A stretch of 64,000 bases of DNA from Bacteroidales bacterium. Its GTDB lineage: Bacteria > Bacteroidota > Bacteroidia > Bacteroidales > Muribaculaceae. The notes beneath the pieces are model-generated. The model searched no databases. It saw only the letters and a list, made by a program, of their open reading frames with translations, and was not told the origin of the DNA. The position numbers were made by a program, and so were the translations under genes. Each line of letters opens with the position of its first letter. Within the stretch, counting starts at the first letter, position 1. This document shows, in pieces, positions 1 through 64,000 of this stretch. Location: positions 84,277 to 148,276 of the forward strand of contig JAAVFL010000009.1 in the NCBI GenBank assembly GCA_014800795.1, in the 5' to 3' direction.

Positions 1-864
1 AGCCTTGAAGAAAAGTTTCTCGTTGTAGTAGTTGCAGAAGTGAGCGATAGCAGCACCGTTGGTAGAACCGGGGGTAGCGCTTTCGTTTGAATTAACCTCG
101 AGGTTGATATCCTTTACCATGTGAGTGCCTTCTGTGGTACCGTCGGTCACCCAAAGCTCATCACCGTAGGTAACTTGCGATTTGTCAGCTGTATCACCGA
201 TGAAGAACACCTTGCGGCCTACGCGTACAACTGTTCCGAAACGGTTGTCACCGGGTTCGCGGCCGAGCCACATACCGTCAACCTCAGCAACGAGATGCGT
301 TCCGTCTTCTGTACCGTCAGATACATAAAGCCACTTCTCACCGGCATCGGTCATAGTTTCTGAATCCATATCCTTTGCGAAGAATATGAACTGGTTTTCA
401 TTGAGCTGGCAGAAACCTACGGGATCGGAATCAGCGAGCATATGAACGTCAGCCACCATATGGGTACCCGCCTCGGTACCGTCGGAGATCCATACCTCCT
501 TGCCATTCTCACCGTCGTCAGCCGCGAAAACAACGCGGTCGTTGAAACGTGTGATCCAGTTGATGTTGGAGGTAGCAAGACCGGGATTGATATCCTTCAC
601 CAGCTTGGTTCCCTCGGGGGTGCCGTCAGATACCCAGAGTTCTTCGCCGTGGGTTCCGTCGTCTGCACAGAAATAAGCCTTGTAGCCTTTTTCGGCAGAT
701 CCGGCGATTGTAATTGTCTTGGGACCGTACTCTTTTTCTTCGTGGTCTACGTTAGCCGAAACACCTGCGGGAAGGAGTTCGGTCAGCTTACCGTCGTCTG
801 CGCTGGAATACATTCCTGCGGAGCACACAAGTGCGGCCGAGAGGAGTAAAAAATTCTTTTTCAT
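1..864 (-). CDS. ELWxxDGT-repeat secreted protein, C-terminally truncated by window edge
   Basis: This open frame runs from ATG at 864 to base 1 without a stop, so only the first 288 codons are visible and the ORF track misses it. The product begins with a signal peptide (MKKNFLLLSAALVCSAGMYS). It then shows regularly spaced repeats of the form ELWVSDGTPEGT, EVWISDGTEAGTH, WLYVSDGTEDGTH and ELWVTDGTTEGTH, spaced about 50-60 residues apart. This is the ELWxxDGT repeat, expected to form beta-propeller-like blades in secreted proteins. A substrate or enzymatic role cannot be inferred. It diverges from the GH43 gene. Several short plus-strand ORFs listed here are shadows of this gene. Confidence 0.85.
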   Translation of the reverse strand, partial: MKKNFLLLSAALVCSAGMYSSADDGKLTELLPAGVSANVDHEEKEYGPKTITIAGSAEKGYKAYFCADDGTHGEELWVSDGTPEGTKLVKDINPGLATSNINWITRFNDRVVFAADDGENGKEVWISDGTEAGTHMVADVHMLADSDPVGFCQLNENQFIFFAKDMDSETMTDAGEKWLYVSDGTEDGTHLVAEVDGMWLGREPGDNRFGTVVRVGRKVFFIGDTADKSQVTYGDELWVTDGTTEGTHMVKDINLEVNSNESATPGSTNGAAIAHFCNYYNEKLFFKA

Positions 865-927
865 GTTGAAAAGTTAAAGATGAATAAATAGGAAGGTTAA
901 CTTAAACTTGTTTACTAATGGCATTAC

Positions 928-966
928 GTATAGCGTCCGTCGGACGCTATACAGCCCCATGGGGCT
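928..966 (-). other. Two tandem perfect hairpins in the leader of the ELWxxDGT gene
   Basis: An 11-bp perfect inverted repeat with a 3-nt loop (928-938/942-952, arm GTATAGCGTCC) is followed directly by a 6-bp GC-rich hairpin (953-958/961-966, AGCCCC-AT-GGGGCT). Both lie 62-103 nt upstream of the minus-strand ATG at 864. No T-run follows, so a simple terminator is unlikely. An RNA-stability or attenuation structure, or a protein-binding palindrome, is possible. The rest of the 865-1343 gap is AT-rich with a possible minus-strand -7 box TATATTTG at 1062-1069. Confidence 0.5.
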
Positions 967-1218
967 TGGTTTCAGATTTTAATTTATTCTTATTAAATTT
1001 AAGGTAGAACTGCCAGAGGGAAGACACGGTGTCTGTCGCCACTCTGTCAGCTTTCCGACGGCAAATATACAGCTATATTTTCTCAAAAGATAGGGAAAAT
1101 TGTGTTTTTTACCAGTACAGACGTCCAAAAACAGGGGTGTAGGGCGTTTTTAACATTTCGGTAGACAAAATTACCCGGTTCTGCAACATTTAACCCTATC
1201 CCTTTCGGCACTACCGCG

Positions 1219-1226
1219 TAACTTTG
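1219..1226 (+). promoter_or_regulatory. Candidate -7 element TAACTTTG for the GH43 gene
   Basis: TAACTTTG matches the Bacteroidota -7 consensus TAnnTTTG. No clear TTTG -33 box is visible at the right spacing. Initiation near 1233 would give a leader of about 110 nt containing the short ORF at 1261. Confidence 0.5.
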
Positions 1227-1260
1227 CACATATAATAAAAACAACATTTTTTTTAACAAC

Positions 1261-1347
1261 ATGGCAACCGCTGTCACTGATATTCCACATAGGAAAATCC
1301 GTTCTCAGCCGCCTCGGTTTAACCTTATTTTTTCCATCAAATCATGA
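1261..1347 (+). CDS. Short upstream ORF (28 aa) overlapping the GH43 start by ATGA
   Basis: The first ATG downstream of the candidate promoter opens a 28-codon frame rich in basic residues (contains PHRKIRSQPPRF). Its TGA at 1345-1347 overlaps the GH43 ATG at 1344 in the classic ATGA coupling arrangement. It is too short for the ORF track. It may be a translated leader that couples ribosomes into the GH43 gene, or a chance frame. No homology is claimed. Confidence 0.35.
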   Translation: MATAVTDIPHRKIRSQPPRFNLIFSIKS

Positions 1348-2336
1348 GAAAATTTATTACTCCCGCCGCATGCGTCGCCGCACTGCTCTCACTGCTGGCA
1401 TGCAACAATTCCACCAGCAAGACTGCGGAAGCAGCCAATGAGGGCGAGCAGATTTTTTTCGCCGATCCGACCATCTTCGCAGAAAACGGCAAGTACTACC
1501 TCACCGGCACACGCAACGCCGATCCGCTGGGATTCGTGATGCTCGAAAGCACCGACCTGCAGAACTGGACCCTAGCGCGCCCCGACTCCATGATACTCCG
1601 CAAAGGAGAGTCGACATACGGTAATAAAGGATTCTGGGCACCCCAGATCTACAAAGACGGCGACAAATACCTATATTTATATACAGCCAACGAACAGGTG
1701 GCTCTTGCCAAGGGCGACAGTGTTGCCGCTCTCTACACACAAGAGAACGTTGAACCGGTCGACGCATCGGAGAAAAACATCGACCCGTTCCTCTTCCGCG
1801 ACGACGACGGCAAATATTACCTCTACCACGTTCGCTTCGACCACGGAAATTTCCTTTGGGTAGGCGAATTTGATCCTGCAACGGGCAAAATCGTTGAAGG
1901 CACGCTCAAACCGGTGTTCCGCAACGATCAGGCCTGGGAGAAAACCGATGCATACCCCTCGGATCCCATCATGGAAGGCCCGACTCTCATAAAGATCGAC
2001 GACCTCTACTACCTCTTCTACTCAGCAAACCACTTCATGAGCACCGACTACGCTGTAGGCTACGCCACCGCTCCCACCCCCGTAGGACCCTGGACTAAAA
2101 ACGAAGCCAACCCCATCATCAACCGCACTATCGTAGGAGAAAAAGGCTCGGGACATGGCGACGTGTTCACCGACAACGACGGAAACCTCCGCTACGTTTA
2201 CCACGTTCACCACAACGACTCTGTCGTTTCACCCCGTCGCACCCGCATCGTTTCGCTCAAAGTCGACAAGTCGAACGGACAGCCCTACGCCATCACCGTG
2301 GACCCCGAGACAATCATAATACCCACACGCAGTTGA
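1344..2336 (+). CDS. GH43-family glycoside hydrolase lipoprotein
   Basis: The 330-residue protein starts with a lipoprotein signal (LLSLLAC, Cys20), so it is probably anchored in an outer or periplasmic membrane leaflet. The fold is expected to be a five-bladed beta-propeller. The three GH43 carboxylates are visible: catalytic base Asp41 in FADPTIF, pKa modulator Asp147 in IDPFLF, and acid Glu211 in IMEGPTL. WAPQIYKDGDKYLY is also typical of the family. GH43 enzymes commonly act on alpha-L-arabinosides or beta-xylosides; the exact substrate cannot be told from sequence. The next gene is an aldose 1-epimerase with its own promoter, suggesting a shared role in pentose or galactose-containing glycan use. 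Confidence 0.9.
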   Translation: MRKFITPAACVAALLSLLACNNSTSKTAEAANEGEQIFFADPTIFAENGKYYLTGTRNADPLGFVMLESTDLQNWTLARPDSMILRKGESTYGNKGFWAPQIYKDGDKYLYLYTANEQVALAKGDSVAALYTQENVEPVDASEKNIDPFLFRDDDGKYYLYHVRFDHGNFLWVGEFDPATGKIVEGTLKPVFRNDQAWEKTDAYPSDPIMEGPTLIKIDDLYYLFYSANHFMSTDYAVGYATAPTPVGPWTKNEANPIINRTIVGEKGSGHGDVFTDNDGNLRYVYHVHHNDSVVSPRRTRIVSLKVDKSNGQPYAITVDPETIIIPTRS

Positions 2337-2362
2337 TTTTCAAAAAAAAGTTGCTATCTTTG
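2333..2362 (+). promoter_or_regulatory. Promoter of the aldose 1-epimerase gene
   Basis: TTG at 2333-2335 (overlapping the GH43 stop codon) lies about 19 nt before a perfect -7 box TATCTTTG at 2355-2362, matching the Bacteroidota sigma-ABfr consensus. The leader would be about 20 nt. Confidence 0.7.
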
Positions 2363-2388
2363 TCCGGAAAAACTAACCAAATACTCAC

Positions 2389-3558
2389 ATGAAAACCAAT
2401 CTGCTTATTGCCGCAGGAGCCTTGGTGGCTCTGTCGGCCTGCTCAGGCGCAAAAACCGAGAGCAATCTTACCGCATCCGGTCTTGACCCACAGAAATTCG
2501 TCGATGAATACCGCGGCGACTCCACTGCCCTGTTCGTGCTTACGAACGCCAACGGCATGGAAGCATGCATCACCAACTTCGGCGGACGCGTAGTCACCCT
2601 CATGGTGCCCGACCGCCACGGCAAACTGACCGATGTCGTTCTCGGATTCGACAGCATCCAGGCATACTATCCCGAAAACAACAGCACCGACTTCGGCGCC
2701 ACTATCGGACGCTATGCCAACCGAATCAACGAAGGTAAATTCGAACTCGACGGAGAAACATATCAGCTCCCCCTCAACAACGGCAAGCACTCCCTCCACG
2801 GCGGCGGCGACATGGGCACCCGCGGATGGCAGTACCGTGTGTTCCAGGCCGATCAGCTCAACGACACCACCCTCGTGCTCACCCTCACCGATGCCGACGG
2901 CAACAACGGCTATCCCGGTACCGTAGAGGCTAAGGTGACCTACGTTCTCGGCGCCGACAACGATCTAAAGATCGCTTACGAGGCTACCACCGACAAGCCC
3001 ACCATCATCAACATGACCAACCACTCGTACTTCAACCTCTCAGGCGACGGAAGCAAACCCGTGACCGACGATGTGCTATGGCTCAACGCATCCAACTTCA
3101 CTCCCGTCGACGACACATTCATGACTTCCGGAGAGATCGTGACCGTGGAAGGTACACCGATGGACTTCCGCACACCTAAAACTATCGGCCGCGACATCAA
3201 CGCCGACTACGTACAGCTTCACAACGGCAACGGATACGACCACAACTGGGTTCTTGATACCAAAGGCGACATGACAGCATGCGCCGCTACACTCGAGAAC
3301 ACCACCAACGGCATCCGCATGGAGGTTTACACAGACGAACCCGGAGTTCAGGTTTACACCGGCAACTTCCTCGACGGCACTGTGACAGGCAAGGGTGGCA
3401 TCGCACATCCCCAGCGTTCGGCCGTATGCCTTGAGACACAGCACTATCCCGACAGCCCCAACAAACCCGAATGGCCTTCTGTAGTTCTCCGCCCGGGTGA
3501 AAAATACACCGGCCACTGCACCTACCGCTTCACACAGGTTCCCGAAGCTGCGGAATAA
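2389..3558 (+). CDS. galM: Aldose 1-epimerase (mutarotase), lipoprotein form
   Basis: This 389-residue protein interconverts alpha and beta anomers of aldoses such as galactose or xylose. An N-terminal lipobox (ALSACSG, Cys18) predicts a membrane-tethered extracytoplasmic enzyme, as in many Bacteroidales. Galactose mutarotase landmarks are present in order: NRINEGKFELDG, NGKHSLHGG (His134/His137), TNHSYFNL with the catalytic acid His212, GYDHNW, and CLETQHYPDSPN with the catalytic base Glu349. Length and domain order fit the family. It follows the GH43 gene and precedes a strong hairpin, so it is probably its own transcription unit with some readthrough from upstream. Confidence 0.93.
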   Translation: MKTNLLIAAGALVALSACSGAKTESNLTASGLDPQKFVDEYRGDSTALFVLTNANGMEACITNFGGRVVTLMVPDRHGKLTDVVLGFDSIQAYYPENNSTDFGATIGRYANRINEGKFELDGETYQLPLNNGKHSLHGGGDMGTRGWQYRVFQADQLNDTTLVLTLTDADGNNGYPGTVEAKVTYVLGADNDLKIAYEATTDKPTIINMTNHSYFNLSGDGSKPVTDDVLWLNASNFTPVDDTFMTSGEIVTVEGTPMDFRTPKTIGRDINADYVQLHNGNGYDHNWVLDTKGDMTACAATLENTTNGIRMEVYTDEPGVQVYTGNFLDGTVTGKGGIAHPQRSAVCLETQHYPDSPNKPEWPSVVLRPGEKYTGHCTYRFTQVPEAAE

Positions 3559-3592
3559 TAGCTCAGATTTCTGCTAAGTCTGAGCAGAAGTA

Positions 3593-3658
3593 AAGAATTA
3601 AAGAAGTAGAGAAGTCAAGCAATACTACATGCTTGACTTCTCTACTTCTTTAATTCTT
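3593..3658. terminator. 29-bp perfect inverted repeat between convergent genes
   Basis: Arms 3593-3621 and 3630-3658 are perfectly complementary over 29 bp with an 8-nt loop. The gene pair galM/RNase H converges here, so it probably acts as a bidirectional terminator. The arm contains AAGAAGTAGAGAAGTCAAGC, a motif that recurs in other gaps of this window (3687-3704, 35993-36060), so it is also a dispersed repeat. Confidence 0.7.
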
Positions 3659-3701
3659 ATAATAAGTCAGTCAATTGCATTCCTCCCTGACTTCTCCACT
3701 T

Positions 3702-4358
3702 CTATTTTCTCCCGAAATCGGCTGGAATCTCGCCCCACCGGTCAGTGTCCCAGGTGAGAACCGGATTCTCCACCGTGTGCGTGCGCACCCACGTGTCCGC
3801 CCGTTCGAGAAGTTCGAATATACGGGCGTTGCGCGATGTGCGCTCCAGCTTGGAACGATGCCCCTTGTTGCGCAGCCACGCACGCGCCGTACGCGAATCG
3901 GAATAAACGGGAGTAGTGCGGTCGCCATGCTGGTAAAGATAAGCCAATGCATGCACAAGCGCCAGATATTCAGCAACGTTATTGGTTCCGTCTTCAAGGG
4001 GGCCGAGGTGAAACAGCCTCTCTCCCGTAGCCACTTTCACTCCCTGATACTCCATAACTCCGGGATTGCCGGCACAAGCACCGTCAACAGCTATGGCATT
4101 GCGGTTGATTTCAGGAATATCCACCAGTGAAGCGCACCTTTCGCGTGCCGCGGCCGCATTGTATCGTGCTATTTCCTCAATTATGGCAGCTTCGTCGGCC
4201 GGATCGCCACGGAAGGCGATCGTAGCCGCAGTCTGATCTGAGAACGCCTTGTATTTAGCACCGGGGAAACCATCTATCTGTGCCCGACAATCGTCCCAAT
4301 CCTCATATATCCCGGGCTCGCGCCCCACCCACACCACATAGAATTTCCTTTTTGCCAT
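3702..4358 (-). CDS. Ribonuclease H with N-terminal hybrid-binding (viroplasmin-like) domain
   Basis: The enzyme degrades RNA in RNA:DNA hybrids. I start it at ATG 4358 (MAKRKFYVVW), not the ORF-track start, because this removes a 50-nt overlap with the neighbour and matches the family start. Residues 4-50 form the hybrid-binding domain (FYVVWVGREPGIYEDWDDC). The RNase HI fold follows: Asp92 in AVDGAC, Glu130 in NNVAEYLAL, Asp154 in VYSDS, and a C-terminal Asp in WGEIPADF. The 218-aa length is normal for the hybrid-domain type. It lies 22 nt after the alanine dehydrogenase-like gene, in a tight minus-strand cluster with aroK. Confidence 0.92.
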   Translation of the reverse strand: MAKRKFYVVWVGREPGIYEDWDDCRAQIDGFPGAKYKAFSDQTAATIAFRGDPADEAAIIEEIARYNAAAARERCASLVDIPEINRNAIAVDGACAGNPGVMEYQGVKVATGERLFHLGPLEDGTNNVAEYLALVHALAYLYQHGDRTTPVYSDSRTARAWLRNKGHRSKLERTSRNARIFELLERADTWVRTHTVENPVLTWDTDRWGEIPADFGRK

Positions 4359-4380
4359 TGTATCTGATTTCAACTGCCTG

Positions 4381-5619
4381 TCAGCTGAGCGACAGCAGAA
4401 TATGTATATCCGTAAAGCGAACTCCGGCAAGCCGGGCCACCTCCTCGTTCACTGCTTTGCCCATAAAAGTAAGAGTCGCAGCCTGAAGACCGGGGGTAAG
4501 CGGCAGCATCACCCCGTTTCCCTCACAGTCTGAAATATGATTGAGCAGAGTTATGAATGTATCGCTCAGTGCCATAGCGGTAGTTCGCGGCACAGCGCTC
4601 CCTGAATTGGTGAAGCATACCCGTGTCCGTGTCTGCGCTCCGCTATATGCCACATCGTTCACAAGCGCATACGATGTGGTACGACGTGCCTCATCACCTC
4701 CGAATTCACCGAGGTCGACCGCACGCATACCCGGAAACGCTGTCGCCGGATTGCATGAGAGGTCGAACATAAGCACCCTGCGCTTAAGAATCTCATCTAT
4801 ATTGCCATCAATCGGGAGCGCCTCACCTTTACCGGTGATCACCACCACATCGGCACTCCGCAATGCATTCTCGAGAGCGTGGGGATGAACCGACGAGCCT
4901 ATCACTCCCCCGCCGAGCTGGCGCAATGCGGTGCGCAGACGATACACATCGTCGTCGAACATCCGCACCACAGCACCCAGACCGAGCGCTGACCGCGCTG
5001 CCGAACAAGCCGCCAGACACGATCCTATTATAGTGACCTCACAGGGAATGACACCCGCGATACCTCCGAGCAGAATCCCCTTTCCGTTCACCGGATCAGC
5101 CAGCATGGCAGCCGCAAGCGTCATGGCGCTGCGGCCGTCGATCTCAGAAATAATATCGCCGAACGGACGGTTGCCACTGTCGTCGCGTATCAGATCTATC
5201 GCTATATTGATTATGCGCCTGCGGAGCAGTTCGGCAATCACCTCGCTTGCATTGCCACGGCTGAAATTTGCGAGACTCAGCAGAAGTGCGCCTCTTCTGA
5301 GCTGCCTTATATCGCATACCGGAAGCGGAGCCAGATGTATCACGATATCAGCCTGAAGGGTTTCATGGCGCGAGGCCTGACGGGCACCGGCTTTCACATA
5401 CGCATTGTCACTATAATGGATTGATGCTGCCGCGCCCTCCTCGATAAGCACCCTAAAACCATGGCGCGTCAAGGCTGCCACCGCCTCAGGAGTGAGCGGA
5501 AAGCGCTTCTCCGCGCGGTTTACGCACTTGGGAAGCCCGATCGTTGCACGCCGGCGCGCTACAGTGGTTTCTGCCGGCGCCTCCAGAGGCACCCTGCCGT
5601 AATCTGAATCTATTATCAT
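4381..5619 (-). CDS. Alanine dehydrogenase / transhydrogenase alpha-like NAD(P)-binding protein
   Basis: The roughly 412-residue protein has the AlaDH/PNT two-domain layout. The N-terminal part carries VNRAEKRFPLTPEAVAALTRHGF and the RLIEEG-like segment. The C-terminal part carries a Rossmann region (CEVTIIGSCLAACSAARSALGLGA then MFDDD). The family oxidises L-alanine to pyruvate with NAD+ or transfers hydride between NAD and NADP. The canonical Rossmann glycines are altered here (IGSCLAACSA), so activity is uncertain. I prefer ATG 5619 (MIIDSDYG) because the ORF-track start at 5661 overlaps aroK by 23 nt; both are possible. It sits between aroK and the RNase H gene. Confidence 0.75.
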   Translation of the reverse strand: MIIDSDYGRVPLEAPAETTVARRRATIGLPKCVNRAEKRFPLTPEAVAALTRHGFRVLIEEGAAASIHYSDNAYVKAGARQASRHETLQADIVIHLAPLPVCDIRQLRRGALLLSLANFSRGNASEVIAELLRRRIINIAIDLIRDDSGNRPFGDIISEIDGRSAMTLAAAMLADPVNGKGILLGGIAGVIPCEVTIIGSCLAACSAARSALGLGAVVRMFDDDVYRLRTALRQLGGGVIGSSVHPHALENALRSADVVVITGKGEALPIDGNIDEILKRRVLMFDLSCNPATAFPGMRAVDLGEFGGDEARRTTSYALVNDVAYSGAQTRTRVCFTNSGSAVPRTTAMALSDTFITLLNHISDCEGNGVMLPLTPGLQAATLTFMGKAVNEEVARLAGVRFTDIHILLSLS

Positions 5620-5638
5620 TGTATCCCGATTATCATTA

Positions 5639-6205
5639 TCATATATGCTCTTGCCTTTCAAGCATTTCGCCGAAGGCCTTTACTGATTCGGCAATTTCTT
5701 CCTCAGACTCAAGAAGATCGGAGGGGAAAATCACCTTTGCCCGCCTATACCAACGCGATCGTTCGCGCTGTTTGGCATCGACGAACGCTTCAAGCTCACG
5801 CGCGTTCATGCCGGCAAGCAACGGGCGCTGATCCTGCGCGGCAAGCAGCCGCCGAAGCAACACCGGCTGCGACGCCTCGAGAAGCACCGTCAGCCCCCGC
5901 GCGTTCATCCATTCCATATTATCTCCCTGACAGGGAGTTCCTCCCCCGCACGCTATTATGATATTCTCCCGCGCACCGAGTTCCCGAAGCATATCAGCCT
6001 CGATATTCCGGAAAGCCCTCTCACCCTTTAATTCGAATATGCGTCGGACCGACATCCCCTCGCGCTGCTCTATGGCATGATCGAGATCAGCAAACACACA
6101 TCCTTCCGGAAGAAAAGACATACGACCCCCGGCGGAGCGGCGGAGCGCCTCGCCGAGGGTCGTTTTTCCGGTTCCCATGAAACCAATCAGAAATATCGGT
6201 TTCAA
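5639..6205 (-). CDS. aroK: Shikimate kinase
   Basis: It phosphorylates shikimate at the 3-OH using ATP, the fifth step of the chorismate pathway in the cytoplasm. The 188-residue protein has the P-loop GFMGTGKTT (residues 8-16), the shikimate-binding segments FADLDHAIE and FRNIEADML, the Walker-B-like CGGGTP, and a lid Arg in DQRPLL. Length is close to the family norm of 170-190. It is 7 nt downstream of mscL and is followed at 19 nt by the alanine dehydrogenase-like gene, suggesting co-transcription. Confidence 0.95.
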   Translation of the reverse strand: MKPIFLIGFMGTGKTTLGEALRRSAGGRMSFLPEGCVFADLDHAIEQREGMSVRRIFELKGERAFRNIEADMLRELGARENIIIACGGGTPCQGDNMEWMNARGLTVLLEASQPVLLRRLLAAQDQRPLLAGMNARELEAFVDAKQRERSRWYRRAKVIFPSDLLESEEEIAESVKAFGEMLERQEHI

Positions 6206-6212
6206 CCTGGTC

Positions 6213-6665
6213 TTACTGTTTTTTCGCGTTATCTTTCAGAAGGTCGCGTATTTCGGTAAGCAACTGCTCCTCCTTTGTAGGTTCGGCCGGAGCAGGTTCG
6301 GGAGCTGGCTCCTCAGCTTTTTTACGCATAAATTTATTCATCACCTTTATAGCCAGGAATATGCAGAATGCGATGATGAGGAAATCAACGATAGTCTGCA
6401 CAAAAGCGCCCCATGTAATCGCTACTTCAGGAGTAATCACCTCCTGTGTGGCACCGTCAAGCACCTGCTTCTGAAGCACGAATTTAAACTCCGAGAAGTT
6501 GGCGCCACCTGTAAGCACGCCGATACCAGGCATAATGATATCGTTGACAAGCGATGTGACGATTTTTCCGAACGCACCTCCGATGATAACACCGACTGCC
6601 ATATCTACCACATTGCCTCGCATGGCAAATTCCTTGAACTCGTTGAAGAATTTTTTCATACTCAT
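6213..6665 (-). CDS. mscL: Large-conductance mechanosensitive channel
   Basis: This inner-membrane pentameric channel opens on hypo-osmotic shock. The N-terminal amphipathic helix and first membrane segment are clear ([27 protein letters not shown]), followed by a periplasmic loop and TM2 ([20 protein letters not shown]). The C-terminal tail has an Ala/Pro/Glu-rich linker ([12 protein letters not shown]) and the usual amphipathic bundle helix ([10 protein letters not shown]). Length 150 aa is typical. It is the first gene of the tight mscL-aroK cluster. Confidence 0.96.
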
Positions 6666-6718
6666 TAAATATAAATAGTCTGTTGCGTGATATAAGTATT
6701 CTTTTTTTACTTGATTTT

Positions 6719-7192
6719 TCAGATAAATTCAGCTGCGATTTCATGAAGATCATAGCCTGCTGCCAACACTCCGAAGAAGAGAACCGCCAGAACTGCAAAG
6801 ACAAAACCGACCAGAGAAATCACAAGCCCTGCAATCGCCAGCCCCCTTGGAGGACGGTTGACACCTATTATCGAAAATATCAGCCCCAGCAACCATGTGA
6901 GACCCCCTACATACGGTAGCCAGAATCCGAAGAAACTAACAAGGGCAAGCACAAATCCGGCCGTGCCTATCCCGTTGCTCTCCTGCCTCCGCTGAGGATA
7001 CTGCGAGCCATAATACCCCTGGGGAGAATAGGGCACCTGCTGCTGTTGCAGCGGCTGCCACTCACCCGGGAACGGAGGGGGAACAGCCCCCGGCGACTTA
7101 TGACGGAAACTATTGGCAGGCTCTTCCGAACCTGCTCCGCCGGTATTGTTTCTGTAACCGGGGTATTGGTTATAATTATCCTGATATCCCAT
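6719..7192 (-). CDS. Small membrane protein with Gln/Pro/Tyr-rich cytoplasmic N-terminus (DUF4190-like)
   Basis: The 157-residue protein has a low-complexity hydrophilic first half rich in Q, P, Y and G (contains [19 protein letters not shown]). Hydrophobic segments follow, with [24 protein letters not shown] and [20 protein letters not shown]. The layout resembles DUF4190-type proteins, whose function is unknown. A -7 box TATCTTTG lies at 7219-7226 on the minus strand. Confidence 0.7.
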
Positions 7193-7218
7193 TTCGGTAA
7201 TTTACATATGTCTACTTG

Positions 7219-7226
7219 CAAAGATA
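7219..7226 (-). promoter_or_regulatory. -7 element TATCTTTG of the 6719-7192 gene
   Basis: On the minus strand TATCTTTG lies 27 nt before the ATG at 7192. A -33 box is not obvious. The remaining gap to 7577 is AT-rich and otherwise shows only the divergent promoter at 7450-7482. Confidence 0.55.
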
Positions 7227-7449
7227 CAAATAAACTATATAAATTGTTGAGCGCTTACGAAAAAAATAAGACATCCGCACAAAAATCTCTATACGATGCT
7301 CCCGGGGTCAGGTTCGAATAGCCGTCGCTGTTTTCAGGAACAGGACGCAGACAATGCCGTAATTAATCAAGGCCGGAAAGAGAATCGGGAAAGATCAAGT
7401 GTCTGATGCATGCGGGAAAAAAATTAAAAACTTCTTTTTCCTCCAATAA

Positions 7450-7482
7450 TTTGGCAGTTTCAAATTATTGTTCTTATATTTG
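7450..7482 (+). promoter_or_regulatory. Promoter of the DUF349 gene
   Basis: TTTG at 7450-7453 and TATATTTG at 7475-7482, separated by 21 nt, match the Bacteroidota promoter. Initiation near 7489 gives a leader of about 90 nt. Confidence 0.65.
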
Positions 7483-7577
7483 GCGACAAATTACGTTCGG
7501 CCTGTGATCGGCGGCGCTCCGCTTGCGTCTGTCGCCATAGTTCCGCACCCACCAATTCCAAACCATTCAACTATTTT

Positions 7578-9473
7578 ATGGAAACGCGTGAACAAGCTAC
7601 CGGTGCTGAAACAATGCCCGAAAGCCAATCATTAAACCCTGTTACCGCGACTGAGACCCCGGAAGAAGTTTCAGAAGCGAAGAAAGAAACTACCGCAATC
7701 TCCGGCGAAGAATCTGCCGCAGATGCAAAAACCGCCGTCAAAAATACTGAGGGCACAAACCGGCGTATCCCCGACGTTGCATCGAAAGAGGAGGTAATCG
7801 AAACTCTCGCACGTCTCCTCGAAGATGAAACCACAGAAATTACCCGCGAGGAAATTGTGCGCCTCAAACAGCAGTTCTACGCTTTCCGCAAAGTAGAACT
7901 TGAAGCAGAACTGGCCGACTTTGTGGCTAAAGGCAACGAAGAGACTGCCTTCATCCCGGCAGTAGACACGGCCGAAGAACGCTTCAAGGAACTTATGGTG
8001 ACAGTAAAAGACCGTAAGGCTGCCATCGCGGCAGCCCTTGAAGAAGAGCGCAAACGTAATTTCGAGCGCAAACAGGCCCTGATCGACGAACTTCTCGCAC
8101 TTGCCACCGACACCGACAATGTGAACCGCACATATCCCCGCGTAAAGGAAATTCAGAATGAATTCAAACTTATCGGAGAAGTTCCCGCTACGGAAGCTAC
8201 TGACCAGTGGAAATCATATCAGGGAGCTGTAGAACAGTTCTATGATCAGCTGAAAGTCAACAAAGACTTGCGCGACTACGATTTCCGCAAGAACCTCGAG
8301 ATAAAGACCATGCTGTGCGAAGAGGCGGAAAAGCTCAATGAAGAGAACGATATAATCCTCGCATTCAAACGCTTGCAGAACCTTCACGACGAATGGCGTC
8401 AGGCTGGCCCCGTAGCCAAGGATATGCGTGAGACCATCTGGACCCGATTCAAGGAGGCCTCCGTTGTCATCAACAAGAAATATCAGACCTTCTTCGAGCA
8501 GCGCAAAGCCACCGAAACAGCTAATGAAGCGGCTAAGACCGCTTTGTGTGAACGTGTGGAAGCACTTGACTTCTCCGCTCTCAAAACCGGCAACGACTGG
8601 GAAGACATGACAAAAACCATTCTCGAGGCACAGGAAGAATGGAAAACCATCGGATTCGCGGCCCGCAGACAGAACAACGCCCTGTTCGCACGCTTCCGCA
8701 CAGTTTGCGACAAATTCTTTGCCGCGAAATCCGACTTCTATACCTCCCGACGTAACGAACTGACCGAAAATCTCGCAAAAAAGACAGCTCTGTGCGAACG
8801 CGCCGAGGCTTTGCGCGAATCCACCGACTGGCACAAGACAGCCGAAGAGCTGACCCGTCTGCAGAACGAATGGAAGACCATCGGTCAGGTACCTAAAAAG
8901 TATGCCGAAACCCTGTGGCACCGCTTCCAGCAGGCATGCCATGAGTTCTTCACACGCAGAAGAAAGGTTCTGAACCAAAGCCATGCAATAGAGCAGGCCA
9001 ACCTTACTGCAAAACTCGCCATTATCAACGAACTCAGGGCCATCCCGGAAAATACCCCACGCAACGAAACATTGGCTAAAGTAAAGGAACTGCAGGCCAG
9101 ATGGCAGGAAATCGGTCATGTACCCTTCCACGAGAAAGATCGGGTATATGATGAATACCGCACATTATGCGATGGCTTCTATGCCCGCAACCGTCAGGGA
9201 CGAGGCTCAATGAGCCGCTTCGAGGATGTGATAAAAGAGATCAGTTCCGACGAGAACAAGCTCTACCGCGAACGCGAGCGCATACTCCGCGCCTTCGAGA
9301 TCAAACGGAACGAGCTCAAAACCTATGAGAACAATCTCGGATTCCTGACCTCCAAGAGCAAGTCGGGCGACTCAATGATGCGTGAGATGCAGCGCCGCAT
9401 CCAGCACATAAAGGACGACCTCGCCTCTATCGAAGAGAAAATAAAGCTGATCGACAGCAAGCTAAAAGGCTGA
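7578..9473 (+). CDS. DUF349-repeat coiled-coil protein
   Basis: The 631-residue protein is acidic at its N-terminus and then largely helical. It contains at least five copies of the DUF349 pattern, W/F..xG.VP....(D/E)..W.(R/S)(F/Y)....(D/E)FY. Examples are FKLIGEVPATEATDQW, WRQAGPVAKDMRETIW, WKTIGQVPKKYAETLW and WQEIGHVPFHEKDRVY. The C-terminal 90 residues form a probable coiled coil (NELKTYENNLGFL, IEEKIKLIDSKLK). DUF349 proteins are widespread in Bacteroidota; no biochemical role is established from sequence. It stands alone, flanked by its own promoter and a strong terminator. Confidence 0.88.
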   Translation: METREQATGAETMPESQSLNPVTATETPEEVSEAKKETTAISGEESAADAKTAVKNTEGTNRRIPDVASKEEVIETLARLLEDETTEITREEIVRLKQQFYAFRKVELEAELADFVAKGNEETAFIPAVDTAEERFKELMVTVKDRKAAIAAALEEERKRNFERKQALIDELLALATDTDNVNRTYPRVKEIQNEFKLIGEVPATEATDQWKSYQGAVEQFYDQLKVNKDLRDYDFRKNLEIKTMLCEEAEKLNEENDIILAFKRLQNLHDEWRQAGPVAKDMRETIWTRFKEASVVINKKYQTFFEQRKATETANEAAKTALCERVEALDFSALKTGNDWEDMTKTILEAQEEWKTIGFAARRQNNALFARFRTVCDKFFAAKSDFYTSRRNELTENLAKKTALCERAEALRESTDWHKTAEELTRLQNEWKTIGQVPKKYAETLWHRFQQACHEFFTRRRKVLNQSHAIEQANLTAKLAIINELRAIPENTPRNETLAKVKELQARWQEIGHVPFHEKDRVYDEYRTLCDGFYARNRQGRGSMSRFEDVIKEISSDENKLYRERERILRAFEIKRNELKTYENNLGFLTSKSKSGDSMMREMQRRIQHIKDDLASIEEKIKLIDSKLKG

Positions 9474-9477
9474 ACGC

Positions 9478-9547
9478 CCATCCGGATAAGGCAGAGGAGG
9501 CTGTGTCAAAATGAACTGACACAGCCTCCTCTGCCTTATCCGGATGG
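9478..9547. terminator. 31-bp perfect terminator hairpin with GCTGTGTCA core
   Basis: Arms 9478-9508 and 9517-9547 are perfectly complementary with an 8-nt loop. The gene pair is convergent (DUF349 gene and histidine kinase gene), so it can serve both. The inner stem GGCTGTGTCA/TGACACAGCC recurs in the hairpins at 28280 and 34601. Confidence 0.8.
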
Positions 9548-9560
9548 AAAGTTTATTCTG

Positions 9561-10772
9561 TCACACATTCCCGTCCGACAGTGGCATGGTAATAGTAAAA
9601 CGCGTGCCCTCCCCCGGCTCGCTCCAGCTCACGAAGATTTTGCCGAGATGATACTGTTCGATTATACGTTTGGCAAGGGTAAGTCCGAGCCCCCATCCAC
9701 GCTTTTTGGTGGTATATCCGGGATTGAAAACAGTCTTCTGATGCTTGCGCGCGATACCTTTACCCGTATCGGTCACATTCACCACAGCACGCTTGCCATC
9801 GCTCAGTGTCACAATGTCAATCTTTCCGCTCCCCTCCATCGCGTCTACGGCATTTTTAATAAGGTTCTCCATCACCCATTCAAGCAACGGGGCGCTCAGG
9901 CGCACCGGAAGCGCCTTGTCGCTTAGACTCACCGTAAGGTCTATACGTGAGGAGATACGTGTCGACATATATGAGGCTGCATGAGCCACGATATCGTTGA
10001 GATTCTCAACCTCCATCTGCGGGCGCGACCCGATTTTCGAGAAGCGGCTTGCGATTGTACTCAGACGGTTCACATCCTTGTCCATCTCCGCCACCGTATC
10101 CTCGTCGACACCCATCGTACGCAACAGTTCCATCCAGGCCATAAGCGAACTGATCGGTGTTCCAAGCTGATGCGCCGTCTCCTTCGACAGACCCACCCAC
10201 ACCTTGTTCTGCTCGGCTCTACGCGTCGAGTTAACAGCGAAATACACCACAAAGATGAACACCAGCATCACACCCAACTGAATATAAGGGTAATAGCTCA
10301 GTCTTTTCAGCAGTTTGGAGTCATCGTAATACAGATGTTGAAGATTATCGGGAGTAATGATAATGTGAATCACATTCTGACTGTTGCGAAGCGTTGCCAA
10401 CCGCCGGTGAAGAAACTGATCGTTGGCCACCGACAGAAAATAAGGCGCCGATGGGTCTACCTCCTCAGGCAGGTCGAAATTTCGGTGAAGGAGTATATTT
10501 CCGTCATCATCGGTAAGAAGCACCGGAATGGTATGATTGCGCTCTATAATTGAAAAAAGAAATTCGATATTCTCGGCCGACGATGCATCGTCGTACTGCC
10601 CGAGGTCTGCTATCTGTTTGGTAGCATCGGCCCATATCTGCATACGCTCGCGCTCCTGCTCCGCCAGATCGCGAACCAGATTATTGGATACATATATAAA
10701 AAACGCCACAAGCCCGAGCGACACCAGAAGAAATGTCACCACACCGAACCTCCTTACCTCATATATATTCAT
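9561..10772 (-). CDS. Orphan sensor histidine kinase
   Basis: This 403-residue membrane kinase is started here at ATG 10772 (MNIYEVRRFG), which avoids overlapping the HAD gene. TM1 (about 12-30) and TM2 (about 163-180) enclose a 130-residue extracytoplasmic sensor region. The phosphoacceptor is His201 in KETAHQLGTPISSLM. The ATPase domain has the N box (ENLIKNAVDAM), G1 box (DTGKGI) and G2 region (WGLGLTLAKRII). The AHQLGTP H-box resembles the HisKA type seen in Bacteroidota. No response regulator is adjacent, so its partner is elsewhere. The HAD gene upstream ends 19 nt before it, so the two probably share a transcript. Confidence 0.9.
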   Translation of the reverse strand: MNIYEVRRFGVVTFLLVSLGLVAFFIYVSNNLVRDLAEQERERMQIWADATKQIADLGQYDDASSAENIEFLFSIIERNHTIPVLLTDDDGNILLHRNFDLPEEVDPSAPYFLSVANDQFLHRRLATLRNSQNVIHIIITPDNLQHLYYDDSKLLKRLSYYPYIQLGVMLVFIFVVYFAVNSTRRAEQNKVWVGLSKETAHQLGTPISSLMAWMELLRTMGVDEDTVAEMDKDVNRLSTIASRFSKIGSRPQMEVENLNDIVAHAASYMSTRISSRIDLTVSLSDKALPVRLSAPLLEWVMENLIKNAVDAMEGSGKIDIVTLSDGKRAVVNVTDTGKGIARKHQKTVFNPGYTTKKRGWGLGLTLAKRIIEQYHLGKIFVSWSEPGEGTRFTITMPLSDGNV

Positions 10773-10791
10773 AAAAACTACAAATACGGGA

Positions 10792-11706
10792 TTAATAAAG
10801 CTCCAGACCACGGTCGGCCTCACGCGCCTCGATCCATCGCGCCACAGCATCGTCGGTATTCCGCCCTATCACTACATCTGCCCTATCCTTCACCTCAGGC
10901 AGCGCATTTTCAGTTGCCACCGCGACATCGGCCACCGCCATCATAGGCAGGTCATTGAGATTATCGCCGAACACTACAATCTCGTCCGCGCCGGTCTCTG
11001 CGGCGAGAGCCTTTACCGCCGAAGCTTTCGACACTCCGGGAGCATATATGTCGATCAATCCGGTATCGCGCAGGAACACATCCGGATACCAGGCCGCCGC
11101 ACAAGCCGTTGCACCGTTTAATTCCACAGTTAGCTTCTCAACCATATCAACCGGCCCGATTCCGAAAAAAAGAGCCACGCTATCCCATCTTGCAGGTTCC
11201 TGATCGAGATGGAACCGCTTGAGAGCCAGATATCGTCGGTCCTGATAAAACGCATTCTCGCGGGAGGACATAGCCGAGGGATGATAAACGTTGAGAAAAC
11301 TGTTGCCGCTCAGACAATACACGAACGGATGAAGCCCATGCTGCGAGAATATCTCATGTATTTTCACAGCATCGCCCTCCGGAATCGTACGGCAGCTTAC
11401 GAACGAGGATGTATCACGGTTCCAGAATCCCGCTCCCGTCATGACTATAGCTGGAAGAGGTCTCACATCGCCATCACGTGTCGTATAGACTGGTTGACGG
11501 ACCGATTTCAGCAGAGGCTGCACCGTTGCAGGAGTTCGCGCCGTAGCAGGGGTGAACATAACTCCACGATCTATCAGGCGGTTCAGAATCTCCCCCGACC
11601 GCTCGCTTACCCGGCTTTCGCCATTGAGAAGCGTACCGTCGAGATCCGTCACATAAAGTGTCCGCTGATCCTTACGAGTAGTGAAGGGTACATTGCCGTT
11701 TCTCAT
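10792..11706 (-). CDS. HAD-superfamily (Cof-like, IIB) phosphatase
   Basis: The 304-residue protein has HAD motif I DLDGTLL with nucleophile Asp21 and acid Asp23, the cap typical of Cof-type IIB members, and motif IV FGDNLNDLPMM. The C-terminal stretch ADVAVATENALPEVKDRADVV matches the motif IV surroundings of sugar-phosphate phosphatases in this family. The substrate is not predictable. It has its own -7 box at 11727-11734 and is followed closely by the histidine kinase gene. Confidence 0.88.
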   Translation of the reverse strand: MRNGNVPFTTRKDQRTLYVTDLDGTLLNGESRVSERSGEILNRLIDRGVMFTPATARTPATVQPLLKSVRQPVYTTRDGDVRPLPAIVMTGAGFWNRDTSSFVSCRTIPEGDAVKIHEIFSQHGLHPFVYCLSGNSFLNVYHPSAMSSRENAFYQDRRYLALKRFHLDQEPARWDSVALFFGIGPVDMVEKLTVELNGATACAAAWYPDVFLRDTGLIDIYAPGVSKASAVKALAAETGADEIVVFGDNLNDLPMMAVADVAVATENALPEVKDRADVVIGRNTDDAVARWIEAREADRGLELY

Positions 11707-11726
11707 ATACTGAAAATTTTAGTTTA

Positions 11727-11734
11727 CAAATGTA
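11727..11734 (-). promoter_or_regulatory. -7 element TACATTTG of the HAD / kinase unit
   Basis: On the minus strand TACATTTG lies 20 nt before the ATG at 11706, with TTGG about 18 nt further upstream. The leader would be about 14 nt. Confidence 0.6.
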
Positions 11735-11843
11735 GCTATTTTCCCCGACAAACCAATCGCTACGGAGGCCGCGTGAATACTTAAATTAACTAAATCCGTT
11801 AAAATTAACCGAACCAAAGAGCCGGGAATAGAATTATTATTAT

Positions 11844-11851
11844 TAGCTTTG
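11844..11851 (+). promoter_or_regulatory. -7 element TAGCTTTG of the DEAD-box helicase gene
   Basis: TAGCTTTG fits TAnnTTTG and lies 35 nt before the ATG at 11887. No convincing -33 element is visible. Confidence 0.5.
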
Positions 11852-11886
11852 TTGATTAAAACTGAGAATAAAACGAAATACGACAT

Positions 11887-13653
11887 ATGACATTTGAAGA
11901 ATTAGGGGTAAACGAGCCCCTGCGGCGTGCGATCGCAGAACTTGGATTCGAAAACCCGATGCCCGTACAGGAAAAGGTAATCCCCCACCTGCTCAGTGAG
12001 GAGGGAGATGTTGTGGCCCTCGCCCAGACTGGCACCGGCAAGACTGCCGCTTTCGGTCTGCCGGTGATTCAACGCATCGACGAAAGCAGATCTGTGCCTC
12101 AGGCTCTTATCCTCTCCCCCACCCGTGAGTTATGCCTTCAGATAGCATCAGACCTTGCGGATTTTTCAAAATACATACCCGAACTGCGCGTAATACCCGT
12201 CTACGGGGGCTCGAGCATCGAAAGTCAGATCCGCTCCCTACGTCAGGGCGCCCAGATTATCGTAGCCACACCCGGGCGTCTGATCGACCTCATAAACCGC
12301 GGGGTAGTGAAGCTCGGCGACGTACACACCGTGATACTCGACGAGGCCGACGAAATGCTCAACATGGGATTCCTCGACTCTATCAACGATATCCTCAGCC
12401 ACGTTCCCGAGAACCGCAAAATGCTGCTGTTCTCCGCCACAATGCCACCGGAAATCGCCAGAATAGCAAAGAAATACATGCACGATCCCGTGGAATTTGT
12501 GATCGGCACACGCAACGAGGGAGCCGCCAACGTGCGCCATATCTACTATATGGTCAACGCCCGCGACAAGTATCTTGCCCTCAAACGTGTGGCCGACGAC
12601 AATCCGAACATCTACGCCATTATATTCTGCCGCACCCGCCGCGACACCCAGGAGGTGGCCGACAATCTCATTCACGACGGTTACAACGCCGATGCCCTCC
12701 ACGGCGACCTCTCCCAGCAACAGCGCGACATAGTGATGAAAAAATTCCGCGACCGCGTCATTACTATGCTGGTAGCCACCGATGTAGCCGCCCGCGGCCT
12801 TGATGTCAACGACCTAACCCATGTGATCAACTACGGTCTTCCCGACGACACCGCCGTTTATACACATCGCTCCGGACGAACCGGACGCGCCGGGAAAACC
12901 GGTGTATCCGTAGCCATAATCCATTCACGCGAGAAAGGCAAGCTGCGCGAGATCGAACGCATCATCGGAAAAACTTTCGAACGCAAGGAGGTGCCCACTC
13001 CCGAACATATAATCGAAAAACAACTGTTCTCCATGGCCGACCGCATAGAGCGTGTCGAGGTCAACGATACCGAGATTGCGAAATATATGCCCGCCGTAAT
13101 GAAAAAACTGGGCTGGCTCTCGGAGGAGGATCTGATGAAGCGCGTGCTTTCTCTCGAATTCAACCGTCTGCTCGATTATTATAAGGATGCGCCCACCATC
13201 GATTTCATTGATGAGAAGCCACGCAAGGAGAAAAAATCAAAACGCGGGGATGAAGGAGAAAATACCGACAAAGACCGCCGCACCGCCGCCAGAGGCATGG
13301 AACGCATTTACATAAGCACCGGCAAACGCGACGGATTCTACGCCGGGAATCTTATCGAGATGCTCAATAAGTTCGTAAGCGGTCCGCGTGTGGATGTAGG
13401 GCGCATCGACCTCATGCCGGCTTACTCGCTCTTCGATGTCAAGAAATCTGACGCCCGCCGCGTCGTGGCGGCCCTGAAAGGAGCTGAATTCATGGGCAAA
13501 CGGATCTATTCCGAGGTTGCCAAGGCCGACAAAGACTATGCCAGAACATCGAACCGCCGGAGTAAGGAAGCTCCCCATGCCGACGAGGTGACAGATCCAT
13601 ACGATGCTTTCGAACGCTTCAAGCGAAAAGCACGTAAGAAAAGCAGACGTTAA
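11887..13653 (+). CDS. deaD: DEAD-box ATP-dependent RNA helicase (DeaD/CsdA type)
   Basis: The 588-residue protein remodels RNA, usually in ribosome assembly and cold response. Motifs are intact: an N-terminal Q-motif region (FEELGV to MPVQEK), Walker A AQTGTGKT (46-53), PTREL, DEAD in ILDEADEMLNMGF, SAT in LLFSATMP, and HRSGRTGRAG. A charged linker (about 440-465) leads to a C-terminal DbpA-type RNA-binding domain (RIYISTGKRDGFYAGNLIEML), and the tail is Arg/Lys-rich (KRKARKKSRR). The DUF3256-like gene follows after 20 nt. Confidence 0.95.
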   Translation: MTFEELGVNEPLRRAIAELGFENPMPVQEKVIPHLLSEEGDVVALAQTGTGKTAAFGLPVIQRIDESRSVPQALILSPTRELCLQIASDLADFSKYIPELRVIPVYGGSSIESQIRSLRQGAQIIVATPGRLIDLINRGVVKLGDVHTVILDEADEMLNMGFLDSINDILSHVPENRKMLLFSATMPPEIARIAKKYMHDPVEFVIGTRNEGAANVRHIYYMVNARDKYLALKRVADDNPNIYAIIFCRTRRDTQEVADNLIHDGYNADALHGDLSQQQRDIVMKKFRDRVITMLVATDVAARGLDVNDLTHVINYGLPDDTAVYTHRSGRTGRAGKTGVSVAIIHSREKGKLREIERIIGKTFERKEVPTPEHIIEKQLFSMADRIERVEVNDTEIAKYMPAVMKKLGWLSEEDLMKRVLSLEFNRLLDYYKDAPTIDFIDEKPRKEKKSKRGDEGENTDKDRRTAARGMERIYISTGKRDGFYAGNLIEMLNKFVSGPRVDVGRIDLMPAYSLFDVKKSDARRVVAALKGAEFMGKRIYSEVAKADKDYARTSNRRSKEAPHADEVTDPYDAFERFKRKARKKSRR

Positions 13654-13673
13654 CCGAGGCAAAACACAAAGTC

Positions 13674-14405
13674 ATGATTAAGAAACTGATATTCACACTC
13701 GTAGCTGGAGCGGCGGCGATTTCTGCGCAGGCTCAGAACGCTCTCCCTACCGAGACAGTAACTTTTGGCCAGCATACGGAGACTCCCCTGCCAAAGGACT
13801 CTGGCGACACATACCGGCGATATACCGGAAAACCGGCTGTGGATGCGTTCATCAATGCGCCCATACAGGTTTTCCCGGCCATCGATCCTATGACACGCAT
13901 GGATATGGCCGACTACTTCAATTCCGGTTCCCCCAAACCTTCGAAAAACAATTTCAAAGGGGACTGCCGCATCATAAGTGCTGACAACGAGCAGCTTTCC
14001 TTCAGCGTCAGCGATGTCTCCGAAGTGGAACTCTCGTTGCTTCCGATGAAGTCAGACACCATCATAATGGTCGTCACCACTCTGAAAACACCGGTTCAGG
14101 ACAGTTCGGTGAAGTTCTACAGCTATCCTGAATGGGAACCTGTGACTAAGGGAATATTCATGGTGCCGGGACTTGACGAATGGACCGCCAAGGATGCCTC
14201 GCTGCCTCGTGAGGATCTCGAAAATGCCGTTCCTTTCATTCTGGCAAGCATCACATATCAGCCGGCCACCCGAACCCTCACACTCGAGAACCATCTCGGC
14301 GACTACCTCCCGCGCGAAAACGCCGATAAGGTAAAAGCGTCTCTCCGCGACCGCCTTGTGTACCGATGGACCGGATCCAGGCTACAGCCTGTCAACAGCA
14401 AGTAG
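13674..14405 (+). CDS. Secreted protein, DUF3256-like
   Basis: The 243-residue protein has a clear signal peptide (LIFTLVAGAAAISAQAQ) and no lipobox, so it is probably periplasmic. The body is beta-rich (LSFSVSDVSEVELSLLPMK, DTIIMVVTTLKTPVQDSSV). The pattern resembles the Bacteroidales-restricted DUF3256 family; this name is from memory and unverified. It lies between the helicase gene and xseA with short gaps, which suggests a shared transcript without implying a shared function. Confidence 0.7.
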   Translation: MIKKLIFTLVAGAAAISAQAQNALPTETVTFGQHTETPLPKDSGDTYRRYTGKPAVDAFINAPIQVFPAIDPMTRMDMADYFNSGSPKPSKNNFKGDCRIISADNEQLSFSVSDVSEVELSLLPMKSDTIIMVVTTLKTPVQDSSVKFYSYPEWEPVTKGIFMVPGLDEWTAKDASLPREDLENAVPFILASITYQPATRTLTLENHLGDYLPRENADKVKASLRDRLVYRWTGSRLQPVNSK

Positions 14406-14487
14406 CTCCCACCCGGCTGCTGTCTTGCCTGCTGCCTATGCTCAGCGCCGCAGGCGTACGTTTCCCACTACAACCCCTTTACTCCGG

Positions 14488-15786
14488 ATGAATAATTCAT
14501 TATCACTCCTCGAACTTACCCGCCTTGTCGCATCGCTTGTGCAACGCCCGGAAACCCAGAACGTATGGGTCACCGCCGAGCTGTCTGATGTCGCCGTCCG
14601 CGGCGGCCACTGCTATATGGAGCTGCTTCAGAAAGACGACCGGGGCCTGCAGGTGGCGAAAGCCCGCGGAGTGATATGGGCAAACACATATCCCCGGATC
14701 GACGCCCAGTTTTTCGCCGCCACGGGTCAGCGCTTTGCAAGCGGACTGAAAGTAATGCTCCGTGTGTCGGCCGCCATGCATCCCGTCTACGGATTCTCAC
14801 TGGTAGTCACGGCCGTCAACCCTGAATACACCATGGGTGACCTCCTGCGGCGCCGCCGCGAGATTCTCGAACGTCTCAAAGCCGAGGGTATTCTCAATCT
14901 GAACCGCGAGCTGAAATGGGATTGTGCCGTACCCAACCGTATAGCTATAGTGTCAGCACCCGGAGCCGCCGGTTACGGAGACTTCATGAATCAGCTCCAC
15001 AACAACCCCGCGCGTCTGCGCTTCACCACACGCCTATACCCCGCCATAATGCAGGGAGCATCGGCTCCCCATTCGATTATAGCCGCTCTCGAACAGGTTG
15101 CGGCCGAGAGCCATATGTGGGATTGTGTGGTGATTATCCGCGGCGGTGGCGCCACTTCCGATCTACAGGCATTCGAAGATTACGCTTTGGCCGCAAATGT
15201 CGCGCAGTTTCCGCTCCCTGTTGTGATCGGAATCGGTCACGAACGCGATGTGACAGTACTCGATTATATAGCGAACACACGACTCAAGACCCCTACAGCC
15301 GTTGCGGAATGGCTGATCGCCCAGGGAGAAAATGCCCTGGCGTGGCTCCAGACCACCGGCAACCGCATACTTCAAATAGCTTCGCAACGCATCTCCGGCA
15401 ACAAAGAGCAACTCGCACATGCCGAAGGGTTGCTTCCGGTTGTGGCCCGCGGAGCCATAGATCGTGGACTCACACGCATGCGCAATGCCACCTCCGCAAT
15501 CGAAAACGTAAGCGCCCGCAGACTCCAGCCACAGCATACCCGCATGCAAATGCTCTTCCAGCAGCTCATACAAGCCGCAGGCCGACGCATAGAGCGTGAA
15601 CGCACACGGCTCGACAGCTCCGATACCCTTCTATCCGCACTCTCGCCAGCCGCCACTCTCGCCCGAGGCTACTCCATAACGATGCTCGACGGCAAAGCCG
15701 TGACCGATCCCTCGCAGGTAAAACCCGGCGACGAGCTGACAACCCTTCTCGCCCACGGACAGATAACAGTTACACCAACCCGATAA
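14488..15786 (+). CDS. xseA: Exodeoxyribonuclease VII large subunit
   Basis: It is the catalytic subunit of ExoVII, which degrades single-stranded DNA from both ends. I start it at ATG 14488 (MNNSLSLLELTRLV), because the ORF-track start lies inside the upstream gene. The OB-fold is at about residues 5-100 (VWVTAELSDVAVRGGHCYMEL). The nuclease core follows, with IAIVSAPGAAGYGDF, VIIRGGGATSDLQAFEDY and GIGHERDVTVLDYIA, then TPTAVAEWL. The C-terminal half is coiled coil and ends in LARGYSITMLDGKAV. The length of 432 aa is normal. xseB follows after 12 nt. Confidence 0.95.
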   Translation: MNNSLSLLELTRLVASLVQRPETQNVWVTAELSDVAVRGGHCYMELLQKDDRGLQVAKARGVIWANTYPRIDAQFFAATGQRFASGLKVMLRVSAAMHPVYGFSLVVTAVNPEYTMGDLLRRRREILERLKAEGILNLNRELKWDCAVPNRIAIVSAPGAAGYGDFMNQLHNNPARLRFTTRLYPAIMQGASAPHSIIAALEQVAAESHMWDCVVIIRGGGATSDLQAFEDYALAANVAQFPLPVVIGIGHERDVTVLDYIANTRLKTPTAVAEWLIAQGENALAWLQTTGNRILQIASQRISGNKEQLAHAEGLLPVVARGAIDRGLTRMRNATSAIENVSARRLQPQHTRMQMLFQQLIQAAGRRIERERTRLDSSDTLLSALSPAATLARGYSITMLDGKAVTDPSQVKPGDELTTLLAHGQITVTPTR

Positions 15787-15798
15787 ACCTATCGCCTT

Positions 15799-15996
15799 AT
15801 GCAACCCGTAAAAGAACTTAAATACAATCAGGCTGTTGCCGAGCTCGAACAGATTCTTCGCCTGATGCAGAGCGACGAATGCGACATTGACCGCCTCGCG
15901 GCTCTCACCCGAAGAGCCACGGAACTCATAGCCGAATGCCGCAGCCGCCTGACCGCCACCGAAGAGGAACTGCGCACCATACTCGAACAAAATTAA
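15799..15996 (+). CDS. xseB: Exodeoxyribonuclease VII small subunit
   Basis: This 65-residue helical protein forms the accessory subunit that binds XseA in multiple copies. The XseB signature is clear: ELKYNQAVAELEQIL, followed by DECDIDRLAAL and an EECRSRL-like helix (IAECRSRLTATEEEL). It lies immediately after xseA in the usual order. Confidence 0.93.
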   Translation: MQPVKELKYNQAVAELEQILRLMQSDECDIDRLAALTRRATELIAECRSRLTATEEELRTILEQN

Positions 15997-16032
15997 AACC
16001 GCATGCGGATGCGGAAGTAGAGAAAAAATTGC

Positions 16033-16040
16033 TACTTTTG
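16033..16040 (+). promoter_or_regulatory. -7 element TACTTTTG upstream of the 126-aa gene
   Basis: TACTTTTG fits TAnnTTTG and lies 22 nt before the ATG at 16063, giving a leader of about 15 nt. It may allow transcription independent of xseAB. Confidence 0.6.
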
Positions 16041-16062
16041 TACAAATCAAAACTGTACAGAC

Positions 16063-16443
16063 ATGATTGACGAAAATTTGAAAAAACAGCTTGATGCCGA
16101 CCCCGACGGGCTCGCCACATACGAATATATAGCCAACCACATTGAGACATGCGGTGAGGATATGGATCTGCTGATCGACAACATGGAGCGTGTCGATCTC
16201 ACCGGTCAGTTCATCATATCGGCCGCGCGTTATCTCCATGCCATAGACGCCGAAGGCTTCGCGCCTTATATTGACCGGCTCGTGGCCATGGGGATCGACA
16301 AAGATCGCGAACGCCGCTACCTCGGAGCCCTCATGGAACAGTTCTACGGAGCCGATTATGCCGGCCGGGCCGCCGAACTGTCGGCTGCCGACAATAATTT
16401 CAGGCGCATCTACAAACGCCTCTTCCCTCAGAGCGCAATCTGA
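16063..16443 (+). CDS. Hypothetical protein, helical, 126 aa
   Basis: I do not recognise this protein. It is acidic, cytoplasmic (no signal or membrane segment) and predicted to be helical (TYEYIANHIETCGEDMDLLIDN; GQFIISAARYLHAIDAEGF). It has its own -7 box and good coding character, and it sits between xseB and a cyclophilin gene. Confidence 0.75.
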   Translation: MIDENLKKQLDADPDGLATYEYIANHIETCGEDMDLLIDNMERVDLTGQFIISAARYLHAIDAEGFAPYIDRLVAMGIDKDRERRYLGALMEQFYGADYAGRAAELSAADNNFRRIYKRLFPQSAI

Positions 16444-16475
16444 AATCAACTCCACCGTAATTTCCGGAAAAAACA

Positions 16476-17366
16476 ATGAACAAGAAAAGACTAATACCGG
16501 TTTTCCTGGTTCTGGCAGCCGCCATACTCGTGGCAGGTGCCGTAACCCTCAACAACCGTAAATCATCAGAGACAATGACAGACAACAATACACCAGCTAC
16601 AGAAACTACGAAATCTACCGCCGACGCGACAGTTGAGTTCACCACCACCGAGGGCGACATCACCGTGCGCCTGTTCGGCGACACTCCCCGCCACCGCGAC
16701 AACTTCCTGAAACTCGTGCGCGAAGGCTACTACAACGGTGTGCTCTTCCACCGGGTGATAAAAGACTTCATGGTGCAGACCGGTGATCCCGACTCAAAGG
16801 ATGCACCCGCAGGAAAGATGCTCGGCACCGGAGGACCAGACTATACTGTCGATGCCGAAATCGTATATCCCCGCCACTTCCACAAGCGTGGTGCTCTGGC
16901 TGCCGCCCGTCAGGGCGATCAGGTGAATCCCGAGCGCAAATCGTCGGGATCGCAGTTCTATATCGTCACCGGAAAAGTATACAACGACTCCACCATCGGC
17001 CAGATTGAGCGTCAGATGCAGATGGCACAGAAACAGCAGATTTTCAACGATCTCGCCAAGGAACATAAGGATTCGATAATGGCATTGCGCCGCAACCGCG
17101 ATCAGGCAGGCCTTTCAGCCCTTCAGGACGAACTCATTGCCCTCACAGAGAAGAAAGCTGCCGAGAACCCGGTGGCTCTCACTCCCGAGCAACGCGAAGC
17201 ATACACCACCGTAGGCGGAACGCCCCATCTCGACAACCAATACACCGTATTCGGCGAAGTTATCAGCGGCATGGATGTAGTGGAGAAAATTGAGAAAGCC
17301 GAGACCAACGGCCAGGATCGCCCGCTCACCGACGTGCGCATCATCTCCGCCAAAGTTGTGGAATAG
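16476..17366 (+). CDS. Cyclophilin-type peptidyl-prolyl cis-trans isomerase, exported
   Basis: The 296-residue protein catalyses proline isomerisation in the envelope. An N-terminal hydrophobic segment (LIPVFLVLAAAILVAGAVTL) acts as a signal or anchor. The cyclophilin core shows VEFTTTEGDITVRLFGDTPRHRDNF, YYNGVLFHRVIKDFMVQTGDP, SGSQFYIVTG and NQYTVFGEVISGMDVV. Between the last two is an insertion of about 75 residues, largely helical and Gln/Lys-rich, typical of Bacteroidales homologues. A hairpin follows the stop. Confidence 0.93.
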   Translation: MNKKRLIPVFLVLAAAILVAGAVTLNNRKSSETMTDNNTPATETTKSTADATVEFTTTEGDITVRLFGDTPRHRDNFLKLVREGYYNGVLFHRVIKDFMVQTGDPDSKDAPAGKMLGTGGPDYTVDAEIVYPRHFHKRGALAAARQGDQVNPERKSSGSQFYIVTGKVYNDSTIGQIERQMQMAQKQQIFNDLAKEHKDSIMALRRNRDQAGLSALQDELIALTEKKAAENPVALTPEQREAYTTVGGTPHLDNQYTVFGEVISGMDVVEKIEKAETNGQDRPLTDVRIISAKVVE

Positions 17367-17406
17367 TCAGCTGCAAGCCCTACAGACAGTGCAGATTCCA
17401 TATCCC

Positions 17407-17444
17407 GTATAAGTTTTATAAGTGGAATCTTATAAAACTTATAC
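17407..17444 (+). terminator. 16-bp perfect hairpin abutting the TTG start of the M16 peptidase gene
   Basis: Arms 17407-17422 and 17429-17444 (arm GTATAAGTTTTATAAG) are perfectly complementary with a 6-nt loop. The structure begins about 40 nt after the cyclophilin stop and ends at the base before the proposed TTG start of the next gene. It could terminate the upstream transcript, although no T-run follows, or it could control translation of the M16 gene. Confidence 0.6.
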
Positions 17445-18713
17445 TTGCCCAACGACCAACCGCCGAATACTGCTTTGGATATATCCCGCCACATACTGCC
17501 CAACGGACTGCGCCTTGTGCATGTCTACGATCCCTCCACCGCAATGGTGGCGGTCAATACACTGTATAATGTCGGCGCCCGCGATGAGCGACCGGAAATG
17601 ACAGGCATAGCCCATCTGTTCGAACACCTCATGTTCGGAGGATCGGCAAATATAGCAGATTTCGACGGTCAGCTCTCAGCGGCCGGAGGAAACTCCAACG
17701 CATGGACCTCCTCCGACTTCACAAACTTCTATTGCCTTCTACCCGCCGAAAATCTCGCTACCGCCTTGTGGCTCGAAAGCGACCGCATGCTTCAGCTCGC
17801 CTTCTCCGAAAAATCGCTTGAGGTTCAGCGAAGTGTTGTTATCGAAGAGTTCAAACAGGTATGCCTGAACCGTCCGTACGGCGATATGGACCATCAGTTC
17901 CGCGACCTCTGCTATACAGTTCACCCCTACCGGATTCCCGTCATAGGAAAGGACTTCACGCACATAGAGAAAGTGATGATGAACGATGTCCGCGACTGGT
18001 TCTACCGCCACTATGCCCCGAACAACGCCGTGCTGGCCATATGTGGCAACGTCCCGTTCCGGGAAGCCGTGGAACTTGTGGAACACTACTACAGCGACAT
18101 ACCCCGCAGAGACATCGCGCCCCGGTCACATCAGCATGAACCCGATCAGACTGCCCCTAAGTCGAGGATCATAACCCGCGATGTGCCCCAGACCGCCCTA
18201 CGCATCGGATACCCTATGTCGCCCTACGGATCGCAGGCATACTTCGAAGCCGATACTATAAGCGACATCCTCAGCAACGGGCGCTCATCGCGCTTCTACC
18301 GCCGCCTGCTGTTGGGATCCGACATGTTTACAGAACTCGACGCAAGCATTTCCGGCAGCGAGGAAGAGGGACTTTTCATAATCTCCGCCAAACTTACCGG
18401 CAACGGAGAAGAAGCCGAACGGCAGGCCACGGATGCCATCAACCGCGAACTCCGCATCCTTGCCGCCGAGCCGCCGTCGGAACGCGAACTGCGACGCTGC
18501 ATAAACCTGCTTGAAAGCAACCGCACATTCTCGAACCTCAATTGTCTCGCCGTAGCCCAGACCATCGCAACCGCCGAACTCCATGGCGAGAACCCCGACG
18601 ACTTCATGCGCCCGTACCGCGCCCACACCCCGGCAGCAATCACACGCGCCGCATCAGCCCTCTTCTCCCCCGACCGATCGAATACACTGATTGTACGTCC
18701 TTCGGGAAATTGA
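17445..18713 (+). CDS. M16-family zinc metallopeptidase (pitrilysin-like)
   Basis: The 422-residue protein is a short M16 protease with the inverted zinc motif HLFEH (57-61) and the downstream Glu in VVIEEFKQ. The C-terminal half carries the second M16 domain (GYPMSPYGSQAYFEADTISDIL). There is no signal peptide. A stop at 17433-17435 blocks any upstream start, so the gene must begin at TTG 17445 (ORF-track choice) or at TTG 17475, just before DISRHILPNGLRLVH; no ATG is available near the family start. The function is probably turnover of peptides in the cytoplasm or periplasm. Confidence 0.88.
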   Translation: MPNDQPPNTALDISRHILPNGLRLVHVYDPSTAMVAVNTLYNVGARDERPEMTGIAHLFEHLMFGGSANIADFDGQLSAAGGNSNAWTSSDFTNFYCLLPAENLATALWLESDRMLQLAFSEKSLEVQRSVVIEEFKQVCLNRPYGDMDHQFRDLCYTVHPYRIPVIGKDFTHIEKVMMNDVRDWFYRHYAPNNAVLAICGNVPFREAVELVEHYYSDIPRRDIAPRSHQHEPDQTAPKSRIITRDVPQTALRIGYPMSPYGSQAYFEADTISDILSNGRSSRFYRRLLLGSDMFTELDASISGSEEEGLFIISAKLTGNGEEAERQATDAINRELRILAAEPPSERELRRCINLLESNRTFSNLNCLAVAQTIATAELHGENPDDFMRPYRAHTPAAITRAASALFSPDRSNTLIVRPSGN

Positions 18714-18809
18714 CAATTTCCGTAGGCGGTTTTGTCTACAACCGTGCCGTGGCCTACCGTTATGCTCTAAAACACATAACTTTCCTATACATCTTTTAAT
18801 CTTTTTTAC

Positions 18810-18852
18810 TATCTTTGAAGGCTAAATCCGGCCACGCATGGCGGATTTAGCC
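18810..18852 (+). promoter_or_regulatory. -7 element and leader hairpin of the TonB receptor operon
   Basis: TATCTTTG at 18810-18817 is a consensus -7 box. An 11-bp perfect hairpin (18820-18830/18842-18852, arm GGCTAAATCCG) starts directly after it, so it would lie at the very 5' end of the mRNA. The remaining leader to the ATG at 18901 is AT-rich. The hairpin may protect the transcript or bind a regulator. Confidence 0.55.
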
Positions 18853-18900
18853 TAAATCTTTGCCAGCCAACAACTAAACTTCATATTTACATTTCGATCT

Positions 18901-21690
18901 ATGAGACGAAAACTATTTTTATCTCTAATGACATCGGCAATGCTCCCCGCTATGGCTCAGACAGCTGTAGTAACCGGAAGCGTAATCGACGCCGATACCG
19001 GCAGCCCGATTCCAGGAGCTGTAATCACCATTAAGGATCAAGGAATAACAGTCACGGCAGGCCCTGCCGGCGATTTCCGCATCAGCAATGCCCGCCCCGG
19101 CGAGGTAGTGCTACTCATCGAAGCGCCGGGATATGACGGCTCGGCAGCCCAGACGCGTCTCTTCAACGATCAGAGCGTCAATGCCGGAGTACTCCGTCTA
19201 TATACCGATTTCGCCGATAACGAATTCATCCTCGACAACCAGACTGAACTCCTGATCGACGAATCGATCATGGACGATGAAAACGAATCGGCACAGGCTG
19301 TCGGGGCTCTCACAGGTTCAAACGACGATATATACTACAAGTTCACACGCTACGGCTACTCGCCCCTCTACTCCAACTACCGCGGCTACCAGAGCACATG
19401 GCAGGAGACCTACATCAACTCCCTCCCCATGAACGACCTTATCCGCGGCGGATTCTCATTCCAGCAGCTCGCAGGTATGACTTCGCGCGCATTCCGCAAC
19501 AGCACCGCTACAGTAGGCCTGGCATCGTCGGCCTACGGCTTCGGAGCCATCGGCGGCAGCCAGAACTTCAATACCACCACCGACACCTACGCCCCCGGCT
19601 TCAACGGCTCGCTGAGTTTCACCAACTCCAACTACAAATACCGCGCCATGGCAACCTACTCGACCGGTATGATGGACAACGGATTCGCATTCACGGTAAG
19701 CGCCATAGGCCGATTCGCCGACGAGGGTATAGTGCCCGGTACGTTCTACAACGCGGGAGGTCTCTTCTTCTCGGGCGAGAAAATGTTCAACCGCAACCAC
19801 TCGCTTACACTCACCGCATGGTGCAACCCCCGTCAGTATGCCAACGGTAAGGCTGTCGTGAAAGAGGTGTTCGACCTCACGGGCGACCACCTCTACAACC
19901 CCACGTGGGGTTGGCAGGACGGCAAGAAGCGCTCCGACAACATCCGCGAGAACTTTGACCCCACCGTAATGCTCAACTGGCTTTACAAAACAGAGAAAAC
20001 CGTTCTCAACACCGGTGTGGCAGCCCGCTGGGTTCACTTCGCCCGCACCCGCCTGAGCTACTTCAAGGGCAACGACACCCGCCCCGACTACTACAAGAAT
20101 CTCCCCTCCTACTACAGCAACCCCGCCGACAACTCAAACTACAACCCCGAGAAAGCCGCCTACTACACCGAACTCTGGAAGAACGATGAAAGCTTCCGGC
20201 AGCTCGATTGGGACGGCTTCTATCTCACCAACGAACTCAACAACATCCAGAACGAGACACTCCCCTACGACGAGCAGCTCGGATCGACCTACATGCAGCA
20301 GATGGAACACTCCAACCAGTTCAACTTCATCGTAGGCTCGACCATCAACCAGCGCCTGAACGATTACATGAGCCTTCAGGGAGGTGTTAACCTCAACTAC
20401 ACCCGCACAAGCGACTTCGCTACAGTAAAAGACCTCCTTGGCGGCCAGTTCTGGTACGATGTCGACGGATTCTCGGAGCGCGAAATCTACAACCCCGAGG
20501 CTTCGGCAGACATAATGCAGAACGACCTCAACAACCCCGACCGCCGCGCTGTCAAGGGTGACCGCATCGGATGGGATTACAACATCCACGCCCTCAAGGT
20601 GGAAGGATGGCTCCAGAACCAGATCAACCTCCCGAAATGGGACGTAAACTACGGTCTGAAAATGAACTACGAGCAGTTCTACCGCCACGGCAACATGCGC
20701 AACGGACGCGCTCCGGCCAACTCCTACGGCGACTCAAAGACAATCCATTTCGACGACGCCTCCGTAAAAGCCGGCGTGACATACAAACTCAACGGACGCA
20801 ACTACTTCACCCTCCAGGCCGAATACGGAACCGTTGCCCCTGTCATCAACGACGTTTACATCTCACCGCGCGTTAAAGACACTACGGTCGACAACGTTCA
20901 GAGCACACGCGTGTTCTCCGCCGACCTCCGCTATACCTGGAACTATCGCCGCTTCCGCGGTTCAATCTCGGCTTACTTCACCGACATGAGCAATGCACTC
21001 GAGCGCTACGGATTCTGGGACGAGAGCCTCAACGCTTTCTGTAACTTCGCCCTCAACGGCGTTCACCGCCAGTACAAAGGCATCGAACTCGGCATGGCAT
21101 ACCAGATCACTTCGTCGCTTCGCCTGAGCTTCGCCGGCAACTTCTCGCGCTACCGCTACGCCAACAACCCCATGGGCACACGCTCGGTCGAGAACGGCCT
21201 GCAGCCCGACCAGACCAACCAGTTCTACCTCAAGAACTACTACTGCACCTCTACGCCGCAGACCGCTTTCAACATCGCCGTGGCATACAACGCCCCTAAG
21301 ATGTGGTTCTTCAACGTAGACGCATCGTGGCTGGCCGACTACTACGTTCGTCTGGCATATCCGCGCCACCAGATCATCGACGGTCTGGCAGCTTACGCCG
21401 GATCGCCTGAGGAGCTCGACCGCCTCGTGTCGGAATTCACCGCCCAGGAGAAACTTCCCAACAACTGGGTAGTCAACGCCTCGGTAGGCAAGCTCATTTA
21501 TCTCAACCGCAAGGTGAGCCTCAACCTGAACGTATCGGTAAGCAACCTTATCAACAACCGCAACCTCATCACCCAGGCAACCGAGCAGTTCCGTATCGAC
21601 ACCAAATACTACAACCCGAACGCATTCCCCACAAAATACATGTACGCTCAGGGTATCAAGGTGTTCGTAAACGCAGGTATCCGCTTCTGA
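18901..21690 (+). CDS. TonB-dependent outer-membrane receptor
   Basis: The 929-residue protein imports a ligand across the outer membrane using TonB energy. After the signal peptide (to about AMAQ20) comes a carboxypeptidase-regulatory-like domain (VTGSVIDADTGSPIPGAVITI). A plug-like region follows (SLPMNDLIRGGFSFQQLAG, YGFGAIGGSQNFN), then a long beta-barrel of alternating aromatic strands ending in IKVFVNAGIRF, a C-terminal Phe as outer-membrane proteins require. No SusD gene is adjacent. Two DUF5689-like lipoproteins follow with short gaps and are likely its surface partners. The ligand is unknown. Confidence 0.9.
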   Translation: MRRKLFLSLMTSAMLPAMAQTAVVTGSVIDADTGSPIPGAVITIKDQGITVTAGPAGDFRISNARPGEVVLLIEAPGYDGSAAQTRLFNDQSVNAGVLRLYTDFADNEFILDNQTELLIDESIMDDENESAQAVGALTGSNDDIYYKFTRYGYSPLYSNYRGYQSTWQETYINSLPMNDLIRGGFSFQQLAGMTSRAFRNSTATVGLASSAYGFGAIGGSQNFNTTTDTYAPGFNGSLSFTNSNYKYRAMATYSTGMMDNGFAFTVSAIGRFADEGIVPGTFYNAGGLFFSGEKMFNRNHSLTLTAWCNPRQYANGKAVVKEVFDLTGDHLYNPTWGWQDGKKRSDNIRENFDPTVMLNWLYKTEKTVLNTGVAARWVHFARTRLSYFKGNDTRPDYYKNLPSYYSNPADNSNYNPEKAAYYTELWKNDESFRQLDWDGFYLTNELNNIQNETLPYDEQLGSTYMQQMEHSNQFNFIVGSTINQRLNDYMSLQGGVNLNYTRTSDFATVKDLLGGQFWYDVDGFSEREIYNPEASADIMQNDLNNPDRRAVKGDRIGWDYNIHALKVEGWLQNQINLPKWDVNYGLKMNYEQFYRHGNMRNGRAPANSYGDSKTIHFDDASVKAGVTYKLNGRNYFTLQAEYGTVAPVINDVYISPRVKDTTVDNVQSTRVFSADLRYTWNYRRFRGSISAYFTDMSNALERYGFWDESLNAFCNFALNGVHRQYKGIELGMAYQITSSLRLSFAGNFSRYRYANNPMGTRSVENGLQPDQTNQFYLKNYYCTSTPQTAFNIAVAYNAPKMWFFNVDASWLADYYVRLAYPRHQIIDGLAAYAGSPEELDRLVSEFTAQEKLPNNWVVNASVGKLIYLNRKVSLNLNVSVSNLINNRNLITQATEQFRIDTKYYNPNAFPTKYMYAQGIKVFVNAGIRF

Positions 21691-21728
21691 TCCGGTAACC
21701 AAGTTCCAACCACAACAGAAACAGAACG

Positions 21729-23114
21729 ATGAAAAAATCAATAATATATATAGCAGCCCTATTCGCCGCCGCCGTCGGCTTCACTGCCTGCGACAACGAC
21801 TTCGAGATACCGCCCTATCAGGAAGCAGGCACCACCGGCGAGACCATAGCAGAGGCCAACACCACAATTGCCGAGCTTAAAGAAGCGTTCACACAGGATG
21901 TGGACTACTTCAACACCCCCATCGGCACAAAAGACAACGGCGAACACTACATAATCCGTGGCCGTGTCACCTCCAACACCCGCGCCGGCAACGTATTCAA
22001 GAAAGTCTGCGTAGAAGATGCCACCGGAGGCGTGATCTTCTCGGTAAACTCAAGCTACGTTTACCAGACCGCACCGTTCGGCCAGGAAATCATAGTTGAC
22101 TGTACCGGAATGTACTACGGTAACTACGGCGCCGGTGTGCAGATCGGTTCGCAACCTCAGGGCGCATCGGCGACTTCCGCCCCCGAACGTATGCCCGAGG
22201 ATATGTGGAAAGATCACGTGACCGCAATCGGCATCCCCGATCCTTCGAAAGTGACGGTTCACGAGGTTACCGTTCCCGAACTCAAGGACCTGTTCAACAA
22301 CCCCGAGACACGCCTCGAGTGGCAGGGATTGCTCGTGAAGATCAACGACTGCCGTTTCCAGAGCCCCGGCGTTCAGCTCGGCGTTGAAAACGCATCCAAC
22401 AACTCCGTTTACCTCACCGCAGCCGAAGGCGGCAACGCTACCATAGCCATCAACACCTCGGGATACTCGACCCTCTGGAACATCTACGCCCCATCGGGCA
22501 CCGGATCGGTTACCGGAGTACTCTCGCGCTACCGCAACGACTGGCAGCTCGCCCTCAACGATGCCGACGGCATCGGCGACACATTCAAGGCATGGGAACC
22601 CGGACCGGAGCCTATCTACTCCGAATCTTTCCAGACAAATATCGGTAAATTCACTATCGAGAACATCTCGCTGGCAGAAGCACTCACCTACGTATGGAGC
22701 CACGACAGCTACGGATATATGAAAGCATCGGCATACGTCGGTCAGAGCTATGCATCGGACTCATGGCTCATATCTCCGCTGCTCGACCTCTCGGAGGTTG
22801 AAGAGCCGGGTCTGACATTCGACCATTGCACCAACAAATTCCCCAGCCTCGACGTAGCCAAACAGCAGGTTTCTCTTGCCGTAAGAACCGAAGGTGGTGA
22901 ATGGAATACCGTAGCCATCCCTGAATGGTCAACCAACGCCGACTGGACATTCGTAAACTCCGGAAACATCGATCTTGCGGCATACAGCGGCAAGAAGATT
23001 CAGATAGGATTCCATTACACCAGCCAGAATGACGCTTCGGGCACATGGGAAGTGAAGAACTTCGCAATCACCGGTAAAGGAACCATTACCGTAACCGAGG
23101 CCACAGCAAACTAA
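21729..23114 (+). CDS. DUF5689-like surface lipoprotein with C-terminal jelly-roll domain
   Basis: The 461-residue protein has a lipobox (VGFTACDN, Cys21). The first half looks like a DUF5689 OB-like region (TIAELKEAF, HYIIRGRVTSNTRAGN, IFSVNSSYVY). The last 170 residues form a choice-of-anchor-J or MAM-like jelly roll (YGYMKASAYVGQSYASDSW, FDHCTNKFPSL, VNSGNIDLAAYSGKKIQIG). It is paralogous to the next gene and is presumably displayed with the TonB receptor. The function is unknown; family names are from motif memory. Confidence 0.78.
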   Translation: MKKSIIYIAALFAAAVGFTACDNDFEIPPYQEAGTTGETIAEANTTIAELKEAFTQDVDYFNTPIGTKDNGEHYIIRGRVTSNTRAGNVFKKVCVEDATGGVIFSVNSSYVYQTAPFGQEIIVDCTGMYYGNYGAGVQIGSQPQGASATSAPERMPEDMWKDHVTAIGIPDPSKVTVHEVTVPELKDLFNNPETRLEWQGLLVKINDCRFQSPGVQLGVENASNNSVYLTAAEGGNATIAINTSGYSTLWNIYAPSGTGSVTGVLSRYRNDWQLALNDADGIGDTFKAWEPGPEPIYSESFQTNIGKFTIENISLAEALTYVWSHDSYGYMKASAYVGQSYASDSWLISPLLDLSEVEEPGLTFDHCTNKFPSLDVAKQQVSLAVRTEGGEWNTVAIPEWSTNADWTFVNSGNIDLAAYSGKKIQIGFHYTSQNDASGTWEVKNFAITGKGTITVTEATAN

Positions 23115-23143
23115 TCCCCCTCCCACACTAAGCAACTACAAAT

Positions 23144-26100
23144 ATGAAAATACTGAAATCAATATTTATCGGATTTGCTGCCATGGCAGCCCTGGGAGGG
23201 TTCACCGCCTGTCAGGACGACTTTGACACCCCCGATCTGCTGGAAAACGCTCCCAAAGCCGAGCTTACCCCCAACACCACGATTTACGAGTTCAAGCAGG
23301 CCTTCTGGATCGACGGCGAATCGAACTACGCCACCAAGGTAGGAACCAAGGAGAACGGCGACCACTACATCGTATCAGGCCGCGTGATCACCTCCGACTA
23401 TGCAGGCAACATCTACAAGAGCCTCGTGATCCAGGACGAGACCGCAGCCCTGCAGTTCTCCATCAACGCCTACAGCCTCTACCAGAAATACCGCGTGGGT
23501 CAGGAGATCGTCATCGACCTCACCGACCTTTATGCCGGCATGTATATGGGTCTGTTCCAGATCGGAGCCGAGGGCCACAGTTCGTCGGGTGCCGTACAGA
23601 CCTCCTACATGAGCGACGCACGCTTCTACAACCGCGCCCAGCTCAACGGTCTGCCTGAACCATCGAAAGTGATCGTGCATACCCTCGAGAACATGAGCGC
23701 ACCCGCCGCCGACAACATGCGCTGGCAGAGCGAGCTCGTGCGCTTCAACAACGTTACCGCCGAGCCACAGGAAACCAACCTCAACGACGAAGGTATCTAC
23801 AAACCCCTCTACACCTTCGGCATATATCACGAAAACTTCGACCAGGTTATCAACATCGACGGCACCGGCTACAAACTGCGCACAAGCGGCTACTCGAACT
23901 TCTACTACGAACTCATGCCCACCGAACCGTTCGATATCGAGACCCTTCTGTCGTACTACAACGGCGCATGGCAGCTCTACCTCATCGACTACGCAGGTGT
24001 GATGAACGCCGGAGATCCGACCATCCCCGCAGGGACCGAGAAGAACCCCTGGACCACCGATCAGGCTATCGAGAACATCGCCAACGGAGTGACAGCCTAC
24101 GGATGGACCAGCGGCTACATCGTGGGCACCGTGGCTCCCGAGGTTGAGAAAGTAACCTCCGACGAGGATATCGAATGGGGCGCGGAAGCCACCCTCGCCA
24201 ACACCGTGGTGATCGCTCCCTACGCCGAGTGCAAGAACTATCAGCAGTGCCTCATCGTACCTCTCCCCCAAAGCTCGGTAATGCGCCAGAAAGTAGCTCT
24301 CAAGGATAATCCCGGCAACCTCGGCAAGGTACTCGCCGTTCAGGGTACACCCGACAAATATATGGAAGCTTTCGGCATCACCGGCAACCTCGGAACCTCA
24401 GGCGAATTCAAACTCGAAGGGGTTGACCTCTCCGGCAACGGCGACGGCACCGAAGCCAGCCCCTACAACTGCGCACAGGTTATCGCCATGAACCCCTCGT
24501 CGACTACCGACGCCGTAGAATCGGGCGTATGGGTTCACGGCTACATCGTAGGCTACTATGAGAATTACGAAGCCCACTTCGAAACCTCGACCTCGCAGCG
24601 CGCCAACATCCTTATTTCCGATGTTCCCAACCCGACAGCCAAAGAGCAGTGTGTCTGCATTCAGCTTGTCGCCCAGACCGAAGTCCGCGAGAAACTCAAC
24701 CTTGTCGACAACAAGGGTATGCTCGGAAAAGAGGTTGCCGTACGCGGTGACGTGATGAAATACAACACACTTCCCGGCATCAAGAACACCGACGCTTACC
24801 GCGCCGAAGAAGGCGACACACCCACTCCTCCCGCTACCGACAACGACGGCACCGAAGCCAGCCCCTTCAACTGCGCCGAAGTTATCGCCATGAACCCCTC
24901 GTCGACCACCGACGCCGTAAAATCGAATGTATGGGTGGAAGGCTACATCGTAGGTTACTATGAAAACTACGAAGCCCACTTCGCTGTTTCAACCTCGCAG
25001 CGCGCCAACATCCTCATCTCCGATACTCCCAATCCTACCGACAAGTCGCAGACCGTATGCATTCAGCTTGTCGCCCAGACCAAAGTCCGCGAGAAACTCA
25101 ACCTCGTCGACAACCCCGGCAATCTCGGTAAGACGGTAGCCGTTCTCGGCGATATCATGAAGTACAATACCCTCCCGGGCGTAAAGAACACCACCTTCTA
25201 CAAGCTTGACGGCCAGGGAGGCGGCGACACTCCAACCCTCGGCGACAACCTCTATGAGGCTACCTTCAAGAGTTCTGACGAAGGATTTACCATCCACAAC
25301 ATCGAACTCGCATCGGCTCTCAGCTATGTATGGCAGCACGATGCATCCTACGGCTACATGAAAGCTTCGGCATACGTCGGCCAGAGCTACGCATCGAACT
25401 CATGGCTCGTATCGCCGTTGCTCGACCTTTCGGCCGCCCAGAATCCAGTGCTCACTTTCGACCACGTTACCAACAAGTTCCCCAGCCTCGCAACAGCAAA
25501 AAGTCAGGTTTCACTCGCCGTCAGCGTCGACGGCGCCGACTGGCAGACCGTTGCGATCCCCAACTGGAGCGACAACGCATCGTGGACATTCGTCAATTCA
25601 GGCGACATCGACCTGAGCGCATACGCAGGCAAAAAGATCAAGCTCGGCTTTCACTACACCAGCACCGACGGTGAATCAGGCACATGGGAGATCAAGAATC
25701 TTGCCATCAGCGGAACCGGATCCATAACCGCTACCGCCGACAGCAACTTCCCCGGCGGAGGCGACACCCCCGGAACCGGTGGTGACGAACCCACTCCCCC
25801 TACCCCTGCAGGCGACTACAAGGGCGACTTCAACAGCTTCAACGGCAGCGAACCCAAAAGCTCACCTTACGGCACATACACCAACGCTACCGGATGGACA
25901 GCCGACTGGAGCATCATCCTCGCCGGTCAGACTGCCGGATCGGCCGACAACAACCCCCGCTTCGGATTCATCGGCGACACCTCCACCATCGCAGTGTGCA
26001 TGAACGGTAACACCGAAAAGATCGGCAAGATCACATCGCCGGCTCTTACCGGTGGCATCCAGAACCTGTCGTTCAGCTACGGTTATCCATACAACGGCAC

Positions 26101-26314
26101 CAAGTATGCCTTCACTATCAATATCCTCCAGAACGGCTCAGTGGTGAAGACACAGACCGTAACCGACGATGCTCCCGAGAAAGGTAAAGCCTACAGCTTC
26201 ACAATGGAGGTTGGCGTATCGGGCGACTTCTCGATAGAGATTGTCAACGACTGCCCCTCAGAAGCCAATAAGAACGGCGACCGCGTGGCAATCTGGAATC
26301 TTACCTGGGATTAA
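23144..26314 (+). CDS. Large multidomain surface lipoprotein with internal duplications (DUF5689/DUF6359-like)
   Basis: The 1056-residue lipoprotein (lipobox GGFTACQD, Cys23) begins with a DUF5689-like region (about 40-290) homologous to the upstream gene. Three DUF6359-like modules follow (starting near GTEKNPWTT, GTEASPYNCAQV and GTEASPFNCAEV); the last two are near-identical 134-residue copies. Then come a jelly-roll domain nearly matching the upstream paralogue (YGYMKASAYVGQSYASNSW), a Gly/Thr/Pro linker, and a further C-terminal beta domain. The modular build suggests an adhesin or binding protein working with the TonB receptor; no catalytic motif is visible. Confidence 0.78.
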   Translation: MKILKSIFIGFAAMAALGGFTACQDDFDTPDLLENAPKAELTPNTTIYEFKQAFWIDGESNYATKVGTKENGDHYIVSGRVITSDYAGNIYKSLVIQDETAALQFSINAYSLYQKYRVGQEIVIDLTDLYAGMYMGLFQIGAEGHSSSGAVQTSYMSDARFYNRAQLNGLPEPSKVIVHTLENMSAPAADNMRWQSELVRFNNVTAEPQETNLNDEGIYKPLYTFGIYHENFDQVINIDGTGYKLRTSGYSNFYYELMPTEPFDIETLLSYYNGAWQLYLIDYAGVMNAGDPTIPAGTEKNPWTTDQAIENIANGVTAYGWTSGYIVGTVAPEVEKVTSDEDIEWGAEATLANTVVIAPYAECKNYQQCLIVPLPQSSVMRQKVALKDNPGNLGKVLAVQGTPDKYMEAFGITGNLGTSGEFKLEGVDLSGNGDGTEASPYNCAQVIAMNPSSTTDAVESGVWVHGYIVGYYENYEAHFETSTSQRANILISDVPNPTAKEQCVCIQLVAQTEVREKLNLVDNKGMLGKEVAVRGDVMKYNTLPGIKNTDAYRAEEGDTPTPPATDNDGTEASPFNCAEVIAMNPSSTTDAVKSNVWVEGYIVGYYENYEAHFAVSTSQRANILISDTPNPTDKSQTVCIQLVAQTKVREKLNLVDNPGNLGKTVAVLGDIMKYNTLPGVKNTTFYKLDGQGGGDTPTLGDNLYEATFKSSDEGFTIHNIELASALSYVWQHDASYGYMKASAYVGQSYASNSWLVSPLLDLSAAQNPVLTFDHVTNKFPSLATAKSQVSLAVSVDGADWQTVAIPNWSDNASWTFVNSGDIDLSAYAGKKIKLGFHYTSTDGESGTWEIKNLAISGTGSITATADSNFPGGGDTPGTGGDEPTPPTPAGDYKGDFNSFNGSEPKSSPYGTYTNATGWTADWSIILAGQTAGSADNNPRFGFIGDTSTIAVCMNGNTEKIGKITSPALTGGIQNLSFSYGYPYNGTKYAFTINILQNGSVVKTQTVTDDAPEKGKAYSFTMEVGVSGDFSIEIVNDCPSEANKNGDRVAIWNLTWD
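24443..25246 (+). repeat. Two tandem 402-bp coding repeats
   Basis: Segments beginning with GACGGCACCGAAGCC at 24443 and 24845 are highly similar in DNA and protein, giving an in-frame unit of 402 bp or 134 codons. This looks like a recent domain duplication within the 1056-aa lipoprotein gene and could vary in copy number by recombination. A more divergent third module lies just upstream. Confidence 0.8.
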
Positions 26315-26321
26315 CACAATT

Positions 26322-26390
26322 CCTCCGCCTGAAAAATATCCGGTGACAGCGCCAAAATGGCACTGTCACCGGATATTTTTCAGGCGGAGG
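26322..26390 (+). terminator. 28-bp hairpin terminating the TonB receptor operon
   Basis: Arms 26322-26349 and 26363-26390 are complementary over 28 bp around a 13-nt loop that itself can pair GCC/GGC. It lies 7 nt after the stop of the last operon gene. Confidence 0.8.
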
Positions 26391-26547
26391 GTAAGATGTA
26401 AGGAATAAGTCAACCAATCATGGCATCACTTGATGCTACCGCACTTCTTTGCTTCTCAACTTATCTATCTCCCCTTATCTGCCACCGGACAAATTGCCAC
26501 CGGAAAGCCGCGAATCCTCAAAAAATGCAAAAAAGACAGTAAGAATG

Positions 26548-26578
26548 TTTGCAGAATGAGAAAAAAGACCTACATTTG
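26548..26578 (+). promoter_or_regulatory. Consensus promoter with about 200-nt leader
   Basis: TTTG at 26548-26551 and TACATTTG at 26571-26578 are separated by exactly 19 nt, one of the best promoter matches in the window. Initiation near 26585 leaves a leader of about 200 nt before the ATG at 26787. I see no recognised riboswitch in that leader. The part of the gap before the promoter (26391-26547) contains no gene. Confidence 0.75.
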
Positions 26579-26786
26579 CAACGTGTTAAAAAAATATGCT
26601 GTAAAACATCTGCCTACAGGTTGTTACAACCTCAAAATCTTTCATTTTTAAACACTTTGTTCAAAAATGACTTAAAAATCAAAACCATCAATTGAGCCGC
26701 AAGGCATCCTTCAGGCAGACATTCAGCCACATAAGATACTTCCAAGGATATTCTATCTCTTTAAACATATAAATATTAAAATCAGC

Positions 26787-28226
26787 ATGAAGAAATTCTA
26801 CACATTGATTCTTGCCGTAACCGTTGCTTTCGCCGCATCGGCAACATCTGCTCTGGGCAAAGTCGAAAGGACCGCCCTCAAGGCAAACCCCACTTTCTCC
26901 GTGAATAAGGTGGCTGCTGCCAAAGCGCCCGCAACCAATCTTCAGGGCGTGGAGAAAGAAACCGCTAATTCCGCAGCCCGCATCAAACCCACGCAGAGCT
27001 GGGAAGATTATGGCACTGTCACCTATACCGAAGCTCTCATGACTTCATTCGGAGGTGATGCTCAGGATCTTGAAGTAACCATCCAGATCGACGAAAGTAA
27101 TTCCAACCATTTCCGCCTCGTCAATCCCTACAAGAACTATAACAACATCTTTGAGGATGTTAAGATTGACGACACTACCGACTATTATATGGAATTCACC
27201 ATCACCGGCGATTACGTAACCTTCGAAAACACTAAGATAGGCCTTTCCGTACAGGATGAAGACGGCTCTTGGCTTCCCATCGGATTCTCCACACAGGCAG
27301 CCGGTATGATTGACGCATTTGGAATCACCGCCGATGTACTCGCATCTGTTTACCCCGATGCAGTCGGAATCATTGAAAACAATGTTATTACATATCCTGC
27401 TTTCCTCACCGATGAGGATCCCGATACCGGTAAAGTAGAGAAATACTACAACTTCCTCATCTGGGTAGGAAGCGATGATGACATCTGGGCAGGCGGTAAC
27501 ATGGACGGTTCTTTCCAGATTATAATGCCCGGCGGCGTAGCAGATCCCAATGCAGGTTGGAAAAACTGCGGAGAAGGCACACTTACCGATGGTCTCCTCT
27601 GCAACTTCTTCAATAACGTAGATCCCCAGACCATGACTGTAAGCTTCCAGCAATCAACAAGAGTCGACGGAGTTTACCGCATCATCAATCCCTACAGCAC
27701 CTGGCAGTCACCTTACACGGATGTTACCTACAACAATTCCGTTACCCGTTACATGGTTATCCACTGCGAAGAAGCTCCATACGTATGGGTTGAAGACTTC
27801 GCTCTCGGCCTTGTAATTACTGACGAAGGTGAAATCAAAGCGACCTCACAGTTGGGTGAATTATGTCAGAAATACGGAGCCGAAACAGTCGCATCAGTTT
27901 ATCCCGAGGGAGTCGCCACAATGGAAGGAAGAACTATTACATATGGGCCTACCATGGAAGCGGAAATTAGTGCCGGTGAGATCGAGACACTCCCCAACTG
28001 GCTCGGATACATCAACGAAGCTGACGGATATTTCGGAGGCACCACATACCCGATGGTTATCGAACTTCCCGATCCCGCAGGTATCAATGATGCAGTTGCC
28101 GACTTCGACAACAACGCTCCGGTTGAATACTTCAATCTTCAGGGTGTGCGCGTAGCAAACCCCGCTGCCGGTGAACTCGTAATCAAGCGTCAGGGTGCCA
28201 ACGTAAGCAAAACCGTTGTCCGCTAA
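26787..28226 (+). CDS. Secreted protein of two related halves with sorting-like C-terminus
   Basis: I do not recognise a named family. The 479-residue protein has a signal peptide (LILAVTVAFAASATSA). It contains two homologous segments, about 75-249 and 262-428. Each has FRLVNPY/YRIINPY in its first half and ASVYPDAVGIIENNVITYP/ASVYPEGVATMEGRTITYG in its second, and each ends near a hydrophobic strand (FQIIMPG/MVIELP). The last 40 residues (EYFNLQGVRVANPAAGELVIKRQG) resemble C-terminal domains common in secreted Bacteroidales proteins. Base composition is less GC-rich than its upstream neighbours. It is monocistronic, between a good promoter and a hairpin. Confidence 0.8.
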   Translation: MKKFYTLILAVTVAFAASATSALGKVERTALKANPTFSVNKVAAAKAPATNLQGVEKETANSAARIKPTQSWEDYGTVTYTEALMTSFGGDAQDLEVTIQIDESNSNHFRLVNPYKNYNNIFEDVKIDDTTDYYMEFTITGDYVTFENTKIGLSVQDEDGSWLPIGFSTQAAGMIDAFGITADVLASVYPDAVGIIENNVITYPAFLTDEDPDTGKVEKYYNFLIWVGSDDDIWAGGNMDGSFQIIMPGGVADPNAGWKNCGEGTLTDGLLCNFFNNVDPQTMTVSFQQSTRVDGVYRIINPYSTWQSPYTDVTYNNSVTRYMVIHCEEAPYVWVEDFALGLVITDEGEIKATSQLGELCQKYGAETVASVYPEGVATMEGRTITYGPTMEAEISAGEIETLPNWLGYINEADGYFGGTTYPMVIELPDPAGINDAVADFDNNAPVEYFNLQGVRVANPAAGELVIKRQGANVSKTVVR

Positions 28227-28279
28227 CATATTCCGCAGACAATATCAGCCCCCATCTATCGGCTGATACCCGATAAAAG

Positions 28280-28315
28280 AAGTAGCTGTGTCAAGATAAA
28301 CTGACACAGCTACTT
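28280..28315 (+). terminator. 14-bp terminator hairpin, GCTGTGTCA family
   Basis: Arms 28280-28293 and 28302-28315 (AAGTAGCTGTGTCA) pair perfectly and are followed by a short T-rich stretch. The core is shared with the hairpins at 9478 and 34601. The region from 28316 to 28544 shows no gene. Confidence 0.75.
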
Positions 28316-28544
28316 TTGTATCCGGATGTATAGAAAACACTCCCGCATATGCCATCTGAACCGCTCTTACACTGCATCATCTTCCTGCATATGACCGGGT
28401 AAAGGTATTCTTTGTTATAAACTTCGGACTTCCGGTGCCAGCAGAAACTCGTTCCATCCCATAATGGAAACAACGGTGAATATTTTTAAGCCGCACTGAG
28501 TAATATTTCACATACGCTGATAATCAGGTTTTACAGAAAATGAG

Positions 28545-28552
28545 TACATTTG
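28545..28552 (+). promoter_or_regulatory. Candidate -7 element TACATTTG upstream of the MITE-like element
   Basis: TACATTTG fits the -7 consensus and lies 17 nt before the left end of the repeat element. If used, the element would form almost the whole leader (about 230 nt) of the HipA-like operon. The -33 region is weak. Confidence 0.4.
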
Positions 28553-28568
28553 CATAGTCTATACACAG

Positions 28569-28789
28569 ATAAGTAAGTCATGAAAATTATTACGTATAAT
28601 ATACTTAACAGGACTTTATATCATCAGCGACATCCTTTCGCCGGATTTTACCCTTATCTTCAGTCTTTTTCGACAAGCTCAAAAGCGCAGGCGATAACGT
28701 GTAGCTCGCTACACTCCTTCATCTTCGGGCAAAATCCGACTGAAACTTTGCTCACGGATAATATAAAATAATTTCCACGACTTACTTAT
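28569..28789. mobile_element. 221-bp MITE-like element with terminal inverted repeats
   Basis: Both ends read ATAAGTAAGTC inward. The terminal repeats match at 21 of 23 positions, with AAATTATT following. Inside are nested complementary segments: CGGATTTTACCC at 28642-28653 against GGGCAAAATCCG at 28727-28738, and a GTGTAG-CGAG-CTACAC hairpin. A second copy in opposite orientation starts at 63881. No transposase is encoded; the 63-aa ORF inside (28580-28771) is probably not a gene. A target duplication is not clear. The right end abuts the ATG of the HipA-like kinase gene. Confidence 0.75.
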
Positions 28790-29797
28790 ATGAAAATACC
28801 CATTCATAAAATAGAGAACTATACATGGATCACCAGCCTTAATGTCCTGAATGTGCCGGTTATCAAACGCTGCAACTATTTTGTGGATGATACAATTTCT
28901 GTTGATGGCGATGCTCCAAAAAAATTCATCGGTATATACGACTATAGCTTACTTGAGCATAAACATAAGTCAAACCGCAAAAACTGGATCCGTTATATCG
29001 CTAAGACCGGTCACAAATGGTATCCGTCAGAATCAATCACCGAATTGCTTATGAACAGGCTCGGGACTATTTTTGGTCTTAATATGGCTGATTCACAGAT
29101 TGCAATGATTGGAGGCCAGTTACGATTCATGAGCCGCTATTTTCTAAAATCAAACAAAGAGGAACTGGTTCACGGCGCAGATATTCTCGCCGGCTACCTG
29201 AACGAATCACCCAGATATGTAGAAGAAGTGGATCAACAAAAGATGACACGTGATTTATTTACTCTGCAGGTGATAGAGGAAGCGATAGATAATTTATTTC
29301 TATATCAGAAAGAAGAGATTCTCCACGAATTGATCCGATTAATTATATTCGATGCATTAGTTGGAAACAACGATCGTCATTTCTTTAACTGGGGAGTCAT
29401 ACGATCGGTAGATAATAGTTTTCAACCATTTTTTGCGCCAATCTATGATACAGCCCGAGGATTATTCTGGAACTACTCTGAAAACAAGTTAAAAGAGATT
29501 GTTGAACTAAACAAAACTACAGATAAGCATATTAAAAAGTATTGTAAAAGTTCACGCCCCAAAATAGGGTGGGAAGGAGAAAAGAATCCTAATCATTTTC
29601 AACTTTTCAGACAGATATATACTAACCAGTTCCATATTTCCGTTGATGAAATCAGATCAATGCTTGAATATTCAGTTCTGAAGGAAATGATTAGCGAAGT
29701 CTCGGAGAATTTCGGAACATTAATGAGTGCAAACAGAATTTTACTCATATGCAAATGTTTGGAATACAGGTTTAATGAATTAAGGAAGATATTATGA
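28790..29797 (+). CDS. HipA-family kinase domain protein (HipT-like)
   Basis: The 335-residue protein carries only the kinase part of HipA. The catalytic loop GNNDRHFFNWG (192-202) gives Asp195 and Asn200, the same five-residue spacing as HipA Asp309/Asn314. The metal-binding Asp220 is in PIYDTARG. Residues 78-120 (ESITELLMNRLGTIFGLNMADSQIA) match the helix-strand segment that follows the Gly-rich loop. A HipA-type SVxGxQ P-loop is not evident. HipA-type toxins phosphorylate tRNA synthetases or related targets; the target here is unknown. The DNA is AT-rich compared with its neighbours, suggesting transfer. It overlaps the next gene by ATGA. Confidence 0.82.
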   Translation: MKIPIHKIENYTWITSLNVLNVPVIKRCNYFVDDTISVDGDAPKKFIGIYDYSLLEHKHKSNRKNWIRYIAKTGHKWYPSESITELLMNRLGTIFGLNMADSQIAMIGGQLRFMSRYFLKSNKEELVHGADILAGYLNESPRYVEEVDQQKMTRDLFTLQVIEEAIDNLFLYQKEEILHELIRLIIFDALVGNNDRHFFNWGVIRSVDNSFQPFFAPIYDTARGLFWNYSENKLKEIVELNKTTDKHIKKYCKSSRPKIGWEGEKNPNHFQLFRQIYTNQFHISVDEIRSMLEYSVLKEMISEVSENFGTLMSANRILLICKCLEYRFNELRKIL

Positions 29798-30180
29798 CTA
29801 AGTTTAAAAAAGTTTTTGCCCGCCTGTTCTGGTCTGAAAGCCAGAATAAAGTATTATTGAATGCAGATCATGACGCTACATTCAACATCAATCTGGGCAG
29901 ATTACATGTAGGAACTCTTCTATATTCAGATAAAATATGGTATTTCAGCTACAGTAATGACTTTAAACTCCAAAATAAGATATTACCATTGGCTAATTTT
30001 CCATCAACAGAAAAAGAATATTCAGCACGTGAACTGTGGCCTTTTTTCGCTTCACGAATACCTAGTAACGCCCAACTGCAACTTGGGCGCGAAAATCCAC
30101 AAGAAAATATAGTGACATTATTGCAAAAGTTCGGGCGCCGAACTGTTGCCAACCCATATGAATTAGATCCTGTTATATAA
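29794..30180 (+). CDS. HipA N1-like domain protein (HipS-like), putative antitoxin partner
   Basis: The 128-residue protein resembles the N-terminal N1 domain that precedes the kinase in one-piece HipA. LHVGTLLYSDKIWYFSY is followed by LPLANFPSTEKEYS and LWPFFASRIPS. In the described HipBST systems a separate N1-like protein (HipS) neutralises the kinase. Here the gene lies downstream of the kinase and overlaps it by 4 nt, so the two are translationally coupled. No HTH (HipB) gene is present on either side. Antitoxin function is inference. Confidence 0.75.
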   Translation: MTKFKKVFARLFWSESQNKVLLNADHDATFNINLGRLHVGTLLYSDKIWYFSYSNDFKLQNKILPLANFPSTEKEYSARELWPFFASRIPSNAQLQLGRENPQENIVTLLQKFGRRTVANPYELDPVI

Positions 30181-30222
30181 ACCGGTTCGGATTATACCAA
30201 AAATCAGGTTGTAAATTAAATT

Positions 30223-32460
30223 ATGAAAAAGTTTTTGTTGCCGCTGATTGCACTGATAGCGGCTATGCCTCTTCTGCGTGGAGCGGAGAAAGAACCGGTA
30301 GACTATGTGAATCCTTATATCGGTAATATAAGCCATCTGCTGGTGCCGACATTCGCCACCATACAGTTGCCTCACAGCATGATGCGCATCTATCCGGCGC
30401 GACAGGACTATACCTCAGAGCTTATGAACGGACTGCCGGTGATCGTGACAAACCACCGCGAGCGCTCGGCTTTCAGCATATCGCCATGGCAGAAACCGCC
30501 GCGACGCCCCGTAGCGCAGCTCACCTGGGATCAGGAGCGCATCACTCCCTACTCATGGGATGTGGAACTCGACGACAACACGATGCGCGCACGTCTCGCC
30601 GTAAAACACCAGAGCGCTATCTACGAACTCGACTTCTACGACACTGAAAAGCCGGTATATCTCACTATCAATTCGGAAAACGGAGCTATGTGGGAGGAGA
30701 ACGGGAAAATAATGGGATACCAGTCGCTTGACGACCGGACCAAGGTATATCTGGCGGTGGAATTCGCCGAAAAGCCATCTGCTATAGGAACCCTCGTTCA
30801 TGGCGACATCACCGACGCTACACGCGCCGAAGGCCACAACGCATGTATTGTGGCGCAATACCCCGCAGGGACAGCGGCGGTGAACCTGCGCTACGGCGTA
30901 TCATTCATAAGTGCTGAACAGGCCTGCAGCAACCTGCACCGCGAACAGCCGGGCGACTTCGACCGCGAGGCCGTGGCAAAGGCCGGGCGCGACGAATGGA
31001 ACCGCACACTGTCGAACATAACTGTAAGCGGGGGAACGGAGGATCAGAAAACGGTTCTCTACACATCTTACTACCGCACATTCGAGCGTCCGGTGTGTCT
31101 GAGCGAGGATGGCCGCTACTACAGCGCATTCGACGGCGAGGTTCACCCAGACAACGGTCATCAGTTCTACTCCGACGACTGGATCTGGGACACCTACCGT
31201 GCCGCTCACCCGCTGCGCGCGCTCATCGATCCGGAAAAAGAGGAGGATATCATCGAATCATATCTGCGCATGGCCGAACAGATGGGAACCCAATGGATGC
31301 CCACTTTCCCGGAAATAACAGGCGACACACGGCGCATGAATTCAAACCACGGTGTGGCGATGGTTGCCGACGCACTCTACAAGGGGCTCGATGTCGACGC
31401 GGAGCGTGCCTATCTCTACTGCCGCAAGGGTATAGAAGAGAAGACCCTCGCACCCTGGAGCGGAGCGCCTGCAAGCGAGATCGACCGCTTTTACAGAGAG
31501 AACGGCTACATCCCCGCCTTGCGCGACGGTGAGGAAGAGACCGACCCGGCGGTAACAGGCTTCGAGAAGCGTCAGCCGGTAGCCGTAACACTCGGAACAG
31601 CCTACGACCAGTGGTGTCTGAGCCGCATAGCCTCGTTTCTCGGGAAAAAAGAGGATGCCGACAAATATCTCGGGCTGAGCTACAACTACCGCAATCTCTG
31701 GAATCCCGATACCAGGTTCTTTCACCCCAAAGATAAGGATGGAAATTTCATTGAGCCATTCGATTACCGCTTCAGCGGAGGCATTGGCGCGCGCGAGGCA
31801 TACGACGAAAACAACGGATGGACATACCGTTGGGACGTTCAACACAATTTCGCCGACCTCTGCAACCTGATGGGTGGACGCGAGGAACTGATAAGAAATC
31901 TCGACCGCACGTTCGCCGAACCGATGGGACGGGGCAAACGCGAATTTTACGAACAGCTTCCCGACCAGACCGGCAACATCGGACAGTTCACCATGGCAAA
32001 CGAACCGTCGCTCCATATCCCATACATCTACAACTATGCCGGCGCACCGTGGAAAACCCAGAAGCGCATCCGCCAGTGTCTCGAAACGTGGTTCCGCAAC
32101 GACCTTATGGGTATTCCCGGCGATGAAGACGGCGGAGGACTCACGAGCTTCGTAGTATTCTCCTCGCTCGGATTCTACCCTGTGACACCCGGTTTCCCCG
32201 TCTACAATATCGGTAGCCCACTCTTCAGCGACATCAGCGTGAAAGTTCCAGGCGGGAAAACATTCCGCATCATTGCCGAAAACTGCTCCGACGAAAACAA
32301 ATACATACAGAGCGCCACCCTCAATGGCAAAGCGTGGGACAAACCCTGGATTACACATGAGGATATAACAAACGGAGGCATACTGGAACTGAAGATGGGA
32401 CGCCATCCGAACCGTCAGTGGGGTGCATCGGCGGAAGCCGCTCCCCCATCGGCAGAATAA
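30223..32460 (+). CDS. GH92-family alpha-mannosidase
   Basis: The 745-residue exported enzyme removes mannose from alpha-mannosides in a calcium-dependent, inverting reaction characteristic of GH92. It has a signal peptide (LLPLIALIAAMPLLRG), then the conserved start VDYVNPYIGN, the N-terminal beta domain, and an (alpha/alpha)6 catalytic region with DDWIWDTYRAAHPL, MNSNHGVAMVADAL and NEPSLHIPYIYNYAG. The loop PGDEDGGGLTSFVVFSSLGFYPV corresponds to the usual PGNEDxGxMSAW segment, with substitutions. Length matches the family. The NUDIX gene starts 20 nt downstream. Confidence 0.92.
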   Translation: MKKFLLPLIALIAAMPLLRGAEKEPVDYVNPYIGNISHLLVPTFATIQLPHSMMRIYPARQDYTSELMNGLPVIVTNHRERSAFSISPWQKPPRRPVAQLTWDQERITPYSWDVELDDNTMRARLAVKHQSAIYELDFYDTEKPVYLTINSENGAMWEENGKIMGYQSLDDRTKVYLAVEFAEKPSAIGTLVHGDITDATRAEGHNACIVAQYPAGTAAVNLRYGVSFISAEQACSNLHREQPGDFDREAVAKAGRDEWNRTLSNITVSGGTEDQKTVLYTSYYRTFERPVCLSEDGRYYSAFDGEVHPDNGHQFYSDDWIWDTYRAAHPLRALIDPEKEEDIIESYLRMAEQMGTQWMPTFPEITGDTRRMNSNHGVAMVADALYKGLDVDAERAYLYCRKGIEEKTLAPWSGAPASEIDRFYRENGYIPALRDGEEETDPAVTGFEKRQPVAVTLGTAYDQWCLSRIASFLGKKEDADKYLGLSYNYRNLWNPDTRFFHPKDKDGNFIEPFDYRFSGGIGAREAYDENNGWTYRWDVQHNFADLCNLMGGREELIRNLDRTFAEPMGRGKREFYEQLPDQTGNIGQFTMANEPSLHIPYIYNYAGAPWKTQKRIRQCLETWFRNDLMGIPGDEDGGGLTSFVVFSSLGFYPVTPGFPVYNIGSPLFSDISVKVPGGKTFRIIAENCSDENKYIQSATLNGKAWDKPWITHEDITNGGILELKMGRHPNRQWGASAEAAPPSAE

Positions 32461-32480
32461 CCGATCATATTCCCACACCT

Positions 32481-32981
32481 ATGCACACAGACAACTGCGA
32501 GGAAATATTTCCGATTGTCGACGAGACGGGACACGTAACCGGATCCGCAACCCGAGGAGAGTGTCACAACGGATCGCGACTGCTTCATCCGGTGGTTCAC
32601 CTGCATGTTTTCGACCGGCAGGGGCGGCTTTATCTGCAAAAACGGCCCGAATGGAAAGATATACAGCCCGGAAAATGGGACACCGCCGTAGGAGGACATG
32701 TAGATTATGGAGAGGCCATTGCCGACGCCCTGCGCCGCGAGGCACGCGAGGAACTCGGACTCGTCGATTTCGAGCCCGAAGAGTTATGTTCATATGTATT
32801 TGAATCGGACAGGGAGCGCGAGCTCGTGAACGTTTTCCGCACCACGACAGACACCCTACCGACACCGAGCGACGAACTCGACGGCGGCAGATTCTGGACA
32901 CGCTCCGAAATACTCGAATCTATTGGAGGAAATATACTTACGCCTAATTTCGAGAGCGAATACCTGCGGATTTTCGGCTGA
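32481..32981 (+). CDS. NUDIX hydrolase
   Basis: The 166-residue protein cleaves nucleoside diphosphate-linked or pyrophosphate substrates using a metal. I start it at ATG 32481, downstream of the ORF-track start inside the GH92 gene. The Nudix box GX5EX7REUXEEXGU is perfect at residues 72-94 (contains HVDYGEAIADALRREAREEL). The layout with EEIFPIVDETG and RLLHPVVHLHVFD resembles IPP-isomerase-like Nudix proteins. The substrate is unknown. Confidence 0.92.
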   Translation: MHTDNCEEIFPIVDETGHVTGSATRGECHNGSRLLHPVVHLHVFDRQGRLYLQKRPEWKDIQPGKWDTAVGGHVDYGEAIADALRREAREELGLVDFEPEELCSYVFESDRERELVNVFRTTTDTLPTPSDELDGGRFWTRSEILESIGGNILTPNFESEYLRIFG

Positions 32982-33019
32982 GTAAAACTATGCTTACCTT
33001 TACGGAAAGGCATAAAAAA

Positions 33020-33047
33020 ACGAGAAATTGCCGTCACGGTAACCTCT
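33020..33047. other. Imperfect hairpin downstream of the NUDIX gene
   Basis: CGAGA and TCTCG arms enclose an inner CCGT/ACGG pairing, flanked on the left by seven A residues. The T-run would follow only on minus-strand transcripts, so its role as a terminator for the NUDIX gene is doubtful. The rest of 32982-33199 shows nothing convincing. Confidence 0.3.
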
Positions 33048-33199
33048 CGCTAAATAATAAACCAATCATTATCACATTTCTTGCAATGGAAAAAGTAATT
33101 TTGCTATTTACTATTAAAACACACGCTGTCGGAAATGGTTCACCGGAATGGTCTCTTTTTTGAAAAAAATCCGCGGTCCGGTAAAATTCACCATCGGAA

Positions 33200-33231
33200 G
33201 TTGCACATCTGACCGCCTTTGGCTATCTTTG
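33200..33231 (+). promoter_or_regulatory. Upstream recA promoter (P1)
   Basis: TTG at 33201-33203 and TATCTTTG at 33224-33231 are separated by 20 nt, matching the Bacteroidota consensus. The leader to recA would be about 98 nt. Confidence 0.65.
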
Positions 33232-33250
33232 TAGATGGGTGAATGGAAAT

Positions 33251-33270
33251 CGGTTAAGCTATTTTAACCG
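33251..33270. promoter_or_regulatory. Palindrome CGGTTAA-N6-TTAACCG, candidate recA operator
   Basis: Two perfect 7-nt arms separated by 6 nt lie downstream of P1 and about 30 nt upstream of the second -7 box. The placement and dyad symmetry suit a repressor site for the recA gene, possibly a LexA-type SOS box; the sequence is unlike the E. coli box. Confidence 0.45.
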
Positions 33271-33301
33271 GATAAGGAAACTCTTTTGCCCACCATCATA
33301 T

Positions 33302-33309
33302 TAACTTTG
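33302..33309 (+). promoter_or_regulatory. Second -7 element TAACTTTG (P2) of recA
   Basis: TAACTTTG lies 26 nt before the recA ATG. The nearest TTTG (33285-33288) is spaced only 13 nt away, so the -33 match is poor. Confidence 0.5.
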
Positions 33310-33335
33310 CATCAGAAAAAATAAAAAGACAGCAT

Positions 33336-34553
33336 ATGGAAAAAACTCCCAAAGGGAAGAAAACCCCGATCAAGAAGATCGACAAAAACATAGATCCCAA
33401 GGAAGCCAAAGCCAACGCACTGGCACAGGCTCTGGGCAACATCGAGAAAAACTTCGGCAAAGGCGCCATAATGAAACTCGGCGACGAAGCCACCGAAAAA
33501 GTCGATGTCATATCCAGCGGTTCGATCGGCCTGAACTACGCTCTGGGCGTAGGCGGCTATCCCAAAGGGCGCATCATCGAGATTTATGGTCCGGAATCGT
33601 CGGGTAAGACAACTCTCGCCATCCATGCAATAGCCGAGGCCCAGAAGAAAGGTGGCGTGGCAGCCATCATCGACGCCGAGCATGCGTTCGACCGATTCTA
33701 TGCCGAGAAACTCGGTGTGGATGTCAACAGCCTCCTGATCGCTCAGCCCGACAACGGCGAGCAGGCTCTCGAAATAGCCGAACAACTTATCCGCTCGGCA
33801 GCCATCGACATTCTGGTAGTCGATTCAGTGGCGGCTCTCACCCCCAAGAGCGAAATCGAAGGCGATATGGGCGACCGCAATGTCGGATTACAGGCGCGCC
33901 TCATGTCACAGGCAATGCGTAAACTTACCGGCACCATAGCCCGCACCAACACTGTATGTATATTCATCAACCAGCTGCGCGAGAAGATCGGTGTGATGTT
34001 CGGCCCGTCAGAAACCACCACCGGTGGCAACGCCCTGAAATTTTATGCCTCCGTACGCGTCGACATACGTCCCGGAACTCCCATCAAGGATGGCGACGAT
34101 GTATTCGGCAAGCGTGCCAAAGTAAAAGTTGTCAAAAACAAGGTGGCTCCCCCTTTCAAACGCTGCGAATTCGACATAATGTTCGGCGAAGGTATTTCCA
34201 AGTCGGGTGAGATAGTGGATCTCGGTGTGGAATACGGCATTATCAGCAAGAGCGGTTCTTGGTTCAGCTACAACGGTTCAAAACTCGCTCAGGGGCGCGA
34301 CGCTGCCAAGGCCGTGATACTCGACAACCCCGAGCTTGCCGACGAACTGGAGGAAAAGATTATGGCCGCCCTCAACGGCGAGTCACCCGATGGTGACGAA
34401 AAGGACAGTGCGGAGGAGAAAACCAAGGCTGCAAAAGCTCCGGCAAAAAAAGCATCGAAGGATAGCGAGAAAGAAACTCCCGAAATGGCTGAACTCGACT
34501 TCGATGCCGACTTCGACGACGATGATGATTTCACACTCGACGAAGACCTCTGA
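33336..34553 (+). CDS. recA: Recombinase A
   Basis: RecA forms filaments on single-stranded DNA and drives strand exchange and the SOS response. Walker A GPESSGKT is at 85-92, followed by IDAEHAFD, Walker [10 protein letters not shown], loop L1 ([16 protein letters not shown]), [11 protein letters not shown] and loop L2 ([16 protein letters not shown]). The 405-residue protein is longer than the typical 350. It has a Lys-rich N-terminal extension of about 25 residues and a C-terminal tail of about 60 residues that is first Lys/Ala-rich and then strongly acidic ([18 protein letters not shown]). Confidence 0.98.
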
Positions 34554-34600
34554 TCAAATCCGTAATCACCAATTGCATCAGGTATCAGCGCCAGAACTTA

Positions 34601-34642
34601 AGGAATAGGCTGTGTCAAAACGATTTGACACAGCCTATTCCT
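34601..34642. terminator. 19-bp bidirectional terminator between recA and lpdA
   Basis: Arms 34601-34619 and 34624-34642 pair perfectly with a 4-nt loop, followed by a T-run. The genes converge. The inner stem GGCTGTGTCAAA is shared with 9478 and 28280. Confidence 0.85.
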
Positions 34643-34663
34643 TTTTCTTATCTTCTATAATTG

Positions 34664-35977
34664 TTAATTGCAAAGGGCTTCCCCTAACGTAGGATGCGAG
34701 TGAATGGTGCGGGATATGGCCGATGCGGGAAGGCGTTGCGACATTGCAAGGGCGGCTTCCGCTATGAGGTCGGCGGCATGCGGACCCACAATCTGGCAGC
34801 CGAGCAGTAGTCCGGTTGTCTGGTCGGATATCAGTTTCACCACACCCTCAGGCTCACCCATAGCAAGCGCTTTTCCGTTGGAGCGGAAAGTGCGTTTCCT
34901 TACCTCATAAGACAATCCGGATGCTTTACACTGTTCTTCGGTAATGCCAGCCATAGCACACTCAGGAACCGTAAACACCGCAGAGGGAACGACGGAAAGG
35001 TCTACTTCCTCCCCCATCACCACCTTTGCCTGTGCGGAGGCAGCGTGGGCAAGCAGACAAAGTCCGTTACAGTCGCCTATCGCATATACGCCCGGAACAG
35101 AAGTCTCAAAGCGGGCATCCACTTCCACACCGCGACGCCCTACCGCTATCCCGGCTTCTTCAAGACCGGCGGGAACCACAGGCCTACGCCCCACAGCCAT
35201 CAGCACATATTCCGCCTCGACTGCGGCCGATTTACCCTTCTTAGTAAATTCCACCCTCTTCATGATACCCTCGCCCGAACTTACAGCACACACTTCAGCC
35301 TCGGTATGAATCTCCACACCACGCCGTTTGAGGGCCGTGCGCAGCTGCTTCGCCACATCCCGGTCGAACATCGGAAGTATCTCCTTGCAGTATTCAATCA
35401 CCGTGACCTCAACCCCGAAAGCGGCAAAAATAGAGGCAAATTCCATACCTATCACCCCGCCACCGATTATGGCGAGCGAACGTGGCAATACGGGAATATC
35501 AAGCAATGCAGTGGAGGTTACCGTAAGTTCAGCTCCATCGATAGGGAGCATAGCCGACCGGGAACCTGTTGCGATTATAATCTTCGGTGCGGTGTAAAGT
35601 GCGTCAGCTGCCTCTACCGTATGCGGTCCGGCGAAGCGCGCCTCGGCATTAAGGATCTCAACACCGGCACACACGTCTTCAACCGCTCCACGCAATTGAG
35701 CCACAACAGCATCCTTGCGCGCCACGACACGCGGCATATCCACATTTACCCTTCCTGCGGGGATATCTACCCCAAAGGCGGCAGCGGAAGCTACATCGCC
35801 GGCAACCTGCGCCGAACGGCAGAAGCATTTTGTTGGGATACATCCGCGGTTCAGACATGTTCCCCCGAGGTATTCTTTTTCAATCAGCAGTGTGTGCATG
35901 CCACGGGCAACTCCGAGAGCAGCAGCCTCATAACCGCCAGGCCCTCCACCGATTACTATCAGATCGTAAGTTTTCAT
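34664..35977 (-). CDS. lpdA: Dihydrolipoyl dehydrogenase (glycine cleavage L-protein)
   Basis: This FAD enzyme reoxidises the dihydrolipoyl arm of the H-protein and passes electrons to NAD+. The 437-residue protein has the FAD motif IGGGPGGYEAA, the redox disulfide in GGTCLNRGCIPTKC (Cys41/Cys46), the NAD motif IIGGGVIGMEFASIFAAFG, YAIGDCNG, and the C-terminal His-Glu pair in SHPTLGEAL. It is the last gene of the glycine cleavage operon and is separated from gcvPB by an 87-nt gap containing a dispersed inverted repeat. Confidence 0.95.
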   Translation of the reverse strand: MKTYDLIVIGGGPGGYEAAALGVARGMHTLLIEKEYLGGTCLNRGCIPTKCFCRSAQVAGDVASAAAFGVDIPAGRVNVDMPRVVARKDAVVAQLRGAVEDVCAGVEILNAEARFAGPHTVEAADALYTAPKIIIATGSRSAMLPIDGAELTVTSTALLDIPVLPRSLAIIGGGVIGMEFASIFAAFGVEVTVIEYCKEILPMFDRDVAKQLRTALKRRGVEIHTEAEVCAVSSGEGIMKRVEFTKKGKSAAVEAEYVLMAVGRRPVVPAGLEEAGIAVGRRGVEVDARFETSVPGVYAIGDCNGLCLLAHAASAQAKVVMGEEVDLSVVPSAVFTVPECAMAGITEEQCKASGLSYEVRKRTFRSNGKALAMGEPEGVVKLISDQTTGLLLGCQIVGPHAADLIAEAALAMSQRLPASAISRTIHSHPTLGEALCN

Positions 35978-35992
35978 AAGAAAGGAAATAAA

Positions 35993-36060
35993 GAAGTGGA
36001 GAAAGAGAGAAGTTGAGATGAATCAGGCGATGGTATTATTGCTTGACTTCTCAACTTCTT
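35993..36060. repeat. Dispersed inverted repeat (AAGAAGTnGAGAAGT family) between gcvPB and lpdA
   Basis: The left arm has AAGAAGTGGAGAAAGAGAGAAGTTGAG. The right arm is the complement of AAGAAGTTGAGAAGTCAAGC, nearly the same 20-mer as the arm at 3601-3620. Ten bases pair perfectly (36008-36017/36050-36059). It may attenuate or process the operon mRNA between gcvPB and lpdA. Confidence 0.6.
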
Positions 36061-36064
36061 TTTA

Positions 36065-37543
36065 TTACTCAAAAGTTACCACCGGATTGAGTGCGGCGGC
36101 CGTATCGTCGGGATGTGTGACAGGGGTATTGTGGGGAGCGTTGATAACCGTTTCCGGTGTCTCGCGCGCCTCACGCGCAATATCGTGCATCACAGCGATG
36201 AAATCGTCGAGGGTCTCCTTGCTTTCGGTTTCGGTCGGCTCTATCATCAGCGATTCATGGAAGAGCAACGGGAAATATATCGTAGGCGCATGGTAACCAT
36301 GGTCGAGCAGCCGCTTGGCGACATTGAGGGTGGTAACCCCGGTGCTCTTGTCGCGGAGACCGTCGAACACGAACTCATGTTTGCATACACCCTCGATCGG
36401 GAGCAGATAATCGTCCTTAAGCGCCTCCTTCACATAATTTGCGTTGAGTGTGGCAAGCGGACCGGCTTCCATCAGCCCCTCGCTGCCGAGGGAAAGTATA
36501 TAGGCCAGCGCGCGTGCCTGTACGGCAAAGTTACCCAAAGTTCCGGACACGCTTCCGAGTGCATCGTCGGAGAACTGCAACGCCAGCGAACCATCTTCCC
36601 GTTCCACAACCCGGGGAGAGGGAAGGAACTGCTCCAGCCCGGCGCGCACCCCTACCGGGCCTGCACCGGGGCCACCTCCGCCGTGAGGGGTGGAGAATGT
36701 CTTGTGAAGGTTGATGTGCATTACGTCGAAACCCATATCGCCGGGGCGGGCAGCCCCGAGCATCGGATTGAGATTGGCACCGTCGTAATACATCAGTCCT
36801 CCCGCTTCATGCACCATTTTCGCAATCTCCGGTATGTTGCGCTCGAATATACCAAGCGTGTTTGGATTGGTCATCATCATTCCCGCCACCGTATCGTCGA
36901 GAAGCGGACGGAGCGCCTCCACATCCACAGTGCCGTCGGGGAGGCTCTTTACCTCCACCACTTCCAGTCCGGCGACAGCGGCTGAAGCCGGGTTGGTGCC
37001 GTGGGCCGAATCCGGCACAATAACTTTGCGGCGCCCAGTATCGCCACGCGAATCGTGGTAGGCGCGTATCACCATCAGTCCGGTAAGCTCGCCGTGGGCA
37101 CCCGCAAACGGATTGAGAGTGAATTCCGCCATTCCTCCGATCTCCGACAGTGCAAGCTCCAGTTCCCGGTACAGGCGGAGCCGTCCCTGCGACGCATAGT
37201 CGGGGGTTGCGGGATGCGCGCCTGCGAAACCGTGGTGGGCAGCCATCTCCTCGTTGATTTTGGGGTTGTATTTCATCGTGCACGATCCCAGGGGATAGAA
37301 GCCTGTATCGACACCGAAATTGTTGGTCGACATATTGTTGTAGTGGCGCACAACCGTAAGTTCGTCGCACTCGGGCAGTTCCGGAGCCGCTCCGCGGAGC
37401 AGCCTCTGCGGAATCGCCGCAGCCTTTTCACCCTTACCCTCCGTCAGGTCGTTTTCACTGATGTGGCTTGCCGGAAGACGGTAGCCCCTGCGACCGGTAC
37501 GCGAAAGTTCAAACACCAGTTTGCCGTAAATCTCTCTGTTCAT
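36065..37543 (-). CDS. gcvPB: Glycine dehydrogenase (decarboxylating) subunit 2
   Basis: It is the PLP-binding half of the P-protein, which decarboxylates glycine and loads the aminomethyl group on lipoyl-H-protein. The PLP lysine is Lys281 in INLHKTFSTPHGGGGPG. Other landmarks are NFGVDTGFYPLGSCTMKYNP, DSAHGTNPASA and MTNPNTLGIFE. The 492-residue length fits the two-subunit form of P-protein. It starts 21 nt after gcvPA, indicating coupled expression. Confidence 0.96.
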   Translation of the reverse strand: MNREIYGKLVFELSRTGRRGYRLPASHISENDLTEGKGEKAAAIPQRLLRGAAPELPECDELTVVRHYNNMSTNNFGVDTGFYPLGSCTMKYNPKINEEMAAHHGFAGAHPATPDYASQGRLRLYRELELALSEIGGMAEFTLNPFAGAHGELTGLMVIRAYHDSRGDTGRRKVIVPDSAHGTNPASAAVAGLEVVEVKSLPDGTVDVEALRPLLDDTVAGMMMTNPNTLGIFERNIPEIAKMVHEAGGLMYYDGANLNPMLGAARPGDMGFDVMHINLHKTFSTPHGGGGPGAGPVGVRAGLEQFLPSPRVVEREDGSLALQFSDDALGSVSGTLGNFAVQARALAYILSLGSEGLMEAGPLATLNANYVKEALKDDYLLPIEGVCKHEFVFDGLRDKSTGVTTLNVAKRLLDHGYHAPTIYFPLLFHESLMIEPTETESKETLDDFIAVMHDIAREARETPETVINAPHNTPVTHPDDTAAALNPVVTFE

Positions 37544-37564
37544 AACGTTCCAACTACTTATGGG

Positions 37565-38899
37565 TTATAGGTTACGGTATATATTCACCAGCCGATCCAC
37601 ATCCTCTTTTGTCTGCATCTCGGTACAAGCCATCAGCAACCTGTTGTCACCGCTCTTTATGCCGGCCAGAATGCCCTGACCCAGCGCATCGGCAATGAAC
37701 CGGTCGAGATCGACCTCTGCGTCGAACTCAAGCAAAAATTCGTTGAGGAACGGTTTGTCGGGGAATGCGAGGCGACAACGCCCTGCGGCTGTCATCTCCT
37801 GCAGGAGATATAGGGCAGTCTGATGTCCGCGCCAGGCCACCTCACGCAGTCCGGCCGCACCGAGCAGGCTCATATACACCGACACATAGAGCGTCATAAG
37901 CCCCTGATTGGAGCAAATATTGGAGGTAGCCTTGTCGCGCCTGATATGCTGCTCGCGTGCCTGAAGCGTAAGCACGAATGCGCGGCGCCCTTCCGAATCG
38001 GTGGTAGCTCCCACGATTCGGCCAGGCATCTTACGCATCAGAGCTTTGGTAGCACAGAGATATCCGAGATATGGACCTCCGTAGCTCAGAGGTATGCCGA
38101 GGCTCTGGGCATCGCCGCAGGCTATGTCGGCACCCCATTCGCCGGGAGTGCGCAGCGTAGCCAGATCTGCTGCCACACAGTTGAGAATCAGCAGTGCCTT
38201 ACGGGCATGAACCATATCGGCCACTCCTGTAAAATCCTCTATGATACCGTAGCGGTTGGGCTGCGGAAGAATCACTCCGGCAACATCCCCGTAAGCTTCA
38301 AGAAGTTCCGCCATATGCGACAGATCGGTCACCCCCGCGTTCTCGCGGATGATTTCGAGTTGCACATCGTGGTAACGGGCATATGTACGCACAACGCGCA
38401 TCACCCCCTCGCCAAGAGTTGCGGAAACCAACACACGCCTACGTTTGCGCACGGCTGCGACAGCCATCATCATAGCCTCGGCAGTAGCGGTAGTGCCGTC
38501 ATACATCGAGGCATTCGAGATTTCCAGCCCCGTCAGGCGGCTCATCATGGTTTGATACTCAAAGATATACTGGAGCGTACCCTGCGAAATTTCGGGCTGA
38601 TAGGGAGTGTAGGCGGTAAGAAACTCCGAACGCCCCACTATCGACGCCACCGCCGCAGGAGCGTAATGGTCGTAATATCCCCCGCCGGCAAAACAGGCGC
38701 GTACGGGAATATTGAGGTCGGCAAGACGATCGAACTCGGCACGCACCTCCGTGTCGCTCAGCTGCTGCGGCAGGCGGTACGGCTCCTTGAGCATCAGCTC
38801 CGGAGGCACATCGCTGTAAAGGTCGCGAAGCTCCGCGAGCCCGCAAGCAGCAAGCATAGCCTCAATCTCCCGGGGAGTATGTGGAAAATATCTGTGCAT
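37565..38899 (-). CDS. gcvPA: Glycine dehydrogenase (decarboxylating) subunit 1
   Basis: It is the structural, catalytically silent half of the split P-protein that pairs with GcvPB. The 444-residue protein shows RYFPHTPREIEAMLAACG, ACFAGGGYYDHYAPAAV, TPYQPEISQGTLQYIFEYQTM (family signature) and SNICSNQGLM. It lies 25 nt downstream of gcvH. Confidence 0.96.
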   Translation of the reverse strand: MHRYFPHTPREIEAMLAACGLAELRDLYSDVPPELMLKEPYRLPQQLSDTEVRAEFDRLADLNIPVRACFAGGGYYDHYAPAAVASIVGRSEFLTAYTPYQPEISQGTLQYIFEYQTMMSRLTGLEISNASMYDGTTATAEAMMMAVAAVRKRRRVLVSATLGEGVMRVVRTYARYHDVQLEIIRENAGVTDLSHMAELLEAYGDVAGVILPQPNRYGIIEDFTGVADMVHARKALLILNCVAADLATLRTPGEWGADIACGDAQSLGIPLSYGGPYLGYLCATKALMRKMPGRIVGATTDSEGRRAFVLTLQAREQHIRRDKATSNICSNQGLMTLYVSVYMSLLGAAGLREVAWRGHQTALYLLQEMTAAGRCRLAFPDKPFLNEFLLEFDAEVDLDRFIADALGQGILAGIKSGDNRLLMACTEMQTKEDVDRLVNIYRNL

Positions 38900-38924
38900 T
38901 GAAAGAATTACTGTTTACTGATTA

Positions 38925-39284
38925 TTAACTGACAAAGGCATTGTAGGCGGCTTCGTCCATCAGGCCGTCGAGTTGGGCCGGATCAGCGATGCGGACCTTT
39001 ACAATCCAGTTGGCCATCGGATCGCGGTTCACCGCACGGGGATCGCTTTCGAGTGTCCCGTTGATCTCCACTACCTCACCGCTCACGGGAGCGATAAGGT
39101 CGGAAGCCGCTTTCACACTCTCGATAGCACCGAAATCCTCGCCGGCTTCCAGTTCATCGCCAACTTCGGGCATATCTACATAAACTACATTACCGAGCTG
39201 CTTCTGAGCATAGTCAGAGATGCCGATAAAACCGTATTCGCCTTCTACGCGGATATATTCATGAGTTTCCGAGTACTTGATCAT
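38925..39284 (-). CDS. gcvH: Glycine cleavage H-protein
   Basis: This small lipoyl carrier shuttles the aminomethyl intermediate among the P, T and L proteins. The lipoylation lysine is Lys58 in GAIESVKAASDL. The hallmark GFIGISDYAQKQLGNVVYVDMPEVG precedes it, and the 119-residue length is close to the usual 125-130. The adjacent lplA gene probably supplies its lipoyl group. An 86-nt gap without visible signals separates it from gcvT. Confidence 0.96.
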   Translation of the reverse strand: MIKYSETHEYIRVEGEYGFIGISDYAQKQLGNVVYVDMPEVGDELEAGEDFGAIESVKAASDLIAPVSGEVVEINGTLESDPRAVNRDPMANWIVKVRIADPAQLDGLMDEAAYNAFVS

Positions 39285-39370
39285 TGTTGAAAATTTTAAG
39301 TATGGTTAATCTGATTATGGGAAAACAACGGAGAGCGGGAGGGAGAGGGATAGAGAAGATTGCGCGGAGG

Positions 39371-40561
39371 TCACTGTTTGTATGACTTCCTATAGAATTT
39401 CTTTTTCACTACTGTGCATGGGAAAGTTTTCCGGCGTATGCGCACCTGCAGAGGGGTTCCGAGCGCCGAATACCGGGCATCGACAAGCGCCATGGCCACA
39501 CTCTTATCCACCGATATGGCACGGTAGCCTGTGGTGACATGGCCTATCACGCTCCCTTCCTGATCAAGCACCTCATAACCGTGGCGGGGGATCGCCTTAT
39601 CCGTGAGTTCAAGCCCGACAATCTTCCGGTGAGGCCCCTCCGCCTTCTGGGCGGCGACGACATCGCGCCCTGCAAAGAACGGTTTACCGAACTTCACGAA
39701 CATCGACAGCCCCGCTTCCACCGGCGTGATCTCATCGGTAAGCTCATCGCCATAGAGCGGCAGCCCCACCTCGAAACGAAGAGTATCGCGGCAGCCCAGA
39801 CCGCATGGAGCGCAACGCCCCGAAGCCATCAGCGCATCCCATATCTCCACTATCACCTCGTCAGTGGCATAGATCTCGAAACCGTCCTCACCCGTATAAC
39901 CCGTGCGGCTCACAAGCACCGGCGCCCCGCGGAATACGGTTTCCTTGAACGTATAGAAAGCGAGGTCGGAACATGCTATTCCAAGCACCTCTTCCATCAC
40001 CTTTTCGGCCTCAGGCCCCTGCACGGCAAGCTCTGAAGTCACCTCGCTGATGAACTCGACATCTACCTTGAAGAACCCCTCACCGTCGGGACGCAGTGAA
40101 TTCATCCGCTCCTCGATCCACCGCTCATCCTTGTCGATATTCGAGGCGTTCACCACCAGAAGATAGCGGTTGGCGTTAAAACGGTACACCAGCAGGTCGT
40201 CGACCGTGCCCCCCTCTTCGTTGAGCATCATGCCGTAGAGACACTGACCGTCGGCCGCCTCTTCCACGTCGTTGGTGAAGATATAGTTTACAAAATCGGT
40301 GGCATCCTCACCGGTGACAATGATCTCGCCCATATGCGACACATCGAACACACCGCAGCGCTCGCGCACCGCCTTATGTTCATCCTCTATCGAGGAATAC
40401 TGAATCGGCATGTCGAACCCGGCGAAAGGGCTCATGATAGCTCCGAGCGCCACATGGCGGTCATGGAGACAGGTCTTCTGTATTTCTTCCACTGTTATTA
40501 TGGTATTAAATTCGTTTTCATTTCCGTTCGTGCCCCGATCACTTATTGCCGATCGCCTCAA
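39371..40561 (-). CDS. gcvT: Aminomethyltransferase (glycine cleavage T-protein)
   Basis: It transfers the methylene group from H-protein to tetrahydrofolate and releases ammonia. The GcvT pattern is clear: PFAGFDMPIQYSSIEDEH, GVFDVSHMGEIIVTG, the LVVNASNIDKDERWI folate region, RTGYTGEDGFEIY, CGLGCRDTLRFEVGLPLYG and GHVTTGYRA. The ORF-track ATG at 40561 overlaps lplA by 23 nt and gives about 25 extra N-terminal residues. A GTG at 40492 would match the usual family start better; either is possible. Confidence 0.94.
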   Translation of the reverse strand: MRRSAISDRGTNGNENEFNTIITVEEIQKTCLHDRHVALGAIMSPFAGFDMPIQYSSIEDEHKAVRERCGVFDVSHMGEIIVTGEDATDFVNYIFTNDVEEAADGQCLYGMMLNEEGGTVDDLLVYRFNANRYLLVVNASNIDKDERWIEERMNSLRPDGEGFFKVDVEFISEVTSELAVQGPEAEKVMEEVLGIACSDLAFYTFKETVFRGAPVLVSRTGYTGEDGFEIYATDEVIVEIWDALMASGRCAPCGLGCRDTLRFEVGLPLYGDELTDEITPVEAGLSMFVKFGKPFFAGRDVVAAQKAEGPHRKIVGLELTDKAIPRHGYEVLDQEGSVIGHVTTGYRAISVDKSVAMALVDARYSALGTPLQVRIRRKTFPCTVVKKKFYRKSYKQ

Positions 40562-41579
40562 GTATCATGTCGGCAAGCTGTCCGGCCTGAAGGTTGGGTA
40601 TCAGATTCCCGATATTTATGTCCTCCAGACGGCTCATAAGCGCGTCGCGGCTGAGTTCACAGCCCGCCAACGGTGTAAGCAGATGGCGGTCGATATCACC
40701 CAGCAGGAAAAAATCGCCCGAAATATCTATGGTATCTATACATTGAGGAACATCGGAAGTAGCCACCAGATCGACTGCAAACTCCCCGGCACCCTCAATC
40801 CTGCGGCGCGGCACCCTCCCCACACCGTGGCGCCGTCCGCCGGCTATCCATTCCTCCTCGTAATAGAGGGCGGCGATCGCCTCGATAGCTTCCACATCGG
40901 CCATATTCAGTTCCAGAACACTGTCGCACAGCCTGCTGCGTGCGAATTCCTTAAATTCATCTATCCCTATGGCCGAATGTTCGCGTATGGTCGTCACCCG
41001 CGAACGCACCGACTCCACCCCCTTCGCCTTCATCTTCACCTCCGACGGAGTAATGGCGGCAGTCATTGCCGGCAGATCCACGTCGTAAAGCATCGTTCCA
41101 TGAACTATGGCACGGCTCTCGGGCGCATGGGTGAACCGGTCGGTAAGATTTATGTGGTAGAACGCATAACCGCTCACCTTACGGTCGCCTATCATTATGT
41201 CGTTGCGTCCGGTGGTGTGTGCCTCCGCAATACCCATTTCGCGGAGCATTCCGGCCACCGTTTCAGTAAAGGCGTTGAAAGTTACAGCCACCGACGAGCA
41301 GGTGGTTATATGGCTGAACATAATGTTGTTGCGATCGGCATACACACATCCTCCCCCACTTTTGCGGCGGTAAACCTCCACCCCCCTGTCGCGGCAATAG
41401 TCGGTGTTGACCTCCGCCTCCATCTGCTGGTTACGCCCGAAAATCACCGTAGGCTCCACCTGCCACATGAAGAAGTATTCACCCTCAAAGTTACGGGCCA
41501 GATACTCCTCCATCGCCAGATAGAACGGCAACCTGCGCAGCCTGCCGTCGGCGCATTCGGGTAACAGGGCATATATCAT
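40539..41579 (-). CDS. lplA: Lipoate-protein ligase
   Basis: It adenylates lipoate and attaches it to lipoyl-domain lysines such as that of GcvH. The 346-residue protein has the LplA/BPL-family motif YRRKSGGGCVYAD, the catalytic lysine region GDRKVSGYAFYH, and HGTMLYDVDL. A C-terminal accessory domain follows (IDEFKEFARSRL onward). It is the first gene of the gcv operon, directly after a consensus promoter, so lipoylation capacity is co-regulated with the glycine cleavage proteins. Confidence 0.93.
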   Translation of the reverse strand: MIYALLPECADGRLRRLPFYLAMEEYLARNFEGEYFFMWQVEPTVIFGRNQQMEAEVNTDYCRDRGVEVYRRKSGGGCVYADRNNIMFSHITTCSSVAVTFNAFTETVAGMLREMGIAEAHTTGRNDIMIGDRKVSGYAFYHINLTDRFTHAPESRAIVHGTMLYDVDLPAMTAAITPSEVKMKAKGVESVRSRVTTIREHSAIGIDEFKEFARSRLCDSVLELNMADVEAIEAIAALYYEEEWIAGGRRHGVGRVPRRRIEGAGEFAVDLVATSDVPQCIDTIDISGDFFLLGDIDRHLLTPLAGCELSRDALMSRLEDINIGNLIPNLQAGQLADMILEAIGNK

Positions 41580-41587
41580 GGTCTTTT

Positions 41588-41638
41588 AGATTTAAATCTG
41601 TCTCCCCAAAGTTAGAAACTCTCTGCCAACTTCCCAAA
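41588..41638 (-). promoter_or_regulatory. gcv operon promoter plus leader palindrome
   Basis: On the minus strand TTTG (41635-41638) and TAACTTTG (41607-41614) are separated by 20 nt. A perfect 12-nt palindrome AGATTTAAATCT (41588-41599) lies just downstream, between the probable start of transcription and the ATG at 41579. It could be an operator for glycine- or lipoate-dependent control. Confidence 0.65.
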
Positions 41639-41664
41639 TATTTTCGTCGAAAGATTTGCAGCCG

Positions 41665-41695
41665 TTGGGTATCTGCGCCGAAATATGTACCTTTG
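41665..41695 (+). promoter_or_regulatory. ruvB promoter giving a near-leaderless mRNA
   Basis: TTGG (41665-41668) and TACCTTTG (41688-41695) are separated by 19 nt. Transcription would start close to 41701, and the ATG is at 41703. The promoter is back-to-back with that of lplA. Confidence 0.7.
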
Positions 41696-41702
41696 CACGT
41701 AA

Positions 41703-42728
41703 ATGACTCAGGACGATTTCGACATACACAACAGCGCTGCCGAACGCGACGGCGACTACGAGCGCGCACTGCGCCCGGGGCGCTTCGAAGCGTTCGCCGG
41801 TCAGGATAAGATCGTGGAGAACCTGCGCGTGTTCGTGCAGGCAGCCCGCATGCGCGGCGAGCCGCTCGACCATCTGCTGCTCCACGGCCCTCCGGGACTG
41901 GGGAAAACCACCCTGTCAGCCATCATTGCCAACGAGTTAGGCGTAGGCTTCAAAGTAACATCCGGTCCGGTGCTCGATAAGCCGGGCGACCTCGCCGGCA
42001 TACTCACCTCGCTCGACGAGAACGATGTCCTGTTCATAGACGAGATCCACCGTCTGAGCCACACCGTGGAGGAGTATCTCTATTCCGCCATGGAAGATTA
42101 CCGCATCGACATCATGATCGACAAAGGGCCGGGAGCGCGCTCCGTGCAGCTCACCCTCTCACCCTTCACACTTGTAGGAGCCACTACCCGCAGCGGCCTG
42201 CTCACTCCGCCGTTGCGCGCACGCTTCGGCATAGACTGCCATCTGGAATATTACGATCACGAGGTGCTCGAGCGCATCATACTGCGGTCGGCGCGCCTGC
42301 TCGGAGTGGAATGTACTGGCACGGCGGCTCACGAAATAGCCCTCCGCTCGCGCGGAACCCCCCGAATCGCCAATGCCCTGCTGCGCCGCGTACGCGATTT
42401 CGCCCAGGTGAAGGGTACGGGCAACATCGACGTGGAGATTGCCCGCTACAGCCTCGAGGCGCTCAACATCGACCGCTACGGCCTTAACGATATCGACAAC
42501 AAGCTGCTCCGCACGGTTATCACCAAGTTCAACGGCGGTCCCGTAGGGCTCTCAACTATATCTACAGCCATGGGCGAGGATTCCGGGACGATCGAGGATG
42601 TATACGAGCCGTTCCTCATCAAGGAGGGATTCCTCAAGCGCACCCCCCGCGGCCGCGAAGTCACGGATCTGGCCTGGCGCCATCTCGGCTTCGAAACTCC
42701 CGGCATAGGACTGTTCAACAATCAGTAA
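41703..42728 (+). CDS. ruvB: Holliday junction branch-migration ATPase RuvB
   Basis: RuvB hexamers drive branch migration with RuvA. The 341-residue protein has [21 protein letters not shown], Walker A GPPGLGKT (62-69), Walker B FIDEIHRL, sensor [19 protein letters not shown], and the C-terminal winged helix ([25 protein letters not shown]). Length is normal. It is 93 nt upstream of a flippase gene. Confidence 0.98.
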
Positions 42729-42821
42729 TCGGCAATCGGCCGGCGAACAGGTCACACTCACACCCGGAGACAAACATTTTATCAAAAAGAGAATTACTAA
42801 TTAATAATTGCCAATTACTAA

Positions 42822-44294
42822 TTGATCAAGTCGCTTTTCAAAGACACGGCAATATATGGCGTGAGCAGCATCATAGGGAGGTTTCTCAATTGGTGTCTCG
42901 TGCCCATGTACACCTACTGCTTCACCGAGGCGCAGTATGGTGTGGTCACCAATATCTACGCCTACGTGGCGGTAGTGCTGATAATACTCACCTACGGAAT
43001 GGAGACCGGCTTCTTCCGCTTCGCTAACCACGACCGCTGGACAAGCCCGGGGCAGGTCTACACCACGGCCCTATGCTCGCTCGGCGTCTCATCAACTCTA
43101 TTCATCGTCGCCGGATGCATGGCATCGCCCGTGCTGGCGCGATGGCTCGACTGCGCCGCCCACCCCTCGTTCGTATGGATGATGGTGATCACCGTCGGGA
43201 TCGACGCCTACACCTCCATCCCCTTCGCCTATCTCCGCTACCGCAACCGCGCCGTGAGGTTCGCCACCCTCAAGCTCATGAATATAGCCCTTAACATAGG
43301 GCTCAACCTCTTTTTCATCCTTCTCTGCCCCATTATATGGCGCAGCAATCCCGAGTGGATAGGGTGGTTCTACAACCCCTCGTTCGGTGTCGGATATATT
43401 TTCGCCGCCAACCTCATCAGCTCGCTGGTGGTGCTCATGCTACTCGTCCCCGAGATTCTCGCCGAGCGCTACGACTTCTCCGGCAAGCTGCTTGGCGAAA
43501 TGCTCCGCTACTCCTACCCCCTGCTGATTCTTGGAATAGCCGGCGTGATGAACCAGACCATCGACAAGATCCTCTTCCCCATTCTCGCATCCGACAAAGC
43601 CGAGGCTATGACGCAGCTCGGCATCTACGGCGCCAACTACAAGGTGGCGATAGTGATGGTGATGTTCATCCAGGCCTTCCGCTTCGCCTACGAGCCCTTT
43701 ATCTTCTCGCAGAACCGCCGGCAGGGCAACGACACCAAAGCCGGCTACGTGGCGGCCATGAAATGGTTCATAATCTTCGGACTGTTCATATTCCTGGGAG
43801 TGATGTATTTCCTCCCATGGCTCAGATACTTCATATCCCCGAAATATTTCGCGGGCCTGCGGGTGGTGCCGATAGTGATGATGGCGGAATTTTTCTTCGG
43901 GATATTCTTCAACCTGTCGCTATGGTATAAACTCACCGACCGCACTATCTGGGGCACATGGTTCTCCCTCACGGGACTGGCGGTGACGGTGGCGCTCAAC
44001 GTAGCCTTCGTACCCCTCTACGGCTACATGGCGTGCGCATGGGCGGCTTTCTGCAGCTACGGCGTGATGATGGTGGCGAGCTACCTCGTCGGCCAGCATT
44101 ATTTCCCCGTCAGCTACGGCATACGCCGCCTGGCGGTATGGTTCGTCTTCGCCATGCTACTGTGGGGAATATCCATACTGCTCACCACCTCCAACCTCTT
44201 CCTTGACTTCCCCGTCCGCATGCTTCTCCTGTTAGTATATGCCGCCGCGGTATGGAAGATGGAAGTGAAGAGCATGAGAGCAGGAGAACAGTAG
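42822..44294 (+). CDS. Polysaccharide flippase (Wzx/PST family)
   Basis: The 490-residue integral membrane protein has about 12-14 hydrophobic segments and the family start IKSLFKDTAIYGVSSIIGRFLNWCLVPMY. It probably flips lipid-linked oligosaccharides across the inner membrane. A stop codon at 42819-42821 directly precedes TTG 42822, and the protein aligns to the family from its first residue, so TTG is the likely start codon. A glycosyltransferase gene follows, suggesting a small surface-glycan locus. Confidence 0.88.
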   Translation: MIKSLFKDTAIYGVSSIIGRFLNWCLVPMYTYCFTEAQYGVVTNIYAYVAVVLIILTYGMETGFFRFANHDRWTSPGQVYTTALCSLGVSSTLFIVAGCMASPVLARWLDCAAHPSFVWMMVITVGIDAYTSIPFAYLRYRNRAVRFATLKLMNIALNIGLNLFFILLCPIIWRSNPEWIGWFYNPSFGVGYIFAANLISSLVVLMLLVPEILAERYDFSGKLLGEMLRYSYPLLILGIAGVMNQTIDKILFPILASDKAEAMTQLGIYGANYKVAIVMVMFIQAFRFAYEPFIFSQNRRQGNDTKAGYVAAMKWFIIFGLFIFLGVMYFLPWLRYFISPKYFAGLRVVPIVMMAEFFFGIFFNLSLWYKLTDRTIWGTWFSLTGLAVTVALNVAFVPLYGYMACAWAAFCSYGVMMVASYLVGQHYFPVSYGIRRLAVWFVFAMLLWGISILLTTSNLFLDFPVRMLLLLVYAAAVWKMEVKSMRAGEQ

Positions 44295-44377
44295 AGCAGG
44301 AGCAAGATTACCCCTATTTTCTGTCCTTATGTTCTCAAATTCTATTCCACCAAATAATGTATTTTTGCTCCTGCTCT
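44293..44377 (+). promoter_or_regulatory. 13-bp inverted repeat with -7 element before the GT4 gene
   Basis: Arms AGAGCAGGAGCAA (44293-44305) and its complement (44365-44377) are separated by about 59 nt. The second arm overlaps a -7 box TATTTTTG (44360-44367) just before the ATG at 44379. This could form a long-range hairpin in readthrough RNA that hides the start, while a transcript from the local promoter would be nearly leaderless. Confidence 0.45.
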
Positions 44378-44378
44378 T

Positions 44379-45653
44379 ATGCTCTCAAGCTCTAATCAAA
44401 AAATCACCTTCCTCTGCACTAACGACCGGCTCGGCGGCGCTGCCATAGTGACATACCGGCTGATGGAGGCTCTCGTCGAGGCGGGGGGCGATGCCTGTAT
44501 GGTGGTAGCCAACAAAAGCACCGCATCCGCAAGGGTTGCGGCGGTGGCGCGCTGGCGCTATCGCCTGGCATTTCTCGCCGAAAGGCTCGAGATACTGATC
44601 CGATCAGGCTTTCGCCGCCGCGATCTGTGGAAAGTGGACACCGCCCGCTTCGGATGCGGCGTCACCCGTCACCCCTGGGTACGCGATGCCGACGTGATAG
44701 TGCTGTCGTGGGTCAACCAGGGATTGGTGTCACTCGCCGACATCCGCCGCCTCCACCGAATGGGCAAGCGCATCGTATGGACTATGCACGACATGTGGTG
44801 CGCCACCGGCATATGCCACCACTCCACCGGTTGCACCCGTTTCCACCACCAATGCGGATGCTGCCCATACCTGGGCGCACACACACCCGCCGACCTCTCC
44901 CGGGCCATCCACCGCCGCAAGCAGGCGCTCTACGCCGATGTGCCTGTCACTTTTGTAGCAGTCAGCAGTTGGCTCGCAGAGGTGTGCCGCCGCAGCTCCC
45001 TGCTCAGGGATGCACGCGTAGAGGTCATACCCAACGCCTTCCCCGTAGACCGTTACCTGCCCGAGCCCACCGTAAACCGCCCTGATCTCGGGCTACCCGA
45101 CCGGGGTGATCTGATAGTATTCGCCGCCGCCCGCCTTGACGACCCCATCAAAAATCTACCCCTCGCCGTCGACGCCCTCAACCGCCTCACCGACCTCTGC
45201 GCCGCCGACGGCCGACCCCTCCCGACAGCCATATTCTGCGGTGCCCTGCGCTACCCCTCGGCACTTGACAGCCTGCGTATCCCCCACCGTCATCTCGGCT
45301 CAATAACCGACCCCACACGCATGGCGCAGATCTTCGCCCACGCCACCGTGGTGCTGTCGACATCTCTCCGCGAAACCCTCCCGGGAACCCTCATCGAAGG
45401 GATGGCGGCAGGCGCCTCACCCGTCACCACAGGTATAGGCGGGCAGGCCGACATTATCGCCGACGGCACAGACGGCTACATCGCCCCTGATTTCTCCCCC
45501 GACACAATCGCCACCCTCCTCCACCGCGCCCTCACCGCCCCCTTCCCCCGCGACGCCCAGCACAGCGCCGCAGCCCGACGCTTCTCCGCCTCTGCCGTCA
45601 CCCGCCGGTTCCTGGAGCTGGTGGAAGGGGAAAGAGACATTATACACTCATAA
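44379..45653 (+). CDS. GT4-family glycosyltransferase
   Basis: The 424-residue cytoplasmic enzyme transfers a sugar from a nucleotide donor to a glycan or lipid acceptor. The GT-B N-terminal domain has FLCTNDRLGGAAIVTYRL. A Cys/His-rich segment follows the WTMHDMWCATG motif (CHHSTGC then CGCCPYLG), as in many Bacteroidales GT4 enzymes. The donor domain has VFAAARLDDPIKN and the EX7E motif in RETLPGTLIEGMAAG. The sugar is unknown. It is adjacent to the flippase gene. Confidence 0.9.
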   Translation: MLSSSNQKITFLCTNDRLGGAAIVTYRLMEALVEAGGDACMVVANKSTASARVAAVARWRYRLAFLAERLEILIRSGFRRRDLWKVDTARFGCGVTRHPWVRDADVIVLSWVNQGLVSLADIRRLHRMGKRIVWTMHDMWCATGICHHSTGCTRFHHQCGCCPYLGAHTPADLSRAIHRRKQALYADVPVTFVAVSSWLAEVCRRSSLLRDARVEVIPNAFPVDRYLPEPTVNRPDLGLPDRGDLIVFAAARLDDPIKNLPLAVDALNRLTDLCAADGRPLPTAIFCGALRYPSALDSLRIPHRHLGSITDPTRMAQIFAHATVVLSTSLRETLPGTLIEGMAAGASPVTTGIGGQADIIADGTDGYIAPDFSPDTIATLLHRALTAPFPRDAQHSAAARRFSASAVTRRFLELVEGERDIIHS

Positions 45654-45697
45654 TGTTAAAAGAAGTCAATGCGTGTACCAAATCGGTTACCAATTGT

Positions 45698-45705
45698 TAT
45701 CTTTG
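45698..45705 (+). promoter_or_regulatory. -7 element TATCTTTG of the toxin-antitoxin operon
   Basis: TATCTTTG lies 24 nt before the antitoxin ATG. Just upstream are short repeated motifs (TACCAA at 45676 and 45688, and the palindromic GGTTACC) that could be autoregulatory operators. Confidence 0.6.
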
Positions 45706-45729
45706 TAAGATTTTAAAAAGGTATAAACT

Positions 45730-45963
45730 ATGGAGATTGTAAGCGCAAGAGATTTTAGAGCCAACCAGACAAAAATTCTGAATAAAGCACTTAAAGGAGA
45801 ATCAGTACTTCTCTCCTCCCGGATAGGTATGTTCAAAATAACTCCGCTGACAGAAGAAGATTCCCTGACAACCCGTATATGCAAAGGATTGGAACAGGCG
45901 AAGATGATTGAAGAGGGCAAACTTCCACGTAGGACTATTCAGGATATGCTCGATGAACTTTGA
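45730..45963 (+). CDS. Phd/YefM-type antitoxin
   Basis: The 77-residue protein has the N-terminal DNA-binding pattern of this family (MEIVSARDFRANQTKILNKAL, with GESVLLSSRIGMFKITPL). Its C-terminal helix (TIQDMLDEL) probably wraps the toxin. It overlaps the toxin gene by 11 nt, typical of type II modules. Confidence 0.85.
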   Translation: MEIVSARDFRANQTKILNKALKGESVLLSSRIGMFKITPLTEEDSLTTRICKGLEQAKMIEEGKLPRRTIQDMLDEL

Positions 45964-46303
45964 TATAATTCCGACACCTAATTTTGAAAAGGCGTTCAAG
46001 GCTCTTGCCAAGAGGCATAGGTCATTGAAACAAGACCTGCTCGATTTCTCAAGAAAATTGCAGGACAATCCCTTTCAGGGCGATGAACTAAGTCCTGGTA
46101 TCCGTAAGATTCGAATGGCAATATCTTCAAAAGGGAGGGGTAAATCAGGCGGTGCAAGAGTGATAACATATACAATACTTACCGCCGAAACAGAGGGAAG
46201 CATATACCTGATTGACATATATGACAAGGCTGATTATTCCACAGTCGATGTAACAGTGGTACAACGGATGATTAATCGTATTAAAGCATCCGATTCCGAT
46301 TGA
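45953..46303 (+). CDS. RelE/ParE-family toxin
   Basis: The 116-residue protein starts at ATG 45953 (MNFDIIPTPNFEKAFKAL) rather than at the longer ORF-track start, which lies inside the antitoxin gene. The fold pattern fits RelE/ParE: an N-terminal helix pair (KALAKRHRSLKQDLLDF) and beta strands with the basic core (IRKIRMAISSKGRGKSGGARVITY, IYLIDIYDKADYS). The likely role is ribosome-dependent mRNA cleavage or gyrase inhibition; which one cannot be told. Confidence 0.85.
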   Translation: MNFDIIPTPNFEKAFKALAKRHRSLKQDLLDFSRKLQDNPFQGDELSPGIRKIRMAISSKGRGKSGGARVITYTILTAETEGSIYLIDIYDKADYSTVDVTVVQRMINRIKASDSD

Positions 46304-46360
46304 ATAAAATCCAGCCCACTCAAGCACCACGTCTGGGTGCTACAACAATAGCGAAATGAA

Positions 46361-46396
46361 AATCACATCCTTCCATGATTGTGGGAGGATGTGATT
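46361..46396. terminator. 11-bp hairpin between the TA module and fimbrial operon
   Basis: Arms AATCACATCCT (46361-46371) and AGGATGTGATT (46386-46396) pair perfectly with a 14-nt loop between convergent genes. A second small hairpin (AGCACC/GGTGCT, 46323-46341) precedes it. Confidence 0.7.
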
Positions 46397-46423
46397 GGAT
46401 TATTCGGGGGGATTAGAAATCTG

Positions 46424-49400
46424 TCAGGGGTTATTTGTCACCAGACGGATGGGAAGAGCATCGCCGCTAGGATCAATGTCACGATCACCAATCTGGATCG
46501 AAATCGTATTATTTGTAAGACCGTTAAAATTAAGGTCGAAATAGTTCATATCCCATCCGGTATAATATAGGCCGTCGTTTGCATCAACTCCGGTATATAC
46601 CCAATATATTGAACCGGGCGCATTTACCATGTTCATCGGGATAGGACGCATGGAGTTCGCACTTACGCTCCATTGATCAAAATTCTTATCTACCGACGAG
46701 TAGCGCAGAGTTCCCCGCTGATTTTCAGGTAATGTGGATGGGTTTAACCCTTGAATTGTTCGCCGTCCCATACCGGCGGTACCGATCGGAAAGAAGATCT
46801 GATGAGCATTTTCGGTGTTATAGCAAATGAACCCGCGCATACCTTGCTTGGAGGTATATTCCTGATTCGGAGCCTTATCCCCGATACCACCATGATCCAT
46901 GAAACCGAAGGCATCTGCTGTGGTGTTTGCTGTCACCGTCGCACCATCGCCGTATACGACACCTATACCGAAGTCCCCCTCAAGCAGTGTCTTGAAATCA
47001 TCGATTGTAGGAACGGTATAGTTTTTTCCATTGATATCGAAAGTTGCCCAATGCCATGCTTTATCAGCTCTGCCGCTTATGAAGCTCCACTGACGTTTGG
47101 TTGTCTCGCCGGTGACAGTAAATGCATTATTTCCGGGGTAAGCAAGCGGACCGAAGGCATTGACATTCTCAGAGATATTCGATACGGCTATAGCGCGGCG
47201 ATAATTTCCTCTTTTGAAATAAGCTCCGAACAGAAGCGGATTGCAGGCAAGAGTACCGGTTACTTTATCTTGAACCGCGTATGCCCCATCGGCGCTGTAG
47301 ACGTTGTATGAACTCCAGTAGGGGCCGCTGTCCATCACCTTAATCGGCGCATATCCCTGGCGGACGAAAATGTTATGTACACATGTCTCACCATGATATC
47401 TTACCTCAATGATCGCGCATTTCGCCTCGTTGGCCGCGATATTTTTTTCAAAATTGATAGTAAAATTAACCGGAGACTGGGTGTCACCGTCAATAACATT
47501 ACCTCCCCCCGTTGAATTGGGTCCGGGAGCAAGAGATATAAAGCCTTCGTCGCCGGGTGACCACGTTTTTATTTCCGCTGTCCAGTTTCCTTGCGATACC
47601 ATCGGCTCGAAGCTTCCGCGTGAAGCTGTGTTACGCTGGTAAAGTATCACGTTGAATGGATCAGGTTTGGTTTTTGTCTGATCAGGATTGGCGTGAGCGC
47701 GCCATACGCCTTTTGGATTAGTGATACGTCTCGACTGGAGCACGTCGACATCTCTGGTTATTTTTTCGCCGTCGGCGAAAGTCGCCGTAAACCGGATTAC
47801 AGCCTTGCGGTTGTAATCTTCATACGGGTTGTTTCCGCTGAAGCCTGAAATAGCGCACATCGACTTGGGCTGTGTCCATAGCTTCATGGTCACGGTTGTG
47901 GTTGTTACACCATCGTTGTCTACGGCTTTTTCTACTTTATAGCCGTTGCGGCTGGCCTCCAGGGTATTTTTGTTGTAAGCGAGATCATCTTTCGTGAACT
48001 CGCGCATATGCAGATCCGTGGTATTGACATCGTCGTCGTCACCGGACATAGGTGTGAACCCCTTGCCGTAGTAGTAATTACGGAATCGGGTCAATACCGG
48101 GCGTCCTGCTTCATTCCCTCCATACTGTCCCGCGCCGGTCATACCCAAGTTGCGGATTATGGCTGCGGGGAGATCTTTCCCCTCCAATACCTCCGGTTCC
48201 TGCAGACGTAGAAATCCCGCCCAGATGGGAGATACATAGTAGCGCTTATCAGTATTCTTCCCCTCTTCGTCGAGATGATATAAAGGAGCGCCATCGTAGG
48301 AGTACGCCGGATGACGTCCGTAGAAGTAGTTGCTTGTGGAATTTGTGAATGTCGGACTCGTCCCGTCGAATGTCGCGGTATTCATGTTGACATCTTTAGT
48401 ATATCCGCCCGCATTTACAAACAGATCTCTCCACCATTCGAATTTAAGGGTACGGAGTTCGAAATTTGTCTCACCGTTTTCTTGGGGCGCCACTTCATAC
48501 TCCTTGTCGCTTTCATCGTATGGCCCCCAGTTGTTCTCTATTATCTCGGCCTTAAGACCGACGATATTGCCCCTGAAAGTGACGGGGTATTCGACCGATG
48601 TGTTATAGGTATAGGGGATATATACCGGCGGGGTATAGGCCGCCGGCGGATTCTGTTTGTATTCGATATGCCAGTCGGGCTGGTTGGCATAGCCGTTGAA
48701 GCCGAGCGTAACCTTGTAGTGGTGGTTACGGGTGGCATCGTAGTTATACTCTGTGTCCTGCCCAAGCATGAACCGATAGCGTATGGCTCCATACGACACA
48801 GGGGCGGTTTTGCTCATATAATATGCCTCCACCTCGATGAACGTGCCGTAAGGAACGTTGTCGCGATAGTCCTCCAGACCCTTTTCGTCGTAGCCCGTAC
48901 CGATACCGGTACCGACACTGTCGCGGTCCTGATGTTTGTAGTACCACTTCTTGTTGGGGTCATTTTTAAAATCACCCTGAACGTTCTCATAGAAGTAGAG
49001 AGCCGGAGCATTATAATTATGGTTGCAACCGAGCGTATCTGTCTTTGTACCTTTGGCAACTATAAGCCAGTCTTCGTAATTGTCGGTGTCATATTCCGAC
49101 GGGGCGTCGGCGAAACCATTTCTGGAATAGTACAGCACCTGATTGCGTTCGCTTTCAGGGAGCGACTGTCCGAGGTAGGCTTCGGTAACCTCCCCTTTCC
49201 CCGGTTTGTTCTCCACGCCGAGCCGACAGGTCAGCGGAATCTGACGGATCGATACGTTATGCACATAAACGAAGATGTTCTGATGCAAGCCGGAACCGTC
49301 GAAGGCCACCGTCACTTTCGAGGCGAGACGCTTGATCCAGGCGTGGATCTTCTGATTCTGATTGCGTATTGTCAGAATCGGAGCGTCGAACCCTTCGCTG

Positions 49401-50035
49401 CTGCGGTCGTTGTCGGTATCGTAGGTGAAGTAGCCGAACATCTGGTTGTTATCCTCAGGATTAGGTTTCCAGGTGTATTGAACCGACTTGAATTTCTCGG
49501 GGGTGGATATGTCATATTTCTCGCCTGTCGCCGGATCGGTAAGCTCCGGCAGATTGCCTACGTTTGCCGCCACATAGATGCGGTAGCGGCCGAACGGTAT
49601 GTTCGGAATCTTGAATGAAGCGGTGGGGGTGCTTTCCTGAGCCTGATCAAGTTTTGGAACGCTTGGATCGGGATCTTCTTTTCCCCAGTTTTCCTTACTG
49701 TTATCAATCTCCTGCTGAACGTCGCCGGGCATATCTTTGTTGGTGCCGGGGGTCCACTGCGACGGGGTGAGGTAGATGGGATCGCCTACGGGCACGCCAT
49801 CAAGGTCGTATATAGCCACCAGAATGTTTTCGATCGTTTCGATAGCGGTGCCGCTCGAGCGTGAGCCGCCGAGCTGCGTGGAGAGGATATCGCGCAGGGA
49901 GATGGTGGCGGTGATGTCGCCCTCACCGTCGGGAATGTCGCCGTCGGGGTAATCGAGCTGGTCGATACACGAGGTCAGCGCGACAAACGGAAGAAGCAGT
50001 AGCAGAAAATATGATATGACTGATTTTAATCTCAT
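46424..50035 (-). CDS. Large DUF4906-type fimbrial protein, probable tip adhesin
   Basis: The 1203-residue lipoprotein (lipobox ALTSCIDQ, Cys23) is the last gene of the fimbrial operon. The N-terminal 450 residues are fimbrillin-like (ENILVAIYDLDG, GRYRIYVAANVGNLPEL), including IRYRFMLGQDTEYNYDATRNHHYKV, which I associate with DUF4906. A Pro-rich linker (NPPAAYTPPVYIPY) leads to a long C-terminal region with BACON-like strands and a terminal domain (WATFDINGKNYTVPTIDDFKTLL). By analogy with Mfa5/FimE-like positions it may be the tip or host-binding subunit; this is inference. Confidence 0.75.
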   Translation of the reverse strand: MRLKSVISYFLLLLLPFVALTSCIDQLDYPDGDIPDGEGDITATISLRDILSTQLGGSRSSGTAIETIENILVAIYDLDGVPVGDPIYLTPSQWTPGTNKDMPGDVQQEIDNSKENWGKEDPDPSVPKLDQAQESTPTASFKIPNIPFGRYRIYVAANVGNLPELTDPATGEKYDISTPEKFKSVQYTWKPNPEDNNQMFGYFTYDTDNDRSSEGFDAPILTIRNQNQKIHAWIKRLASKVTVAFDGSGLHQNIFVYVHNVSIRQIPLTCRLGVENKPGKGEVTEAYLGQSLPESERNQVLYYSRNGFADAPSEYDTDNYEDWLIVAKGTKTDTLGCNHNYNAPALYFYENVQGDFKNDPNKKWYYKHQDRDSVGTGIGTGYDEKGLEDYRDNVPYGTFIEVEAYYMSKTAPVSYGAIRYRFMLGQDTEYNYDATRNHHYKVTLGFNGYANQPDWHIEYKQNPPAAYTPPVYIPYTYNTSVEYPVTFRGNIVGLKAEIIENNWGPYDESDKEYEVAPQENGETNFELRTLKFEWWRDLFVNAGGYTKDVNMNTATFDGTSPTFTNSTSNYFYGRHPAYSYDGAPLYHLDEEGKNTDKRYYVSPIWAGFLRLQEPEVLEGKDLPAAIIRNLGMTGAGQYGGNEAGRPVLTRFRNYYYGKGFTPMSGDDDDVNTTDLHMREFTKDDLAYNKNTLEASRNGYKVEKAVDNDGVTTTTVTMKLWTQPKSMCAISGFSGNNPYEDYNRKAVIRFTATFADGEKITRDVDVLQSRRITNPKGVWRAHANPDQTKTKPDPFNVILYQRNTASRGSFEPMVSQGNWTAEIKTWSPGDEGFISLAPGPNSTGGGNVIDGDTQSPVNFTINFEKNIAANEAKCAIIEVRYHGETCVHNIFVRQGYAPIKVMDSGPYWSSYNVYSADGAYAVQDKVTGTLACNPLLFGAYFKRGNYRRAIAVSNISENVNAFGPLAYPGNNAFTVTGETTKRQWSFISGRADKAWHWATFDINGKNYTVPTIDDFKTLLEGDFGIGVVYGDGATVTANTTADAFGFMDHGGIGDKAPNQEYTSKQGMRGFICYNTENAHQIFFPIGTAGMGRRTIQGLNPSTLPENQRGTLRYSSVDKNFDQWSVSANSMRPIPMNMVNAPGSIYWVYTGVDANDGLYYTGWDMNYFDLNFNGLTNNTISIQIGDRDIDPSGDALPIRLVTNNP

Positions 50036-50079
50036 AGTCAGCAGTGATTTACTGATTGGAAGTCTAACTATAATTTTTT

Positions 50080-51414
50080 TTAGAAACCGAAGCTCGGTTC
50101 GAGTGTGACACCGATGTAGGGCACGAGCACCACCTTCGCCTCAATCTCGCGGTCGCGGAAACTGATGTTGACTTTCACATGAGTATTGCGCGGGAGGGAC
50201 GGCAGATTGTCAAGGAATTCGATGTCGAAGGGATCCTCCTTCCATTCCTCTTTCCATTCTTCCTCCCCATCCTCATTCACAACCTTGACCCTTTCCTTAT
50301 AGGCAAGGGTAATGCTGACGGAATAGGGGGAGCCGTTTGCCGCGGTCGTACCGCTCTCGCAGAAGTAGAATTCCGGGGTGAGGGTTATTGTTCCGGTTGA
50401 GAGTTCCGGGCCGTTGGGCATATTGGAATCGACCGACAGGGGGAATTCGAAGGGAGCGTGCGTGGCATTCTGCGGGATGGTGTACGATGTTATGATCCGC
50501 TCCATCGGTGGATTCTCGACAGGGTTGAGCATGTCGGGGACCATCTTGTCCGGAGAGTAGAACGTGTTGCGGGGGAGGAGGTATTCCTTATCGGCAAGAG
50601 TGTTGAAGCTTATGCGCTTCAGGAAGATCCCTTCGCAGTGTTCGGCCGTGATGTTGAAGCTGAATTTCACCGCAGCGCGGGTCACGAACAGCCTGCCTGC
50701 CGAAGCGTAGCGGTGTCCGTCGGCCTGAGGCTGATAATTCTTTGCATCGGGCAGGAAGAAGGTGTATTTCTCGCTCATCGGCACATAGCTGAGCCCCTGC
50801 TCCTTGCGGTTGTCGATGAGGCAGAGGTTGGTGTCGTCGTTGCCCGGAACTGTGGTCTGTGTGGCGGTTATTATCATGTTTTCGATAGCTCCGGCTCCGA
50901 GAGGATTGTATTGGTCTCCCTCCTTGAGGGCGTCGAGGGCGTCGGTGTAACCGGTAGCATCCTCGTTGGCTATCAGATATAGGGTCTTGAACTCGCCGCC
51001 GCGCACCGGGAAATCAAGCTTGTTGGCTATGGTGCTGAACCATGTGGTGCCGGGCTCCGGGAGGGCGAAGCGCTTGTTATGTTCGATAATCTGGGTTCCG
51101 CCGGATGGGCGCGTGATTATCACACGCAGTGTGTTCATCATCTCCCACTGGTTTGCGGCGGGTTCGAAGGTGTAGGGCGGTTCCTCCTCTCCGGCGCGCG
51201 AGCGGGCGTTTGTGCCTCCGGTCTCGGCCACGTTGACCGAGAGAGTGAGGTACATGTCGGGCTGGGGGGCTTCGTCGCCATTCCCGAGCGAGGGGTAGTC
51301 CATTTCGGTGACGCAGCCGCACAGAGCCATCGCGAGCCCCACGCAGAGGGCCATCCGCGAGGCTCCCCGCCTCAGCGACCGGATAAAGGCATATGTAGAT
51401 TTGTGATGCAACAT
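50080..51414 (-). CDS. Fimbrillin-like minor subunit lipoprotein
   Basis: The 444-residue protein is started at ATG 51414, because the ORF-track start runs into the upstream gene. ATG 51354 is a shorter alternative. It has a lipobox (ALCGCVTE, Cys34 from this start). The body has the two-domain fimbrillin pattern: LYLIANEDATGY, the central FVTRAAVKFSFNITAE, and a C-terminal LPRNTHVKVNISFRD strand region. The position between the Mfa2-like and DUF4906-type genes suggests an accessory subunit of Mfa3/Mfa4 type. Confidence 0.75.
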   Translation of the reverse strand: MLHHKSTYAFIRSLRRGASRMALCVGLAMALCGCVTEMDYPSLGNGDEAPQPDMYLTLSVNVAETGGTNARSRAGEEEPPYTFEPAANQWEMMNTLRVIITRPSGGTQIIEHNKRFALPEPGTTWFSTIANKLDFPVRGGEFKTLYLIANEDATGYTDALDALKEGDQYNPLGAGAIENMIITATQTTVPGNDDTNLCLIDNRKEQGLSYVPMSEKYTFFLPDAKNYQPQADGHRYASAGRLFVTRAAVKFSFNITAEHCEGIFLKRISFNTLADKEYLLPRNTFYSPDKMVPDMLNPVENPPMERIITSYTIPQNATHAPFEFPLSVDSNMPNGPELSTGTITLTPEFYFCESGTTAANGSPYSVSITLAYKERVKVVNEDGEEEWKEEWKEDPFDIEFLDNLPSLPRNTHVKVNISFRDREIEAKVVLVPYIGVTLEPSFGF

Positions 51415-51467
51415 CAGTGTCTGAAATCGCTTTACGTTTTTTTTATAAATGTGATGCGTACGCAAAA

Positions 51468-52508
51468 TCACATGGAGATATTGTTGATGCGCACAGTCCA
51501 GTTGTTCACCACGAAGTGGGTGGTGACCCATGTTCCCCCTTTGTCGGAGTCAAGGAAGAAAATCACGTTCCAGCGGCTCTCGCGGTCGAGGAATTCCTGC
51601 GACTTCATGTAGTCGAAATGCTGGCTTTTAAGCATCAGAAGGTACTGAACCAGAGGGATCGACAGAATTGTGCGGTTGTCGGATGCCCTGACTATGGTGA
51701 GGCGTGTTTTCGATGCGGTGGTGAACCGTGAGGTGGAAAATTCGGCAAAAGCCGCCGTCGACACGTGGTCTTCGTCGTCGGTGAAGATATACTCGGCGTT
51801 GCCCTGGGCCCAGGGCATGTATGCGAACTCTTCTACAGGGAGCAGACTGTTGTCCCAGTTGAAGAGGGAGTTTTCATTGTCAGTGAGTTCGAAACGGAAA
51901 TCGGCCTCATCGACCGGTGTTCCCGATATGTTCTGCAGAAGGATGCGCAGGTTGTTGGTATCCTTCATCATATTTACGGTCACCTCGCGGTAGTCGGTGT
52001 CGGATTGCGATACGGTGAGATCGCCGAGGTATCCGTAGAAAAGGGGGTGGAGGTCGGTGCCCACAGGCGATGTGAGCTGCGACTGTTCGAGCTCCACCTT
52101 AAGCGAGGTCATGGCCACCTGCGGCCCCGGCTCGGTAACGAAACGGAACGATGCGTCGGCGCATTCCATGCCTCCGTAGGCTAGCAGCTGATATTTGCCA
52201 GCCGGAAGGTCGAGCGTCATACGCCAGTACTCGTCGGAAAGCTGTTCGCGGTCGGTGGCTGCGACGGTGCGCACATATTTGCCGGCTCCGTCGTAAACCA
52301 GCAGAGTCAGGCAGTGGACCTGCGCCGGAAAAGCGTTGGCGAATTCCATATTGTAGTCGTACACAAAACGGACCTTCAGACCTCTGTCGCAATCGTCGAG
52401 GTCTTCGTAGATCAGATCGTTACAAGAGCTTGCCGCCATCGCCATCATAAGGGCGACAGCTCCGGCAAACACCGATGATACGTAGCTATAGAGCCTGTTC
52501 TTCTTCAT
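51468..52508 (-). CDS. FimB/Mfa2-family fimbrial anchor subunit
   Basis: The 346-residue lipoprotein (Cys29 in AASSCND) matches the FimB/Mfa2 pattern strongly: DLDDCDRGLKVRFVYDYNM, FPAQVHCLTLLVYDGAGKYV, GKYQLLAYGGM, and the final strand WTVRINNIS. In Porphyromonas this subunit caps polymerisation and anchors the fimbria to the outer membrane. A 160-nt gap with a stable hairpin separates it from the major subunit gene. Confidence 0.88.
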   Translation of the reverse strand: MKKNRLYSYVSSVFAGAVALMMAMAASSCNDLIYEDLDDCDRGLKVRFVYDYNMEFANAFPAQVHCLTLLVYDGAGKYVRTVAATDREQLSDEYWRMTLDLPAGKYQLLAYGGMECADASFRFVTEPGPQVAMTSLKVELEQSQLTSPVGTDLHPLFYGYLGDLTVSQSDTDYREVTVNMMKDTNNLRILLQNISGTPVDEADFRFELTDNENSLFNWDNSLLPVEEFAYMPWAQGNAEYIFTDDEDHVSTAAFAEFSTSRFTTASKTRLTIVRASDNRTILSIPLVQYLLMLKSQHFDYMKSQEFLDRESRWNVIFFLDSDKGGTWVTTHFVVNNWTVRINNISM

Positions 52509-52612
52509 TCAGCGCGGGTGTATATATGGTGGTGGTTCCTTTTTTTCGGAGCGGAGAGGCCGGTTACCTGTTGTGAGGAGCGGGAGGGGGTGTCATGTGT
52601 GGGAGAGAGACA

Positions 52613-52652
52613 TGCGGGGGAGGCACCATCAGGGCGCGGTGCCTCCCCGCAC
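52613..52652 (-). other. GC-rich intercistronic hairpin after the major fimbrial subunit gene
   Basis: Arms 52613-52627 and 52639-52652 pair over 14 bp with one bulged G, beginning about 17 nt after the major subunit stop. No T-run follows. Such a structure could stabilise the upstream mRNA or cause partial termination, giving more major than minor subunit. Confidence 0.6.
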
Positions 52653-52668
52653 ATCTGTAATAGGTCTG

Positions 52669-54816
52669 TTAGAATTGGATGTTGTTCACGCGTACAACCC
52701 AGGGAAGTACCTCGCAGGTTACTGTGAAGTAGATATCATCCGATTCGTCGGGGGTATCGGGTGTGGGGCTGTCGGGATCGTTCTCCGGTTCGCGCGGATG
52801 ACCGAGCTTGGAGATAGAGGTTACTGCGAGCTTGTAGACATTGTTGCGTACCACGCAGAATTCCATCGGGCCCATCACGCCGGGCTTCATGTTGTCGTTG
52901 TGACGGTTCCAGTAGTAATAGTAGCAGTAGTAGCCGGCACCGAAATCAGCATCCTTGCTTGACTGATAGAGCGTGAAGTGGCTCTTGGTCATGGCATTCG
53001 CCATACGGGACTTGTTGGCTGATGTCTGCGACGCTTTCCATACCTGCCACAGGTAGTTGGGACTATTTACATCCTGACCGAGTTTCTCGGTGGGGTTTTC
53101 CGGATCGATGATGGGTTCGTCGGTGTATTCCTTGCCATCCCATACGAATGTGCCCATCGAGCCGTTGCCGAATACTTCGGTGTAGAAGGGATCGTTGGTT
53201 CTTACATCGAGGTTCTTGCCGACTACCTCACCCGCTGCGTTCACTACATCGACATATTTGGGAGTGGTGTTGTTCTCGTCTTCGAACACAACGCATGCTG
53301 CTATAACAGCGTTACGCACAGCTTCCCAGGTGCAATAAAGATTGTTGTTGTGGAGGTAGAGGATGGGGTCTTTGGCGGGATCGCCGGTAATCGTGCCGTT
53401 CAGTGCATCGTAGAGAGCCTGGTCGTCGGCGTTGCCGTTGCCATTGAGGTAGTCGCCGGCTATCATCTTGCCTTTGAACACGACACCGGTCGATATACCG
53501 TTTACCTGATTTTCAACCGGGCCGGGGATAAGGTTCTCGGTCACGTAGCGCCAGGGGGTGTATGACTTGTCTGCCCAGTTATCCTTCTCCTCTTTTGCCA
53601 AAACTTCAGATATCGTGTAGTTGGCAATCCAGTTCTCGCCCCTGTATGAGAATTCCGTAGCCTGATCCGAATCTGTGAAAGATACATTGAAGAAGGGATA
53701 GTTCATGTAGGTTTGGGGATCTACAGTCTGGTCAGTGAATTTGGCGTATTCTTTCGCATACGGACTTACCAGATAGTTCGAGCGGTTCTCCAGAACGCAG
53801 AGTGAACTACCGGTGGGGTCCAGGGGCATACCGTCGGCGGTAGCGCGCGGCAGGTAGTAGAACTTGTTGCACATGTTGGTGAGAATCATGCGCTGAAGCT
53901 GAATCTTGATGATGGGTTCCTCGGTATCGGATACGGCACGCTTGTAAACGTCGTATGTGTTGTCGCCTTCTGATCCGTCCTTGAAGTCGAAGCGGGCAAC
54001 GACGCGCTCAACCAGTATGCTACCGCCACCGGTAAGACTGGTGCTCGAGTTGTCGACTTCGTGGGATGTTCCCGCGCTGTTGGCGCCCGAGAAGTCGAAA
54101 GCGGTTGATTCAGAAGAGTAAGTGTCCCAATCGTCGAGATGTTTGGGCAGAAGGCGGGTGGCGATCTTCACGTTGCTCATAAGGAACGAGTTGTCTTTCC
54201 ACGCATCAACAGCCTGATCGCGTGAGGCGACTGGTGCAGTGCAAGCCTCGTCAACCCAGGCCGCTTTGCCTCTCAAGCCCGACTTGAGGTTGAATTCATT
54301 GTCGAAGAAATAATTGCTTAATTCCGCTGTCGGATTGCAAAATACGAAAATATTCACGCTTTCCTTGCCGGCGTTGAGCGTACCGTCTTCCGACCCGTTG
54401 GCGCTGTAATAGTTGCTGAGGTTGGTTTTTGTGATCTTGGCTGTCGCTTTGTAAGCGGTAGGATCGGTTGCGGTGAGAGTGCCGCCGTTTGCTACGGTTC
54501 CTGCAGCGATAAGGTTGTTGGTTCCTGTTTCGGCAAGAACGATGATAGCGGTGCTGACATTGTTCTCTTTGTCGGTGCCCACTTCCTCGCCGTCGTTGCT
54601 GCCGGGGTTGGGATTCGGATTTATGGTCTGACTTCTGGAGCTGGCGGGCGATGCCATCTCCAATGTGATAGACATGAACACACTTTCGCCGGAGTCATAC
54701 TCCTTGCCTGTGTTACCTTCTCCGTTGTCGGTGAGGGGCTCGTCGGACTGGCAGGAAGCGAGACCGAACATAGCGCCTGCAGCGCAGAGGCTCATGAGCA
54801 GTTTGCTGATTTTCAT
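52669..54816 (-). CDS. Mfa1-family major fimbrial subunit
   Basis: The 715-residue lipoprotein precursor (Cys22 in GLASCQSD) is probably the main shaft subunit. Type V precursors are cleaved after an Arg by a protease to expose the donor-strand groove; Arg61 in ASSRSQT is a candidate. The Mfa1-like C-terminal region shows FCVVRNNVYKLAVTSISKLGHP and the last strand EVLPWVVRVNNIQF. It is longer than the approximately 560 residues of P. gingivalis Mfa1, with a large middle insertion (about 400-640). Confidence 0.85.
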   Translation of the reverse strand: MKISKLLMSLCAAGAMFGLASCQSDEPLTDNGEGNTGKEYDSGESVFMSITLEMASPASSRSQTINPNPNPGSNDGEEVGTDKENNVSTAIIVLAETGTNNLIAAGTVANGGTLTATDPTAYKATAKITKTNLSNYYSANGSEDGTLNAGKESVNIFVFCNPTAELSNYFFDNEFNLKSGLRGKAAWVDEACTAPVASRDQAVDAWKDNSFLMSNVKIATRLLPKHLDDWDTYSSESTAFDFSGANSAGTSHEVDNSSTSLTGGGSILVERVVARFDFKDGSEGDNTYDVYKRAVSDTEEPIIKIQLQRMILTNMCNKFYYLPRATADGMPLDPTGSSLCVLENRSNYLVSPYAKEYAKFTDQTVDPQTYMNYPFFNVSFTDSDQATEFSYRGENWIANYTISEVLAKEEKDNWADKSYTPWRYVTENLIPGPVENQVNGISTGVVFKGKMIAGDYLNGNGNADDQALYDALNGTITGDPAKDPILYLHNNNLYCTWEAVRNAVIAACVVFEDENNTTPKYVDVVNAAGEVVGKNLDVRTNDPFYTEVFGNGSMGTFVWDGKEYTDEPIIDPENPTEKLGQDVNSPNYLWQVWKASQTSANKSRMANAMTKSHFTLYQSSKDADFGAGYYCYYYYWNRHNDNMKPGVMGPMEFCVVRNNVYKLAVTSISKLGHPREPENDPDSPTPDTPDESDDIYFTVTCEVLPWVVRVNNIQF

Positions 54817-54868
54817 TGCTGATGATAATTATGAGATTTATATTGTTTTTTCTTTTCCGGGCTTACCG

Positions 54869-56368
54869 TTATTTGCCGACGGTTCCGATGAGATAGGTCA
54901 CGGGATAGTAGTCGCGGGCGGCGGCGATGCGCTCCAGTATGGGGTCGATGCCTGACATTCCGGCGGCGCGGGCGGCCTCAAAGCGGCGGATGGCCTCGGC
55001 GTAGTCGGAGCGGCGGGCTCCGAGGATGCCGCGGGCGTAGTTGGCCTCGGGGGTATTGCCGGCCTTGAGCAGATAGCTCTGGGCGCGGTCGAGATCGCCG
55101 GCTTCAAGGGCGAGGTTGGCGGCGTTGAGGTTGAGCATCGGGTCGTCGGGATAGATCTCCACAGCGGTGGCGAACACCGAGCAGTATTCGGGACTGCCCA
55201 CCGGATAGCTCTGGGCCAGGGTGTAGAAGTCGACGTTGCGCAGGCGTGTGGGATCGGCGGCGTAGACGCGGGCTATCTCCTCGAGCGATGTATATGTCTT
55301 GATAGCGTAGGTCACCTTGTAGTCGGAGTGGCGCAGCCAGGGGTAGATGTCGCGCAGTATCACGGCGTAGTCCTGCGGGAACTGGCGCTGTATGGCGGCG
55401 TTGCGCTCGTCGTAGTCAAGCGGCCCGTCGATGATGTCGAGAATGGCGGGGCGGTTGGAGATGGGCAGCGACAGCGAATCGGTGATCCATGTGCGGAGTC
55501 CGGCCCAGTCCTCGGGCTGATAGTCGCTGGTGACTATGGAGTCGGCGAAGCTATAGAGGTCGCGCACATAGCGGCGGAGCGTCTCGGTACGTCCCTGAGC
55601 CAGACGCACGTTGTTCTGATAGGGACCTTCGGGCGATGCGAAGCCTTTGATGTGGACGCGTGTGATGGTGGCGTCGGTGTCGCGGCGCACATATTCTATA
55701 GAGTTGATGATCTTCTGCAGCTCGGCGGGGTTGTTCATGTAGTCGGGCTTCAGCTCGGTGCGGTTCACCACGAAGGTGACGAAGGCGCTCCCCTCGATAC
55801 TCTTTATAACCGGACCGGCATCCACCGGGGGTGCGAACACGAAGTCGATGTCGACCTGCGGGCGTTCCAGGTCGATACGCGCCAGAGGCACATTGCCGGA
55901 GGGTGAGGGACCGACGAGGCGGTCGGGGGCGTCGCAGCAGTTGGCGCTTTCGGCCCGCATCTCGAGCGAGGAGTTCGCCATCCAGGGCTGGAAGGGGAAC
56001 TCGGCGTCGATATGCGCCTTCCCTTTCTTGCCGGCGCGGAATATGTTGCTGTCGCCGTCGTCGAGGAAGCCGTCGCGCAGGTAGTGGTACCAGCGGTTGC
56101 GTCCGGCGATGACGATAGGTTCGAGCTGAAGGCTGTCGCTGAGGTTGTCGGCCAGGAGCACGGGGGTGAAGATAATCTCGCGGTCGGAGCCTACGTTGTA
56201 GCTGTCGACGGCCATGTCGATGCGCACGCGCACTTTCTCTGCCCCCTCGTCTACTGTCAGATTGATGTCATAAAGCCTCACGTCGTCGCTACTTACCTCT
56301 TTCTGGAAAGCCAGAAGGGAGGGAGCGGTCAGAACACAGGCTGCAAGTATGTTCGCTATCCGTTTCAT
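54869..56368 (-). CDS. DUF3868 / OmpA-like periplasmic fimbrial accessory protein
   Basis: The 499-residue exported protein has a signal peptide (NILAACVLTAPSLLAFQ). The N-terminal domain carries the DUF3868-like EIIFTPVLLADNLSDSL and LEPIVIAGRNRWY. An OmpA-like peptidoglycan-binding segment follows (VHIKGFASPEGPYQNNVRLAQGRTETL), then a C-terminal TPR-like part (NLNAANLALEAGDLDRAQSYLL). It is probably an outer-membrane or periplasm scaffold for fimbrial biogenesis. It lies between the DUF3575 gene and the major subunit gene, as in other Bacteroidales fimbrial loci. Confidence 0.82.
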   Translation of the reverse strand: MKRIANILAACVLTAPSLLAFQKEVSSDDVRLYDINLTVDEGAEKVRVRIDMAVDSYNVGSDREIIFTPVLLADNLSDSLQLEPIVIAGRNRWYHYLRDGFLDDGDSNIFRAGKKGKAHIDAEFPFQPWMANSSLEMRAESANCCDAPDRLVGPSPSGNVPLARIDLERPQVDIDFVFAPPVDAGPVIKSIEGSAFVTFVVNRTELKPDYMNNPAELQKIINSIEYVRRDTDATITRVHIKGFASPEGPYQNNVRLAQGRTETLRRYVRDLYSFADSIVTSDYQPEDWAGLRTWITDSLSLPISNRPAILDIIDGPLDYDERNAAIQRQFPQDYAVILRDIYPWLRHSDYKVTYAIKTYTSLEEIARVYAADPTRLRNVDFYTLAQSYPVGSPEYCSVFATAVEIYPDDPMLNLNAANLALEAGDLDRAQSYLLKAGNTPEANYARGILGARRSDYAEAIRRFEAARAAGMSGIDPILERIAAARDYYPVTYLIGTVGK

Positions 56369-56396
56369 GTTATCGTATCAGGAAAGATGTGGGGGA

Positions 56397-56984
56397 TTAG
56401 AAATTGAACACAATGTTGAGAGCCGCCTTGGTGGGGCCGACGTAGTGGCGCGGACGGTCCTCGGCGATTTTTGTGCCGCATTTGGCGCAGGGATAAATGT
56501 CGTAGCGGGTGTAGGCATATCCCACGCCTATCTCCGCCTCGAAACTCCAGTGGCGCGACAGAATCCAGGTGTAGCCGTAGGCCACACCCCCTCCGACGAA
56601 CCATCCCTGGTATCGGCGGTTCTTCAGATGGCTCAGCGGAAGCCCGAGAATGTCGCGGGCATGGGTGAGACCACCGACATTGTACTGCCCTCCGAGGGCA
56701 TGCACACCCACGAAGTGACCCGAGAAGCGGCGGCAGAACCAATAGCGCGCCTCGGGCTGCACCAGCCAGTGCTTCCAACGATGTTCCTTGATTTTCCACG
56801 CGTTGAGCTGTCCCGACAGATCGAATGTCCACTTGGGAGCCAGACCCACCTCTATACCAAGATTCGGACTGAGGGTGGCGTCTGACAGCAGATTCGTTTT
56901 GACAGCTACATTCTGGGCTGATGTTGAGTGGCATAAGCCTGCCACAACAATGGCCAGGGTTATCAGAAGGGATCTGAGATTCAT
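56397..56984 (-). CDS. DUF3575 outer-membrane beta-barrel protein
   Basis: The 195-residue protein is started at ATG 56984 (MNLRSLLITL), which begins the signal peptide directly; the ORF-track start adds 37 leader-derived residues. Alternating aromatic strands follow AVKTNLLSDATLSPNLGIEVGLAPKW, with GHFVGVHALGGQYN, YTWILSRHWSFEAEIGVGY and the terminal ALNIVFNF, ending in Phe. It is the first gene of the fimbrial operon and probably sits in the outer membrane. Confidence 0.85.
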   Translation of the reverse strand: MNLRSLLITLAIVVAGLCHSTSAQNVAVKTNLLSDATLSPNLGIEVGLAPKWTFDLSGQLNAWKIKEHRWKHWLVQPEARYWFCRRFSGHFVGVHALGGQYNVGGLTHARDILGLPLSHLKNRRYQGWFVGGGVAYGYTWILSRHWSFEAEIGVGYAYTRYDIYPCAKCGTKIAEDRPRHYVGPTKAALNIVFNF

Positions 56985-57111
56985 TTGTGTATAATGTCTT
57001 TGTTTGTGGTCGTTCGGTGTATTGATTGCTGTGTGTCGCGGTTTCTTAGTGTTACACTCTATGACAGCGTGCTTGACTGTGGTACACCCACGCATTCATA
57101 TCTCTCTGAGA

Positions 57112-57168
57112 GTGTTTTTCGGTTGTGCAAAAGTAGTAATAAAACATAAACAACCAAAATAAAACACA
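57112..57168 (-). promoter_or_regulatory. Fimbrial operon promoter flanked by an imperfect inverted repeat
   Basis: On the minus strand TTTG (57155-57158) and TACTTTTG (57128-57135) are separated by 19 nt. An imperfect inverted repeat, GTGTTTTT-CGGTTGT on the left (57112-57126) and the complement of GTGTTTTATTTTGGTTGT on the right (about 57150-57168), brackets the -7 box. Initiation near 57121 gives a leader of about 137 nt. The gap 57169-57353 holds no gene. Confidence 0.65.
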
Positions 57169-57353
57169 AAAAAAATTATCACCGCCGGGGGAATTAGCCT
57201 CTGTAGGGCATCCAGGGCACTATTGCAGGTGATTACTCCACCTCAGCGTAACGCATGAGAGAGAGACTCCCGGGGAGCGCCCGGAAAGGTACAGTCCGGC
57301 AACAAGCACACCGGAATTTCAGTTTGTGCAATTCTTGCTTTACTTCTCCCTTT

Positions 57354-57953
57354 TCACTTCTCCCCCATGGCGGCGAGTAGGGCGGCAGCGGTGGGGAGGG
57401 GGTCGTCGGTGTAGGTGTGGGTGATGGTGAGGGATGGAGAGATGATGTAGACGCGGGGTATGATGGTGTTGGCGAAGAGGTCGTAGACAGCGCGGTCGGG
57501 TTGTGGGGATACGGGAATGGTCAGGGCATTTGCTTCCCAGTAATCGAGAACCTCAGCAGCCGCCTGCGAGCGTGAAATGGCGAGTACCAGACCTGAATGA
57601 AGTGGATCGCCGCTTACCTCGGCGTTGATGGGGAGATCGTCCGATTCCGGAGCATCGGTAGAGAGGGAACCGGGCAGGGAGGGTGAGCCGAGCGATTCAT
57701 ACACCTGCTGAACTACGGGCAGCAGAGCGCGGCAGTCGGGGCAAGTGGTGTCGAAGAAGATCAGGAGGGTGGTATAGCCGGCAAGATCGGCTGTCGACAC
57801 TGCGGACCCGTCGGCGAGAGTGACCGTAAACTCCGGGCACGGCACCCCCGATGCGATGGATACCGGATCGGGATCCTCCTCTGTCACACACGCCGACAGA
57901 AGAAAAACAGAAAGGAGCAGAAGATGCAGACAGATGGTATTTTGCGTTTTCAT
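57354..57953 (-). CDS. Thioredoxin-like (TlpA-type) lipoprotein
   Basis: The 199-residue lipoprotein (start ATG 57953; lipobox LLSACVT, Cys22) has a thioredoxin fold with the active site CPDC (Cys71-Cys74) in IFFDTTCPDCRALLPV. The cis-Pro region is NTIIPRVYII. It probably carries out thiol-disulfide exchange in the periplasm. The ORF-track version begins upstream in the divergent GH106 gene and is unlikely. Confidence 0.85.
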   Translation of the reverse strand: MKTQNTICLHLLLLSVFLLSACVTEEDPDPVSIASGVPCPEFTVTLADGSAVSTADLAGYTTLLIFFDTTCPDCRALLPVVQQVYESLGSPSLPGSLSTDAPESDDLPINAEVSGDPLHSGLVLAISRSQAAAEVLDYWEANALTIPVSPQPDRAVYDLFANTIIPRVYIISPSLTITHTYTDDPLPTAAALLAAMGEK

Positions 57954-57958
57954 GGAGG

Positions 57959-57987
57959 CAAATTTACGTATTTTTTTGCTAACTTTG
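57959..57987. promoter_or_regulatory. Overlapping divergent promoters for the thioredoxin-like and GH106 genes
   Basis: A minus-strand -7 box TAAATTTG (57959-57966) lies only 5 nt before the thioredoxin-like ATG, implying a leaderless mRNA. A plus-strand TAACTTTG (57980-57987) lies 45 nt before the GH106 ATG. The core regions overlap, so the two probably compete for polymerase. Confidence 0.6.
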
Positions 57988-58032
57988 CGAAAAGAACTGA
58001 AATTCAAGAAATCCGTAAAAACAAGCAAAACC

Positions 58033-61000
58033 ATGAAATTTCTGAGAAATCTCATAACTGCCGGCGCCGCCGCGGCAGCTTTTGCCGCATGGGGAGCCGA
58101 CAGCAGTCTGGAAAGCCGGTTCGCCACCCCACCCGATGATGTAAAAACGGGGGTTTACTGGTACTGGATCGAGGGAAACATCACCGAAGAGGGTGTGATA
58201 AAAGATCTCGAAGCCATGAAGCGGGCCGGAATAAACCGCGCGTTCATAGCCAATATAGGCGGTCCCGGAACAGGCGACCCCAACGCCCTCCATAAAGTGG
58301 AGTTCATGGGCGAAGAGTGGTGGCGCATCACTCACGCCGCGCTCAAGCGCGCTACCGAACTCGGCATCGAAATTGGTATCTTCAATTCGCCCGGCTGGAG
58401 CCAGTCGGGCGGTCCCTGGATCAAGCCCAACCAGACGATGCGATATCTCGCCTCCACGCGCCGCAAGGTGAAGGGACCGGGCAAGGTGATCGTCGAGCTA
58501 CCCGAACCTGTGGCTGAGTTCGAAGATGTGAAGGTGATCGCTTTCCCCAACCCGGTAAAGGAGACCGCGGTACTTTCGCCACGCAACGCCAGCGTATCGG
58601 TGAGCCCTGCCGCCGAGGGAATGGAGGCGATGTTCGACGGCGACAACCTTACGGGAATGACTTTTGCCGCCGACGGCGCCACTACAGTGGAGTTTAAAGC
58701 CGGAGAACCCTTCACAGCCCGCAGCATAGTGGTGAGAGCACTACCCTCGCCGCTCTCTACCGATGTGGAGGTGCAGGCTCTTGAAAAAAATGGCAGCTAC
58801 ACCACCGTGAGCCGCTTCCCGCTCTACCGCGTGCGCGACTGGAAGAAGGTCGGTTTCGATCCATATGCCGATGTGGCTATGAGCTTCGAACCTGTCACCG
58901 CCGAGGCTTTCAGAGTGATCTTCCACTCCGGGGGCACACAGAACGGAATCGCCGAACTTACGCTATCGGGCGCTCCACGTGTGGAAAGATTCAAGGAGAA
59001 ATCGCTCGCCAAGCTGTTCCAGACCGAGGTTCCCGCCTGGGAGGAATACCTGTGGCGCGAACAGCCCGAGGCATACGACCGCTCGCTGGGGCTGCAACCG
59101 AAAGAGGTGATTGATATCTCCGACTGCCTCCGGCCCGACGGCACCCTGGTATGGGACGCTCCGGCGGGAGAGTGGATCGTAATGCGCTCGGGAATGGCGC
59201 CCACAGGAGTTGTGAACGAGCCGGCATGCCCCGACGCCACAGGCTATGAAGTCGACAAACTGAGCCGGGAGCATGCCGAAAACCATTTCCACGACTACAT
59301 AGGCCAGATTCTGGAACGGATTCCCGAAGAAGACCGCCGCTGCTTCAAAGTGTTGGTTCAGGACAGCTACGAGGTTGGCGGTCAGAACTTCACCGACAAC
59401 ATGATCGAGATATTCCGCGAACGCTACGGCTACGACCCGCTCCCCTATCTTCCTGTATTGGAAGGATATGTAGTAGGTAGTCAGCACGATTCCGACGCTT
59501 TCCTGTGGGACCTGCGGCGCCTTGTGGCCGACCGCATTTCGTATGAATATGTAGGGGGTACACGCGAGGTGGCTCACCGCCACGGGCTCACCACATGGCT
59601 TGAGAATTACGGCCACTGGGGCTTCCCCGGAGAGTTTCTGCAATACGGCGGACAAGCCGACGAGGTAGGAGGCGAATTCTGGGTCGATCCGCCCTACGGC
59701 GAGATAGAGAACCGCCTGGCAACATCATGCTCGCATATCTACGGCAAACCGCTCACCTCGTCGGAATCGAGCACAAGCGCCGGACCTGCTTACCTGCGCA
59801 CACCCGACGATCTGAAGCCCCGCATGGACCGCTATTTCACCTACGGCATCAACAACACCGTTCTCCATCTCTATATCCAGCAACCCGACGAGCTGCGTCT
59901 GCCCGGCTCGAACGCCTGGTTCGGAACGGAATTCGACCGCAACAATACATGGTTCAAGCATATGGACCTGTACACCGACTACATAAAGCGGTGTAACCTG
60001 ATGATGCGTCAGGGGTGGTATCAGTCGGATGTCGCCTACTTCATCGGCGAGGACGCACCCCGCATGGTAGGCAAAATGGAACCGTGGATTCCTGCCGGCT
60101 ACCAGTTCGAGCATATCAACGCCGAGGTTATAATCCGCGATCTCGAAGTAAAAGACGGTATGCTGACCCTTCCCCACGGCATCACATTCAAAGCCCTCGT
60201 GCTTCCTCCGACACTGAAGACAATGCGCCCCGAACTGATGCGTAAGATCGAGCGGCTCGTTAGGGATGGCGCTATAGTAGTGGGCCCCGCTCCCGAGCGC
60301 TCTCCAAGCCTCGAACATGGCTCAAAAGCCGATAAGGAGGTTCGGAAACTCGCCCGCAAGGTGTGGGGCGACGTTGACGGCGACAAGGTGAAACAGCGCC
60401 GCTACGGCAAGGGTATGGTGTTCCACGGTATGGAGTTCGCCGACATCTTCGGCCAGCTCGGCTATCCGCCCGACTGCAAAGTGCCCGACGGACTGAACAT
60501 CTACCAGGGTCACCAGAAAGATGGCGATACAGATATTTACATACTCTCGAATCAGGAGGGACGGCCCGTTACGATGGATGTAGCTTTCCGGCTCACCGGC
60601 AAGCAGCCGGAGCTATGGGAACCGCTCACCGGAAGCCGCCGCACCCTGCCCGCCTACTCTTTCACGGAGCAGACCACCGTGGTACCTGTTAAGCTCGACA
60701 AGGGGGAATGTGTGTTCGTAGTGTTCCGCGAGCCAGGCGAGGGGGGCAACGGCGATATCGCTGCCAACTATCCCGCTCCTGTTGCGGTTCAGGAGATAAC
60801 CACTCCATGGGACGTTACTTTCGACGGAGCGTTCAAAACTCCGGCTCCCATCCGTCTCGAACATCTTGAAAACCTCTCTGAAAACGCCGCCGACAGCGTG
60901 CGCTACTTCTCGGGCAACATCGCCTACACCACTACCGCCCCGCTGCGCAGAGCCGCCGCAGGAGAGCGTCAGATGCTCGCTTTCGATAAGGTTGGCACAA

Positions 61001-61266
61001 TGGGAAAGGTCTACATCAACGGGAAATATGCCGGAGGTGTATGGACAACACCCTATCAGGTTGATATCACTGACTTCGTGACCGATGGCGACAACGAAAT
61101 CCGCGTTGAAGTAGCCAACACCTGGGTGAACCGAATAGTGGGCGACCTGAACCTACCGGAAGAGGAGCGCGACGTCTACCTCTTCGTAAATCCTCACCGC
61201 GCCGACAGCCCTCTTCCCCCCTCGGGCCTTATAGGAAAAGCAAGGATAGAAGTTAAGAGATTATAG
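58033..61266 (+). CDS. GH106-type alpha-L-rhamnosidase
   Basis: The 1077-residue exported enzyme is started at ATG 58033 (MKFLRNLITA, signal peptide), because the longer ORF-track start lies in the divergent gene. The GH106-like N-terminal region has VYWYWIEGNITEEGVIKDLEAMKRAGI and IGIFNSPGWSQSGGPW. The catalytic region has VLVQDSYEVGGQNFT, LENYGHWGFPGEFLQYGG and SSESSTSAGPAY, all containing candidate catalytic Glu residues. A C-terminal GH2-like jelly roll follows (VYINGKYAGGVWTTPYQVDI). GH106 enzymes cleave terminal rhamnose from pectic or plant glycans. The gene stands alone before a terminator. Confidence 0.85.
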   Translation: MKFLRNLITAGAAAAAFAAWGADSSLESRFATPPDDVKTGVYWYWIEGNITEEGVIKDLEAMKRAGINRAFIANIGGPGTGDPNALHKVEFMGEEWWRITHAALKRATELGIEIGIFNSPGWSQSGGPWIKPNQTMRYLASTRRKVKGPGKVIVELPEPVAEFEDVKVIAFPNPVKETAVLSPRNASVSVSPAAEGMEAMFDGDNLTGMTFAADGATTVEFKAGEPFTARSIVVRALPSPLSTDVEVQALEKNGSYTTVSRFPLYRVRDWKKVGFDPYADVAMSFEPVTAEAFRVIFHSGGTQNGIAELTLSGAPRVERFKEKSLAKLFQTEVPAWEEYLWREQPEAYDRSLGLQPKEVIDISDCLRPDGTLVWDAPAGEWIVMRSGMAPTGVVNEPACPDATGYEVDKLSREHAENHFHDYIGQILERIPEEDRRCFKVLVQDSYEVGGQNFTDNMIEIFRERYGYDPLPYLPVLEGYVVGSQHDSDAFLWDLRRLVADRISYEYVGGTREVAHRHGLTTWLENYGHWGFPGEFLQYGGQADEVGGEFWVDPPYGEIENRLATSCSHIYGKPLTSSESSTSAGPAYLRTPDDLKPRMDRYFTYGINNTVLHLYIQQPDELRLPGSNAWFGTEFDRNNTWFKHMDLYTDYIKRCNLMMRQGWYQSDVAYFIGEDAPRMVGKMEPWIPAGYQFEHINAEVIIRDLEVKDGMLTLPHGITFKALVLPPTLKTMRPELMRKIERLVRDGAIVVGPAPERSPSLEHGSKADKEVRKLARKVWGDVDGDKVKQRRYGKGMVFHGMEFADIFGQLGYPPDCKVPDGLNIYQGHQKDGDTDIYILSNQEGRPVTMDVAFRLTGKQPELWEPLTGSRRTLPAYSFTEQTTVVPVKLDKGECVFVVFREPGEGGNGDIAANYPAPVAVQEITTPWDVTFDGAFKTPAPIRLEHLENLSENAADSVRYFSGNIAYTTTAPLRRAAAGERQMLAFDKVGTMGKVYINGKYAGGVWTTPYQVDITDFVTDGDNEIRVEVANTWVNRIVGDLNLPEEERDVYLFVNPHRADSPLPPSGLIGKARIEVKRL

Positions 61267-61350
61267 AAATCGAGAGACGGGGAAGCCAAGTTGTAAACAA
61301 ATAGAGCAAGGATAGATCCTCTATCTGCAATATTCCCATCAAAAAAAACG

Positions 61351-61376
61351 AGGCTGCCGGAAACGACCGGCAGCCT
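61351..61376. terminator. Bidirectional terminator after the GH106 gene
   Basis: Arms AGGCTGCCGG (61351-61360) and CCGGCAGCCT (61367-61376) pair with a 6-nt loop, with an A-run before and a T-run after. It separates convergent genes. Confidence 0.88.
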
Positions 61377-61431
61377 GTTTTTTATCATGCGTATTCTTAC
61401 TTTAACTTCTAAACTTCTTAACTTCGTAATT

Positions 61432-62805
61432 TCAAAAATCCGTATGCCGGAAGTCGGAGGTCAGGGGGCGGTTCTGGGCACGGCTGGTATTGATCGGTGC
61501 CCATGCAAGTCCCTCGTAGTGACCGTCGTAATCAATTGATGTCCATGCCCGCACGAGGTCTACAATCACCTTGCCGGGGAAACGGGCGGGGAGGTCGGCG
61601 AACTCGGCTTCCTTATTGGTAACTACCAGAACATCGGCATTCTCAGCCACGGCCGCGAGATCGTCGCTAACCAGATGATGGAGATGAGGGATTTTGTCGA
61701 GAATGAACTGACGGTTTGTGCCGGTCAGCTGGCTGACCTTCACATTCTTGTCGTAGATTGATATCTCATAACCCTTTCCGAGAAGTGTCTCCACAACCTC
61801 AACTATAGGGGAACAACGCAGATCGTCGGTTCCCGCCTTGAAGCTGAGACCGAGAATTGCCACGCGGCGCTTGCCGATCTCCATTATAAGGTCGGCGGCA
61901 CGACGCTTCTGCAGCTCATTGCTCTCGGCGATATGGTTTATGACGGGGGTATCGACATAGTGGTCGCGCGCCAATGTGCGGAACGCCTTTGAATCTTTCG
62001 GCAGACACGAGCCTCCGTAGGCGAAACCTGGCTTGAAATAGTAGGGCGAGATGTTCAGCTGACGGTCGCGGCAGAAGATGTCCATCACTTTGTGGGAGTC
62101 AATGCCGAGGGCCTTGCAGATACAGCCCACCTCATTGCCGAATACGATCTTGAGGGCGTGGAATGTATTGTTGACATATTTCATTACCTCGGCTACACGC
62201 ACATCTGTAGCGATAAATTCGCCGGGCAGAGGGCGGTAAAGCTCCTGAAATATGGCGGCAGCCCGCTCGGAATCGGTGCCGATGAGTGTCAGCGGTGGAT
62301 TTAGAAAATCGTGGACAGACGTACCTTCGCGCAGAAACTCCGGATTCGACACCACGGCGAACCCTTCGTTGCGACGCTTTCCGGAAGCCTTCTCGATGAT
62401 GGAACCCACCTCCTCGTTAGTTCCGGGCATCACAGTGGAGCGGATGGCAACAACATGGAAAGTATTTTTATCGCGCAGAGCCTCACCTATCTGACGCGCG
62501 ACGGCATAGATGTAGTCGAGATTCAGGTGACCGTGGGGCGTGGAAGGGGTTCCGACTGCTATGAAAGAAATATCAGTGGCGGCCACAGCCTCGGCAGCGT
62601 CGGTAGTGGCCCGCATGCGTCCGGAGTCGTGTCCCTTCCTGCAGAGCTCCTCGATATCGCGCTCAATGATGGTGGGGCGCCCGTCGTTAATGAGCGCAAC
62701 CTTGTCGGCCGACACGTCGCATCCTACAACGTTATGCCCCATGTGAGCGAAGCAGGCAGCGCCTACGCATCCGACGTAGCCAAGTCCAAAAATACTAATG
62801 TCCAT
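61432..62805 (-). CDS. UDP-glucose/GDP-mannose dehydrogenase family protein (AlgD-like)
   Basis: The 457-residue enzyme oxidises a nucleotide sugar to a uronic acid with two NAD+. It has the Rossmann motif GLGYVGCVGAACFA (7-20), SFIAVGTPSTP, EFLREGTSVHDF, and the catalytic Cys267 in FKPGFAYGGSCLPKDSKAF. The PGFAYGGSCLPKDSKAF pattern is closest to GDP-mannose 6-dehydrogenase; UDP-sugar specificity cannot be excluded. The sugar transferase gene upstream points to exopolysaccharide synthesis. Confidence 0.9.
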   Translation of the reverse strand: MDISIFGLGYVGCVGAACFAHMGHNVVGCDVSADKVALINDGRPTIIERDIEELCRKGHDSGRMRATTDAAEAVAATDISFIAVGTPSTPHGHLNLDYIYAVARQIGEALRDKNTFHVVAIRSTVMPGTNEEVGSIIEKASGKRRNEGFAVVSNPEFLREGTSVHDFLNPPLTLIGTDSERAAAIFQELYRPLPGEFIATDVRVAEVMKYVNNTFHALKIVFGNEVGCICKALGIDSHKVMDIFCRDRQLNISPYYFKPGFAYGGSCLPKDSKAFRTLARDHYVDTPVINHIAESNELQKRRAADLIMEIGKRRVAILGLSFKAGTDDLRCSPIVEVVETLLGKGYEISIYDKNVKVSQLTGTNRQFILDKIPHLHHLVSDDLAAVAENADVLVVTNKEAEFADLPARFPGKVIVDLVRAWTSIDYDGHYEGLAWAPINTSRAQNRPLTSDFRHTDF

Positions 62806-62882
62806 ATCTTATTCTCCGATATCTGAGGTATAAAAAAAAGAAAGACAGCTCCTCCACCGCCGTTTTCTCCGGGCCTGCCGGC

Positions 62883-63464
62883 TCAGAGCTTAAGGGTGAG
62901 CATCTTCCAGATGGTGAGGGTGAAAATCTTGAGGTCAAGCCATAGCGAATACTTGTCGATATACTCGAGATCGGCGCTCACACGGTTCGCCATATCCTGA
63001 ACCGTGGGGGTCGGGCCGCGGAAGCCTTTCACCTGCGCATAGCCTGTAAGGCCGGGACGCATATCGTGACGCCGCATATAATCCTTGATCTGCGGCGCGT
63101 AATATTCCGTATGTGAAATCATATGTGGGCGGGGGCCGATCACCGACATGTCGCCGCAAAGCACATTCCACATCTGGGGAAGTTCATCGAGCGACGAACG
63201 GCGCAGAAAGCGCCCAATGGGGGTGATACGGGGGTCGTTGCCGGAGGCCTGACGGGTGTCGGCCTCGTTGTTGACATACATAGAGCGAAATTTCAGAAGG
63301 TCGAATTCCCGCCCCTTGTAACCCGTTCGACGCTGACGGAAGAACACGCCACCCGGCGATGTAAGTCCAATCAAGAGGGCGAGAATAAGCCATACAGGGG
63401 ACAGCACTACTATTACAAGTAGTGCGAACACTATATCGAATATGCGCTTTATTGCCTTCTGCAT
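62883..63464 (-). CDS. Initiating sugar transferase (undecaprenyl-phosphate sugar phosphotransferase)
   Basis: The 193-residue membrane enzyme loads the first sugar-phosphate onto undecaprenyl phosphate. It has one N-terminal membrane segment (FALLVIVVLSPVWLILALLIGL) and the catalytic domain of the WcaJ/ExoY/PglC type (GYKGREFDLLKFRSMYVN, RSSLDELPQMWNVL, GDMSVIGPRP, RPGLTGYAQV). The 77-nt gap to the dehydrogenase gene suggests one operon. No clear -7 box is visible before its ATG. Confidence 0.93.
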   Translation of the reverse strand: MQKAIKRIFDIVFALLVIVVLSPVWLILALLIGLTSPGGVFFRQRRTGYKGREFDLLKFRSMYVNNEADTRQASGNDPRITPIGRFLRRSSLDELPQMWNVLCGDMSVIGPRPHMISHTEYYAPQIKDYMRRHDMRPGLTGYAQVKGFRGPTPTVQDMANRVSADLEYIDKYSLWLDLKIFTLTIWKMLTLKL

Positions 63465-63621
63465 GTTTAGTCAGCAGTCAATGAAAAAGATGTGTTCCGC
63501 TATCCGTTGCAGTCCTCAGAGAGAAATATAACGTGAGGTTGTACACATCAGTAACGTTAAATAACGTTTATTTATTGTGTGACTTCGCGGCTCCCTGATA
63601 AATTAACACATAACAAAAAAA

Positions 63622-63718
63622 GGGTAAGCTAACTACATCGCGCCGCTACAACCCCCTACCGTTGCTTCGATCAAGACCTGGCGGAGTTCAGGGGGAGCAT
63701 GCCGTGTAGGACTTACCC
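63622..63718 (-). ncRNA. ffs: Small bacterial SRP RNA (4.5S-type)
   Basis: The 97-nt RNA begins GGGTAAG and ends CTTACCC, which pair as the closing helix. The apical domain contains CCAGGT and AAGCAACGG flanking the tip, corresponding to the Ffh-binding loop (CAGG / AGCA) of 4.5S RNA, enclosed by a CCCCC/GGGGG stem. A T-run follows the 3' end (A-run at 63614-63621 on plus). The promoter places the start at the first G. The apical loop reads UCUUGAUCGA instead of the E. coli UCCGGAAGGA. Confidence 0.88.
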
Positions 63719-63723
63719 GACTG

Positions 63724-63754
63724 CAAAGTTACACATTTTTTCTGAATATGCAAA
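63724..63754 (-). promoter_or_regulatory. Consensus promoter of the SRP RNA gene
   Basis: On the minus strand TTTG (63751-63754) and TAACTTTG (63724-63731) are separated by exactly 19 nt, with 5 nt between the -7 box and the first base of the RNA. Confidence 0.85.
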
Positions 63755-63880
63755 GAAAGAAGAAAAGAAGTACAGAAATAAAGAGCCTGGAGCAAGAGCA
63801 ATAAATCCATAGGAACATGCGGACTCTTCTGTTCTATTGTTCTCCAGTTCTCCCGCTCCCCCGCTTTAACTTCCCCTCTG

Positions 63881-64000
63881 ATAAGTAAGTCGTGAAAATT
63901 ATTTTATACTTTCAGGGAGTGTATTTTTGAGCGACTTTCGCTCGAAGATGAAGGAGTGTAGATGTCTACACGTTATCGCCTGCGCTTTTGAGCTTGTCGA
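63881..64000. mobile_element. Second MITE-like element copy, truncated by window end
   Basis: It begins ATAAGTAAGTCGTG with AAATTATTTTATA, matching the right terminal repeat of the 28569-28789 element. It also shares, in inverted orientation, the long block from CGAAGATGAAGGAGTGTAG through GCGCTTTTGAGCTTGTCGA, differing mainly in the 4-nt hairpin loop (ATGT instead of CGAG). The region between 63755 and 63880 holds no gene. Confidence 0.75.

Follow-up and report, generated by a model that had tools for sequence, protein, structure and literature searches.

MITEs in bacteria are commonly regarded as passive remnants of IS elements, and for most of them the mode of movement is not known. A repeat that is present twice, in inverse orientation, in the 64,000-nucleotide stretch of DNA analysed here (the window) raises the question of whether such an element can be under selection for a fold of its own. 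The initial annotation had taken the repeat's conserved pairing as a sign that a fold, of RNA or of DNA, is under selection and that passive transposition is not the whole story, a proposal that covariation and strand specificity support.

Extent and parts of the element

The repeat is a real 221-bp element that starts with ATAAGTAAGTCATGAAAATTATT and has the inverted end AATAATTTCCACGACTTACTTAT (Table 1). The 23-nt terminal inverted repeats (TIRs) that had been described are confirmed from the sequence, with two mismatches between the ends, and both differences become G.U pairs on the strand that reads GAAGGAGTGTAG, hereafter C+, which for the window copy is the minus strand. The ORF list contains no ORF of 70 or more amino acids inside the element, which has the short (221 or ~188 bp), non-coding form of a MITE, bounded by its 23-nt TIRs. 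The inverted second copy also stands as originally described; it is incomplete since window position 64000 is also the last base of contig C9, a matter of assembly and not of biology. When both copies are read on the same strand, the GTGTAG/CTACAC stem is constant and the loops are CGAG and ATGT, as had been noted. The conserved stretch after the stem, described as about 37 nt, consists for the most part of a 33-nt block (plus strand, TTTTTCGACAAGCTCAAAAGCGCAGGCGATAAC) that is precisely missing from some copies: in the window genome (G000) there are two copy sizes, ~221 and ~188 bp, and the difference is exactly this block. A related block is present in a congener (G004, L048), and one is also seen outside the genus (G019, L053).

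At 28790-30180, immediately past the end of the element, comes the ATG of an ORF for a HipA-type kinase (HipA_C), followed by a separate ORF for the HipA N-terminal domain (Couple_hipA); HipA is thus split here, and its kinase part leads. Near the second copy is a Bacteroidales small SRP RNA (Rfam RF04183, 63618-63725, minus strand).

Table 1. Coordinates of the element, its parts and its second copy in the window
Feature	Position	Strand	Basis
Whole element, 221 bp	28569..28789	- (folding strand C+)	sequence, genome BLAST, folding
TIR, 3′ end on C+ (ATAAGTAAGTCATGAAAATTATT)	28569..28591		sequence and TIR pattern counts
TIR, 5′ end on C+ (ATAAGTAAGTCGTGGAAATTATT read on minus)	28767..28789		sequence and folding
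Match to covariance model R1, E=1.2e-8	28636..28742	-	model built without the window copy
Apical hairpin GTGTAG-CGAG-CTACAC	28699..28714	-	sequence, covariation, model R1
Apical tandem-GA motif, 5′ half (GAAGGA on C+)	28715..28720	-	sequence and alignment
Apical tandem-GA motif, 3′ half (GACTGA on C+)	28660..28665	-	sequence and alignment
33-nt optional block, between apical hairpin and GACTGA	28666..28698	-	sequence comparison of copies
Second copy, C+ on plus, cut by end of contig C9	63881..64000	+	sequence and genome BLAST
Apical hairpin of second copy, GTGTAG-ATGT-CTACAC	63956..63971	+	sequence

Copies in the genome and its relatives

A search of the window genome (2.72 Mb, 54 contigs) with the 221-bp sequence, proposed as a check in the initial annotation, turned out in its favour: 51 BLAST matches merge by position into ~42 dispersed places with defined ends, the multiple dispersed copies typical of a MITE. 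The TIR pattern TAAGTAAGTCRTGRAAATTAT, allowing up to three mismatches, has 121 matches in this genome versus none for the reversed control. Contigs C2, C3, C4, C5, C9, C32, C34, C44, C45 and C48 end inside copies, which makes the repeat a main cause of breaks in the assembly. The apex of the element occurs in 55, 37, 27 and 19 copies in four other genomes. Of 61 genomes searched at the DNA level, 15 match (the window genome, ten congeners and members of four genera from its family), and there is no match in any other family. Element queries found no match in plasmids, phages, E. coli genomes or viral contigs, and no Rfam covariance model matched over the element, either in the window at the gathering score or in 19 loci with the E limit set to 3 or 5.

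A hairpin formed by one strand

The predicted folding energy of the window element is -82.5 kcal/mol (z -8.25) for the minus strand (C+) and -52.6 kcal/mol (z -4.67) for the plus strand, and C+ folds better in 106 of 110 elements from many genomes, by a mean difference of 14 kcal/mol. In the arms of 35 non-redundant elements, G.T oppositions number 82 versus 29 for A.C (binomial p=5e-7), and a stricter set of 22 elements has 53 versus 20; because G.T on C+ is A.C on the other strand, this excess is unexpected from the unselected decay of a double-stranded palindrome. Of 37 diverse sequences, 36 and 37 have G.A at the two tandem-GA positions next to the stem, and 32 have it at the two positions beyond; these oppositions would read as C.T mismatches on the opposite strand and are a sign of strand specificity independent of the arm wobbles. 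As modelled, the element is a long hairpin on one strand with a distinctive tip, which the other strand forms poorly. The stem with a free loop that had been claimed keeps its conserved pairing but is predicted to be only the tip of this far longer hairpin.

The apex takes the form GA-x-GA-AG-GA-[GUGUAG..CUACAY]-GA-CU-GA-y-GA, in which tandem G.A alternate with Watson-Crick pairs. The covariation test that had been called for also came out in support: in an alignment of 32 diverse sequences (A1), pairing cells make up 83.9% versus 64.7% when shuffled, 143 cells have changes on both sides versus 55 in shuffles, and the covariation score of 0.498 (0.171 shuffled) was reached in none of 500 shuffles and fell to at most 0.175 when the partner was slid by 1-3 columns. 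Double changes occur at 18 of 21 pairs, and every Watson-Crick combination (AU 14, UA 11, CG 5, GC 1) is seen at the pair beside the second GA step. The sequences of A1 were chosen by their apex, the conservation of which is partly by construction; the arms were not so chosen. Part of the conservation of the GUGUAG stem is plain sequence conservation. Within one genome, that of Hoylesella timonensis, the stem is found both as GTGTAG/CTACAC and as GTATAG/CTATAC, and more distant members have GCGTAC/GTACGT, GTGTAC/GTACAT and GTGATG/CATCAC. Model R1, searched against the window, finds the window copy on the minus strand (Table 1).

It is very unlikely that the element is a passive MITE whose palindrome derives from joined IS ends and whose conservation reflects recent spread from a few masters. 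Its size, its TIRs, its lack of long ORFs and the many near-identical copies within a genome all fit such an origin, but the covariation is found among sequences less than 80% identical, paired changes recur within the H. timonensis genome, and passive decay of a palindrome would produce neither the strand asymmetry of the wobbles nor strand-specific folding. Selection on the folded strand is supported, and the G.U and tandem G.A pairing on one side would favour RNA over single-stranded DNA as the folded molecule.

The 3′ arm contains the motif GCCAAMAAG in 42 of 110 elements, versus 3.8 expected from shuffles. A tandem-GA hairpin similar to the apex, GGGA-GCACGC-UUAG-GCGUGU-GACU, is present in E. 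coli 23S rRNA (L375:3670-3705). Mimicry of rRNA was rejected as an explanation, since one such hairpin in E. coli 23S rRNA is about the chance frequency (tandem-GA hairpins as such arise by chance, with 16 in the 64-kb window); the rRNA hairpin is a possible lead toward a binding protein.

One apex with different ends

A scan for the apex in one genome per species (84,980 species) returned at least 114 stretches. Among the matches listed, the TIRs of the apex elements are TAAGTAAGTC, TAAGTAACTG, TAAGTAGGTG, TAAGTAGATG, GGCTGGTTCTATAAATTA, GGTGGGTTCTATTAATTC, AGAAGCTGTTTTGAA, TAAGTGATGATAAA and others, and across Bacteroidales the apex is found with at least eight TIR types. Because spacing and arm layout are similar among elements with different TIRs, judging from the sequences as read and not from a tree, these elements may constitute one superfamily with diverged ends. 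The occurrence of the same tip with different ends in many gut bacteria, and in several other phyla as the genomes are labelled, suggests that the elements depend on a folded RNA.

In an even sample of Bacteroidales, at least 14 of 295 genomes, from 13 genera, pass the threshold of the model, a lower bound given the strict filters and the scoring of only 16 candidates per genome. The window genome was the only one of 296 found in a phylum-wide search with the model, so cases outside Bacteroidales are either rare or too diverged for it. Exact matches to GGAGYGTASN{2,8}STACRYGACT were found in genomes labelled Verrucomicrobia (7), Clostridia (4), Legionellales (3), Alphaproteobacteria (3 and 2) and Thalassolituus (1), and a control pattern had 0 matches in these genomes. 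Except for the single Thalassolituus copy, the non-Bacteroidales matches are repeated and lie in long hairpins, and inverted ends can be recognised in several of them; the genomes are mostly MAGs, in which the phylum is that of the genome label and contamination is possible.

A Bacteroidales-only family, with the likeness of the apex elsewhere due to convergence, chance or MAG contamination, is conceivable though doubtful, and would be compatible with a MITE that carries a structured RNA. By our own rough estimate, ~19 chance matches to the scanned pattern are expected in 257 Gb, the matches in Cohnella and Thermoplasmata look like chance, and tandem-GA hairpins are as frequent by chance as noted above; against this, the Verrucomicrobia, Clostridia, alphaproteobacterial and Legionellales genomes each have 2-7 copies of the motif, placed in long hairpins, where the control had no matches. 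A further reading, which we regard as unlikely, is that the apex is a cross-phylum RNA signal required for the spread of small transposable elements with unrelated ends, one that might for example recruit a conserved host RNA-binding protein and make mobilisation RNA-dependent.

In a Clostridia MAG (L160), same-apex elements on the minus strand near 1478 and 1879 lie between AAAAAAAGAGC / GCTCTTTTTTT and resemble bidirectional terminators. Typical Bacteroidales elements are present in L116 and L163 (JAMPHR, labelled Paenibacillus) and in L124, L151 and L187 (JAMPHO, labelled Alistipes timonensis), both labels probably being wrong.

Target sites and candidate transposases

Mapping of ends and target duplications, another suggestion of the initial annotation, succeeded for the ends, whereas duplications of 4 bp were obtained for two other TIR families and only TA for that of the window. 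In the GGCTGG family, 67% of 33 elements have exact, AT-rich 4-bp target duplications, as do 57% of 7 elements in the GGTGGG family. The TAAGTA families, which include the TAAGTAAGTC TIR family of the window, have only TA at both ends, and this TA may belong to the TIR; no longer target duplications were found for them. Copies joined end to end with pieces of others are seen just upstream of position 1500 in L070 and around the element of L162, and their junctions, CAGTTACTTAAGTAACTGG and ACTTACTTAAGTAAGTC, are consistent with a shared TA. For one insertion in the window genome, the same genes are separated by just a short gap in a congener (G001), the sites being too diverged for an exact reading of the empty site. 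In L004, an insertion in the window genome (element at 1501-1719) appears to have taken the place of the stop codon in a gene of membrane-transporter type; the gene ends in TGA in G001, and the change would lengthen the protein.

The search for a transposase with matching ends, recommended at the outset, found none among the PF13358, PF13701 and PF01609 families and the genomes searched. IS630-type DDE_3 (PF13358) is absent from the window genome, and DDE_Tnp_1 (PF01609), nearly absent from G000, G001 and G005, has other ends where present and was rejected as the autonomous partner. The IS1380-like (PF13701) elements of Prevotella ihumii, P. bivia and Alloprevotella were rejected for the same reason; those numerous in P. 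ihumii (G061) and P. bivia (G062) have ends CCTTAATTCCGCAG, unrelated to the MITE ends. A pair of TIRs in the window genome (C54:36283/40268) was considered as the ends of an autonomous element, but it encloses flavoprotein and acyl-CoA-dehydrogenase-like genes and therefore consists of unrelated single ends.

The folded strand might be DNA. Covariation does not separate RNA from DNA, and single-stranded DNA, too, can pair in a strand-specific way and form sheared tandem G.A pairs, in which case a hairpin of C+ could be the substrate of a Y1/HUH-type transposase or other single-stranded-DNA-binding protein. However, single-stranded-DNA elements like IS200/IS605 make no target duplication and have orientations tied to replication, and they are not matched here: the 4-bp duplications of two families are DDE-like (the window's own TIR family having TA only), the elements end in TIRs and not in subterminal hairpins, and orientations along the P. 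ihumii chromosome are mixed (26 forward and 29 reverse; a count by hand gives 25 runs versus ~26 expected), whereas blocks would be the outcome of lagging-strand transposition. The duplications and mixed orientations disfavour single-stranded-DNA transposition, less decisively for the window's own TIR family, and the reading of the hairpin as DNA is considered improbable.

Position relative to genes

The elements are intergenic and close to gene ends. With gene positions assigned by a simple ORF heuristic, the orientation classes of neighbouring genes number 30 ++, 24 --, 26 -+ and 14 +-, and the elements have no orientation bias relative to these genes. A 3′-UTR function was rejected because the bias it predicts is not seen, and inspection by eye revealed no conserved promoter inside the element. 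If the element were a cis-acting mRNA element of the Correia/NEMIS type, its hairpin would be transcribed by read-through and cut by RNase III or stabilise the mRNA, and copies would be kept for their effects on neighbours. The intergenic sites near gene ends agree with this, a long rod resembling double-stranded RNA is a plausible substrate of RNase III, and cleavage of NEMIS RNA by that enzyme is published (PMC2649163, PMC10969869). On the other hand, cis regulation of neighbours should give an orientation bias, yet ++ and -- are similarly represented although only C+ folds well, and the presence of the element in Bacteroidales is patchy (14 of 295 genomes at the threshold used, a lower bound). 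A cis-acting role is thus unlikely, and the absence of bias indicates that the structure most likely serves the element itself and not its neighbours.

Comparison with known repeats

The PINSR repeat of the Prevotella intermedia/nigrescens group (PMC4755523) is 188 bp long, intergenic, present in 177-184 copies per genome and also reported in P. falsenii and P. disiens. It resembles the present elements in length (~188 bp), copy number and host species, of which P. falsenii (L152) and P. disiens (L122) carry present elements; it differs in having been described without RNA structure and without TIRs, its authors stating that it is not a MITE. Compared by description and not by sequence, PINSR is probably the same kind of element.

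The Correia/NEMIS repeats of Neisseria (PMC2649163) are ~105-155 bp long, with TIRs, TA targets, a hairpin RNA and an optional 50-bp internal block. In our analysis they are the closest functional parallel, sharing TIRs, TA targets, a hairpin, an optional block (33 nt here) and the lack of a known transposase. Their 26-bp TIR and core ends TCAGGACAA / CCGGTACGG are not matched by the present elements, which have TAAGTAAGTC and others, and a comparison by reading with the core ends that PMC2649163 quotes does not show the tandem-GA apex among them.

The MRSC class (PMC11109978) comprises multi-copy single long stems that covary, in many phyla, with the choice between an RNA and a DNA form undecided; the present elements, as multi-copy single long stems with strong covariation and many phyla, are similar in each of these respects. 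The UYCCGG stem repeat of MRSC-65-2, the one MRSC candidate compared, is found on either strand in only 10 of 110 present elements. QMITE1 and QMITE2 of Coxiella burnetii (PMC5896051) are MITEs whose copies give small RNAs and stable stem-loop transcripts; they have other ends and sizes. REP elements (PMC3733652) are likewise palindromic and extragenic, but they are 20-40 bp long with a GTAG/CGTC end tag, whereas the present elements are 130-270 bp long with TIRs and, in two families, target duplications. The present repeats are MITE-like elements with a conserved strand-specific apex common to several end types.

A proposed structured RNA carried by a MITE

We consider it somewhat probable that the repeat is a MITE, a DNA element bounded by TIRs and not autonomous, and that it carries a structured RNA which is conserved, specific to one strand and selected at the level of the element. 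It would move as double-stranded DNA by means of a DDE-type transposase acting in trans; a promoter of the element or of a neighbour would drive transcription of C+, and the RNA would take the form of a rod whose tip is recognised by a conserved RNA-binding protein or nuclease. The benefit of the structure would most likely go to the element, by helping its propagation or making its insertions tolerable, rather than to the regulation of particular neighbours. It counts against a MITE of this kind that selfish RNA functions are unusual where no partner has been identified.

For MITEs, the significance is that one strand of such an element is under strong structural selection and that the same tip is found across TIR types with different target duplications and, in repeated form, in genomes assigned to several phyla. 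The covariance model and the short, putative binding motif are a concrete object with which a protein partner may be found. The element explains many contig breaks in Bacteroidales assemblies, and high-copy repeats of gut and oral Bacteroidales, probably including PINSR, acquire a structural reading.

Follow-up and report, generated by a model that had tools for sequence, protein, structure and literature searches.

A rigid promoter element shared by recA and DNA repair genes in Muribaculaceae, with a WYL-domain protein as candidate regulator

Through which site, and by which regulator, would recA be controlled after DNA damage in a member of the Bacteroidales? In the Bacteroidetes, the published SOS regulators are S24 repressors acting on CTAA-N5-TTAG and GGA-N5-TCC operators, and these known regulators are reported to be absent from the Bacteroidales (PMC8565304), which raises the question of whether, and how, DNA repair and mutagenic polymerases are switched on in bacteria that dominate the gut. 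The question arises at the recA locus of a Muribaculaceae genome, contained in a stretch of 64,000 nucleotides analysed as a whole (the window), where a perfect dyad ahead of the gene had been proposed in a first-pass annotation as an SOS operator read by LexA.

The recA leader and its perfect dyad

The recA gene (33336-34553, plus strand) encodes a protein of 405 aa recognised as RecA by TIGR02012 (E 2e-164). Its leader carries two candidate promoters on the same strand, of which P1 (33201-33231) is of the ordinary type, with a -33 TTG at 33201-33203, a 20-nt spacer and a -7 box TATCTTTG at 33224-33231, a TTG at a gap of 19-20 being the common form of -33 box in this DNA. P2 has a -7 box TAACTTTG at 33302-33309 and no -33 TTG box. 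The dyad CGGTTAAgctattTTAACCG (CGGTTAA-N6-TTAACCG) lies between the two at 33251-33270 on the plus strand, exactly as had been annotated, and is the sole match of its pattern within the window when up to two mismatches are allowed.

Judged as an inverted repeat, the sequence does not clearly exceed chance expectation. Shuffling the 354-bp recA leader produced a perfect dyad with 7-bp arms and a spacer of 3-8 bp in 17% of cases, and genome-wide there is a single exact copy plus nine further places at two mismatches, compared with four for the reversed-pattern control; because of this frequency in shuffled leaders and of the single exact copy, the dyad is weak evidence when taken alone. Among 38 Muribaculaceae recA leaders, not one retains it at up to two mismatches, which is the very absence from close relatives that the annotation had named as speaking against its proposal, nor does it stand upstream of other SOS genes. 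Its resemblance to the Geobacter GGTT-N10-AACC box is superficial and receives no support from the relatives. Regarding LexA, searches of the window's genome, which is 99% complete, with the S24 profile PF00717 gave no match while control profiles did match, and a repeated search with a family sample and profile A1 again returned none in this genome. Since the genome lacks any S24-peptidase protein, a LexA box at recA is unlikely, and the LexA-type repressor that the annotation had in mind is not encoded.

The two arms are better re-read as two phased TTAA(G/C) repeats, 10 bp apart, that belong to a larger element; two direct TTAA copies resemble a dyad because TTAA is self-complementary. Despite perfect 7-bp arms and a position between two promoters, it is thus hardly conceivable that the dyad itself is a LexA/SOS operator of recA, given its loss from all 38 leaders, its single genome copy, its frequency in shuffled leaders, the lack of an S24 protein and the phased repeats that account for both arms. 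A hairpin in the RNA made from P1, serving as an attenuator or in ribosome-level control, is just as implausible and was dropped, as the stem does fold in the leader RNA but no better than shuffles (z -0.28), the dyad is unconserved and Rfam gave chance matches only. What stands of the original proposal is its broader part: a DNA-damage-type operator does seem to be present in the recA leader, as the neighbouring TTAAC-N6-GKGC-N9-GCMC element at 33264-33291. The dyad is not the operator and appears mostly coincidental, the role falling more credibly to this adjoining element.

An element of rigid geometry in Muribaculaceae

When recA leaders from genomes of the same genus, the same family and other families were compared, those of the Muribaculaceae aligned on a rigid common element, TTAAC-N6-GKGC-N9-GCMC-N10/11-TAnnTTTG, the full form of which is (TTAAN-N5)-TTAAC-N6-GKGC-N9-GCMC-N10/11-TAnnTTTG. 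In the window, its parts are all on the plus strand and consist of an upstream phased repeat TTAAG (33254-33258), one helical turn away from the conserved TTAAC box (33264-33268), which is also the right arm of the annotated dyad, and of an operator dyad in the GKGC-N9-GCMC register (33275-33291), placed by the alignment of the family's recA leaders and by the search of the genome itself. This operator dyad reads AGGA-N9-GCCC, with a degenerate left half and an intact right half; its centre falls in the -33 region of P2, and 10 bp separate it from the -7 box. Altogether, the element spans P2 (33254-33309) in place of its -33 box. The site is a weak one, with one mismatch in its left half and a PWM score of 31 against a median of 48. 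The leader would then combine a housekeeping promoter, P1, with a regulated one, P2.

In the logo of 128 sites, TTAAC stands 6 bp ahead of the operator dyad in 116 and is itself preceded, 10 bp upstream, by TTAAn. In the recA leaders, TTAA with at most one mismatch occupies the position of TTAAG in 20 of 38, compared with about three at most other positions. At up to one mismatch, the full pattern occurs at four sites in the window's genome, and 39 matches were found among relatives, in 18 of 25 family genomes; 16 other families and the reversed control gave no match. So that the spacing was not imposed, the gaps were freed in a further search of the family (1-16 and 1-26), in which 105 of 149 genomes matched, with two matches in all for the controls, and 148 of the 150 matches listed fell on the four lengths fitting N6/N16 and N10/N11, for an expected 15%. 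Among 127 gaps between operator dyad and -7 box, many of them from loci retrieved with fixed-gap patterns, 96 were N10, 28 were N11 and three were of other lengths.

An activator replacing the -33 contact is suggested because a -33 TTG at gap 19-20 is present in 3% of the dyad promoters against 34% of ordinary promoters, and because TTAAC is positioned in dyad promoters only. As it is unpositioned where the dyad is absent, TTAAC was ruled out as a UP element common to the promoters of this family. A site lying over the -33 region, at a fixed distance from the -7 box and with the -33 box missing, is the arrangement of DriD- and PafBC-type regulons.

Genes behind the element

A scan of 84,980 genomes with the exact pattern retrieved 93 stretches, and the records listed were nearly all from Muribaculaceae or from relatives filed under other Bacteroidales names. 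The genes located downstream are recA, bcp-recA, umuDC, a Y-family polymerase, RarA and a UvrD-like helicase, together with an rSAM/UDG repair pair (TIGR03916/TIGR03915), Vsr, C5-methylases and recurrent small proteins. Where recA follows bcp within one operon, the site is found at the front of that operon (L096, L160, L176, L182 and L208). Among 194 unique sites, 55 precede recA operons, some of which were fetched by recA homology, 42 precede a small protein of about 70-108 aa and six precede umuDC. The operator common to recA and to error-prone polymerase and repair genes is therefore the GKGC-N9-GCMC element and not the annotated dyad. Because it recurs before recA, umuDC, polymerase and repair genes, the element marks an SOS-like regulon, and both the element and this regulon are well supported. 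The same gene list suggests that damage regulation in Muribaculaceae extends to small proteins, one set of them with a tail like a β-clamp-binding motif, and to methylases, Vsr and certain CRISPR nucleases.

An autoregulated regulator was also sought among the downstream genes and this line was dropped, no core transcription factor being found there; the transcription-factor genes behind the element are an XRE gene accompanying a restriction system (L140) and a WYL-like gene truncated where its contig ends (L197).

After recA, the commonest gene of the regulon is the small protein of about 70-108 aa at 42 sites (e.g. L133, L156, L211 and L383), which has no assigned family and whose site in the window's genome is at C25:22545-22590 on the minus strand. 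Its structural model is of the β-β-α-β-β type (pLDDT 79) and found no significant match in the PDB. Ten of the 42 proteins end in QL[ST]LF, which resembles a β-clamp-binding motif, and from these sequences the protein may act on the replication clamp. Besides, the element is found 47 bp before a Cas12a-like gene with REC1 and REC2 domains (L209) and 108 bp before a cas3-like gene (L153), suggesting that CRISPR nucleases could be under damage control in some species. Another recurrent operon encodes membrane proteins of about 50 aa along with proteins of the MSFWNFLGG type (L117, L125, L131, L164 and L181); it carries a leader repeat GAAAGTCAT..GACTTTCC and is reminiscent, by analogy, of SOS-induced membrane toxins.

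Candidate regulators of the element

The regulator families surveyed were S24 and WYL. In the latter, a core HTH-WYL-WCX protein is encoded in the window's genome outside the window (C9:37016-37906, minus strand, 516 bits) and is present in 45 of 45 family genomes (340-533 bits), while none of 19 other families exceeds 330 bits. The protein is single-copy, WYL and WCX domains were found in it, and its N-terminal region, for which Pfam gave no HTH match at 0.001, would be the HTH. Its profile matches PafBC (6sj9) and DriD (8tp8). As expected of a DriD/PafBC-type system, an HTH-WYL-WCX regulator, its HTH being presumed, is thus encoded and conserved together with the regulon. In one genome (G024), the core WYL gene lies directly upstream of recA, and sister WYL genes that have a promoter to themselves carry a dyad whose centre falls at the same position (P 0.0005, a post hoc value since the comparison was chosen after some of the sequences had been seen). 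The tracking of the motif is imperfect, as the core WYL protein also occurs in genera that seldom show the strict pattern (g6 and g54). No copy of the element stands in front of core WYL genes, many of which lie close behind another gene, and consequently nothing indicates autoregulation. From comparative genomics, this protein is the best candidate regulator of the element. In a second WYL subfamily (about 340 aa; L428, L431 and L438), the promoter of the WYL gene itself bears an inverted repeat of the GTGCGCAA-N5-TTGCGCAC type, and the peak falls at a different offset, which speaks against the dyad comparison made with the sister WYL genes.

Closest among known systems is DriD from Caulobacter crescentus, a homodimeric, ssDNA-sensing WYL activator of a LexA-independent DNA-damage response, the pseudo-palindromic site of which overlaps a poor -35 box at a fixed distance from the -10 box (PMC12340889). 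Likewise, the element lies over a poor or missing -35/-33 box at a fixed distance from the -10/-7 box and the candidate is of the HTH-WYL-WCX type; the targets of DriD are also repair and growth-control genes (PMC12340889). Signal and activation would be as in DriD, and there are differences: the operator sequence is another one, TTAAC repeats are added upstream, and the regulon includes recA and umuDC. PafBC in mycobacteria is a WYL protein that activates recA through sigma adaptation, and shares with the present case the WYL/WCX architecture and the replacement, here proposed, of -35 recognition at the recA promoter. Whereas PafBC acts as a heterodimer and has a specific promoter motif at -26 (PMC11804915), the core site is here a symmetric dyad and the candidate is the product of one single-copy gene.

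P2 is probably the promoter of a Muribaculaceae-wide DNA-damage regulon governed by a DriD-like WYL activator. The operator precedes the -7 box TAnnTTTG by 10 or 11 bp, in the place expected for a -33 box, and the regulator would be an activator holding RNA polymerase on weak promoters, activation being the most likely mode in view of the rigid spacing and the lack of a -33 box. Damage-derived ssDNA would bind the WYL domain, around sigma region 4 the WYL dimer would bind the dyad, and the promoters carrying the element would become more active. Whether the family runs its whole SOS regulon, recA and umuDC included, in this way, i.e. by one DriD-like ssDNA-sensing WYL activator replacing the -33 contact and with no LexA-type repressor, is an evenly balanced matter. 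If true, a full activator-based SOS system would operate in a dominant gut family belonging to an order thought to have none; with a defined operator, a rigid geometry, a list of targets and one named candidate regulator, the question is directly testable.

Of the alternatives, the one that survives best is that another regulator, either from a different HTH family or unique to Muribaculaceae, binds the element as activator or repressor of the same SOS-like regulon. The survey was confined to two families, and element and regulon stand whatever the binder; the geometry and the distribution nonetheless suit a homodimeric WYL activator well, which makes this alternative unlikely, though of some weight. 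Distinctly less probable is a repressor site for a LexA-like XRE-S24 protein of about 230 aa, single-copy and cleaved after damage. Such a protein is present in most other genera of the family (loci L286 to L305), near recA in some genomes and adjoining it in G020; it combines HTH and S24 domains with invariant cleavage-site and catalytic residues (Ala-Gly, Ser, Lys), and related S24 proteins run SOS elsewhere in the Bacteroidetes (PMC8565304). Against it, the protein is missing from the window's genome and from almost the entire genus, despite a strong motif there, its own promoters lack the element, unlike those of self-regulated LexA, and the operators known for its class differ from the element. 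This XRE-S24 protein (class 2) was dropped as regulator for its wrong distribution and for the lack of the element in its promoters. The non-canonical LexA of the same phylum, a COG2932-type S24 protein, likewise targets recA, umuDC and UDG/rSAM genes (PMC8565304), but its two operators are not those shared by the present leaders and its S24 regulator has no counterpart in this genome. Compared with canonical LexA/RecA SOS, the target genes and the presence of a dyad at the recA promoter are alike, while LexA is absent and both operator and geometry differ.

Besides the promoters, the region upstream of recA contains a 28-bp sequence CCAATCATTATCACATTTCTTGCAATGG (33062-33089) that is perfectly conserved at this place in many Muribaculaceae genera. 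It forms the core of a longer conserved block (32993-33205, minus strand), which had no match in Rfam and ends, on that strand, in a hairpin with compensatory changes followed by a T run; by these features, the block looks like a small RNA gene divergent from recA.
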